Source: Collinsella aerofaciens
GTDB lineage: Bacteria; Actinomycetota; Coriobacteriia; Coriobacteriales; Coriobacteriaceae
NCBI RefSeq assembly: GCF_901212495.1
Contig: NZ_CAAKNY010000070.1
Span: 1-40,388 of the forward strand
Direction: 5' to 3'
DNA length: 40,388 bases
Positions 1-40,388 of the stretch are shown here, piece after piece. The notes under the pieces were generated by a model. That model made no database searches and was not told the origin of the DNA. It saw only the letters and a list, made by a program, of their open reading frames with translations. Position numbers and translations under genes: made by a program. The number at the start of each line of letters is the position of its first letter. Within the stretch, counting starts at the first letter, position 1.

Positions 1-94
1 TTCATGCCCTCCGGTCCGCCCCGGGAGCCAGGTTGACTAATTCGGGCCCGGCATTCAGAAAAGTCAGTGCAGCAAAATGGCGATGCGGATGGGG

Positions 95-1732
95 TTAGCG
101 CTCGTAGATTAAGTTACCTGCCAGGTAGGTGGCCTGAACCTTGGTAGCCTGGAGCTCTTGTGGGGCAACGGTGAGCGGGTTTTGATCCAGGACTACCAGA
201 TCGGCGTATTTGCCGGGCTCCAGGCTGCCGAGGTTTCGCTCGTCGCCTGCCGCGTAGGCGCTGCCCAGGGTGTAGTTGCGCAGAGCTGTAGCCGCGTCAA
301 TGCGTTCGCTGGGGAGCCAGCCGCCCTCAGGCCAGTGGCTGCGAGGGTCTTGGCGCGTGATGGCCGTGTAGAACACGTTCATGCTGGTAACGGCTGTGAT
401 GGGGCTATCGGTACCGAAAGCTTGGCGGATGCCGCGCTGCTTATAGGTCGCAAACGGCCACATGATGCGGCTGCGCCCCAGGCCCAGATCGCGCTCCGGG
501 CCACCCGGGTCGAGCGTGATGTGGCAGGGCTGGCTCGAGGCAATGATATTGAGCTTGTGCAGACGGTCGATGTCCTGAGGCAGCAAATTCTCCAGATGCT
601 CGAGCGTGTTATGACCGTGCGGGGGCAGACCGTAGAGCTCTGCCGCCTCCTCAAAAATATCGAGCGCAGCATGGATGGCACCGTCGCCGATAACGTGGAT
701 GCGCACGGTGTGGCCACGCTCGGCTGCCGCCAGAACCAACTTGCGCATGCGCTCGACAGGAACCGTCAGACGGCCCCGGTCACCCGGGAAGCGCGGATTG
801 GTATACGGCTCGGTGAGATATGCCGTGTGTGCACTCGACACACCATCGAAGAATTGTTTAAAACCAGGTGCCGAGAGCAGCGTGTTGTTCGCGTAGCGGG
901 TCTGGAGTTCTTCCAAGCGCGATTGGTCATCCAGCAGCGTGGGGAACAGGTGAGCGCGAATGCCCAGCTTGCCGGCGGCCTGCAACTTGTCGTAAACATC
1001 GTCGCGAATAAAATCGCAGCCCGGCATGGGCATGAGCGACATATCGCAGATTGAGGTGATGCCTTGCTCGGCCATACGCTTCATCTGGTCGGCGTAAGCG
1101 CTCGCGATGCGGTCCTCGCCCAGCCACTCCAGGCAGCGCGGCAGCAGCTGCATAGCAGCTGCCTCGTGGACAATACCCGTAAGCTCACCGTTTGAGTCTT
1201 TGTCGTAACTGCCACCCGCCGGAGGCTCGCTGTCGCGCGTCACGCCGAGGGCTTCGAGCGCGCGGCTGTTGAGCCACAGGGTATGCCCATCGCCCGAATA
1301 CATAACACAGGGGCGATCGGGAAAAGCAGCATCGAGCGACGCCTTGGTGGGGTGCTCGGGCGGATCCCAACGGTAATCGCGCCAGCCCTGCGTCACGACC
1401 CAGGCGTCGTCGGGCAGGCCCTGAGAAAACTCAAGCGCGTGCTGCACCAGCGCCGCCTCTGACGTGCCCATATCCATGAGCATGTACGGCGAGGAGCCAA
1501 CCGAAGTATGGAAGAAATGCAGGTGCGCATCGTGGAAACCGGGGCAGACAAACTGCTCGCCGTAGTCGACAATCGGCGTGGTGGCAGGGGCGGCGGCAAT
1601 CACGTCATCAGGCGCGCCGATCGCAACGATGCGATCGCCTGCAATGGCAATCGCCAGTTCGCGGGCGGCATCGATGCCATCTTGCGCGGTAAAAACATTC
1701 TTGGATCGGATAATCCGAACGATATGCTGCAT
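95..1732 (-). CDS. YtcJ-like metal-dependent amidohydrolase
   Basis: Probable cytoplasmic amidohydrolase of the YtcJ/AepA-type family (amidohydrolase 3), zinc-dependent hydrolases of amide or ring C-N bonds; the substrate cannot be told from sequence. Visible motifs: the N-terminal HxH metal pair in DAHLHF, a HVIGDGAIH stretch, HLENL, and the C-terminal GTDSPI aspartate motif, followed by a SLEPGKYADLVVLD tail typical of the fold's beta-sandwich. Length of about 545 residues is normal for the family. Start: three ATGs lie close together (1744, 1738, 1732). The one at 1732 is chosen because a GATGGGG stretch lies just before it and the protein then begins MQHIVRII. The ATG at 1846 would add an unconvincing leader. 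It is divergent from the M20 peptidase gene, so the two may share a control region at about 1733-1900. Confidence 0.85.
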   Translation of the reverse strand: MQHIVRIIRSKNVFTAQDGIDAARELAIAIAGDRIVAIGAPDDVIAAAPATTPIVDYGEQFVCPGFHDAHLHFFHTSVGSSPYMLMDMGTSEAALVQHALEFSQGLPDDAWVVTQGWRDYRWDPPEHPTKASLDAAFPDRPCVMYSGDGHTLWLNSRALEALGVTRDSEPPAGGSYDKDSNGELTGIVHEAAAMQLLPRCLEWLGEDRIASAYADQMKRMAEQGITSICDMSLMPMPGCDFIRDDVYDKLQAAGKLGIRAHLFPTLLDDQSRLEELQTRYANNTLLSAPGFKQFFDGVSSAHTAYLTEPYTNPRFPGDRGRLTVPVERMRKLVLAAAERGHTVRIHVIGDGAIHAALDIFEEAAELYGLPPHGHNTLEHLENLLPQDIDRLHKLNIIASSQPCHITLDPGGPERDLGLGRSRIMWPFATYKQRGIRQAFGTDSPITAVTSMNVFYTAITRQDPRSHWPEGGWLPSERIDAATALRNYTLGSAYAAGDERNLGSLEPGKYADLVVLDQNPLTVAPQELQATKVQATYLAGNLIYER

Positions 1733-1900
1733 GGGCATCCCCATCTCTGGCAGGAAATTCAACACCCCCGAGTGTACTCCCCCACTCCTGTTACAAAACC
1801 CCAAGCGGCAAACGGCACCTTTGCCACGCCAAGTGGCAGGTGGCATACTGGAGAGAGCCTGTACGATTTTGCGATCGAGCTAGCAAGGAGCAAATCGACT

Positions 1901-3364
1901 ATGACGAAGACCAAGGCACAGCAGATTATGGCGGCAACCGAAGTTCGCGCGGCAGATGACGTCACCGCAGCCATCCGGGATATCGCCGTCGAGTTTGAAC
2001 CCTATATCATCAAGCAGCGCCGGCACTTCCACAAGCACCCGGAGCTGAGCCTTGCCGAGGAGCGAACGACCTCCGACATCGCCAACCAGCTCGACGCCAT
2101 GAATATCCCCTACGAGCGTCCGCTCAAGACAGGCTTGGTGGCAACGCTTCGCGGCACCGCGCCCGACGCCTATCGCGAGGACGGCACGCCGCGCCGCCGT
2201 ATCCTGCTGCGCGCCGATATCGACGCCCTGCCCGTCACCGAGCAGACCGGCGAGGAGTTCGCCAGCGTCAATGAGGGTTGCATGCACGCCTGCGGTCACG
2301 ACTGCCATATCGCCATGATGCTCGGCACGCTGCAGATCCTGCGCCATATGACCGACGACATCCACGGCGAGATCCGCATCGTCTTCCAGCCCAGTGAAGA
2401 AAACGGCCAGGGCGCAAAACTCATGATCGGCACGGGTGTGCTCGACGGCGTCGACGGCGCCTACGCCGCGCACATCTGGAGCGAGGTCGACGCCGGCACC
2501 GTGAGCTGCGAGCCCGGCCCGCGCATGGCCAATACCGACTGGTTCCGCATCGACGTTCGCGGTACCTCATGCCACGGCGCCATGCCCCAGCGCGGCCACG
2601 ACGCCGTTATGGTGGCGGCAGAGATTGTCAACGCCCTGCAGACCATCGTCTCACGCGAAATCAGCCCCTACGAGCCTGCTGTCATCACTGTCGGCGAGCT
2701 GCACGGCGGCACCGCACGCAACGTCATCGCCGGCACAGCCTACCTCGCCGGCACGGTGCGTACCTATGGCGATTCGACGCACGAGGAAATGCCCGAGCTC
2801 ATGCGCCGCATCGTGGAGCACACTGCGGCGGCCCTGGGCGCCGAGGCCGAACTTACCGACTACACCATCGCCAACTATAAGGTCGAAAACGACGTCGCCT
2901 CGAGCGAGCGTTGTCGTCAGGCCGTGGTCAAGTGCCTGGGTGCGGCCGGCGAAGGCCATTACCGTGGCACGCTTTCGGGCGAGGACTTCTCGGAGTACCT
3001 GCGCCGCGTACCGGGCGTGCTCGCCTTTGTCGGTACGCGCAATCCCCAGATCGGCGCCACCTATGCCCAGCACTCCTGTTTCTACAAGATCGACGAGAGT
3101 GTGCTCGCCAAGGGTTCCATGGTAGCCGCCCAGTATGCCATCGACTTTTTGGTCGAGCCCACGCAAGAGGAGCTCGACGGCCCCACGATCACCGCGGTTG
3201 CCGAAACCAACCCCGACTTGGCCGCCAAACTGCGCTCTGCCAAGGCAACGGCCGCTGAGGCGCGCGACGCCATGCACGATGCCCGCACCGCCCGCCATGC
3301 TGCGATTAAGGGCATCCATGATGCGCGGGCTGCCGCTCGCAACGAAGAAAAGCCTAACGCGTAA
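1901..3364 (+). CDS. M20 family amidohydrolase/peptidase
   Basis: Metal-dependent amidohydrolase of the M20D (HipO / IAA-amino-acid hydrolase-like) group, which removes acyl or aminoacyl groups from N-acyl amino acids or small peptides. Motifs: HFHKHPELS near the N terminus, RADIDALP, HACGHDCHIAMMLG (metal and catalytic residues), a QPSEENGQGA stretch with the catalytic glutamate pair, and HGGTARNVI. The start at 1901 has AAGGAG at 1885-1890. An upstream in-frame extension to 1508 runs antisense over the neighbouring gene and was rejected. At about 487 residues it is longer than typical (about 390-430). The excess is an Ala/Arg/Glu-rich C-terminal tail of about 65 residues, predicted helical, with no recognised domain. 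It ends at a perfect bidirectional terminator. Confidence 0.9.
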   Translation: MTKTKAQQIMAATEVRAADDVTAAIRDIAVEFEPYIIKQRRHFHKHPELSLAEERTTSDIANQLDAMNIPYERPLKTGLVATLRGTAPDAYREDGTPRRRILLRADIDALPVTEQTGEEFASVNEGCMHACGHDCHIAMMLGTLQILRHMTDDIHGEIRIVFQPSEENGQGAKLMIGTGVLDGVDGAYAAHIWSEVDAGTVSCEPGPRMANTDWFRIDVRGTSCHGAMPQRGHDAVMVAAEIVNALQTIVSREISPYEPAVITVGELHGGTARNVIAGTAYLAGTVRTYGDSTHEEMPELMRRIVEHTAAALGAEAELTDYTIANYKVENDVASSERCRQAVVKCLGAAGEGHYRGTLSGEDFSEYLRRVPGVLAFVGTRNPQIGATYAQHSCFYKIDESVLAKGSMVAAQYAIDFLVEPTQEELDGPTITAVAETNPDLAAKLRSAKATAAEARDAMHDARTARHAAIKGIHDARAAARNEEKPNA

Positions 3365-3394
3365 CCTGCACGATGCTTTAAACACCCATTCAAA

Positions 3395-3440
3395 ATAATG
3401 AGAGGGCGGATGTTGGAACGAGCATCCGCCCTCTCATTAT
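3395..3440. terminator. bidirectional intrinsic terminator
   Basis: A perfect 18-bp inverted repeat (3395-3412 with 3423-3440) whose ends are AT-rich, so a U-tract forms on both strands. It separates the convergent M20 gene and the DUF2752 gene and can serve both. Confidence 0.9.
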
Positions 3441-3456
3441 TTGTCAAACGCTATTT

Positions 3457-3957
3457 CTACCATTTCAACCCTGCCCCCAAATGGCAGAGCCATCGCGGTT
3501 GTTCGAGGTGGATGATATCGGTGGGAACTCCAGCAGGTGCGTGACCACCAAAGAGCAGGCCCGCGTCTGCCGGGTTGATAAGGCGCACAATCCACACGGC
3601 GATGACCAGCACGCACAGCACGGTGACCGCAATGTCGATACCACGCTTTCGTTTGCTCGATGCCACCTCCTCGCGCACGAACGCGAGCACAAACGCAATC
3701 GGCACCACCCAAAACAGCGGATGGTAGGCAAAGGCCGCCGCAAAATCGAGGCGCAGCGCCGCCAGCCACGCCCTCGTCATACCGCATCCCGGACAAGGAA
3801 TGCCCGTCATCAATCGAAAGATGCAGCCGATGTCGAGCAGGTAGAGCGCGAGCCAGGCGACAAAGAGCGCGCCGGTGTAAGAAAGGGCGCGGCGAAGGAG
3901 CTCCGCCGTGCCCTTATGTCCCTGGGAGCTGTTCACGCCGCCTTTATTGTTAGGCAT
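3457..3957 (-). CDS. DUF2752 family membrane protein
   Basis: Small integral membrane protein of about 166 residues with the DUF2752 hallmark GIPCPGCGMTRA, a Cys-x-x-Cys motif just after the first membrane segment. About three membrane helices are visible (around ALFVAWLALYLLDIG, AYHPLFWVVPIAFVLAF, and IAVTVLCVLVIAVWIV). Function of the family is unknown. The ATG at 3957 overlaps the stop of the upstream zinc-ribbon gene in ATGCCTAA, so translation is probably coupled; there is no strong ribosome binding site of its own. A start at 3996 is possible but has no Shine-Dalgarno sequence. Confidence 0.8.
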   Translation of the reverse strand: MPNNKGGVNSSQGHKGTAELLRRALSYTGALFVAWLALYLLDIGCIFRLMTGIPCPGCGMTRAWLAALRLDFAAAFAYHPLFWVVPIAFVLAFVREEVASSKRKRGIDIAVTVLCVLVIAVWIVRLINPADAGLLFGGHAPAGVPTDIIHLEQPRWLCHLGAGLKW

Positions 3958-4558
3958 GAGCGCCAAGACGGATGTTGTAAGCCGTTGCCATGGCATTGGT
4001 ATTATTGATGATGATGTTCATGGCAAAGATGGGGCCAAGACCGCACAGCAGCACGCCGATGATCTGCCACAGAAGAACGGTGGTGCCGTTTTCCTGGAAC
4101 ACCAGGCCGTAGCGAGGAGCGTTGGCCTGCAGGCGGTTGCCAATCTTGTAATACCAGTAGTACGCGTAGAAGCCGCAGGTCACAAATGACAGCAAGATGA
4201 ATGCCGCCAGACCCGGCGTGGAATCGCCGTCGTCCTGGCACATGACATTGATGTCGCGGGCCAAGCAATACAGGAAGTAGAACGAATAGATACCGCAGGT
4301 CACAAGAGAGAGCAGCAGCCAGCCGATCAGGCTGCGGTCAGCCTTGACGGGGCCATAGCCCATCGGAGCGGATGCGGACTGTTGGGCGTACTGACCGGTG
4401 TACTGCTGCTGAGGCTGGGGCGCGGGCTGAATAGTCTGGGCCGGAGCGGGCTGGGGCTGCGGGGCCGCAGCGGCAGAAGCGGCACCAACGGCGGATCCGC
4501 AAACAGGGCAGAATTTGGCATCATCCGAAATGGGAGAGCCGCAAGTGGGACAGAACAT
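3950..4558 (-). CDS. zinc-ribbon DUF4234-like membrane protein
   Basis: About 202 residues. An N-terminal double zinc ribbon (MFCPTCG...KFCPVCG) is followed by a Pro/Gln/Ala-rich linker (about residues 28-65). Then come hydrophobic segments with the repeated motif LVTCGIYSFYF / FVTCGFYAYYWYYK, characteristic of DUF4234-type membrane proteins. The ribbon should face the cytoplasm; function is unknown. The ATG at 4558 is preceded by AAGGAG with 6-nt spacing; the TTG one codon earlier is less likely. It overlaps the DUF2752 gene downstream. A TGTTACGCAACA palindrome lies about 76 nt upstream. Confidence 0.85.
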   Translation of the reverse strand: MFCPTCGSPISDDAKFCPVCGSAVGAASAAAAPQPQPAPAQTIQPAPQPQQQYTGQYAQQSASAPMGYGPVKADRSLIGWLLLSLVTCGIYSFYFLYCLARDINVMCQDDGDSTPGLAAFILLSFVTCGFYAYYWYYKIGNRLQANAPRYGLVFQENGTTVLLWQIIGVLLCGLGPIFAMNIIINNTNAMATAYNIRLGAHA

Positions 4559-4633
4559 CAACTTCTCCTTTTCCTAAGGCGTCGCACGCCTTCAAACCTT
4601 ACACGTCTATGTTCTCAACAATAGCCGCGACGT

Positions 4634-4645
4634 TGTTACGCAACA
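4634..4645. promoter_or_regulatory. candidate operator TGTTACGCAACA
   Basis: Near-perfect 12-bp palindrome upstream of the zinc-ribbon gene starting at 4558. The same motif with the same right flank (CAACATTGRTC) occurs at 20920-20931 upstream of the surface-protein gene at a similar distance. The regulator is unknown. Confidence 0.45.
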
Positions 4646-4709
4646 TTGATCAATTTCCGAGAAATATTGCCGCAACCGTTTTCCAGGCATTTTCTTGCTT
4701 TCGCCGTAG

Positions 4710-4744
4710 AAAAAGGCACCCCGGGTTCAGTTGCCCAGGGCGCC
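4710..4744 (-). terminator. intrinsic terminator of the DUF4013-like gene
   Basis: On the minus strand an 11-bp stem (GGCGCCCTGGG with CCCGGGGTGCC, two G-U pairs) with an 8-nt loop is followed directly by TTTTT. It sits just past the stop codon at 4753. Confidence 0.85.
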
Positions 4745-4752
4745 TCGACCGA

Positions 4753-6072
4753 CTATTCGGTTTGATTGTTTTCGTCCGCAGGAGCCTCGCCCGACTCGTC
4801 AGCCGGCGTGGCGACGGCGGCCCAATCGGACTCCGTGGGCGTGGCCTCGGGCTCCGGTGCCGGGGCGGGTGCCGGGGCAGGCGCGGGCGCCGGGGCAGGC
4901 GCGGGCGCAGGCGTAGGCGCAGTACCAGTGGCGGCCGTAGGATTGAATCCCACAGGTGTAGGCTTCTTCTCGCCCGGAAGCACAAACGTCAGGACATCGT
5001 CGGAATCCTCGTCGGCCCACTCACTGGCATGACGTGCCGCCCAATAGCCAACGGCGCGATACTTGAGCATCTTGCCAAACACAATGAAAAACACCGAGAC
5101 AAAGGCAGTGATCATCAGGAACAAGATGAGCACGATGCCGCCGCCCCTAAAAATCGCCTCGAGGCCCGAAGGAGAGTAATAGCCGTAATAGCCATAGCTG
5201 CTGAGACCAAGGGCTGCAAAGGAACCAAAGATGACGGTGAAGACCCCCATGATGATATTCGAAACAATGCCCGTCAAAACCTCGGGAAGAATCGAGGCGC
5301 AGAACAACTTGCCCAAATTGGCCTTGTAGGGCTTCCAAACCTTCTTGAGCGAAAACGCGCTCTCCATGCGGCCGGCGACCGCAAAGTGCATCACAGCGGC
5401 ATCGCCAAACATCCTAAAGAAGATGCCCAGCACAAACGAGACGAACAGGGCAAAGACGAGCCACCCCATTGAGGCGATGAGGGTGCTCTCAAGGCCGCTC
5501 GAACCATAGAAATAATACGAACCGACAGCACCGATCCCGGTGCTCTCAATCACCGAGAGCACCCCGCCAATCACCGGGATAGCGGCGATGAACTCGAGCA
5601 CGCCCGTAATGACAGACGAGAAGATGCCTAGTCCAAACGAGGTCGAGCGCAGCAGCGGACGCTCCATACCGTCATCATCCTTGAGCGACAGGTCGCGACC
5701 CCACTCGATAGCAAAGCCGGCACCGCACACGCTTGCCACGTAAGCGAGCAAAAAGCCAATGGCCGCCGCAATGCCACCGGTAACGGGGATGAACAGCACC
5801 AGCACCGACACGACGCAGATGAGCGCCGGCAAAAAGGCGATCTGGCACACGCGAACCAGGGCGCCGGGAACCTTAATCATGTCGTTGAAAGCCTGTGTCA
5901 TGCAGCCCTTGGGCACGTTCATGACCGGCTGGGGCGCAACGAACGGCTGGGGCTGAAACTGGGGCTGCGAAGCAGAGGCAGCAGCCCGAGGGGCCGCGGT
6001 ACTGGGAGCACCGCACACGCCGCAGAACTTATCGTTGTCGCCCATGGGGGCGCCGCACTGCGAACAAAACAT
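4753..6072 (-). CDS. zinc-ribbon, DUF4013-like polytopic membrane protein
   Basis: About 439 residues. Order: an N-terminal zinc ribbon (MFCSQCG...KFCGVCG), a Gln/Pro linker, a hydrophobic core of about six membrane segments resembling DUF4013 (starting PKGCMTQAFNDMIKVPG), then a long Pro-Ala low-complexity stretch encoded at about 4855-4925 and an acidic C-terminal tail. Function unknown. The start at 6072 is chosen because the ribbon begins there and GAAGGG precedes it; the upstream ATG at 6081 is the alternative. It belongs with the other two zinc-ribbon/membrane genes just downstream, but a strong terminator separates them. Its zinc ribbon is very like that of its neighbour, suggesting the two act on the same process. 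Confidence 0.8.
   Translation of the reverse strand: MFCSQCGAPMGDNDKFCGVCGAPSTAAPRAAASASQPQFQPQPFVAPQPVMNVPKGCMTQAFNDMIKVPGALVRVCQIAFLPALICVVSVLVLFIPVTGGIAAAIGFLLAYVASVCGAGFAIEWGRDLSLKDDDGMERPLLRSTSFGLGIFSSVITGVLEFIAAIPVIGGVLSVIESTGIGAVGSYYFYGSSGLESTLIASMGWLVFALFVSFVLGIFFRMFGDAAVMHFAVAGRMESAFSLKKVWKPYKANLGKLFCASILPEVLTGIVSNIIMGVFTVIFGSFAALGLSSYGYYGYYSPSGLEAIFRGGGIVLILFLMITAFVSVFFIVFGKMLKYRAVGYWAARHASEWADEDSDDVLTFVLPGEKKPTPVGFNPTAATGTAPTPAPAPAPAPAPAPAPAPAPEPEATPTESDWAAVATPADESGEAPADENNQTE
4855..4925 (-). repeat. Pro-Ala codon repeat
   Basis: A run of alternating GCC/CCx-type codons encodes a (PA)n linker in the DUF4013-like protein. Units of about 12-18 nt recur (ggggcaggcgcgggc), so copy number may vary between strains. 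Confidence 0.7.
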
Positions 6073-6218
6073 CGAAATCATCCCTTCGTATCTTGAGCCA
6101 ATCCTCAAATCGGAACCAATGTTTTGCACCATTATCGCCCAACATGAGGACAAATGTGCCCGAATGGCCATGAGGCAATGTAAAGGGTCTGTCGCAGCAG
6201 TTTAAAGTGAGCCGACCG

Positions 6219-7241
6219 CTAATTCGTACCGCGGAAGCCCTTACCGACAATCTCGGAACTGTCGACGATCGTGATGAACGAGCCCGGGTCGATCTCGCGG
6301 ACATAGCGGCGCAGCTGCACGGCCTCGCGACGGCTCAGCACGCTCATGATCACCGTGACGCACTTGCCCGAGAAGGCGCCGTAGCCACGGCTGATCGTTG
6401 CCGTGCGGTTGAGATGCTTGACGATAAACTCCTCGACTTTGAGCGGTTCGGCGCAAATAATCGTACAGACCTTGCGCAGGTGAATACCCTCGATAGCCTT
6501 ATCGACCACGAGCGTCTTGGCAAACAGACCGAGCACGCAGTACAAACCGACGCGCGGGCCGTACAAGAACGCCGCGATGGCCACGATGCCGATATCGACC
6601 AGCAGCAGCGCACGGCCAATCTCGAGCGTCGTGCGGCGTTTGAGGATCATGGCGAGGATGTCTGTGCCGCCCGTGGAGGCGCCAATATCGAAGACGATGG
6701 CACTGCCGAGGGCCGGTAGGATCACGGCAAAGCACAGGTCGAGCCACATATCGCCCGTCATCGAGACATCGGTCGGAATGAAGAGCTCGAACAGCGAGAC
6801 ATAGGCAGAAAGCGCAAACGAGGCAAAAACGCTCCAAAGAATCGCCTTGCGGTCCAAGAAGATGAAGCCCAAGACGACCAGGACCGCGTTGATGATCCAC
6901 ATAAAGACACCGACGGGCAGGGTCGGAAACAGCGTGGACAGGATAACCGACACGCCCGAGGTGCCGCCAAAGGCAAAGTGGTTGGGAGTTTTAAAGGCCA
7001 CGATGGCGAACGCCGTGAGAATCAGGCCCAGGTTGAGCTCGGCGAAAAAGCGTGGGAAGCCTGGCTCCTGGCTGCGCTTTTGGCCGGCACGCTCGCCACG
7101 CTCGATATCGGCGCGATCGACCACACACTCCATCGGCACCACGGGAGGACGATGCACCTCCTCGGCTGCACGCGATGCCGCCTCTGTCGCGGCGGCCTCA
7201 ATCGCCCATGCCTCGCTTTCTGTTTCGTGTTCGTCGGCCAT
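6219..7241 (-). CDS. YitT family membrane protein (DUF161/DUF2179)
   Basis: About 340 residues, matching the YitT family: an acidic N-terminal cytoplasmic extension of about 70 residues, a membrane domain of five or six helices beginning around NLGLILTAFAIVAFKTPN with the motif FDIGASTGGTDILAMILKRRT, and a C-terminal cytoplasmic DUF2179 domain (RGYGAFSGKCVTVIMSVLSRREAVQLRRYV). Proteins of this family are common in Gram-positives; transport roles are suspected but not settled. Start ATG at 7241 follows GAGGGG. The N-terminal extension is longer than usual for YitT proteins. It lies downstream of the Asp23 operon but is separated from it by a terminator. Confidence 0.9.
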   Translation of the reverse strand: MADEHETESEAWAIEAAATEAASRAAEEVHRPPVVPMECVVDRADIERGERAGQKRSQEPGFPRFFAELNLGLILTAFAIVAFKTPNHFAFGGTSGVSVILSTLFPTLPVGVFMWIINAVLVVLGFIFLDRKAILWSVFASFALSAYVSLFELFIPTDVSMTGDMWLDLCFAVILPALGSAIVFDIGASTGGTDILAMILKRRTTLEIGRALLLVDIGIVAIAAFLYGPRVGLYCVLGLFAKTLVVDKAIEGIHLRKVCTIICAEPLKVEEFIVKHLNRTATISRGYGAFSGKCVTVIMSVLSRREAVQLRRYVREIDPGSFITIVDSSEIVGKGFRGTN

Positions 7242-7357
7242 TACGGCAACCCCTCGTTAGCAATGTGGAAACAATGCGCCCATTAGGGTAACGCGGAACG
7301 CAGCGATTGCAACCCCTAGTTAGATGAGCGGTATGCCTGCATCGGGGGCATACAAAT

Positions 7358-7395
7358 AACGGTCGGCCGCACATGCATCCGTGCGGCCGACCGTT
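7358..7395 (-). terminator. intrinsic terminator of the asp23-type operon
   Basis: Perfect 15-bp stem (7358-7372 with 7381-7395), 8-nt loop, followed on the minus strand by TTATTTG. It lies downstream of the Asp23 stop codon and just past a GGGACAG-family repeat. Confidence 0.85.
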
Positions 7396-7406
7396 TAGTA
7401 TTTCCG

Positions 7407-7449
7407 CAGATAAAACCTGCCAAAATAAACCTGTCCCTTTTTAGTAGGT
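7407..7449 (-). repeat. GGGACAG-family repeat, copy A
   Basis: This 43-nt block is identical to 39727-39769, and its reverse complement matches most of the repeat at 12274-12312. On the minus strand it begins within the TAA stop codon of the Asp23 gene and reads ...AAAAAGGGACAGGTTTATTTTGGCAGG. Confidence 0.85.
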
Positions 7450-7973
7450 TACTCATGCTGGTTGGTGCGGTGCTCGTACTCCTCGGGGGTGATGACATCC
7501 TCAATGCGCAGGTTGACGCCTGCCACCTCAAGGCCGGTCATTGCAGCCAAGCGCTCGGTGACGCGTGCCTTAACGTCGTCGAAAATTGCGGGCGCATAGG
7601 CACCGTACTCGATGATGACCGAAATGTTGACGACCACGCGGTTGTCGTCGGTGACCTCGACCGTCACGCCCTTGGTCAGGTTCTCGGCACCAAACTGTTC
7701 CTGCACAAAGTGCATAAGGTTACCCTTCATGCCCAGAACGTGCGGCACCTCGCGGGTGGCCATGGCGACGATCTTCTCGATCACGCCGTTGGAATAGGTC
7801 AGCGAGTCCTCGGACTCGTCCGCCCCCTCGTCCATCTCCTCGTTGTCCTCGTCCGCATCGGACTCGGCCTCGACGAGTGCCTCGTCCTCGAGCGTCACGT
7901 CCCCAGCATCGGCGATGGCCTCGTTCGCCTCGAGCTCGGTCTCGGCTACATCGACCTTCGTGTTAAAAGCCAT
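7449..7973 (-). CDS. Asp23/Gls24 family envelope stress protein
   Basis: About 174 residues. The C-terminal 115 residues form an Asp23/Gls24 (alkaline-shock) domain starting at SLTYSNGVIEKIVAMATREVP and including VTVEVTDDNRVVVNISVIIEYG. The N-terminal 55 residues are very acidic (Asp/Glu-rich). In staphylococci Asp23 sits at the membrane through AmaP, encoded here two genes upstream, so a cell-envelope role is likely. The ATG at 7973 has an excellent AAGGAGGAACC Shine-Dalgarno. It is the last gene of the amaP-DUF2273-asp23 operon; its stop codon is fused to a GGGACAG-family repeat. The acidic N-terminal extension is the one unusual point. Confidence 0.92.
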   Translation of the reverse strand: MAFNTKVDVAETELEANEAIADAGDVTLEDEALVEAESDADEDNEEMDEGADESEDSLTYSNGVIEKIVAMATREVPHVLGMKGNLMHFVQEQFGAENLTKGVTVEVTDDNRVVVNISVIIEYGAYAPAIFDDVKARVTERLAAMTGLEVAGVNLRIEDVITPEEYEHRTNQHE

Positions 7974-8017
7974 GGTTCCTCCTTATGCCTGCCGCGGATG
8001 CGACAGTCGAATACGTA

Positions 8018-8395
8018 TTAACGGCCGCTAAACAGGCGCCCGAAGAAGTTGACGATGCCGTTTTCGCCATCACGAATCTGGCCAATCACGGCACCGATGA
8101 GCACAAAGAACGCGATGACGAGCGTATCCCACAGGCCCAGCGTAAGCACCAGCACGGCGAGGATAAAGCCAGCAACGGCGCCGAGCGTGGTGTTGGGATG
8201 GCGTACGGCGTAGCTCCAGATGGCAGCACCCGTGCCTTTGATGAGACCCATGGCCTCGTCAAAGTCGTTGGCGGCGCTGTCGTGCTGCTCGCCGGCCTCG
8301 GGCTTGGGGTCGGCGGACTCGCCTGCCGGCGTAGCGTTCTGGTCGATCGTCAAGCGCGGCGTGCGGGCGGTCTTGTCTTGGTTGGTATCACTCAC
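8018..8395 (-). CDS. DUF2273 small membrane protein of the asp23 operon
   Basis: About 125 residues. A polar N-terminal region of about 60 residues is followed by two hydrophobic segments (TTLGAVAGFILAVLVLTLGLW and VIAFFVLIGAVIGQIRDG), the pattern of DUF2273 proteins found beside Asp23 genes. The start is a GTG at 8395 that overlaps the TGA of amaP in GTGAGTGA and has GGAGG six bases upstream, inside the end of amaP. Longer in-frame starts would overlap amaP heavily. Translation is probably coupled to amaP. Confidence 0.85.
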   Translation of the reverse strand: MSDTNQDKTARTPRLTIDQNATPAGESADPKPEAGEQHDSAANDFDEAMGLIKGTGAAIWSYAVRHPNTTLGAVAGFILAVLVLTLGLWDTLVIAFFVLIGAVIGQIRDGENGIVNFFGRLFSGR

Positions 8396-8933
8396 CGGAA
8401 ACCTCCACGGTCTGGACGGTAGTCTTGGACGGCAAAAAACGGACGCGCGCGGTCGTGCCCGGCGTGCCGAGCATGGTGTCGCAGGCCTTCTCGATGCGCT
8501 GCTGCATCGAGGTGGCAAGGGAAGCGACGTCTTTATCATCGAGCGCGATGGCGTCGACCTTAAAACGGACGCGCGATTCGTCGGAACCCTGCACGCGTGC
8601 CTCGACATGCTCGATCATCACACGGTCGTCGCGCTCTGCCGCAGCACGAGCACACGAGGAGAGGGCCGCGAGCGTGACCTCGATATTGCGCTCCCCCGCC
8701 GGATGCACGCAGGACGGCTCGCGACGAGCAAACATCAGGCGGAAGAAACCCACGAGCACGCCGAGCGCCACGACACCACCGCACGCCGTAACAACGATAC
8801 GCGGCGCAGCATCGCGCATCAGCAGCATAAAGCGATAGGTGTATGGCCCCCAAAACTGGCAGATAAGCGTGCCCAGCGCCACGATGGCGGCGGCAAGATA
8901 CACAATCGCTAGGGCTCGTTTGAGTACGCGCAC
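8388..8933 (-). CDS. amaP: AmaP-like membrane anchor for Asp23
   Basis: About 181 residues resembling alkaline-shock membrane anchor proteins: two N-terminal membrane helices (around LAIVYLAAAIVALGTLI and IVVTACGGVVALGVLVGFF), then a cytoplasmic domain with alternating strands. The GTG at 8933 is preferred: AAGGGAG sits 5 nt before it and it places the first helix at the N terminus. ATGs at 8981/8984 fall on a TATAAT hexamer, so they are less likely. Position directly before DUF2273 and Asp23 genes supports the assignment. First gene of the three-gene operon. Confidence 0.75.
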   Translation of the reverse strand: MRVLKRALAIVYLAAAIVALGTLICQFWGPYTYRFMLLMRDAAPRIVVTACGGVVALGVLVGFFRLMFARREPSCVHPAGERNIEVTLAALSSCARAAAERDDRVMIEHVEARVQGSDESRVRFKVDAIALDDKDVASLATSMQQRIEKACDTMLGTPGTTARVRFLPSKTTVQTVEVSGE

Positions 8934-8987
8934 GCGCGCTCCCTTCAGGTTTCGGTCCACAGAATGCAAAACGATTCGCATCATTAT

Positions 8988-9029
8988 AAAAGAGCCGGGT
9001 CCGGTGCTGTACGCACGCGGATCCGGCTC
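8988..9029 (-). terminator. intrinsic terminator of the YebC gene
   Basis: 12-bp stem with one mismatch (GAGCCGGATCCG with CGGACCCGGCTC) followed by TTTT on the minus strand. The tail runs straight into a TATAAT hexamer (8983-8988), which may be the -10 box of the amaP operon, although no convincing -35 was seen. Confidence 0.8.
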
Positions 9030-9098
9030 ATCTATTCCACGAGACTTGCATGCTCGCATCATTATGCCCAGATATGCACGGCTTAACCCGTGCAGGCG

Positions 9099-9905
9099 CT
9101 ACTCCTCCTCGAGGGCAGCGATGACCTCGTCGGTCATGTCCATGGTGCTGTAAACATCCTGGACGTCGTCGAGCTCCTCGAGACGGTCGATGAGGCGCTG
9201 AACCTTCTTGGCGTCGGCGCCGGAGACCTCGGTCGGGGTGGTCGGGACCATGGTGGTCTCGGAGCCCTTGACCTGGACGCCCTGCTCCTCGAGCGCCTTG
9301 GAAACAGCCATGACGTCATTGGCGGCGGTCCAGACGATCCACTCCTCGCCGGCGTCCTCGTAGTCCTCGCCGCCGGCCTCGGCGATGGCCATCATGAACT
9401 CATCCTCGTCACCGGCAGCACCGTTGGCGATCATGATCTCCTTCTTGGCGTTCTCGTCCAGGATCTCCTTGGCGACGACGATCTGGCCCTTGCGCTCAAA
9501 CTGGAAGGCGACGGAGCCGGAGGTGCCCAGGTTGCCGCCAGCGTGGGAGAAGGCGGAACGGACATCGGCGGCGGTACGGTTGCGGTTATCGGTCAGGCAG
9601 TCGACGTAGACGGCAACGCCGGCAGGACCATAGCCCTCGTACACGATGTTCTCGTAGACGGCGGCGTCGGCACCCGAACCGAAGGCCTTGTCGATAGCGG
9701 ACTTAATCTTGTCCTTGGGCATGGACTGAGCTTTGGCCTTGGCAACGGCAGCGGCGAGGCTGGCGTTGTTCTCGGGCAGCGGGTCACCGCCGAGACGGGC
9801 AGCAACGGTGATGTTGCGGCTCAGCTTGGAGAAGAGGGCGGAACGCTTGGCGTCCTGCGCGCCCTTACGATGCTTGGTTGTGGCCCACTTAGAGTGTCCG
9901 GACAT
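9099..9905 (-). CDS. YebC/PmpR family protein
   Basis: About 268 residues; begins MSGHSKWATTKHRKGAQDAKR, the family signature. The three-domain architecture is complete, including NIVYEGYGPAGVAVYVDCLTDNRNRTA. YebC proteins were described as DNA-binding regulators, and some members as translation factors that relieve ribosome stalling at proline runs; which applies here cannot be told. Start ATG at 9905 follows AGGAG. The C-terminal tail is acidic. Cytoplasmic, single-gene unit closed by its own terminator. Confidence 0.95.
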   Translation of the reverse strand: MSGHSKWATTKHRKGAQDAKRSALFSKLSRNITVAARLGGDPLPENNASLAAAVAKAKAQSMPKDKIKSAIDKAFGSGADAAVYENIVYEGYGPAGVAVYVDCLTDNRNRTAADVRSAFSHAGGNLGTSGSVAFQFERKGQIVVAKEILDENAKKEIMIANGAAGDEDEFMMAIAEAGGEDYEDAGEEWIVWTAANDVMAVSKALEEQGVQVKGSETTMVPTTPTEVSGADAKKVQRLIDRLEELDDVQDVYSTMDMTDEVIAALEEE

Positions 9906-10023
9906 ACGTGTCTCCTATCGGTTTCGGCCTAAAGCCCAGCGCAGATGCCGGGGCAATATAAACAAACGTCGTTATGATATACCTACTGGCCTGCGAGATA
10001 AACCCCAAAATGAAGGCGTCGTG

Positions 10024-10073
10024 ATGATGCAACCCCTTGGCGCCAAGTAACCTGTCCCCTTTGCACCACATTA
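10024..10073 (-). repeat. GGGACAG-family repeat, copy D
   Basis: On the minus strand the TAA stop of the large membrane protein is followed by TGTGGTGCAAAGGGGACAGG, then the perfect 12-bp palindrome CTTGGCGCCAAG. Imperfect outer arms (GATGCAA with TTGCACC) close a longer hairpin. Same core and same position relative to a stop codon as copies A, E and G. Confidence 0.6.
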
Positions 10074-12254
10074 GGACCAGAGGAGGTCGCTGCGGGTGAT
10101 GGTGGCGCCAATGGCAAAGGGCATGCAGACGATGACCGGATACAGGTAGCGCATGTAGGTCGAGCCGTTGCAGGGACCGATCAGGCACACGGCGAGCACG
10201 CCCAGCAGCGGCACCCAAATGGCCAGCCCGCGCCACGAATGACGACGTAACAGATAGACCACCACGGCGATCATGATCCACACATAGGTGGCCGAGCTCA
10301 TGGTGAGCGAGATAAACGGGACGCGTTGTACTGCCACGCGATACAGGTTGCTCAGGTGGTCGCACCAGCGCACGACCTTGCTATCGACCGGATGGAAGTC
10401 GAAGTACTTGAGATTATCGGGGCGTGCCATAATCTCGGCACTGCGCGCCGTGCTGTAGACCCACGCATCGCGGGCACTCGGATAAAAGTAGCCGTAGTAG
10501 TTATTGATGAGCGCCGAGATATAGCACTCGGGATCCTTTTTGAACATCTGGGCCCACACCTCAAAATAGGCCTTGATGTCCTCCTGCGAGGCGTACTCGT
10601 TAAAGCAATTTTTGACGGCGTCCGACTTATCCGGGTCGTAACGGTGGCCCAGATTGTCGTACTTGAGTACCCGGTCGATCACGGAACGCTCCTCATCGGT
10701 CACCAAGCCGTCGCAAGGAGCCTCCACGATGGTGCCGTCCTCCTTAACCGTGGGGTTGACGCCCGAGTTGAGGCCGTCGTGCTTTTGGACGAAACGAGCC
10801 GTCTGCTGGAACGGAATCGAGAGGATTTCGCGCTTGGAACCAGGCGTGATGTCGTGTGCCGGCATAAAGACCTTAGTGAAGTACATATTAGAGGCAAGGC
10901 AGAGTGCAAGCACCGCAAGAACTCCCACCCAGCGGAAACGCGGGATGGCGCCCGAAGGCGCAGTGCCAGCCTGCTTGTCTGCCCGATGGGCCACATGCGC
11001 GTCCCATGCGCAAAACGCCGCCGCGATTATGCATGCTGCCAGGGGAAACACCAGGCCGCCGTTGCGCAGAAACGTGGAACCCAGGGCGCCCAGAGCGAGC
11101 AGCAGCCAGTCATGGCGCGCAAAGAGCACGGGCCTGGGATCGCCCGCACGCTCGGCATTGGCATAGCGACGGGGCAGGCCGCAGGCAACGAGCTTCACGG
11201 TTTGCACGAGCAAAACCAAAAATGCGTCGGCAAAGAGCACGTCTTTGGTAAGCAGTGCCGCGTAGTTGGAGAACATGGGCATAAACACAAAGAACAGCAA
11301 GGTCACGCCGCGGACCGGCAGGCTCACGCCCAGCTTGCGCAGCGACGAGATGGAATAGGCCATGCAGGCGGCCGTAATGACGAACTGAGTGCAGGTGTAG
11401 ATGGCAAGACCTGCATTGGCGCTGTTGAACAGTGAAAGCCCCAGCTGGACGCACGAACCGATGATAGCCGTGTGCACCACGGGGTGATGACCGTTGAGCA
11501 ACACATTAGGATTGAGCAGACGCAGATAGTCACTTGTGCCGTTGGGATAGTTGAACCACTGGCGAATCTGCGCACCCGTATCTCCCATAAAAAGGCCGGG
11601 CAGCGAAGCGATGAGCGTGGGCGCCCAGGCGATCATAAGCACCAGAAAGGGCCCGGCAAAGGGATGGACCGAGAGCGCGGCGTGAGCCACACGCCATACG
11701 CGGCCAAAGTGCGCTTCGGAAAACGGAATGCGCCGAGAGCTCAGCCAATCTAGACACTCAAAGGCAAGGTAGAAGGCAACGACCGCCAAGAGCATCCAGC
11801 CCACACCGCCGATCCAGGCGCAGATGATGCGCGCCTTGTCGCCGAGCACGATCTCGGCCGAATCGGTGAGGTCGTAGCTGCGGCCAAACACCATGCAGAC
11901 GGCAAAGAACAGCGACGGAAGGACCACCGAGGGACGCCAAGCGTCGCCGCGGCCAAAGAATACGTAGCGAAACGGCAGCGTGAGCAGGCAGGCAAGTGCA
12001 AGCAGCATGACCGCGTCGGTATGGCCGGCAAACGAGAGGAGCACCTCGTAGCACACGTACAGCGCACCCGTCGCTTTGGGGTCAATCGCCAAGACTGCAT
12101 TGCTCGACACCGGGGCGGGATCGATGGAAAACGCCGTGGTCGTCAACAGCGCGAGCAAAAATGCGATAAGCGTCTGCTTGGCGGGGTAGCGCTTAAACCA
12201 AACGATGCGGGCAGCGTCGCGCGCAGCCGTTGTGGAGAGGTCGGAATCCTTCAC
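10071..12254 (-). CDS. large polytopic membrane protein (DUF6020-like)
   Basis: About 727 residues with roughly twelve hydrophobic segments and one large extracytoplasmic loop (about residues 460-610, NPTVKEDGTIVEAPCDG... to the CYISALINNYYGYF region). The arrangement (membrane helices, RNGGLVFPLAACI, a large loop, then VPFISLTMSSATYVWIM and LYPVIVCMPFAIG) resembles GT-C-type glycosyltransferase-like proteins annotated as DUF6020 in Coriobacteriia; the role is unknown and may concern cell-surface polysaccharide. ATG at 12254 follows AGAAAGGC. The stop codon is fused to repeat copy D. Possibly in one unit with lgt upstream, but two repeats lie between. Confidence 0.8.
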   Translation of the reverse strand: MKDSDLSTTAARDAARIVWFKRYPAKQTLIAFLLALLTTTAFSIDPAPVSSNAVLAIDPKATGALYVCYEVLLSFAGHTDAVMLLALACLLTLPFRYVFFGRGDAWRPSVVLPSLFFAVCMVFGRSYDLTDSAEIVLGDKARIICAWIGGVGWMLLAVVAFYLAFECLDWLSSRRIPFSEAHFGRVWRVAHAALSVHPFAGPFLVLMIAWAPTLIASLPGLFMGDTGAQIRQWFNYPNGTSDYLRLLNPNVLLNGHHPVVHTAIIGSCVQLGLSLFNSANAGLAIYTCTQFVITAACMAYSISSLRKLGVSLPVRGVTLLFFVFMPMFSNYAALLTKDVLFADAFLVLLVQTVKLVACGLPRRYANAERAGDPRPVLFARHDWLLLALGALGSTFLRNGGLVFPLAACIIAAAFCAWDAHVAHRADKQAGTAPSGAIPRFRWVGVLAVLALCLASNMYFTKVFMPAHDITPGSKREILSIPFQQTARFVQKHDGLNSGVNPTVKEDGTIVEAPCDGLVTDEERSVIDRVLKYDNLGHRYDPDKSDAVKNCFNEYASQEDIKAYFEVWAQMFKKDPECYISALINNYYGYFYPSARDAWVYSTARSAEIMARPDNLKYFDFHPVDSKVVRWCDHLSNLYRVAVQRVPFISLTMSSATYVWIMIAVVVYLLRRHSWRGLAIWVPLLGVLAVCLIGPCNGSTYMRYLYPVIVCMPFAIGATITRSDLLWS

Positions 12255-12273
12255 AGTCCGAAAGCCTTTCTAG

Positions 12274-12312
12274 AAACCTGCCAAAAAGGGACAGGTTTAT
12301 TTTGGCAGGTTT
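12274..12312 (+). repeat. GGGACAG-family repeat, copy B
   Basis: Perfect 13-bp inverted repeat (AAACCTGCCAAAA with TTTTGGCAGGTTT) enclosing AGGGACAGGTTTA. It is the most symmetric of the long copies and lies between the start of the large membrane protein gene and the 3' end of lgt. Confidence 0.85.
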
Positions 12313-12353
12313 TATCTGGGAAAACGTTACGATTTTGTCATCGTTGCCCAGCG

Positions 12354-12398
12354 AACCACCACAAAGGTATCTGTCCCCTTTTGATGGTTTTGGTGGTT
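12354..12398 (-). repeat. GGGACAG-family repeat, copy E
   Basis: Terminal inverted repeat AACCACCA / TGGTGGTT; inside, the minus strand carries AAAAGGGGACAGATACC. One arm contains the TAA stop of lgt. Confidence 0.75.
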
Positions 12399-13218
12399 AG
12401 GCATCCAGGTAGATGCGCTGGGGGCGATTGCGGTGTCGGGCGAAGATGATGAGCGCCAGACCGGCGATCACGAGCGGCAAACTCAGCAACTGGCCCATGG
12501 TGATGACGCCGCCCAGCAGATAGCCCAGCTGGGCATCGGGCACGCGCACGAACTCAACGAGAAAGCGGACGATGCCGTACCCCATCACGAACACGCCCAT
12601 AAACGTGCCCTGGGGCAGCAGCGGCTTTTTGCGGCTGAGCACCTGCAGAATGCAAAAGAGCACGATGCCCTCAAGAAATGCCTCGTAGAGCTGGGAGGGA
12701 TGACGCGGCATATCGCCCGCGGTGCCGCCAAAGACAACACCCCAAGGCAGGTCGGTCGGCTTGCCCCACAGCTCACCGTTGACAAAGTTGGCACAACGGC
12801 CCAGGCACAGGGCCAGCGGGGCGCCTATGACGGCAAGGTCTGCCAAAGTCCATGCGTCGAGCTTATACATGCGGCACACGATGATGCCGCCGATAATGCC
12901 GCCCACCAAGCCGCCATGGAAGCTCATGCCGCCCTCGTTAGTGGCAAAGATCTCGAGCGGGTGGGTCCAATAGTAGCCATCGCCGTAAAAGACGACGTAG
13001 AACAGGCGCGCACCGATAATGAGGCCAAAGACCACGCCGACCACGACACTCGTCAGGTCGTCAATCGTGATGTTAAAGCCCCAGCGACGCTGCGTGCGGT
13101 ACATGACGACCGCCGTGAGCAGGGCGCCGACCACATAGGCCAGACCATACCAGTAAATCGTGATGGGCCCCGCCGAAATCGCGACAGGATCAAGCATATG
13201 GTAGAAGTCGTTGAGCAT
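12397..13218 (-). CDS. lgt: prolipoprotein diacylglyceryl transferase
   Basis: Lgt transfers diacylglycerol from phosphatidylglycerol to the lipobox cysteine of prolipoproteins in the cytoplasmic membrane. About 273 residues, standard length, seven hydrophobic segments. Family motifs are intact: GGMSFHGGLVGGIIGG (with the essential His-Gly motif), the signature GRCANFVNGELWG, and RHPSQLYEAFLEG. The ATG at 13218 has AGGAGGGTCGAC directly upstream; an in-frame ATG at 13278 lacks a ribosome binding site. The lipoprotein at the right end of the window is the kind of substrate it processes. Confidence 0.97.
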   Translation of the reverse strand: MLNDFYHMLDPVAISAGPITIYWYGLAYVVGALLTAVVMYRTQRRWGFNITIDDLTSVVVGVVFGLIIGARLFYVVFYGDGYYWTHPLEIFATNEGGMSFHGGLVGGIIGGIIVCRMYKLDAWTLADLAVIGAPLALCLGRCANFVNGELWGKPTDLPWGVVFGGTAGDMPRHPSQLYEAFLEGIVLFCILQVLSRKKPLLPQGTFMGVFVMGYGIVRFLVEFVRVPDAQLGYLLGGVITMGQLLSLPLVIAGLALIIFARHRNRPQRIYLDA

Positions 13219-13245
13219 GTCGACCCTCCTACTCCCTACATACAA

Positions 13246-13278
13246 ATGCGGCCGCGGGCCTTGCGCTCGCAGCCGCAT
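13246..13278 (-). terminator. possible terminator after the NifU-like gene
   Basis: On the minus strand ATGCGGCTGCG pairs with CGCGGCCGCAT (one G-U) around an 11-nt loop and is followed by TTTGTATG. The tail is weak. Confidence 0.5.
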
Positions 13279-13327
13279 ATTTGGACGTAACGTCTATGCG
13301 GAGTATGTCGTCCGCAGCCTTCGCATC

Positions 13328-13606
13328 TTAGAACGGCGCGTACTCGTCGTACAGGTCGTCGGCCTCACCGGAGGCATTGACCTGCTCGACGCGGGTAACG
13401 CCGGGCACATGCTCCTTCAGGATGCGCTCGATGCCCATGGACAGGGTCAGCGAGCTCATGGGGCAGCCGGCGCAGGAGCCCTGCAGTTCCAGCTTGACGA
13501 CGCCCTCGTCGTCGACGCCCACATACTCCATATCGCCGCCGTCGGCCTGCAGGTTGGGGCGAATCTCTTCAAGAACCTTCTTAAGCAGCTCTTCGTTAAC
13601 AGCCAC
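13328..13606 (-). CDS. NifU-like C-terminal domain protein
   Basis: 92 residues consisting of one Nfu/NifU C-terminal domain, an Fe-S cluster scaffold or carrier. The cluster-binding motif CAGCP (C-x-x-C) is intact in LQGSCAGCPMSSLTLSMGIE, and the N-terminal NLQADGGDMEYVGV pattern fits. Start is GTG at 13606 with AAAGGAG six bases upstream. It stands alone rather than in a suf or isc operon. Cytoplasmic. Confidence 0.93.
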   Translation of the reverse strand: MAVNEELLKKVLEEIRPNLQADGGDMEYVGVDDEGVVKLELQGSCAGCPMSSLTLSMGIERILKEHVPGVTRVEQVNASGEADDLYDEYAPF

Positions 13607-13735
13607 AGGGGCTCCTTTCTCACAATAACGCGGGCGCGCCCGCGGACAGAAGCTATGTTACTACAGCCATGTACCCGCTCACGAGCCGTCCATGCGCGCA
13701 GACGCGACTTTCACGAGCAGTCAATTTGGCAGTCA

Positions 13736-13762
13736 ATTTGGGACGGGGCTCTTTTAGCTGCC
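13736..13762 (+). repeat. 27-nt dispersed repeat, copy 1
   Basis: Matches the reverse complement of 15323-15349 at 26 of 27 positions (ATTTGGGACGGGGCTyTTTT then AGCTGCC). Just before it CAGTCAATTTGG occurs twice in tandem (about 13718-13741). It lies downstream of the deoxycytidylate deaminase gene. Confidence 0.8.
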
Positions 13763-13790
13763 TTTTGTTGCCAGCTGGCGTTGCCACGCG

Positions 13791-14315
13791 CTACTGCCGA
13801 GCCTGTCCCCCGGTACCAATCTGGACATCGACGATAACCTGGCGGTAGCTGATGCCGCAGGAGTCGAGGATTCGACGGCTGATACGGCCGTCGTCGGTAT
13901 CGGCATACTTGTTGTCCAGGTAGACGACCTCGCCTACACCTACCTGTGCCAGAATCTTGGCACAGTCGTGGCACGGGAACAGCGTGACGTAGACCGTGGA
14001 ACCCTCGAGGTCTTTGAGCGAGCCGCGGTAGTTGAGCACGGCGTTTGCCTCGGCATGCACCACGTAGTTGTGCTTATCCTGCAACGGGTCGTCGCTCGTT
14101 CCCCACGGGAAAAAGTCGTCGTTGAGCGCCGAGGGCGTACCGTTGTAGCCCACCGAAAGAATGCGGTGGTTGGTGCTGGCGATGCACGCGCCCACCTGCG
14201 TGTTGGGGTCCTTGCTGCGGCGCTGCGCGGCGATAGCCACACTCATAAAGAACTCATCCCAGCTAATAACGTCGCGGCGCTTGCCCGACGCGGTTTGATG
14301 AAGATCGTCCGACAT
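13791..14315 (-). CDS. deoxycytidylate (dCMP) deaminase family protein
   Basis: About 174 residues of the zinc-dependent cytidine/deoxycytidylate deaminase fold. The active-site HAEANAV (zinc His and catalytic Glu) and PCHDCAK (two zinc cysteines) are intact, as are the N-terminal SWDEFFMSVAIAAQRRSKDP and VGACI segments typical of dCMP deaminases that supply dUMP for thymidylate synthesis. Start at 14315 is set by GGAGGTGTCTGCC; the ATG at 14351 would add 12 residues without a ribosome binding site. A ComE-type deaminase is a less likely alternative. Cytoplasmic. Confidence 0.92.
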   Translation of the reverse strand: MSDDLHQTASGKRRDVISWDEFFMSVAIAAQRRSKDPNTQVGACIASTNHRILSVGYNGTPSALNDDFFPWGTSDDPLQDKHNYVVHAEANAVLNYRGSLKDLEGSTVYVTLFPCHDCAKILAQVGVGEVVYLDNKYADTDDGRISRRILDSCGISYRQVIVDVQIGTGGQARQ

Positions 14316-14399
14316 GGCAGACACCTCCGAAATCGCAATAGTCTGACCCATTGTAGCAGGTGGAAGGTGGGGGCGTTTGTCCCACCGGCGCCCTCACTT

Positions 14400-15251
14400 T
14401 TACACGCGGCGGGGCTTTTGGTTGATGTGGTAGAGCTCGGCGAGACCCCGCAGTGTCAACGCGTCATCGACCGTCAGGCTATGACCGACCAGGGCCGCAA
14501 GCGCCTTGGCATCGTCGCCGGTAATGAGGATGGGCACATCGCCCTCCCCCGCGGTCTTGGTCGCGCGCATCTCGGCGAGCACCATGTCGAGCATGCCGTC
14601 GATGCGGGCCACCTCGCCCAAAACCACGCCCGAGCGCATGGCCTCACGCGTGTTGCGGCCGATGACGTGAGTCGGCGCCGAGGGCTCAACCTGAGGCAGG
14701 CGCGCCGCAGCGGCCGAGAGTGAACGGGCGCCGAGCGCCAGCCCCGGCGCGATAACGCCGCCGACAAAGGTGCCGCGCGCGTCGATAACCTCGATATTGG
14801 TCGTGGTGCCCAGGTCGATCACGATGCACGGCGAGCCGTAGACGGCGCGGGCCGCCACTGCATCGGCGATGCGGTCGGGGCCGATCTCGGCCGGATCGTC
14901 GTAGTGCACGGGCATGCCGGTCTTAAGTCCCGGCCCCACCGTGAGCACGCGCCCCGTGCAGGTACGGGAAAGTGCCGCCTTCCACGGGCGCTCGAGCGCC
15001 GGGACCACACAGCTCAGCACGGCCGCGGCGGGTGCGAGCACCCCGGGCACACCTGCATCGGCGGCGAGCGCGCCCATGACCTGCACAAGTCGCATGCGCG
15101 CCTCGTCGGCCGTAATACGGGACGGCGTCGTGATCTCGCACGTCGCAAGCGGACATTCCTGCGCCGCGGCCGAATCCTCTGCAAACAGGCCAAAGCGAAT
15201 GAACGTGTTGCCCACGTCGACCGTCAATATATATGCGCACCCATTAAGCAT
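14400..15251 (-). CDS. coaX: type III pantothenate kinase
   Basis: CoaX phosphorylates pantothenate, the first step of coenzyme A synthesis, and is a cytoplasmic ASKHA-fold kinase insensitive to CoA feedback. About 283 residues, slightly longer than usual. Motifs: TVDVGNTFIRFGLF (phosphate 1), GPDRIADAVAA, IDLGTTTNIEVID (phosphate 2) and GGVIAPGLALGARSL. In phosphate 2 the usual DxGTAxT is DLGTTTNIE, a mild variation. ATG at 15251 follows AAGGAG; the upstream in-frame extension has no such site. CoA supply fits the acyl-CoA genes elsewhere in the window but no operon link is seen. Confidence 0.93.
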   Translation of the reverse strand: MLNGCAYILTVDVGNTFIRFGLFAEDSAAAQECPLATCEITTPSRITADEARMRLVQVMGALAADAGVPGVLAPAAAVLSCVVPALERPWKAALSRTCTGRVLTVGPGLKTGMPVHYDDPAEIGPDRIADAVAARAVYGSPCIVIDLGTTTNIEVIDARGTFVGGVIAPGLALGARSLSAAAARLPQVEPSAPTHVIGRNTREAMRSGVVLGEVARIDGMLDMVLAEMRATKTAGEGDVPILITGDDAKALAALVGHSLTVDDALTLRGLAELYHINQKPRRV

Positions 15252-15322
15252 CGTCGGCGCTCCTTTCGTCTGCCCAGCAGTATATCCCCGTCCCAGAATA
15301 ATCATCCTTTGGCCGAGCCTGG

Positions 15323-15349
15323 GGCAGCTAAAAAAGCCCCGTCCCAAAT
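15323..15349 (-). repeat. 27-nt dispersed repeat, copy 2
   Basis: Inverted copy of 13736-13762 with one difference. Together with the flanking GG it forms a GGGGC / GCCCC hairpin around AGCTAAAAAA. It lies in the divergent region between coaX and the OPT transporter. Confidence 0.8.
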
Positions 15350-15480
15350 GAACTGGCTTGCGGCTATACTGGTGCGCGGTCGCGCGCGAGCTCACGCGGC
15401 GGCCCTTGGTAACCCGACTTCCCGCGCCGTATCCGTAGCGGCGCTCCCGGGGGAAGCGGATATACGCAAAGGAGTTCTAT

Positions 15481-17184
15481 ATGAGCAATCCCTCGAACCG
15501 CACCTCGATGCGCGGTCAACTCACGCTGCGCGGCGTCGTCATCGGCGTCCTTGGCTGCATGATCATCACGGCAAGCTCGGCCTATACCGCCCTCAAGATG
15601 GGTGCGCTCCCCTGGCCGATCATTTTCGCTGCCGTCATTTCGCTGTTCTTCCTGAAGCTCATGGGCAACGCCAGCCTCAACGAGGCCAACGTCACCCACA
15701 CCATCATGTCCGCGGGCGCCATGGTCGCCGGCGGTCTGGCGTTTACCATCCCGGGCGCCTGGATGTTGGGCTATGCCGACCAGATCAGCTGGCTCGACAT
15801 GTTTATCGTGGCACTCGCCGGCACTATCCTGGGTCTGCTGGCCACGGCACTCATCCACCGTCACTTTATCGTGGACGCCGCGCTGGAGTTCCCCACCGGC
15901 AACGCCGCAGCTCAGACCCTGCGCGCCACCGAGGCCGGCGGCAAGACTGGCAAGCAGCTCTTTGGCTCCATGGCCATCGCAGGCATCTACAGCGTGCTGC
16001 GCGACGCTCTGGGCGTGGTGCCCAGCATGCTGTGCACGCTCAATATCCCCGGCGTGACCTTTGGCATCTACAACTCGCCCATGTTGCTGTCCATCGGCTT
16101 TTTGGTGGGCTTCGCCCCAGTTGCCTTTTGGTTTGCCGGCGCGCTGCTGGGCAACTTTGGCATTATCGTCGGCGGTACCGCTGCCGGCCTCTTCGATGTT
16201 GTGACCGCGCAGGGTGTCGTCAAGTCCCTGGGTATGGGCCTTATGATGGGCTTTGGCGTCGCCGTCGTCCTTAAAGACATCCTGCCGCAGGTCGCAGGTA
16301 TCGTCCGCGGCCTCGCCGCCGACAGCTCCAGCGACACCGACGAGCAGTCGCTCATCTCGGGCTCCCTTAAGCTCGACGCCGGCATCATCGGCCTGGGCAC
16401 CGCCGCCATCGCCGTGATCGTTGCCATCGCGCTCGACCTCGGTCCCGTCCCGGCTGTCATCGTCACGCTGTTCACCTTTGTCACCACCATCATGAGCGCT
16501 CAGAGCTGCGGTCAGACGGGTATCGACCCCATGGAGATCTTTGGCCTCATCGTCATGCTCATCGTGGCAGCCTTCGCGCAGCTCACGCAGGTCAAGCTGT
16601 TCTTTATCGCCGGCATCGTTGCCGTGGCGTGCGGCCTTGCGGGCGATGTCATGAACGACTTTAAGGCCGGCGCCGTGCTGGGCACCAACCCGCGCGCGCA
16701 GTGGGTCGGCCAGGCCATCGGCGGCATCGTGGGCGCCCTGGTCGCTGCCGCTGTCATGGTCGCGCTCGTCACCGCCTATGGTCCGGACGCCTTTGGCCCC
16801 GACAAGAGCTTTGTGGCCGCGCAGGCAAGCGTGGTCGCCACCATGGTCTCGGGCATCCCGAGCGTGCCGTGGTTCGTAGGCGGCTTTATCGCCGGCATCG
16901 TCATGTACTGGCTCGGCATTCCGGCCATGATGATCGGCCTGGGCGTGTACCTGCCGTTCTACATGTCGCTCACGGCCTTCCTGGGCTCCTGCATCAAGCT
17001 CGCCTACGACAAGTGGGCCGCACGCCGCGACGCCGCCGCCGGTCTTTCGGACGAGGAGAAGGCCGCCAAGGATGCTGCCTTCCAGGAGCAGGGCCTGGTC
17101 GTTGCCAGCGGTCTGCTGGGCGGCGAGTCCATCGTCGGCGTTATCCTGGCGTTTGTCTCCGTGGGCTTGAGCCTGCTGGGCTAA
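15481..17184 (+). CDS. OPT family oligopeptide/metal-chelate transporter
   Basis: 567 residues with about fourteen membrane helices. Matches the oligopeptide transporter (OPT) superfamily: ITASSAYTALKMGALPWPI near the N terminus, VDAALEFPTGNAAAQTLRA, and AQSCGQTGIDPMEIFG in the centre. Members take up peptides or siderophore/metal complexes with protons. Start at 15481 has AAAGGAG. The region between helices 8 and 9 (SSSDTDEQS) is a hydrophilic loop. Monocistronic, closed by a strong terminator. The leader carries a GTATCCG / CGGATATAC inverted repeat at about 15427-15464 of unknown meaning. Confidence 0.92.
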   Translation: MSNPSNRTSMRGQLTLRGVVIGVLGCMIITASSAYTALKMGALPWPIIFAAVISLFFLKLMGNASLNEANVTHTIMSAGAMVAGGLAFTIPGAWMLGYADQISWLDMFIVALAGTILGLLATALIHRHFIVDAALEFPTGNAAAQTLRATEAGGKTGKQLFGSMAIAGIYSVLRDALGVVPSMLCTLNIPGVTFGIYNSPMLLSIGFLVGFAPVAFWFAGALLGNFGIIVGGTAAGLFDVVTAQGVVKSLGMGLMMGFGVAVVLKDILPQVAGIVRGLAADSSSDTDEQSLISGSLKLDAGIIGLGTAAIAVIVAIALDLGPVPAVIVTLFTFVTTIMSAQSCGQTGIDPMEIFGLIVMLIVAAFAQLTQVKLFFIAGIVAVACGLAGDVMNDFKAGAVLGTNPRAQWVGQAIGGIVGALVAAAVMVALVTAYGPDAFGPDKSFVAAQASVVATMVSGIPSVPWFVGGFIAGIVMYWLGIPAMMIGLGVYLPFYMSLTAFLGSCIKLAYDKWAARRDAAAGLSDEEKAAKDAAFQEQGLVVASGLLGGESIVGVILAFVSVGLSLLG

Positions 17185-17225
17185 GCTGAGCGGCTGCTCG
17201 GCAGCAACTATATTGCCTACGATTT

Positions 17226-17265
17226 GCCCGGTCGATAGCTTTCGCGGCTGCCGACCGGGCTTTTT
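17226..17265 (+). terminator. intrinsic terminator of the OPT gene
   Basis: GCCCGGTCG pairs with CGACCGGGC and is followed by TTTTT. Confidence 0.92.
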
Positions 17266-17276
17266 GATACCAACGC

Positions 17277-17318
17277 AAAAAAAGGCCGGCGTGCTGTGAT
17301 ACGCAGCGCGCCGGCCTT
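17277..17318 (-). terminator. intrinsic terminator of the surface-protein gene
   Basis: On the minus strand AAGGCCGGCG / CGCCGGCCTT with an inner GCTG / CAGC pairing is followed by TTTTTTT. Convergent with the OPT terminator just upstream. Confidence 0.92.
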
Positions 17319-17384
17319 ATCGTTTGGCTATCGAGGCAGTCCTGCTATGAACCGAAGTTCGTTGCAGAATCTACGCTCGAAACG

Positions 17385-20300
17385 CTACATCTGCTTGCGA
17401 CGACGATCACCCAGCGTCACGCCCGCGGCCACGAGCGTAATACCGCCGATAACGAAGACCTCGCCCGCAAGCGCGGAGTCATCACCGGTCTGGGCAAGTG
17501 CTCCCGACTCAGCCTTCTTCTTGGCGGCAGGGGCCTTGGCGACAGGAGCCTTTGCGGCAGCCTGCGCAACCTGAGGCTTGGCCTGCGGCTCAGCCTTGGG
17601 ATGATACTTGTCGTACTCGGCCTGCGCGGCAGCAAGGGCATCCTTGGCATCGCCAAACTCGGCAAGCGCGGCGGCATAGGCGTCGTTGGCGTCGGACAGC
17701 TTGGCATCGGCATCGCTCAGGGCAGCCTTGAGACCAGCGGCGGCATCGACGGCAGCCTTATAGCGAGCGTAGGCGGCGTTCAGCTTGACCAACTTCTCGT
17801 TGCCCGTCGTGCCCGCGGCAAGGGAGGCCTTGTGGTCGACGGCCTCAAGATCGGCCTTGAGTGCCTCGTCGTTGGCAAGCTCGGCCTTGGCCTTGACGAT
17901 CTCGAGGTTCGCATCGACGACGGCCTCGTTGGCGGCCTCGAGCTGTTTCTGGGCATCGGCGACACCGGCGACGGCAGCGTCATAGGCGGCCTTGGCGTCG
18001 TCGACCGCCTTCTGGGCGCCGGCGAAGCGCTCGAAGGCCTTGTTTGTGCCGGCCAGCTCGCCCTCGGCAGCCTTGGCCTTGGCCTGCGCGTCGGACACAG
18101 CCTGCGCCTTGGCGGCAACTGCCTGCTTGGCGTCCGAAAGAGCGGTTGCGGCCTGGACATCTGCGGCCTGGGCCTTGTCTACACCATCCTGGGCGATGTC
18201 GTCGGCCTTCTTGGCCTTGTCAAGGGCGCCCTGCTTGTTCGTAAGGTCCGTCTTGGCAGCATCACGCTTGGCGGTAAGGTCCTTGACCGAAGCGGTGGCA
18301 TCGTCATAGGCCTTATTGGCCTTGTCGGACTTTGCCTTGGCGGCATCGCGGGCGCTGCGAGCCTTTGCCTTGCGAGCAGCGGCCTCTGCCGCCTTCGTCT
18401 TGCTGTCGGCCAACGTGGCATTTGCCTTATCGAGAGCCGCCTGGGCAGTAGCCGCCTTGCTCTTGGCGGCATCGAGCTTGGCCTGAGGCGTCATGACATC
18501 GATGCCCTTAAGCTCGGCTTCGGCAGCGTCATAGGCGGACTTGGCGGCAGCAGTAGCGGACTGAGCCTTCTCGTATTCGCCCTTGGCGGTGTTCATATCC
18601 GTGTCGGCCGCGGTATAGGCGTCTTGCGCGTCCTTCTGATTATTGAGAGCGGCGAGATATGCCGTATCGGCCGTGCCCAGCGTCTTCTGCGCCTGGGCGA
18701 GCTTGCCCTGAAGCTGCTTCAGCTGTTCCTTCTGCTCCTGCGTGCCGCCTGCGTTGTAGGCGGAATCGATGTAGTCGTTGACGAGCTTCTTGAACTCGGA
18801 GACAGTGAAATCAGCCTGAGTGTCATCAGCGCTGTAATCGAAGATGGTTACCTCGGAATCGGTGTTCTTACCGCTACCGGTCGCGATGCCGATAGCCTTC
18901 ATACCGGCATCGATGATGTTGAGATAGTGCCCGCACTCATGGTAGATGCTGTTGTAGTGCTGGTAGATATAGTAGGAATCATATCGATGGCTTCCAAGTG
19001 CGTCGCCATACTGCGCGACGTACTTATCGAATGCCTCCTTCTCCTGGGTATAGAGGCCGGTGTAGGGCCAGCCGAGGGTATCCTCGGTCTCGCCACCGGT
19101 GTATGCGCCGCCTCCGCCGGCAAGATTTTCACCGTTATCCCAGTAACAGCCCGAGTGTCCCCAGATGTTCGATGAATATGATGTATTAAGGGCGGCTGCC
19201 ACAGTCATGCGGAGGCTGACGCTGAGCGCCGACTGACCGTTCGCCTTGCGGAGGTTGTTCTGGGTGTCGAGATATGTCAGGGCGTTGCGCATCTGCTCCA
19301 GGGAAAGCGGGTTGGTGTCGCGAGACATGTCCTGATCGACGTACTTGTCATACCATTCGGCCTTGTCATCGGCGCCGGTCAATGTCGATACGGCATCCTG
19401 GGCGTTCTTTTTCTGCGTGGCCGTGAACTGGCTGCCGCCGATGATGTAGTTCATGAAGCCGAACATACCCTGGCTGATGACATTCTGGTCTACGGTCATG
19501 TTTGACTTGAGGTCGGCAATCTGCTGGTTAAGCTTGTCGACCTCGGCGTTCGCGGCATCGTATGCCTTCTTGGCGGTATCGGATGCGGCGCATGCCGTCT
19601 CCCACTCGCTGTGCTTCTGCTTGCGAACCTCGACGAGCCGGTCGTACTCGGCCTTCTTGTCGCCCTCGGTCTGCTGCGCTTGCTCGTATGCGGTCTTAGC
19701 GGTGGTGTACTTGCCGGTCGCATCGCTGAGCTTCGCGTTCGCCTCGTCGTATGCAGCCTGCGCGGAGGACACAGCAGTATTGGCGGAGTTGACACGCTCC
19801 TGAGCAGCAGGAACGGCAGCCTGGGCGTTTTTGAGATTTGACTGTGCGGTAGCGTCGGCAGCAGTCGCGGCGTCAAGGGCGCTCTGCGCGGTAGCAAGCT
19901 CGTTGGCGGCGGTGTTCTTAGCAGCCTCGAGCGCATCCAGATCGACACCCGTGCCAGAAGTAGCGGCATCGAGCGCGGCCTGCGCCTGATCCAGCTTCTG
20001 CTGGGCGTTGTCACGTGCGGTGGTTGCAGTAGCGAGGGCAGCGGCGGTCTGCTGTTTCTTTGCCTGAGCGGATGTCAGAGCAGACTCGGCATCCCTCTTT
20101 GCCTGCTCAGCATTGGCGGCGGCGGTCTTAGCGGCATCGAGCTCACCCTCGGCAGTCTTCACATCGGCGTTCGCTGCATCGAATTTTGCCCGCGCGTCCT
20201 CGACGGCCTTCTTGGCGGCCTCGTATTTATCCATGCCCATGGCCTCGAGCTTGGCCTCGGCGTCATCGAGGGCTTTCTTAGCTTCGTCGCGCTTTGTGTT

Positions 20301-20854
20301 GGCATCCTTGAGCGCCTGGGTCTTGTCATCGACCCTCTTATTGGCCTGATCGAGCTGGTCGTTCAGGTCGCCCAGCTTCTTTTGCTGTTGCTCGGCCTTG
20401 TCGACGGCCGCCTTAAGCTCGTCGATCTTCTCCTGAAGCGCGGCGACTTCTGCCGCGTTCTGCTCGGCCGTGTTGTCGCTCAGGGCCTTAGTAGCATGGT
20501 CTCTGTGCTGCTGGGCCTGCTGCTGAGATTGAGCCGCGGCATCAACCTTCTTCTGGGCGGCATCGTAGGCCGTCTGAGCGTCCTTGAGCTGCTTTGCCGA
20601 CTCCTCCGCCAGCTGGGCAGCCGTCTTTGCGACCGCTTGGTTACCGGCGGCAACGGTGTTCTCTACAGAACTACCCCCCCCTGAACAGAATCGCCGTTAT
20701 CGGTTGACGGTGCGGCGATTGCCGCCAGCGGCGACATGAGCGGCTGAGCGATGAGGCCCGCCGTCAAAACGGTTGCGACGGCATGGTTAGCAACGCCCTT
20801 GACGTTGACGGCCTTTGCCCGAGGCTCAAAGTGTTGTGGACTGTAGTTTGCCAT
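17385..20854 (-). CDS. sortase-anchored coiled-coil surface protein with CAP-like domain; frame broken at a G8 tract
   Basis: Giant surface protein, about 1156 residues once one base is added at the G8 run (20674-20681). As written, the N-terminal frame (ATG 20854, AAGGGAG upstream) ends after 63 residues at 20663, and the rest is in another frame. Order: signal peptide ending about SPLAAIAA; Ala/Lys/Asp-rich heptads (coiled coil) to about residue 450; a CAP/SCP-like globular region (about 450-720) with LRKANGQSAL, SNIWGHSGCYWDNGENLAG and IYHECGHYLNIID; a second long coiled coil; a Pro/Ala/Lys wall-spanning segment; and a C-terminal LAQTGD sorting signal with hydrophobic helix and RRRKQM tail. 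The layout resembles SEC10/PgrA surface-exclusion-type adhesins (family knowledge). The break may be real phase-OFF, a mutation or an assembly error. Confidence 0.85.
20674..20681 (-). repeat. G8 homopolymer at the frame break
   Basis: Eight G (minus strand) 58-60 codons after the start of the surface-protein gene. With nine or six G the signal-peptide frame would join the 1090-residue downstream frame; with eight it meets TAG at 20663-20665. Classic position for slipped-strand phase variation. Confidence 0.8.
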
Positions 20855-21159
20855 GGCTTTCTCCCTTTGACACGGATGTATCCATACGCATCAAAATGTA
20901 GGAGCTGATTTTTGAATTCTGTTGCGCAACATTGGTCACCGGCGAAGTTTTTGAAACTAACACCTCATGACATCACAATTTCGACACATATGAGGGCGTT
21001 CGTAAATCATATTTTCATGAGGCAGCGTCCAGTTTGCCATGTACGCTTGTTCTTACGTCATCCGCCCTGCCAGCCGGCATCCAACTAGCACCCCGCCCGC
21101 CACGGTGTAGAGTAAGGGCGACGGGCGGGATATGCGGCCCGTGCCAGAATGGGGTAAAC
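20855..21159. other. divergent intergenic region, surface protein / DUF389 gene
   Basis: 305 bases without a gene. Contains the TGTTGCGCAACA palindrome (20920-20931). Near the DUF389 gene, an 8-bp inverted repeat CCCGCCCG / CGGGCGGG (21092-21099 with 21122-21129) lies about 30-70 nt before its ATG. The middle is AT-richer than its surroundings, as expected for promoters, but no clear -35/-10 pair was identified. Confidence 0.5.
20920..20931. promoter_or_regulatory. candidate operator TGTTGCGCAACA
   Basis: Perfect 12-bp palindrome about 66 nt upstream of the surface-protein start. Together with its right flank it matches 16 of 18 positions of the site at 4634-4651. Confidence 0.5.
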
Positions 21160-22299
21160 ATGGAGCTCGACAAACAACAGATCAAGCGACTGCGCGAGCG
21201 CCATCATCGGCGCCATGGCATCCGCCCCGCCCATAGCGAGGCCATGGAGAACGCAAGCCGCTTTCTAAAGCAGGCATTCAACATTCGCGAGGGTCGCGCG
21301 CCCTACCACGTGATTCGCAAGCGCTTTGTAAACGGGGCGCGGCTGACCGGCTCTCACCTGTGCATCCTCATCATCGCCATGCTCATCGCGAGCATCGGCC
21401 TCGATATCGACTCGGACATCGCCATTGTAGGCGCCATGCTCATCTGCCCGCTCATGGGCTCAGTCCTTGCCATGGCATACGGCATTGCTACGCTCGACCG
21501 CGAGATTACCGTCGAGGCCATTGCCGGCCTCGCGCTGCAGATGGTCCTTTGCCTGGTCACGTCCACACTATATTTTAAGCTCTCGCCCCTTGGCACCACC
21601 ACGGCCGCCATCATCGACAACTCGACGCCCACCGTATGGGACCTTGCCGTCGCGCTCGCGGGCGGCTTTGCGGGCGGGCTGGGCAACTCGCGCGATCAGG
21701 AGCCTTCGACGCTCATTGCTGGCGTAGCCGTGGCGACCGCGCTCATGCCGCCCCTATGCGCAGCGGGTTACGGCATTGCCATCGCGAGCGGGTCGCTGTT
21801 TCTCTCGGCGCTTTATGAGTTTGGCATCAACGTGGTCTTTATCGCACTGGCTACCGAAGCCGTGCTGCTTCTTTTGCGCGTGCCGCTCAAGCGCGACCTG
21901 AACGGCGACGGTATTGTAACTGCCAAAGAAAACGCCGAGGTCAACGAGCTATCGCGCAAGGTGCGCCGCCGCATCATTGTGGGCACGGTAGTCTTTGCCA
22001 TCCCCTGCATCGTTATGACCGCGGGGTCCATTGGCTCGGCGCAGGCCGGCGTGCAGGACGGCTACGGCGTCACCGAAACCACGCGCGAGCTCGCCGCGGT
22101 GCTTCCGGGCTTTAAGGATTACACCATCGCCGTCGAGACCTCGGCTACCGAGGGCGACAAGGAGGGCCTTGTCGAGCGCGAGATTGTCGCCCACGTGACG
22201 ACAAGCGAGGCGCTTGGGGCACACGACCGTCATGTCGCCCGCAAGCTCATCGACCTCAATGTGCCCGAGCTCGATCGCGTGGAGTTCGATGTGAAGTGA
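21160..22299 (+). CDS. DUF389 domain membrane protein
   Basis: About 379 residues. A basic N-terminal stretch (KRLRERHHRRHGIR) precedes a membrane domain with the DUF389 hallmark IVGAMLICPLMGSVLAMAYG and the paired GNSRDQEPSTLIAGVAVATALMPPLCAAGYG segment; about six or seven helices, then a C-terminal extracytoplasmic or periplasmic-like domain (GVTETTRELAAVLPGF...). Function of the family is unknown. The ATG at 21160 follows GGGG; in-frame codons upstream to 21034 have no ribosome binding site. Interposed between helices is RDLNGDGIVTAKENAEV, a Dx(D/N)xDG-like calcium-binding pattern, which is unusual but may be chance. Confidence 0.87.
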   Translation: MELDKQQIKRLRERHHRRHGIRPAHSEAMENASRFLKQAFNIREGRAPYHVIRKRFVNGARLTGSHLCILIIAMLIASIGLDIDSDIAIVGAMLICPLMGSVLAMAYGIATLDREITVEAIAGLALQMVLCLVTSTLYFKLSPLGTTTAAIIDNSTPTVWDLAVALAGGFAGGLGNSRDQEPSTLIAGVAVATALMPPLCAAGYGIAIASGSLFLSALYEFGINVVFIALATEAVLLLLRVPLKRDLNGDGIVTAKENAEVNELSRKVRRRIIVGTVVFAIPCIVMTAGSIGSAQAGVQDGYGVTETTRELAAVLPGFKDYTIAVETSATEGDKEGLVEREIVAHVTTSEALGAHDRHVARKLIDLNVPELDRVEFDVK

Positions 22300-22372
22300 T
22301 GCCGACGCGGGATGAATGCCCGCACGGATGCAAGCTACGACGAGGCGCAGACGTGCTACGGACACGAACAAA

Positions 22373-22413
22373 GAGCGGGGTGCAGTTCATACCCGCGCCC
22401 CGCTCGCGGTTTT
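22373..22413 (+). terminator. intrinsic terminator of the DUF389 gene
   Basis: GAGCGGGG / CCCCGCTC stem extended by GC / GC across a G-U pair, followed by GCGGTTTTATT. It lies between convergent genes. Confidence 0.7.
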
Positions 22414-22424
22414 ATTGCCGTGAA

Positions 22425-22874
22425 TCAACTGTCCGGATCCACATCGCCAGACTCCACCGTAAACGCAGGTTTGGTGCTCACCAGATAAAATCGCGTCACT
22501 TTGCTATCTCTAGATAGATAGAGCTGGCCCTGCTCGCGTCCACGTGACATATACGCCACGTGGACCGTACCGAATTCTTCGCCGTTTTCCTTCTTTAATA
22601 TCAGGATGTTGGGATCATCCGTACGCTTAAACTGCCCGTCAACGCTGCTTCCGTCTTTGTTGACCAGTTGCCATCGACAGCCATCCTCCTCATGAAAGGC
22701 AAGGATTTCCAGACTCGTTTTGTCATCCCGATAGAAACCATCAATGGCAAACCCTTCGGAAGCGCATTCCTGCATATAGGATGTTTCTCGACTTATAGCA
22801 AGCAGCCCTATAGCGCCCAAGAGCACAGCTAGGCAGACCACTGCAAGGGTCATCGAAATAGCACGGCGACCCAT
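22425..22874 (-). CDS. hypothetical single-pass membrane-anchored protein
   Basis: 149 residues: a short basic N terminus, one hydrophobic segment (LAVVCLAVLLGAIGLLAI, about residues 9-27), then a polar extracytoplasmic domain with alternating beta pattern (GFYRDDKTSLEILAFHEEDGCRWQLVNKDG). I do not recognise the family. Start ATG at 22874 has only a weak GGTTGGG site. Its GC content is lower than that of the neighbouring genes. It lies next to an aryl-sulfotransferase remnant and a long inverted repeat, so this is a rearranged spot. Confidence 0.65.
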   Translation of the reverse strand: MGRRAISMTLAVVCLAVLLGAIGLLAISRETSYMQECASEGFAIDGFYRDDKTSLEILAFHEEDGCRWQLVNKDGSSVDGQFKRTDDPNILILKKENGEEFGTVHVAYMSRGREQGQLYLSRDSKVTRFYLVSTKPAFTVESGDVDPDS

Positions 22875-22956
22875 GTTAGCCCAACCGATAGTCGTTTAAC
22901 GGAGCGCGAAACATACTTGGCACCTCCGATATCAGAGCAAGCGTCACCCGCAGCCC

Positions 22957-23001
22957 AGTGGCAGTCATATGTTTGCAATATCAAACCATATGACTGCCAC
23001 T
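22957..23001. repeat. 15-bp perfect inverted repeat
   Basis: AGTGGCAGTCATATG (22957-22971) and its complement at 22987-23001, with GTTTG / CAAAC extending the stem past a bulge. No U-tract on either side. It lies between the hypothetical anchored protein and the sulfotransferase remnant. Confidence 0.75.
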
Positions 23002-23063
23002 CGCGGGGAGAGCATCGGCGAGCGGCGCGTTTTCGCACTCCATCGGTCAAAAGTAGGCGCGCG

Positions 23064-23351
23064 CTACAATTCGTACTTGTACACGCGGTAGATGTACTTC
23101 TCGGCTTCCATCTCGTAGGTGGCGATGGGCAGTCCATAGCGGTCGTACTCGGTAAAGGTCTTGGCTTGGCCCGATGCCACGAGCATGCTGTTCGAGTCGC
23201 CGACGCGCTGCGCACTGCTCACGTAGCCCGAGAACGGCACTGCGATCTGCTCCTCCAGCTCATAGGTGCGCGCCGTCTCGTCCACCGTAAAGAAGCGCCC
23301 AAACGAATGCGTGCCGTGGTCGTAGTCGGTAACATCGAACGCCTTCGCTTC
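23064..23351 (-). pseudogene. C-terminal remnant of an aryl-sulfate sulfotransferase-like gene
   Basis: The open frame encodes about 95 residues, including DVTDYDHGTHSFGRFFTVDE, SGYVSSAQRVGDSNSMLVASG and the ending YIYRVYKYEL. This resembles the C-terminal beta-propeller blade of bacterial arylsulfotransferases (ASST family, normally 500-600 residues). An in-frame TGA at 23352-23354 marks the break and no further sulfotransferase sequence was found upstream, so the 5' part is missing. A GTG at 23285 would allow a 73-residue product, but it has no ribosome binding site. The assignment is from memory of the family and is moderate. Confidence 0.55.
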
Positions 23352-23497
23352 TCAAACCCATATCGTTACCGTCTTTGAATGCCACCGTCGTTTCCCTCAT
23401 ATACCATGGCGTTTGCCCAGCCCTGTCCAATTATGGTCCGCAGCTTAGCAAACACCCCTGAGCGGTAGCTTAAGCTTGCAACGGCGCAGAAACACGG

Positions 23498-23524
23498 CTT
23501 TGGGGGCGCGGTCCGCCCCCAAAG
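23498..23524. terminator. 11-bp stem-loop after the dehydrogenase gene
   Basis: CTTTGGGGGCG / CGCCCCCAAAG perfect stem with a 5-nt loop directly after the stop codon at 23531. The U-tail is poor, so it may be a processing or protective hairpin. Confidence 0.55.
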
Positions 23525-23530
23525 AATCGT

Positions 23531-24490
23531 TTAGTACTTGAAGAAGCCCTCACCCGCGCTTTCGCCCAGCTTGCCTTCGTCGAGCATTTTCTTGAGGACG
23601 GACGCCATGGCCTTAAAGTTATAGGGCATCATCATCTTTTTGAGCAGCGGGCTCACCAGGCCCGAGACCTTCTGATACTGCATAACGATGTTGTAGGCCG
23701 TCTGGATGCCCACCGTGTCGAATACGCGGAACGGGCCCTTGGGTGCACCGGTGCCGCGCGTCTATGCGAGGTCGATGCTCTTGGGGTCACTCACGCCCGA
23801 GACATACAGGTCAAGACCCGAAAGCAGCCACGGCACCAACATGGAATTGAGCAGATAGCCGTTCTTTTCCTTGTTGACGGGAAGCGCCAGCATGCGAATG
23901 TCGTTGGCAAAGTCGACGAGCTCATCGAAGTAGCGCTTGTCGGTTTGGTCCTGTGCCATGACCTCGGTCATGTTGTTCTTCCAGATGGAGTTGGCAAAGT
24001 GCAGCGACAGGTACTTCTCGGGACGGCCGGTGTACTTGGCAAAGGTACTCGGCAGCAGCGTGGAAGAGTTGGTGACGATGACGGTCTTTTGCGGCAGAAC
24101 CGGGGCGAGTTTCTTGTAGAAGTCGATCTTTGCCTGAGTGTCCTCGGCCATAGACTCGATGACCAGGTCGGCGTCGGCCACTGCCTTGGCAAGATCGAGC
24201 TCCAGCTTGAGTGTGGCGTAGGCACGCTCGACGGCGGCGAGCGCCGCCTCCTTGTCGAAGGGCTGGGTGCTATCGGCGATACCGGCGCACCACTCGCCCG
24301 TGCCGTCCGCCATGCCCTCGATTGCCGCGATGTACTCCTCGCGCACATGATCGATCTTGGGCTGGGTGCGGCCGATGCTGCCCTCGCTGCGCAGCCAGAT
24401 CGTCACATCAAAGCCGCAGTAGGCGGCCTGGAAGGCAATCTGGCTTCCCAGTACGCCGCCACCGGCAACGCAAACGGTCTTGTAGCTCAT
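23531..24490 (-). pseudogene. 3-hydroxyacyl-CoA dehydrogenase interrupted by an in-frame TAG
   Basis: NAD-dependent 3-hydroxyacyl/3-hydroxybutyryl-CoA dehydrogenase (HBD/HADH family), which interconverts 3-hydroxyacyl-CoA and 3-ketoacyl-CoA. Rossmann motif VAGGGVLGSQIAFQAAYCGF, DADLVIESMAEDTQAK, VTNSSTLLPS and LHFANSIWKNNMTEV are present, then the helical C-terminal domain. Codon 243 is TAG (23762-23764). The same frame continues with TRGTGAPKGPFRVFDTVG and 50 more residues to TAA, giving the normal family length of about 320. Relatives usually have an aromatic or hydrophobic residue before the GTGAPKGPF motif, so a TGG to TAG change is likely. Start ATG at 24490 follows GAGAGG. A truncated 242-residue product would lack most of the substrate/dimer domain. 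Confidence 0.8.
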
Positions 24491-24841
24491 AGGAACAGTC
24501 CTCTCTTACGTAATTCCATAGATGTGTATTTATTCAACCGTAAGAGGGCTGCACGCTGGAGGTGGGTTCTATAAACGGACGGTTACTCGCGGCGAACGGC
24601 TACGCCTGTTCATTATCTCAGGGCTTTACAGGCCATTTTTCGTGCCGCAGGACCGTCGTTTTCGGAAGTGCGGTGAAAAATTGAGCTTCGCCGACCAGAC
24701 CGACTTTTTTAGCAACAAAACCGCAGGTAACGAGAGCTCAAAAGAGCAGTGTGCTCGGAGGTTTGGAGTTTTTCCCCGCACTTCTGAAATACGAGTCCGC
24801 TGAAGGCGTCAACAAGCCCATTTACGCAACATATGTCCAGT
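24491..24841. other. gene-free region upstream of the dehydrogenase
   Basis: About 350 bases without a supported gene. A plus-strand frame of 93 codons (24522-24803) has no ribosome binding site. The stretch holds two related inverted segments (24657-24682 and 24767-24793: CGTTTTCGGAAGTGCGGTGA against the complement of CCCCGCACTTCTGAAATACG) about 85 nt apart, which could close a large stem-loop, and a TTACGCAACAT at about 24822, a partial match to the TGTTRCGCAACA motif. Confidence 0.5.
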
Positions 24842-24878
24842 AAAAACGGGTGGTAGCCGGTACAGCTACCACCCGTTT
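24842..24878 (-). terminator. intrinsic terminator of the dehydratase activase gene
   Basis: AAACGGGTGGTAGC / GCTACCACCCGTTT perfect 14-bp stem with a 7-nt loop; on the minus strand the tail reads TTTTTA. Confidence 0.9.
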
Positions 24879-24906
24879 GTCTCATATCTGGTCCATAGCA
24901 GGCAAG

Positions 24907-27900
24907 CTACTTCTTAATGCCGCGTCCCAGGCGCTCAGCGACCGACGCCACGGCGCTCTCGTCGACCGAGCCGCAGCTCACGCAGCCATCGTGGGCACGC
25001 ATCTGGCCGGTGACCTCGTCCATCGCGAGCGGCGCCACCTTCTCGAGCTTAAAGCCCTTGCCGGCGCGCATGTTCTCCTTGGCCACGCTAATCATGAGCT
25101 TAATGCGGTTGAGCTGGTTGACCTCGGACGCACCGGGGTCGTAGTCCACCGCGACAATGTTGCTCTCGGGGTGCTGACGGCGCAGTTCCTTGATCACAGC
25201 CTTACCAACCACGTGGTTGGGCAGGCACGCAAAGGGCTGCGTGCAGATGATGTTGGGCGCACCGTGGTCGATCAGGTCGAGCATCTCGGCCGTGAGCAAC
25301 CAGCCCTCGCCCATGTTGTTGCACACCGAAAGCACCGTGCGGGCCTTGTCGGCCATGGTGCTGATGCGCTCGGGCGCCTCGAAGCGGCGGGACTTCTCGA
25401 GCATCTCCTCCACCGGCGTGCGCATCCAGTCCACAAGCTTGATGAGCGCTTGCATGCCCGCGCGCGTCGTGGCAGAGCTTCCCAGCTCGTCCTTCTGCAG
25501 CTCGGCATTGCTCATGGAGTACAGGAAGAAGTCGAGCAGACCCGGCACCACGGCCTCGCAGCCCTCACGCTCGATGACATCGACCACGTGGTTGTTGGCC
25601 GTGGGGTGGAACTTGACCAAGATCTCGCCGACCACGCCCACGCGCGGCTTGGTGCCCTCGCCCACAAGCGGCATGGTATCGAACGCGCGGATGGCCTCAC
25701 GCGCAAGCTTGGTGTAGTTGTGACGGTTAAACTTGGGCGCCAGCTTGCGGGCACGCGCCATGTACTCCTCGTAGAGCGCGTTGGCGGCACCGGGCGTGGC
25801 CTCGTACGGGCGACAGCGGTAGAGCATCTGCATCATCACGTCACCAAAGAGCACCGCGTACACGGCCTGCTTAAGCAGCGCCGGCGTAATCTTAAAGCCG
25901 GGGTTGTCCTCGCCGAGCGCCACGGCCGAAAGCGAGATCACCGGAATCTCGGGGTGGCCGCTCTCGCGCAGGGCCTTGCGGATGAGCGCGATGTAGTTGG
26001 TGGCACGGCAGCCGCCGCCGGTCTGGCTGATGACCACGGCCGTCTTGGACAGGTCGTACCGACCGCTCTCGATGGCCTCCATGATCTGGCCCGTCACCAG
26101 GATCGACGGATAGCAGATGTCGTTATTCACGTAGCGCAGGCCGGCCTCGACGGCATCGTGGTCAGTCGAGGGCAGCAGCTCCAAGTTGTAGCCAGCACCG
26201 CGGAACACCTCTTTGACCAGGTCAAAGTGGATCGGCGCCATCTGCGGGCACAGGATGGTGTAGTCCTCCTCGCGCATCTGCTCGGTAAAGGGCACCTTGG
26301 GCCACGCGGTCGAAGCGCTCTCGCGCTGCGCCTCGAACGTGTACTTGCGGCTCGCGAACGCGGGGGCATCCGTGGAGGGCGCCACCGGCGCGGCAACACC
26401 CTGCTCGTAGGCCTCGCCCGCGGCCGTGGCCTCGGCCAAGCGCTCGGCCTCCTGGTCCTTAAGCGCGGCCATGAGCGAGCGGATGCGGATGCGCGCGGCA
26501 CCTAGGTTGGATACCTCATCGATCTTGAGCACGGTGTAGATCTTGCCGCTGGCCTCCAGAATCTCCTGCACCTGGTCGGTGGTCAGGGCGTCCAGACCGC
26601 AGCCGAAGGAGTTGAGTTGGATCAGGTCCAGGTCGTTGCGCATCGTCACAAAGCGGGCGACGGCGTACAGGCGGCTGTGGTACATCCACTGGTCGACGAC
26701 GCGGATCGGGCGCTCGGGCTTCACGAGATGCGCGAGCGAATCCTCGGTAAAGACCGCAAAGCCAAAGCTCGAGATAAGCTCGGGCAGGGCATGGTTGATC
26801 TCGGGGTCGTTGTGGTAGGGGCGGCCGGCGAGCACAATGCCGTGGCCACCATGGTCCTCGACCCACTTAAGGGCCTCCTCGCCCATGGTCTGGATGTCCT
26901 CGTGGAAACGCGCATCGGCCTCAAAGGCAGCGTTGACAGCGGCATCGACCTCGGAGCGCATGATCTTGGGTCCACGCACGCGACCGCGACCGGCTTGCGA
27001 ATCGGCCACACGGTCGACGGCGAGCACCTGGTACAGGCGGCGCTTGAGCTCGGTCTTGTCGTGATAGGGCACAAACGGATACAGGAACTCGATGTTCTGC
27101 TCGCGAATCTCGTCGATGTTGAGTGCCAACGCCGTGGGGTAGCTCATAACGATGGGGCAGTTATAGCAGTTGCCGGCCGTCGGATCCTCCTTGCGCTCCC
27201 AGCGCACGCACGGCATCCAAATGAAGTCGACATCGCGGTCGATGAGGTTCATCACGTGGCCGTGGCTCATCTTGGCCGGATAGCACACGCTCTCGGACGG
27301 CATGGACTCGATGCCCGCCTGGTAGGTCTTCTTGCTCGACTGGTCGGACAGCTGCACGCTAAAGCCCAGGCGCGTAAAGAACGCGTGCCAGAAGGGGTAG
27401 TTCTCGTACATGTTGAGTGCGCGCGGGATGCCGACGGTGCCGCGCGGGGCTTTGTCGGGGCTCAGCACCTCGCGGTTAAAGAGCAGCTCGTTTTTCTTTT
27501 TGAAGAGGTTGGGGGCCTCGGTCTTTTGCTTTTTGTGGCCGGCACCCTTCTCACAGCGGTTGCCGGTAATGAAGCGCCTGCCGCCGCCAAAATCGTTGAC
27601 GGTGAGCTGGCAGTTGTTGGAGCAACGGCCGCAGCGGACGTGTTTTTGCGTCACGGTGAGGTGCGCGATGTCCTCGGCGGAAAGAATGGTCGAAGTGCCG
27701 TCGGCGCCGGCGCGATCGCGGGCGAGCAGGGCCGCACCGTAGGCGCCCATGCAGCCGGCGATGTCGGGACGCACGGCATGCACACCGGTGAGCTGCTCAA
27801 ACGCGCGCAACGTGGCATCGGACATAAAGGTGCCGCCCTGGACGATCACCTGGCTGCCGATCTCCTTGGGGTCGCGCAGCTTAATGACCTTGAACAAGGC

Positions 27901-29676
27901 ATTCTTGATGACGGAATAGGACAGGCCGGCCGCGATGTCGCCCACCGTGGCGCCTTCCTTTTGCGCCTGCTTGACGCGCGAGTTCATAAAGACCGTGCAG
28001 CGGCTGCCCAGGTCGACGGGAACCTTGGCATGGATGGCGGCATCGGCGAACGCGCGCACATCCATGTTCATAGACACGGCGAAACTCTCGATAAAGCTGC
28101 CGCAGCCCGACGAGCAAGCCTCGTTGAGCATGATGTGCTCGATGACGCCGTCCTTGACGCGCAGGCACTTCATATCCTGCCCGCCGATGTCCAGGATAAA
28201 CTCGACACCGGGCAGGAATGCCTTGGCGCCGCGCAGGTGCGCAACGGTCTCGATCTCGCCGGAATCGGCCTTGAGGGCCTCGATGAGCAGCGCCTCGCCG
28301 TAGCCCGTGGTGGTCACGTGGCCGATGGTGCAGCCGGCGGGGATGTGGTTGTAGAAATCGGCCATGATGACCTTGGCCGTGCCCAGGATGTCGCCGTTGT
28401 TGTTGCCGTACCAGGTGTGCAGCAGCTGGCCGTCCTCGCCCACGAGCGCGGCCTTCATGGTGGTGGAGCCAGCGTCGATGCCGATGAACACGCGGCCGGT
28501 GTAGCCGTCGAGCTTGCCCTTGGGGACGACCTCGGCGTCGTGGCGGGTCTTGAACTCGGCAAAGTCCTCGTCGGTGGCAAAGAGCGGATCCAGGCGCTCG
28601 ACCTCGGCACCCTGCGTGTCACCCAAGCTGTCGATGGCCTCGATGAGCTGCGGGAACGTGCTGAGCTTGTTGGACTCGTGCGCCATGGCGGCACCACTCG
28701 CCACAAACAGGTGAGCGTTTTGGGGCACGATACGGTGCTCCTCGTCCAGATTGAGCGTGAGGTAGAAGCGGTGGCGCAGCTCCGAGAGGTACTGCAGCGG
28801 GCCGCCCAGGAAGGCGACGTTGCCGCGAATGGGACGGCCGCACGCCAGGCCCGAGATGGTCTGGGTCACGACGGCTTGGAAGATGGAGGCCGCCACGTCC
28901 TCGGGGCGGGCGCCTTCGTTAAGCAGCGGCTGCACGTCAGTCTTGGCAAAGACGCCGCAGCGGCTGGCGATGGGATAGATGGTGGTGGCGTTGGCCGCGA
29001 GCTCGTTGAGGCCGCTCGCGTCGGTGTGCAGCAGGGTTGCCATCTGGTCGATGAAGGCGCCCGTGCCGCCGGCGCAGGTGCCGTTCATACGCTGCTCGAT
29101 ACCGTTGTCAAAGTAGATGATCTTGGCGTCCTCGCCGCCCAGCTCGATGGCGACATCGGTGGCCGGGATGAGAGTCTCGACGGCGCGCTTGCTGGCAATG
29201 ACCTCCTGGACAAACTCCAGGTCGAGCCACTGGGACAGCAGCAGGCCGCCCGAACCGGTGATGGCGCAGGTCATCTGGGCCGTCGGCAACACGGTCGCAG
29301 CGCCCTCGAACAGGTCGCGGGCGCAGGCACGGACGTCGGTGTGGTGGCGCTGGTACTTGGCGTAGACGATCTGGTTGTCGTCGTTGAGCACGGCGAGCTT
29401 AACCGTGGTGGAGCCCACGTCGATGCCCAGGTGCAGGTTGCCACGAGCGTTCTCGGGGTTGAAGATCGCGCCTTCGGGGGCGTGGGCGGCGGTGGCGGCT
29501 ACGGGCTCGCTAACGACGGACGTCTCCCCTGCCGCGTTCTTGGCATCGGCAACCGCCTCAGCGACTTTCTCGGCAGCCGCGGTCGCGGCCTTCTGCGCGG
29601 CGTCCACCACGGCGGGCGCGGCCTCGCGTGCGGCAGCGACCATACGGTCCTTAATGCCTTCGACGAGTTTGCTCAT
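24907..29676 (-). CDS. 2-hydroxyacyl-CoA dehydratase activase / HgdB-like fusion protein
   Basis: 1589 residues. Order: Ala/Lys-rich helical leader (1-75); first ASKHA ATPase domain (about 80-360; LGIDVGSTTVKLAVL, NGTCAGGTGAFIDQMA, ASRCGVFAKTD); second ASKHA domain (about 395-665; IGIDAGSTTMKAAL, DIGGQDMK, NEACSSGCGSFIESFA, GSRCTVFMNSRVKQ); a four-cysteine cluster (RCGRCSNNC...NRCEKG, about 690-720); then HgdB-like regions (GIPRALNMYENYPFWHAFF; ESVCYPAKMSHGHV) and a C-terminal COG3580/3581-like part. In HgdC/BcrA-type activases two cysteines per subunit ligate a bridging [4Fe-4S] cluster and ATP drives electron transfer to the dehydratase; here both ASKHA copies keep them, so one chain could form the dimer-like unit. 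Start ATG 29676 follows AGAGGAGAGACA, 11 nt after the TetR gene, so the two are cotranscribed. The substrate is unknown. Confidence 0.93.
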   Translation of the reverse strand: MSKLVEGIKDRMVAAAREAAPAVVDAAQKAATAAAEKVAEAVADAKNAAGETSVVSEPVAATAAHAPEGAIFNPENARGNLHLGIDVGSTTVKLAVLNDDNQIVYAKYQRHHTDVRACARDLFEGAATVLPTAQMTCAITGSGGLLLSQWLDLEFVQEVIASKRAVETLIPATDVAIELGGEDAKIIYFDNGIEQRMNGTCAGGTGAFIDQMATLLHTDASGLNELAANATTIYPIASRCGVFAKTDVQPLLNEGARPEDVAASIFQAVVTQTISGLACGRPIRGNVAFLGGPLQYLSELRHRFYLTLNLDEEHRIVPQNAHLFVASGAAMAHESNKLSTFPQLIEAIDSLGDTQGAEVERLDPLFATDEDFAEFKTRHDAEVVPKGKLDGYTGRVFIGIDAGSTTMKAALVGEDGQLLHTWYGNNNGDILGTAKVIMADFYNHIPAGCTIGHVTTTGYGEALLIEALKADSGEIETVAHLRGAKAFLPGVEFILDIGGQDMKCLRVKDGVIEHIMLNEACSSGCGSFIESFAVSMNMDVRAFADAAIHAKVPVDLGSRCTVFMNSRVKQAQKEGATVGDIAAGLSYSVIKNALFKVIKLRDPKEIGSQVIVQGGTFMSDATLRAFEQLTGVHAVRPDIAGCMGAYGAALLARDRAGADGTSTILSAEDIAHLTVTQKHVRCGRCSNNCQLTVNDFGGGRRFITGNRCEKGAGHKKQKTEAPNLFKKKNELLFNREVLSPDKAPRGTVGIPRALNMYENYPFWHAFFTRLGFSVQLSDQSSKKTYQAGIESMPSESVCYPAKMSHGHVMNLIDRDVDFIWMPCVRWERKEDPTAGNCYNCPIVMSYPTALALNIDEIREQNIEFLYPFVPYHDKTELKRRLYQVLAVDRVADSQAGRGRVRGPKIMRSEVDAAVNAAFEADARFHEDIQTMGEEALKWVEDHGGHGIVLAGRPYHNDPEINHALPELISSFGFAVFTEDSLAHLVKPERPIRVVDQWMYHSRLYAVARFVTMRNDLDLIQLNSFGCGLDALTTDQVQEILEASGKIYTVLKIDEVSNLGAARIRIRSLMAALKDQEAERLAEATAAGEAYEQGVAAPVAPSTDAPAFASRKYTFEAQRESASTAWPKVPFTEQMREEDYTILCPQMAPIHFDLVKEVFRGAGYNLELLPSTDHDAVEAGLRYVNNDICYPSILVTGQIMEAIESGRYDLSKTAVVISQTGGGCRATNYIALIRKALRESGHPEIPVISLSAVALGEDNPGFKITPALLKQAVYAVLFGDVMMQMLYRCRPYEATPGAANALYEEYMARARKLAPKFNRHNYTKLAREAIRAFDTMPLVGEGTKPRVGVVGEILVKFHPTANNHVVDVIEREGCEAVVPGLLDFFLYSMSNAELQKDELGSSATTRAGMQALIKLVDWMRTPVEEMLEKSRRFEAPERISTMADKARTVLSVCNNMGEGWLLTAEMLDLIDHGAPNIICTQPFACLPNHVVGKAVIKELRRQHPESNIVAVDYDPGASEVNQLNRIKLMISVAKENMRAGKGFKLEKVAPLAMDEVTGQMRAHDGCVSCGSVDESAVASVAERLGRGIKK

Positions 29677-29687
29677 TGTCTCTCCTC

Positions 29688-30398
29688 TTAGTTGTTGGAC
29701 TCGACGGTTGCGGCGGTGTCGGCCGCGTCCTCGAGCTGCAAGTTCAATAGCTTCATGCCGTATTCCGGCACGTTGATATCGATGGGTTGGCCATACAGGT
29801 CACCAGGGCGCACAAAAGCGAGCACCGTCATAATGCGTGCCATGGCCTCGGGCGATTCGGTGAGCCCACGCTCAAACCAGCGCTGGATCAGACCGACCTC
29901 GGCACTCACGACGTAGGTGACGTAGTAGTCAAAGAATGTGCCCAGCGCCAGGCCCAAAATGCCCGTCTGCGCACGCGGCACCACGGCCTCGCGGGCGGTG
30001 TCGATGATCTTTTTAATGAAGGCCTGATCGCCGCCCGGGCCCAGCAGCGCACCGATTAAGTCGCGGTTGGCCGCAAGATAACGCAGCAGCTCAACCGAAC
30101 CGGGCGCCGGCTCGAGCTCATCGATGTTGTGATAGAGATCAGGCAGCTGAGCTGCGGTGATGAGCTCAATGCGCTCACGGATCTCGGCCAGCAAGCCGTC
30201 CTCGATTTGATTGATAAAGTCGGGGATATCGCAGTAGTGCGAATAGAACGTGCGGCGCGTAAGACCAGCGCGCTCGGTGAGCGACGCGACATTAATGCGC
30301 GAAAGGTCGCCGCTTTCGGCAAGTTCGCTGGCAAGCGCCTGGCGAAGGGCACGCTGCGAGCGAAGGGACCGGCGATCGCATTTCTCGAGCTGGGACAA
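29688..30398 (-). CDS. TetR family regulator of the dehydratase-activase operon
   Basis: About 236 residues. The N-terminal helix-turn-helix fits TetR (INVASLTERAGLTRRTFYSHYCDIPDFINQIE); the C-terminal ligand domain is unassigned. The start is TTG at 30398 with AAGGAGGACGC immediately upstream, giving MSQLEKCDRR; no ATG in frame is closer. It is upstream of and cotranscribed with the fusion gene. Two TGTGC/GCACA palindromes in the promoter suggest autoregulation. The inducer may be an acyl-CoA or related metabolite, by analogy only. Confidence 0.88.
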   Translation of the reverse strand: MSQLEKCDRRSLRSQRALRQALASELAESGDLSRINVASLTERAGLTRRTFYSHYCDIPDFINQIEDGLLAEIRERIELITAAQLPDLYHNIDELEPAPGSVELLRYLAANRDLIGALLGPGGDQAFIKKIIDTAREAVVPRAQTGILGLALGTFFDYYVTYVVSAEVGLIQRWFERGLTESPEAMARIMTVLAFVRPGDLYGQPIDINVPEYGMKLLNLQLEDAADTAATVESNN

Positions 30399-30420
30399 GC
30401 GTCCTCCTTGTTACTCAGCC

Positions 30421-30464
30421 TGTGCGCTATTGCACAGTCCGAGTATTATTGCACACCGTGTGCA
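30421..30464 (-). promoter_or_regulatory. two TGTGC/GCACA operators in the TetR promoter
   Basis: Site 1 is TGTGC-N6-GCACA (30421-30436). Site 2 is the perfect palindrome TGCACACCGTGTGCA (30450-30464). They share TGCACA half-sites and flank an AATAATAC stretch on the minus strand that could be the -10 region. A fitting place for TetR repressor binding. Confidence 0.6.
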
Positions 30465-30486
30465 TCAACACGTAAAGGCAATATTT

Positions 30487-30523
30487 GGGTTGTGATAAAG
30501 GGACTATCCCTTTATCACAACCC
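30487..30523. repeat. GGGACAG-family palindrome, copy F
   Basis: Perfect 17-bp inverted repeat GGGTTGTGATAAAGGGA / TCCCTTTATCACAACCC around CTA. The centre reads AAAGGGACTATCCCTTT. Upstream of the TetR promoter. Confidence 0.85.
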
Positions 30524-30633
30524 GCCTGGCTTTTGGAGCGGCATTACCGATTGTCCAAAATGTCGTTCGTGGGTAGAATAGTGTCGACGGCAGCCCAAGT
30601 TCTGCTAAGCTGGGCAGCGCCGTTGCTTGGATT

Positions 30634-30666
30634 AAGGGGTCAACGCCTTAGCGGCGGCGACCCCTT
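30634..30666 (-). terminator. stem-loop overlapping the end of the small peptide gene
   Basis: AAGGGGTC / GACCCCTT with an inner GCC / GGC pairing across a 3x3 internal loop; spans the TAA of the 41-residue peptide. The tail on the minus strand is AATCC, so a weak terminator or RNA-protecting hairpin. Confidence 0.5.
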
Positions 30667-30773
30667 CTGTTGCGCTTCGAACGCTGCTTGAGTGCCTCGG
30701 AAAGCCCGATAAGCATCGTGAGAAGCGAGACCAAAGCGGTCAGAAGCCTCACGAAATCAATCAAATCGGTCAT
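30648..30773 (-). CDS. 41-residue hydrophobic/basic peptide, possible type I toxin
   Basis: Small open frame missed by length cut-offs. It has an excellent ribosome site, GGGAGGTGATGCCC before the ATG at 30773. The peptide begins MTDLIDFVRLLTALVSLL, continues through a hydrophobic helix to about residue 27 (TMLIGLSEAL) and ends in a strongly basic tail (KQRSKRNRRGRRR). One short membrane helix plus a basic tail is the pattern of type I toxins and holin-like peptides (TisB, TxpA, Fst groups) by general resemblance; no specific family was recognised. Its stop lies inside a stem-loop, and a LexA-box-like palindrome is about 90 nt upstream. No antisense RNA promoter was established. Confidence 0.6.
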   Translation of the reverse strand: MTDLIDFVRLLTALVSLLTMLIGLSEALKQRSKRNRRGRRR

Positions 30774-30863
30774 GGGCATCACCTCCCATCAGATGGAGGG
30801 CGCTGCCCGGCACATGGAACTGCCGTCAACGATACCGATTCTATCAAAGCGCAGTTAGATATG

Positions 30864-30877
30864 CGAATGTTTGTTCG
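30864..30877 (-). promoter_or_regulatory. LexA-box-like palindrome
   Basis: Minus strand reads CGAACAAACATTCG, within a 7-bp inverted repeat ATGCGAA / TTCGCAT (30861-30880). The Gram-positive/actinobacterial SOS box is roughly CGAAC-N4-GTTCG; this has one departure (ATTCG). It lies upstream of the small peptide gene. Moderate to weak. Confidence 0.35.
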
Positions 30878-30893
30878 CATTTCAGAAGATCGG

Positions 30894-30938
30894 AGCTCGG
30901 GTATGGCGAAGGAACAGTTCCTTTGCCATACCCGAGCT
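30894..30938. repeat. GGGACAG-like palindrome, copy H
   Basis: 22-bp inverted repeat with one G-U mismatch around a single A. The centre is AAGGAACAGTTCCTT, a variant of AAAGGGACAGTCCCTTT in copy G. Confidence 0.8.
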
Positions 30939-30962
30939 TGTCGCCGAACTGCTACCTGCATT

Positions 30963-31161
30963 TTTCGAGTTATTCGGCCACGCTGCTGGTTCTGTATAAA
31001 TGCACCGCCGGGATTATCTGAGAGTTTTTGTCCTTATTTGAGCGCATACATGCCCATTTGCTCACTTACGTCACCGAATCAAACACCATTAGAGGTATGA
31101 ATGTTCCTGAGAGGGCATCTTTAGCCATTTAACGACCTCCGACAGGCCGAATAACTCGAAA
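30963..31161. repeat. 17-bp inverted repeats flanking 165 nt
   Basis: TTTCGAGTTATTCGGCC at 30963-30979 and its exact complement at 31145-31161. The enclosed 165 nt has no gene. The layout could be a small non-autonomous element or a long-range RNA stem. Confidence 0.6.
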
Positions 31162-31214
31162 TTTGTTGGTGGCGAAAGCGTAACAGCCCCATACGCCAAA
31201 AGCCGGCATCTCCC

Positions 31215-31245
31215 ATGCGACAAAGGGACAGTCCCTTTGTCGCAT
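31215..31245. repeat. GGGACAG-family palindrome, copy G
   Basis: Perfect 15-bp inverted repeat ATGCGACAAAGGGAC / GTCCCTTTGTCGCAT around one A; overlaps the TAA stop of the HAD hydrolase gene. May act as its terminator or as a REP element. Confidence 0.85.
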
Positions 31246-32102
31246 TATTCGATGATGGTGCGAGAGTTCTGCTTATGCATGGTAGCGAGCATGTGTTTGG
31301 GGACGGCGTGGACCATGCAGCTGCCGATGGTCGCGCTCGCGGCGGCCTTTGCCGCGTCACTGCCATTCTTGGTGGCATAGCTGTGACGGAAGCGCTTGAG
31401 CATGGCTATGTCATTGCCGCCGTCGCCGTAGACCGCGACCTCATCCTCGGCAATACCGTAGTAGCCCGCCAGCCAGGCCACACTCTCGCCCTTGTTGCAC
31501 GCCACGTCCGTGATCTCGAACATCACCGGATCGAACGGCGCGTTGACCACGCGGTCCGAGCGCTCGGCAAGATATGTCTTGAGGTCGCGCTCCAGCTCGG
31601 GCGAGGTCACGCGGCAGTTGATCTTGCACACATCGTGGCGCAGGATGTCACCGATCGACTGGTCGAAATACTGCTCCTCGTGGTACCCGCCACGTGCACG
31701 CATACCGCGCATCACGATGCGCTTGATAGGGCTGTCCTTCTTAAAACCCGCCTGGTGCATCTCGAACGAACCGCTCGAGAACATGCCATCGGGCGTGGAG
31801 CAGTCAAAACAAATATCCGGGAACTCCTTGAGTAGCTCCTCGGTAATCTGCGGGTCGATGGTCCAGGTCTTGAGCACCTCGCCATGGCTGTCGCGCACGA
31901 TGGACCCATTGGAGCAGCAGGCGTCAAGCGCCAGGCCCGTAAAGCCATGCTCGCCGATCGGCAGCGTCGAGCGTCCGGTCGCGGGAACCACATGCAGGCC
32001 AGCCTCGGTCAGCTCGCGAATGGCACGGCGGATGGTCCCATCTGCCTCGTGCAGGGCGTTCAGCAGCGTTCCATCTAAGTCACTCGCAAACATCTTGATC
32101 AT
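31245..32102 (-). CDS. HAD superfamily (Cof-type) phosphatase
   Basis: About 285 residues. HAD motifs are intact: I in FASDLDGTLLN, II in VPATGRS, III lysine region near KINCRVTS, IV in VAVYGDGGNDIAMLK, with a C2-type cap between II and III, so a Cof/YidA-like sugar-phosphate or flavin/pyridoxal-phosphate phosphatase. Start: ATG at 32102 with AAGGAGGGG about 8 nt upstream; further in-frame ATGs lie upstream but inside or beyond the hairpin. The AAGGAGG is inside a perfect 21-bp inverted repeat (32103-32156), suggesting translation control. The stop is fused to repeat copy G. Confidence 0.9.
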   Translation of the reverse strand: MIKMFASDLDGTLLNALHEADGTIRRAIRELTEAGLHVVPATGRSTLPIGEHGFTGLALDACCSNGSIVRDSHGEVLKTWTIDPQITEELLKEFPDICFDCSTPDGMFSSGSFEMHQAGFKKDSPIKRIVMRGMRARGGYHEEQYFDQSIGDILRHDVCKINCRVTSPELERDLKTYLAERSDRVVNAPFDPVMFEITDVACNKGESVAWLAGYYGIAEDEVAVYGDGGNDIAMLKRFRHSYATKNGSDAAKAAASATIGSCMVHAVPKHMLATMHKQNSRTIIE

Positions 32103-32156
32103 GGGCGTGCCCCTCCTTCGTCTGCACGATATTGTAGACGAAGGAGGGGCACGCCC
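32103..32156 (-). promoter_or_regulatory. perfect 21-bp hairpin sequestering the HAD ribosome binding site
   Basis: Arms 32103-32123 and 32136-32156 are perfectly complementary with a 12-nt loop. In minus-strand RNA the 3' arm contains AAGGAGGGG and ends one base before the start ATG at 32102. The loop carries TACAAT, possibly a -10 box; a transcript starting there would lack the 5' arm and leave the site free. It lacks a U-tract. Confidence 0.6.
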
Positions 32157-32217
32157 AAACAATGACATCCCGGCGCGGCGAGACAATGCTTCCGCTCATT
32201 CACGGTGCCCCAGCGCC

Positions 32218-33480
32218 TTAAGACAATCGCCACAAGCGACTTTTCAGCCGATAAAACAGCACCGTCGTCAACGTCAGCACCGCCAACATGCCTGCGAATA
32301 CAATCGCCGGAGTCCATCGATCGTATGCGAGCCCGTAAACCAATTGGCCAATAGGCGTTGCACAGGAAAGCGTCATATAAACGAGTGCCAGCACTTTTCC
32401 GCAGAGTTCCTTTGGCGCTGACCGCTGAACGAATGAAACGATTTCGACCGATGTAATGCTTGCCCACGCCATAACCCATGCCGAGCCGGCCGCAAGCGCA
32501 GCAAACGCTAATTCATCAGGACCGCTCAGTAGCGTGACAATAATCGGCACGACTCCAAAACAGATCATCGCAACATATCGACATATGCCCTTGAAAGAGA
32601 AACGATGCGGCCTCATACCGACCACACCACTGCCGACAAGACCACCTAAGCCCATAGCCACCTCAATAATCCCAACGCAGGACGATTGCATGCCGAGATG
32701 CTTTGCAACAATAACGGGGGCACCAATCGTTAACCCAACTAACGCAAGGTTTAAAACAGCCGCAAGTAAAAATACAACGAGCAATGATGCGTTTTGAAAC
32801 AGGTACCAAATCGACTCCCGAAAATCGTTTCGACATGTCGTACGAGTCGCGCCGTCTCCCATCGTTTCAGATGAGGCATTTCGCTTGAGTGCGCCCCCGA
32901 ACAGCAGGGCTGGCATCGCAAACGTCACCGCCGCGGTTTCGCATAGAGCATCGATGCCAAAGCACCCATAGACCGCCGTCCCGACTACAGGCCCCAAGAT
33001 ATTGCTCGCCATGGTTATCTGCGAGACCAACGCAGTGGCACGCTCAACCTTTTCTTGGCCCGTCATGCGCACCGTCTCAATTTGAAGCATCGGTTTCAGC
33101 AGCGATTGGATGCCATATTGGACGCAAAGCGTTGCTACCACGACAACGGTAAGAGGCAGCGAATGCTTCATGGGGATAAACAACAGTGATGAAACCATCA
33201 GAACAATGCCGAGCACCACAAGAACCCCGCGATGTCTCCCGCGATCCGCCAAGATTCCGCCAGCCGGAGTCGCAAGCACGCCCGGCACGAACGCTATCGC
33301 CGCGACGGCGCCATATAACGTTGACGATCCGCTGCAATCGAACAAGTACAGCGGATACGCAAAGCACAGCGCCGACAGCATCGAATACGCGCAAAGCTGC
33401 GCAACCAGAAGTTCCGTGAGTCTAATTGACCACACTGTTTTTGATTCCAACGAGACGATGGCGTCTCTCAGTCCATCCAT
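32218..33480 (-). CDS. major facilitator superfamily transporter
   Basis: 420 residues, about twelve membrane helices. Resembles the MFS drug-exporter-like group (MFS_3/enterobactin-exporter-like), with the loop motif GGILADRGRHRGVLV between helices 2 and 3 and a repeat-like half after GLGGLVGSGVVGMRPHRF. ATG at 33480 follows GGGGGCGG. It is directly downstream of the TetR gene on the same strand. Promoter-type elements TTGATA and TGTTTA with 17-bp spacing lie around 33490-33525 on the minus strand, with a TetR-like operator inside. The region is AT-richer than average, hinting at horizontal acquisition. Confidence 0.88.
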   Translation of the reverse strand: MDGLRDAIVSLESKTVWSIRLTELLVAQLCAYSMLSALCFAYPLYLFDCSGSSTLYGAVAAIAFVPGVLATPAGGILADRGRHRGVLVVLGIVLMVSSLLFIPMKHSLPLTVVVVATLCVQYGIQSLLKPMLQIETVRMTGQEKVERATALVSQITMASNILGPVVGTAVYGCFGIDALCETAAVTFAMPALLFGGALKRNASSETMGDGATRTTCRNDFRESIWYLFQNASLLVVFLLAAVLNLALVGLTIGAPVIVAKHLGMQSSCVGIIEVAMGLGGLVGSGVVGMRPHRFSFKGICRYVAMICFGVVPIIVTLLSGPDELAFAALAAGSAWVMAWASITSVEIVSFVQRSAPKELCGKVLALVYMTLSCATPIGQLVYGLAYDRWTPAIVFAGMLAVLTLTTVLFYRLKSRLWRLS

Positions 33481-33495
33481 AAGTCCGCCCCCTAA

Positions 33496-33512
33496 ACATA
33501 CCGATAGTATGT
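33496..33512. promoter_or_regulatory. TetR operator site 1
   Basis: ACATACCGATAGTATGT, imperfect palindrome overlapping the spacer of the proposed MFS promoter. It matches the reverse complement of site 2 (33561-33577) at 16 of 17 positions. Confidence 0.75.
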
Positions 33513-33522
33513 ATTTATCAAC

Positions 33523-33553
33523 TTGAAAAGGGCAGCCGGAGCTGCCCGTTCAA
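33523..33553 (-). terminator. terminator between the TetR and MFS genes
   Basis: On the minus strand GGGCAGC / GCTGCCC with a 4-nt loop is followed by TTTTC; outer TTGAA / TTCAA arms extend it. It lies between the two operator sites. Confidence 0.8.
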
Positions 33554-33560
33554 ATCTATT

Positions 33561-33577
33561 ACATACTATCGGTATCT
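33561..33577. promoter_or_regulatory. TetR operator site 2
   Basis: ACATACTATCGGTATCT, inverted near-copy of site 1 just after the stop of the TetR gene, about 65 bp away (centre to centre), compatible with looping or cooperative repression. Confidence 0.7.
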
Positions 33578-33580
33578 ATT

Positions 33581-34243
33581 TTACCACCCGGCACGGTTCC
33601 ATACGTCCCAAATCTGAGCCGTTGTCTGGAGCACTTCATTACCCAAATCGAGCCCCACCGCGGCCGCCATCTGCGCCAAACATTGCGCGCGAGCGAGCAT
33701 TCGATCCTTGGTCTCAAGCGGACGGAACAGCGGCAGCAGCCAAAGATTCGCCAACAACGATACGGCCTCCGCAGCTTCGCGCGGGCATTCGCACGCAATG
33801 GAGCCGTCGGCGATGCCCGCCTCGATCACTGGCAGGAGATAGCCATCGGCCGACTCGTCAAACGAACCCTGGTACTGCATCGCCAGCAGCCGCGAGCTTT
33901 TTACCGGATCTGCCGCAGGATGCATGCGAGCCCATAGCTCAATTTGTGGAATAACGGACTCGGGCGCGTACAGTCGCTTGAGTTTTTGAGCTCCGGTCAT
34001 ATTACCGACACCAAGCGTTGAGCGACGGCGCTCAACAATCGGAGCCATTCCCCGATCAAATGCGGCGTTGAAAATCTCCTCTTTGCTCTTAAAGTGATGA
34101 TAGACAGCACCCTTGGTCATGCCATCGAGGCGATCGACGATATCTTGAATGCTCGTCCCCTCATAACCCTGCGCGCAGAATAGCTCCAGCGCCGCGTCGA
34201 GAATCTTCGCGACCGTCTCCTCGGGATATTTATTACGACCCAT
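33581..34243 (-). CDS. TetR family repressor of the MFS transporter
   Basis: About 220 residues. N-terminal TetR helix-turn-helix: VAKILDAALELFCAQGYEGTSIQDIVDRLDGMTKGAVYHHFKSKEEIF (cited in parts: GYEGTSIQDIV and GAVYHHFKSKEE). The C-terminal helical ligand pocket is unassigned. The ATG at 34243 gives MGRNKYPEE; it has a modest GGGCAGATT site, and the upstream ATG at 34279 is the alternative. The matching operators between it and the MFS gene support local repression, a common drug-efflux arrangement. Confidence 0.87.
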   Translation of the reverse strand: MGRNKYPEETVAKILDAALELFCAQGYEGTSIQDIVDRLDGMTKGAVYHHFKSKEEIFNAAFDRGMAPIVERRRSTLGVGNMTGAQKLKRLYAPESVIPQIELWARMHPAADPVKSSRLLAMQYQGSFDESADGYLLPVIEAGIADGSIACECPREAAEAVSLLANLWLLPLFRPLETKDRMLARAQCLAQMAAAVGLDLGNEVLQTTAQIWDVWNRAGW

Positions 34244-34275
34244 AATCTGCCCATCCACAACGCAAGTCCTGTGCC

Positions 34276-34431
34276 TCATTGCAGTATTTTAACGTTGCGA
34301 ATGGCAGGCGGTCGATTCGACACCGCGGTGGGGCCTTGTTCGCCGGTACGGATGCGGATAGCCTCCTCAACCGGCTCGACCCAAATCTTGCCGTCTCAGA
34401 CGGCACCGGTGCGAGCGGCGTTGGAGATAAG
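34276..34431 (-). pseudogene. decayed PII (GlnB/GlnK) signalling protein gene remnant
   Basis: The minus frame reads LISNAARTGAV, stop, DGKIWVEPVEEAIRIRTGEQ and on to TGA at 34276-34278. The T-G-x-x-G-D-G-K-I-[FW]-V signature of PII proteins (PROSITE-type C-terminal pattern) is present, but its second glycine codon is TGA (34396-34398), and another stop lies a few codons upstream (TAA before LIS). Only about 50 codons remain. PII proteins sense nitrogen/energy state and regulate ammonium transport and glutamine metabolism; no amtB or glnA is in the window. The identification rests on this motif and is fairly strong; function is lost. Confidence 0.7.
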
Positions 34432-34547
34432 TTAAACGCTGCGTCGTCGAATGGAGACGATGCCGCAATCTTGGAAACGGCGCGGCAACGGGCGCGAACC
34501 GTACGGGAAATACGCGAGCAAGGGAGCCGCGAGGGCGCTCGTCCCGG

Positions 34548-35567
34548 CTAGCGCCGAAACAGCTCGTGGGCGCGGTCGCGAAGGTCGGTGGCACGGATGA
34601 CGCCCTCGTAGCGGTTGATGCGCAAGCGCGGGAAGGCATTGAAGAAGCGCAGGTCGCGACGGCTGAGCGACACACTCGGCACCGGACGGCTTGCGCGCAT
34701 GCCGGCACGGAGACGGGCGAGCGACGGACGAGGCACGCTCGGCGCGGCATCGGCCACGCGGCGAGCAGCGAGTGCCAGGCCGCGAGCACCATCCGAGATA
34801 AACGTCGGCATCGAAGCCTTCTCACGCAGGGCATCGAGCGCCGCATCGCCCAGTTCCGCCAGCCACGCGTTAACGGCGCGGCTTCGGATATGCGTCTGCG
34901 CCACCGAGTCAATCGTCGAATCGGGAATGCGCTCGAGCATGGAGTCGGACGCGTCGGCAAGCGACTCATTGATGCGGTCGGCAAGGTCGGCACGCACACG
35001 CTCCAGCTGATCGGACAGGCGGCGCCAGCTGGCCAGCGAGCAAATCGCATCGACGATCATTGCAACTGCAACGACAAAGGCGGCCAAACGAACAATCAAG
35101 ACCGGCAGATGGGCGAGCAGGCCCAACACCGCCGGTTCCACTACGCGACAAATGCACAACGAACCCAAGCCAAACGCGCAGGCCCAGTACAGACAGATGC
35201 GGCCATGCAAATTAAACGGCAGGTGCGAATAATCCCAAAAGCGCGCGCCTGTTGTTTTTTCCAACAGCACGCCTACGCTGTACTCAATCACGCTGCATAC
35301 AAGCGCTGCAGCGACAAACTGGCTCGACGCGTCAGGAATTCCGCGCAACAGCAGCCAGCAGGCAATGCCGCCCGCGCCATAGATGGGGCAGCACGGCCCC
35401 AGCAAAAAGCCGCTATTGGCAAATCGTCCGTGATTGAGCATGGCGCAGACCGTCGACTCCCACACCCAGCCGCAAAAACCGTAGAAGGCAAACGAGAGTA
35501 CCAGTGCCGAAAGCGGGCAGGCAGCAAGCGTCGCGCCGCCAAATGCCATGTCGATCGTGGTTCCCAA
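34548..35567 (-). CDS. putative ABC-transporter type IV membrane protein
   Basis: About 339 residues. The first 200 residues contain five or six hydrophobic segments with FAFYGFCGWVWESTVCAMLN and GFLLGPCCPIYGAGGIACWLL, matching the putative ABC-transporter type IV family (PF06541). The rest is a cytoplasmic, Arg/Ala-rich helical tail (LSDQLERVRADLADRINESL...). Function unknown. The start is TTG at 35567 with GAGGAGAGGG upstream; it starts 3 nt after the TAG of the HD gene, which fits coupled translation. ATG at 35549 is the alternative. Confidence 0.82.
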   Translation of the reverse strand: MGTTIDMAFGGATLAACPLSALVLSFAFYGFCGWVWESTVCAMLNHGRFANSGFLLGPCCPIYGAGGIACWLLLRGIPDASSQFVAAALVCSVIEYSVGVLLEKTTGARFWDYSHLPFNLHGRICLYWACAFGLGSLCICRVVEPAVLGLLAHLPVLIVRLAAFVVAVAMIVDAICSLASWRRLSDQLERVRADLADRINESLADASDSMLERIPDSTIDSVAQTHIRSRAVNAWLAELGDAALDALREKASMPTFISDGARGLALAARRVADAAPSVPRPSLARLRAGMRASRPVPSVSLSRRDLRFFNAFPRLRINRYEGVIRATDLRDRAHELFRR

Positions 35568-35570
35568 CGT

Positions 35571-36107
35571 CTACCCTCTCCTCTTTTCGCTCGATTCGCT
35601 GCTCGCGCCATCGGCCGCCTCGCCCTTGCGCCGCAGACGGCCGGCGACCGTCTCGCGCAGCGCGCACCATTTATCTGCCAGGCACACAATCCATGCCTCA
35701 CGACACGTCGGTGGCACGGGCACCAGCGGAAACATATGCCGCACGATAATATTCCGCTCGCGCGGCGTCAGCTCAAAATCTTCCTCCGCACGTGCCAGGG
35801 CAAAAAACGGGTGGCGAAAGCCGTGCAGCCGATGGCTTGGGTCGGGATCGTGCCAGTCATAGAGAAAGTAATCGTGCAACAGGGCTCCGCGCAGCAACGA
35901 GGCACGGTCGACCGAAATGCCAGCACGGCCCAAGTGCTCGGCAAAGGACAGGCTCGCCCGCGCTACCGAAGTCACGTGCGCATAGACCGTCACGTCACCA
36001 TGCTGGATAAACTCGCGTGTCAGATCCAAACGGCCCACCTGGGCCAGCTGACGGGCGGCACAGTCGACCTCGTGCGCGATTCTCTCGGCACGATCGGCAT
36101 CGGACAT
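35571..36107 (-). CDS. HD-domain phosphohydrolase-like protein
   Basis: About 178 residues. An HD-type metal motif, LLRGALLHDYFLYDWHD, follows a conserved upstream His region (YAHVTSVARASLSFAEHLG), and a C-terminal Asp lies in VCLADKWCALRE. HD proteins hydrolyse phosphoesters, often of nucleotides; the substrate here is unknown. ATG at 36107 has AAGGAGGCAGC directly before it. It is the first gene of a two-gene unit with the type IV ABC-like membrane protein. Cytoplasmic. Confidence 0.85.
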   Translation of the reverse strand: MSDADRAERIAHEVDCAARQLAQVGRLDLTREFIQHGDVTVYAHVTSVARASLSFAEHLGRAGISVDRASLLRGALLHDYFLYDWHDPDPSHRLHGFRHPFFALARAEEDFELTPRERNIIVRHMFPLVPVPPTCREAWIVCLADKWCALRETVAGRLRRKGEAADGASSESSEKRRG

Positions 36108-36335
36108 GCTGCCTCCTTCCAGCGGCTCACGGTGGCAATCCACGGTCTGCACGCATTGAATAGAATCATCATTGAATCTATCAGTATGGCATCGGACAAA
36201 ACGTTTTGCCCCACCAGTTGGCGAATTACCGCGCCGCCGTCACATATCAAACGCCAAAATGTGCGAGACTGTCTTGTGCAATTGTGCCGGCCGAGGGAGC
36301 GCCGGCGCTCGATTCGCATGGAGTAACCCACAACG

Positions 36336-38117
36336 ATGCTGCTTACGCAAACGACAACGCCCGAGGACGTCAAGGCTCTCAATCGCGCCGAGCTCCCGCA
36401 GCTCTGCAGCGAGATTCGCCACGCCATCCTCGAAAGCTCCGCCGCTGTCGGCGGACACGTTGCCCCCAACCTGGGCGTCGTTGAGCTTACGGTCGCGCTC
36501 CATCGCGTGTTTAACTCCCCCACCGACAAGATTGTCTTTGACGTGTCGCACCAGACCTACGCCCACAAGGCGCTAACCGGGCGCGCGTACACCTATATCG
36601 ACCCGGAGCGTTATGGTGAGGCCTCTGGCTTTGCCAATCCCGACGAGTCCGAGCATGACCTGTTTGCCATGGGTCACACCTCGACCTCGATAAGCTTGGG
36701 CTGCGGCCTTGCCCACGCGCGCGACCTGGCGGGTGACACATATAACGTCATTACCGTTATTGGCGACGGCTCGCTTTCGGGCGGCCTGGCGTTTGAGGGC
36801 TTTAACAATGCCGCCGAGCTCGACAGCAACCTGATCATCATCGTCAACGATAACGACCAGTCCATCGCCGAGAACCACGGTGGCCTCTATCGCAATCTGG
36901 CCGAACTGCGCGCCAGCAACGGCACCTGTGAGCGCAACGTTTTCCGCGCGATGGGGCTCGACTACCGCTATCTGGACGCCGGTAACGACGTGTTGGCCCT
37001 CGTCGACGCGCTGCAGGAACTGCGCGATGTCGATCGTCCCATCGTGCTGCACGTCTCCACCGCCAAGGGCAAGGGCTTTGAGCCGGCCCAGAGCGACCCG
37101 GAGCACTGGCACCACGTGGGTCCGTTTGACATGGCAACTGGGCGCAAGCTCTGCCCGGGCCATCCGAGCGAGCCTGCGCCGCGCACCTATGCCGACATTA
37201 CGGGCGAGGCGCTCAGCGCCGCCATCGAACGCGATCCGCAGGTCGTGGGCATCACGGCCGCCACGCCCTACATCATGGGCTTTACACCCGAGCTTCGCGC
37301 TGCCGCCGGCAAACAGTTCATCGATGTGGGCATTGCCGAGGAGCACGCCGTGACCTTTGCCACCGCGCTTGCGCGCTCGGGCGCCAAGCCAGTCTTTGGT
37401 GTGTACGGCACGTTTTTGCAGCGCGCCTACGACGAACTGTGGCACGACCTGTGCCTCAACGATATGCCGGCGACCATCCTGGTATTTGGCGCGTCGATCT
37501 TTGGCACCACATCCGAGACGCACCTCTCGTTCTTTGATATTTCCATGCTGGGCGGTCTTCCCAACATGCGCTACTTGGCGCCGACCTGCATGGAGGAATA
37601 CCTGTCCATGCTGAGCTGGTCGCTCGACCATCGCGAGCATCCCGCGGCGATCCGCGTACCGGGCATCGGCCTGGTAAGCCGCCCCGATCTGGCGCCTGCC
37701 GAGGACACCGATTACAGCGTTGCGCGCTACAACGTTGTGCGTCAGGGCCGCGATGTGGCCGTGCTCGCGCTCGGCGATTTCTTTGAGCTGGGCGAGCGCG
37801 TGGCAAACCGCTTGGCCGCCGAGTACGGTATCGAGGCCACGCTCGTCAACCCGCGCTTTGCAACCGAGCTTGACCGCGAGTTCCTCGACAGCCTTGCCGT
37901 CGAGCATCGCGTTGTCGTCACCCTCGAGGACGGCATCTTGGACGGCGGCTGGGGCGAGCGCGTGGCATGTTATCTGGCATGCACGCCGTTGCGCGCGCGC
38001 ACCTTCGGCATCGCCAAGGGCTTCCCCGACCGCTACGACCCCAACGAGCTGCTCGCTCAGAACGGCATGACGGTCGAGAACATGGCCGCCGAAACCGTGA
38101 AACTACTCAACGCGTAA
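36336..38117 (+). CDS. dxs: 1-deoxy-D-xylulose-5-phosphate synthase
   Basis: Makes DXP from pyruvate and glyceraldehyde 3-phosphate using thiamine diphosphate, the entry step of the MEP isoprenoid pathway. 593 residues, slightly shorter than typical (about 620). Motifs: FDVSHQTYAHK, GHTSTSISLGCGLAHA, GDGSLSGGLAFEGFNNAAEL (TPP-binding GDG...N), VNDNDQSIAENHGG, and the pyrimidine-domain DVGIAEEHAVTFATALA. The ATG at 36336 is chosen; GGAG lies about 14 nt upstream, further than ideal. An ATG just before it runs into a stop after two codons. Monocistronic with its own terminator. Confidence 0.93.
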   Translation: MLLTQTTTPEDVKALNRAELPQLCSEIRHAILESSAAVGGHVAPNLGVVELTVALHRVFNSPTDKIVFDVSHQTYAHKALTGRAYTYIDPERYGEASGFANPDESEHDLFAMGHTSTSISLGCGLAHARDLAGDTYNVITVIGDGSLSGGLAFEGFNNAAELDSNLIIIVNDNDQSIAENHGGLYRNLAELRASNGTCERNVFRAMGLDYRYLDAGNDVLALVDALQELRDVDRPIVLHVSTAKGKGFEPAQSDPEHWHHVGPFDMATGRKLCPGHPSEPAPRTYADITGEALSAAIERDPQVVGITAATPYIMGFTPELRAAAGKQFIDVGIAEEHAVTFATALARSGAKPVFGVYGTFLQRAYDELWHDLCLNDMPATILVFGASIFGTTSETHLSFFDISMLGGLPNMRYLAPTCMEEYLSMLSWSLDHREHPAAIRVPGIGLVSRPDLAPAEDTDYSVARYNVVRQGRDVAVLALGDFFELGERVANRLAAEYGIEATLVNPRFATELDREFLDSLAVEHRVVVTLEDGILDGGWGERVACYLACTPLRARTFGIAKGFPDRYDPNELLAQNGMTVENMAAETVKLLNA

Positions 38118-38122
38118 GAAAG

Positions 38123-38160
38123 CCTCCGCAAGGAAAGCACCCCTGCGGAGGTTTTTGTTT
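38123..38160 (+). terminator. intrinsic terminator of dxs
   Basis: CCTCCGCA / TGCGGAGG with a 13-nt loop, followed by TTTTTGTTTT. Confidence 0.92.
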
Positions 38161-38174
38161 TCGCGGCGCGATTA

Positions 38175-38392
38175 TCTCAATCTGTAACATCTAGGGCCCG
38201 AATTCCCGTCTAACTGTTACAGATCGAGACAAGACGTCTTAGTCCCTGACCTTTGTCTCAATCTGTAACAGATAGAGACCTTTTGGCCGTCCAGATGTTA
38301 CAGATTGAGACATTCAAATCCCCCTAAGGAGATAATCTCAATCTGTAACAGTTACTCGGCAAAAACGGCTGCAGATGTTACAAATTGAGACA
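38175..38392. repeat. BIME-like array: three tandem units of 17-nt inverted repeats
   Basis: Three hairpin units at 38175-38231, 38254-38312 and 38336-38392. Each has TGTCTCAATCTGTAACA-type left arms and TGTTACAGATTGAGACA-type right arms; the middle unit is perfect, the others differ by one or two bases. Every loop is 25 nt, and the gaps between units are 22-23 nt. Loop and gap sequences differ. The period is 80-81 nt. The array fills the space between the convergent dxs and alcohol dehydrogenase genes. No internal gene. Alternating orientation resembles REP/BIME elements. Confidence 0.9.
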
Positions 38393-38406
38393 AAGCAGCA
38401 AGGTAG

Positions 38407-39609
38407 TTAGCGGTAGCTGTTCTTGAGAATTTCGACGACGTCGGGGTCGGTCAGCGTCACGGGGTCGTGGCTGAACAGGACGCCGTTGGTCGTCAGGGCG
38501 TTGCGCGCAATGGCCGGCAGCTCTTTGTCCGTAATCCCCCACTCACTCATGGCAAGGTCGGCCACATGGCAGGCCTCCATCAGGCGCGTGAGCTCAACTA
38601 CAAAATCGTGCGGAGCGCTGGCGGTAGCATTGCCCATCAGGCGCGCCATGTCGATATAGCGCTCGGGTGCGGCGCCGTGTTCGATCATCCACGTGTGATA
38701 GGCGCGGGCGATCATAATGAGGCCGGCGCCGTGCGGCAGGTCGTGATGATGCGCGCTCATGCCATGTTCAAGACCATGCGAGCCCGTGGTGCCCGAGGCA
38801 TCCATGGCATAGCCGCCGAGCGTGTTGGCAAACGCGAGGCTCGAGCGCGCCTCCAGGTCATCGCCATTATTGACGCACGTAGGCAGTGCCGCGGCGGCAC
38901 GGCGGATGCCTTCGCGGCAAACCATGTCACCCATGGGCGTGTTGGTATTTGAGATGTAGCACTCAACACAATGGAACAGGGCGTCGAATCCCTGATAGGC
39001 GGTCAGACGCGCTGGGACGCTCACCATGAGTTCGGGATCGACGATCGAAAGCACCGGGAACAGGCGCGGATCGCCCAGACGAAGCTTCTCGTCATTGTCC
39101 TCGCAGGACAGGACACCGCCCGCATCGACCTCGGAGCCGGTACCCGCCGTGGTGGTCACGCAGACAAGCGGCAGCGGATCGTTGGGGATCGGCAGGCCGA
39201 GCGCAGTGCCCCCATTCACAAAGTCCCAGATGTCACCGGGGCACTCGTTGCCCTCGGCATCGGTATGCGGGTTGGCCGCCACTGCGCAGATGCCCTTGCT
39301 GCCGTCCATGACCGAACCGCCGCCGAGTGCCAGGACAAAGTCGCAGCCATGGGTATGCGCCATCCAGCCACCCGCATTGACGGTCTCGCGCAGCGGGTTG
39401 GGCTCAATACGGTCGAACAGCTCGTGCACCACGCCGGCGCGGTCGAGCTCCGCCTCCACGCGCTGCAGATATCCAAAGCGCTTAACCGAATTGCCGCCGG
39501 TGGTAACGATGAGCGCTTTGGTGCCGGGCAGCTTCTGCGCACCCAGCTCGCCCAACTTGCCCGCGCCAAACAAAACCTTGGTCGGTGCGAAAAACGAATA
39601 ACCGTTCAT
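38407..39609 (-). CDS. iron-containing alcohol dehydrogenase
   Basis: 400 residues of the Fe-ADH group III family (FucO/YqhD/butanol dehydrogenase-like), NAD(P)H-linked oxidoreductase of short-chain aldehydes/alcohols. Motifs: GAGKLGELG, the nucleotide-binding LALGGGSVMDGSKGIC, TTAGTGSEVDAGGV, and metal ligands in GFDALFHCVE (Asp, His) and GSHGLEHGMSAHHHDLPHG (two His). ATG at 39609 has AAGGAG. Closest by pattern to YqhD/BDH types; the exact substrate is unknown. A TATAAT lies at 39654-39659 on the minus strand but without a good -35. Confidence 0.92.
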   Translation of the reverse strand: MNGYSFFAPTKVLFGAGKLGELGAQKLPGTKALIVTTGGNSVKRFGYLQRVEAELDRAGVVHELFDRIEPNPLRETVNAGGWMAHTHGCDFVLALGGGSVMDGSKGICAVAANPHTDAEGNECPGDIWDFVNGGTALGLPIPNDPLPLVCVTTTAGTGSEVDAGGVLSCEDNDEKLRLGDPRLFPVLSIVDPELMVSVPARLTAYQGFDALFHCVECYISNTNTPMGDMVCREGIRRAAAALPTCVNNGDDLEARSSLAFANTLGGYAMDASGTTGSHGLEHGMSAHHHDLPHGAGLIMIARAYHTWMIEHGAAPERYIDMARLMGNATASAPHDFVVELTRLMEACHVADLAMSEWGITDKELPAIARNALTTNGVLFSHDPVTLTDPDVVEILKNSYR

Positions 39610-39726
39610 ACGCGATCTCCTTACTTATATATGATATGCGTCGCGTTGCCGCCATTATAGCGACCGCTGCGAGCGCCTGCCCCAGCTAAAAGGTAGCGTC
39701 CTGTCTGCAATAACCGTCGTTTGCCC

Positions 39727-39769
39727 AGATAAAACCTGCCAAAATAAACCTGTCCCTTTTTAGTAGGTA
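39727..39769 (+). repeat. GGGACAG-family repeat, copy C
   Basis: Identical over 43 nt to copy A (7407-7449); two further bases (39725-39726) are shared with the context of copy B. It is in the intergenic region before the solute-binding protein gene. A weak resemblance to the 27-nt repeat occurs just left of it (about 39681-39702, CCCAGCTAAAAGG). Confidence 0.85.
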
Positions 39770-39810
39770 GAATAACCCATAAGGTAAGTATGTTTCTGAG
39801 TTATTTCGTG

Positions 39811-39840
39811 TTGACCCATCTGAGCGCAATAGGGTATAAC
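39811..39840 (+). promoter_or_regulatory. promoter of the solute-binding protein gene
   Basis: TTGACC (39811-39816), 18-bp spacer, TATAAC (39835-39840); about 40 nt before the ATG at 39882. Confidence 0.65.
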
Positions 39841-39881
39841 TCTACTCAACCACTAGGATTTTTTGAGAAAGGTGTTCTCCT

Positions 39882-40388
39882 ATGAGCAAGAACCTCTCCC
39901 AGCAGGTCGTTCTCGACCGCCGCGGCTTTGTCGCCGCCACTTTCGCAACCGTTGCCGGCCTTGGTCTTGCCGGCTGCTCCGACACCAGCGCCGAGGCCGA
40001 CAAGGGCTCCGCCGCCTCTTCCAAGAGCTCTGATGACACCAAGGCTTCCACCACGCTCGACGCCAAGGCATTCGACAAGCTCGTCGACAACGGCCCCAAG
40101 GCCGACGACACCGCCATCGCCGCCAGCACCTGGGCCACGGCCGTCAAGAATGCCGGCGTCTTTAAGATCGGCAGCGTCCAGACCTCCACGCTCTTCTCCC
40201 TCCTCAACGAGAAGGATGGCAAGACCCGCGGCTTCGATGCCGGCATCGCACAGCTCCTGTCCAACTACATCCTGGGCGAGAACAAGGTCGAGATCACGCA
40301 GGTGACCTCCGACACGCGCGAGTCCGTGCTGCAGAATGGCCAGGTCGACGCCGTCTTTGCCACCTACACCATCACCGATGAGCGCAAG
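39882..40388 (+). CDS. solute-binding lipoprotein of an amino-acid-type ABC transporter (5' part)
   Basis: The gene runs off the window; 169 codons are seen. The N terminus has twin arginines at residues 13-14 (DRRGFVAATFATVAGLGLAGC) cited as motif parts RRGF and LAGC; the lipobox cysteine is residue 32, so it is a lipoprotein probably exported by Sec or Tat. A Ser/Lys/Ala-rich linker follows, then a periplasmic-binding-protein type 2 start (FKIGSVQTSTLFSLLNEKDGKTRGFDAGIAQLL), cited by FKIGSVQ and GFDAGIAQLL, as in glutamate/polar amino acid binding proteins. AAAGGTG precedes the ATG. Transport partners lie outside the window. Lgt (12397-13218) would lipidate it. Confidence 0.85.
   Translation, partial: MSKNLSQQVVLDRRGFVAATFATVAGLGLAGCSDTSAEADKGSAASSKSSDDTKASTTLDAKAFDKLVDNGPKADDTAIAASTWATAVKNAGVFKIGSVQTSTLFSLLNEKDGKTRGFDAGIAQLLSNYILGENKVEITQVTSDTRESVLQNGQVDAVFATYTITDERK

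Follow-up and report, generated by a model that had tools for sequence, protein, structure and literature searches.

A surface protein gene of Collinsella aerofaciens, a common human gut bacterium, carries behind its export-signal codons a run of eight G's which looks like a reversible on/off switch, and slipped-strand phase variation, with this gene as one locus of a set, is the best and probably the correct explanation of what is observed. The gene is situated in a stretch of 40,388 nucleotides that was analyzed as a whole and is referred to as the window. As a contingency locus the gene would be controlled by slippage of the DNA polymerase on the G-run: nine G's would place the leader and the remainder of the gene in register, generating one exported protein of ≈1,150 residues, in which coiled-coil-like arms surround a CAP domain; eight or ten G's would lead to a stop after ≈60 codons and to the lack of a surface protein, and the window assembly would then have caught the off state. 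We infer that these lengths interchange inside one population, that replication slippage is the cause of the change in length, and that the on/off state matters for contact with a host, phage or neighbour.

The reading frames are arranged as the earlier, sequence-only reading had claimed, with a leader frame that meets eight G's and ends at a TAG and a remainder of 1,090 codons that is open in another frame, and both elements were confirmed on the sequence (Table 1). On the minus strand, the leader starts at an ATG (20854-20852) with AAGGGAG upstream, and is followed by CAG, the eight G's (20681-20674), GTAGTTCTG and the TAG (20665-20663), while the remainder is open from 20657 to its stop (17385-17387). 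The associated frame arithmetic, according to which nine G's restore a single protein, holds for natural copies, since nine-G relatives are in frame (in L002 as a single open frame of 1,151 codons) and eight- and ten-G copies are out of frame.

Table 1 Features of the proposed switch gene in the window (positions count from the first letter of the window)
Feature	Position	Strand	Basis
Shine-Dalgarno-like AAGGGAG	20861..20867	-	by eye; same motif in aligned relatives
Leader ORF, ATG to TAG, 63 codons, with export signal, ending just past the G-run	20663..20854	-	sequence
Export signal-like leader MANYSPQ...AAIAA	20711..20854	-	translation judged by eye
G8 tract, proposed switch	20674..20681	-	sequence; relatives have 8, 9 or 10 G at this codon
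TAG at which the leader frame ends when the run is eight G	20663..20665	-	sequence
Off-frame remainder, 1,090 codons and stop	17385..20657	-	sequence, domain search, selection analysis
CAP domain (PF00188) at remainder residues 463-608	18834..19271	-	34.1 bits, cut-off 21.1
Cell-wall-sorting-like tail LAQTG...RRRKQM	17388..17498	-	by eye

The tract is the sole run of at least six G's or C's in the whole window. The notion that a G8 string is improbable by composition was nevertheless rejected, because one such string per 40 kb is ordinary in dinucleotide shuffles of the window (one observed versus 1.36 expected, with at least one in 59 of 100 shuffles). What stands above chance is the presence of the tract at the same codon in relatives, its variation in length there, and the occurrence of a like arrangement in other gene families.

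The remainder is alanine-rich, and arms that appear coiled-coil-like by eye flank a domain which passes the Pfam gathering score of the CAP superfamily. The label of a sortase-anchored protein given in the sequence-only reading is based on the C-terminal tail, which, as judged by eye, consists of LAQTG (LAxTG being a sortase motif), a hydrophobic stretch and RRRKQM, and which was without a match among the anchor models of Pfam and NCBIfam. The best NCBIfam match of the remainder is SEC10/PgrA surface exclusion (TIGR04320) at 69.9 bits, which narrowly misses the cut-off of 70, so that the protein was not filed in that family; the in-frame orthologue L002 scores 47.9 bits against the same model, and the likeness does not imply a function.

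A survey of 43 genomes of the genus retrieved some match in 23 and an orthologue at 66-85% identity in 12, with internal stops in none of these 12 orthologues, and named records of a second collection (ten loci, two of them new) assign these relatives to the Collinsella aerofaciens group, class Coriobacteriia. Counting each contig once (L031, L032, L034 and L036-L040 represent the same contigs as loci already counted), and omitting L007 with an insertion at the tract and L012 without a tract, 13 uninterrupted copies including the window are available. The run comprises eight G's in one of these (the window), nine in ten (L001-L006, L008, L010, L033 and L035) and ten in two (L009 and L011), and the nine-G copies alone are in frame; since the compared genomes are mostly one per species, some of these lengths could be fixed differences. 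In L007 (genome G025) nine G's are followed by an inserted IS110-family element, and in L012 the position is occupied by other in-frame codons. The remainders of L011, with its ten G's, and of the tract-less L012 are separated by a dS of merely 0.10, which suggests that leader and tract may have been exchanged between lineages by recombination. In 18 loci of the genus that represent distant paralogues (L013-L030), G- or C-runs of seven or longer are absent apart from a G34 in L029, which is located near a contig end and was taken as an artefact rather than a real tract. Three assemblies (G032, G033 and G034) each contain hundreds of overlapping G9 matches, probably being sequencing artefacts.

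The off-frame remainder is under purifying selection. Compared with 14 orthologues at a dS of 0.44-0.84, its dN/dS amounts to 0.18-0.27, and all 1,090 codons are still open at a dS of 0.44-0.54 from the 12 closer orthologues. The window alone shows 47 synonymous and 46 non-synonymous changes, corresponding to a private pN/pS of 0.25, which exceeds that of 8 of the 12 other aligned rows, yet is far below one, leaving room for a mild recent relaxation of selection in the window copy. With a pN/pS far below one and a dN/dS of ≈0.2, the off-frame part has therefore been in use for most of its history. Regarding the tract itself, glycine is seldom encoded by GGG, which accounts for 33 of 516 glycine codons in ten window ORFs and is fixed in none of the 36 all-glycine columns of the remainder (13 rows); the tract, by contrast, stays all G in the 13 uninterrupted copies. 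The glycine-codon and private-change analyses omit L011 and L012. Because 157 of 379 fourfold columns show no change at the third base, the keeping of two or three GGG codons is weak to modest evidence when taken by itself.

A mix of 7, 8 and 9 G's among reads or strains, combined with intact downstream codons, had been put forward beforehand as the test of poly-G phase variation, and the lengths of eight, nine and ten G's in relatives together with purifying selection on the remainder support that reading. The two outcomes named as refuting it were also looked for in relatives, where the copies are not all of nine G's and the downstream codons are undecayed. As in slipped-strand genes, a homopolymer in the 5' coding part sets the frame, on and off lengths both occur among relatives, and the codons of the off copies are intact.

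Truncated forms are also represented in a public protein set, from which the 63-residue truncated leader, used as the query, retrieved 62 clusters. When sorted by hand, five of these clusters with 678 member sequences are truncated leaders of the G8 type, defined as an in-frame leader ending in G followed by VVL (P0121, P0127, P0135, P0141 and P0147), this and all other member counts being derived from overlapping assemblies and not representing numbers of strains. Eight clusters with 286 member sequences were assigned by hand to the G10 type, defined as ending in GGG (P0125, P0137, P0142, P0146, P0148, P0153, P0161 and P0163), an assignment to be read with the caveats that the leader end differs in P0146 and P0161 (STLGGG), that P0148 and P0153 look garbled, and that some may be contig ends. 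A stricter scripted sort resulted in four clusters of the G8 type and five of the G10 type (one ending in GG), and seven clusters ending in GGVVL after an upstream frameshift were left uncounted. The 58-residue leader of P0125 (G10 type, two members) is identical to that of 11 of 16 in-frame clusters. The in-frame search generated 23 matches, and in all 16 of those with a readable tract the sequence GGG-SS corresponds to nine G's. A protein search performed with the in-frame protein contained no match longer than 825 residues among the best 120 of 178, and for this reason no on/off ratio was drawn from it.

The same locus can also be interrupted at its tract by an insertion. In G025 an insertion of ≈1.5 kb directly behind the G-tract (L041, G025:C1:312000-331500) encodes an IS110-type transposase, whose domains (DEDD_Tnp_IS110, 105.7 bits; Transposase_20, 70.8 bits) assign the element to the IS110 family. 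In all 16 copies of its subfamily that were retrieved from five genomes (L229-L244), five to nine G's are situated directly before the left end; the insertion sites differ with the exception of one repeated pair, and the right end is AATGGG in each of the 13 copies in which it is readable (three unread). Other elements sharing the first 21 bases of the left end have at most three G's before it at 11 of the 21 distinct places read, and the G-run preference therefore belongs to the G025-type subfamily. Part of the G's at the left end could belong to the element itself. A G-run as target is plausible considering that IS110 elements pick their targets via a bridge RNA (PMC11208160).

The left end of this element, read in two frames behind the leader, accounts for 133 member sequences in 11 of the 62 truncated clusters, and other truncated clusters contain frameshifts in the signal region. 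Together with the insertion in the G025 tract, these forms favour recurrent loss in place of an evolved switch: the protein would at times be a liability, for example as a phage receptor or antibody target, and the run would be neutral and simply the easiest point at which to break the gene, equivalent to IS insertions and other frameshifts. This account is considered unlikely, as a run of rare codons has been kept at a dS of ≈0.5, the same placement is found in unrelated families, and the remainder is subject to purifying selection.

RNA polymerase, too, can slip on G-runs, and its slippage or ribosomal frameshifting might yield some full protein at any DNA length, in which case the tract would set a level of protein and not act as a switch. 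This is considered quite improbable, the differences in tract length among relatives being indicative of slippage at the DNA level, though either process could act in addition. An error of sequencing or assembly confined to the window is very unlikely: G-runs are hard to count, as discussed in PMC9187656, and some assemblies do miscount them (G032-G034, and the G34 of L029), but ten G's are present in two other genomes with SPAdes-style contig names (L038 and L039, on the same contigs as L009 and L011), and truncated ORFs of the eight-G type comprise the 678 member sequences given above; such an error would alter the state of the window alone and leave the case for a switch unaffected. That the window lineage contains a young pseudogene with a fixed frameshift, as its comparatively high private pN/pS might indicate, is highly improbable in view of 1,090 open codons at the distance of the 12 closer orthologues, a dN/dS of ≈0.2, and the tract as the sole lesion seen.

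Slipped-strand phase variation as the preferred explanation is accompanied by a poly-G arrangement that is wider than the sequence-only reading saw, since several other genes of the genus carry tracts. The near-complete genome G002 (three contigs) has eight distinct runs of nine or more G's, seven of which are at gene starts, namely those of the CAP-domain surface gene, of two further genes designated B and C, of two Flp-like pilins, of a Bac_transf sugar transferase (PF02397) and of brxA (PF08849), the exception away from a gene start being L078. G003 (one contig) also contains eight distinct runs of this length, with three at gene starts (the CAP-domain surface gene, B and brxA); the remaining five are L079 and L082, plus L080, L083 and L084 without a recognised gene start. 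The run of L082 is inside an uncharacterised 215-residue ORF upstream of rpsL, and L079 represents a DUF1919 gene with ten G's near its 3' end, where the other frame runs on for ≈30 codons and the tract might vary the C-terminus. G008 has at least six runs besides that of the CAP-domain surface gene, and the six that were read correspond to B, C, brxA and three without a recognised gene start. Two places in two genomes (L083 and L088) have a non-coding sequence in common, in which TACGATATCTGAGC is preceded by a run of 11 or 9 G's.

Variation in length was found in six families including the CAP-domain surface gene. The leaders of B (MKANSDK) and C (MRRTFMML) are both exported-looking, and the naming of B, C and the pilins is based on inspection by eye and on weak or no Pfam matches. 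Gene B was matched in 22 genomes, 10 of which showed a tract, with none seen in the other 12. The B tract consists of nine G's in seven genomes, where the gene is in frame, and of eight in two and ten in one, where it is split; the B copies of G012 were missed by the start pattern and their split state is derived from a separate search, and copies L103-L105 were traced as far as the locus end. Gene C was found in four genomes, being open with nine G's in one, and meeting a stop after 28 codons with ten G's in three. The Flp-like pilins (L145-L174) have eight G's once, nine G's nine times, ten G's four times and eleven G's once, and are without a tract in 4 of 19 places. In many pilins ATGCATG precedes the tract and provides two ATG codons four bases apart, in two frames, and with this arrangement either of two tract lengths may be productive. 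The sugar transferase has one tract of nine and one of ten G's, 11 of 13 loci being without a tract.

The tract at brxA (L128-L134 and L142-L144) comprises nine G's in four and ten G's in three of seven Collinsella genomes. The identity of BrxA was established for the G003 copy by PF08849 (113.7 bits) and the PADLOC BrxA model (95.7 bits), and among seven more distant brxA-like matches L135 and L136 were without a tract on reading. Although brxA was at first viewed as frame-switched, the run may be situated immediately before a GTG start and may thereby affect initiation instead of the frame. A phase-variable phage defence is thus a possible role of this tract. Tentatively, and with some doubt, the surface proteins, Flp-type pilins, exopolysaccharide-type sugar transferase and brxA could constitute a genus-level set of poly-G switches, accompanied by an IS110-family element aimed at G-runs for which the tracts would double as landing sites, thereby providing a second and slower silencing of the same genes. 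Differences between strains are often scored as the presence or absence of genes. If G-runs do act as switches for surface proteins, pilins, sugar transfer and phage defence, two cells of identical gene content may present themselves differently to a host, a phage or their neighbours, and one state alone would be recorded in an assembly.

No such switch is reported within the titles and abstract beginnings of the open-licence literature on phase variation in Collinsella, C. aerofaciens or Coriobacteriia and on homopolymers in Collinsella. The system is of a known kind, for which no report was found in the class Coriobacteriia with regard to a chromosomal surface gene; in Eggerthella prophages, phase variation is described as involving recombinases and retroelements (PMC8778435). 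The homopolymer contingency loci of Neisseria, Campylobacter and Bordetella are alike in that variation of surface genes is driven by homopolymers, and unlike in that they belong to Gram-negative pathogens in which slippage has been shown. In pglX of Streptomyces coelicolor (phage growth limitation, BREX-related), a change in length of a G-tract of about eight switches the gene (PMC4365076), and phase variation of PglX is also noted in PMC9122589. The brxA tract of nine or ten G's is comparable, with the difference that the pglX tract is inside a methyltransferase gene (PMC4365076), whereas the brxA run is at the gene start and may affect initiation. The gut-actinobacterial precedent, which had been left unnamed at the outset, is the pilus switch of Bifidobacterium, a member of another class (PMC9187656). 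In the sortase-dependent pilus genes bbr_0113 and bbr_1889 of Bifidobacterium breve UCC2003, a G-tract switch is likewise located between an ORF with a secretion signal and an LPXTG-type remainder, its length sets the frame, the host is likewise a gut actinobacterium, the switch is present in several species of the genus, and the in-frame length is reported to be selected in the gut (PMC9187656). The B. breve genes specify a pilin heading a pilus operon, for which switching was shown by maximum-depth sequencing and microscopy (PMC9187656), whereas the Collinsella gene specifies a CAP-domain, coiled-coil-like protein in the class Coriobacteriia that is known here from its sequence.
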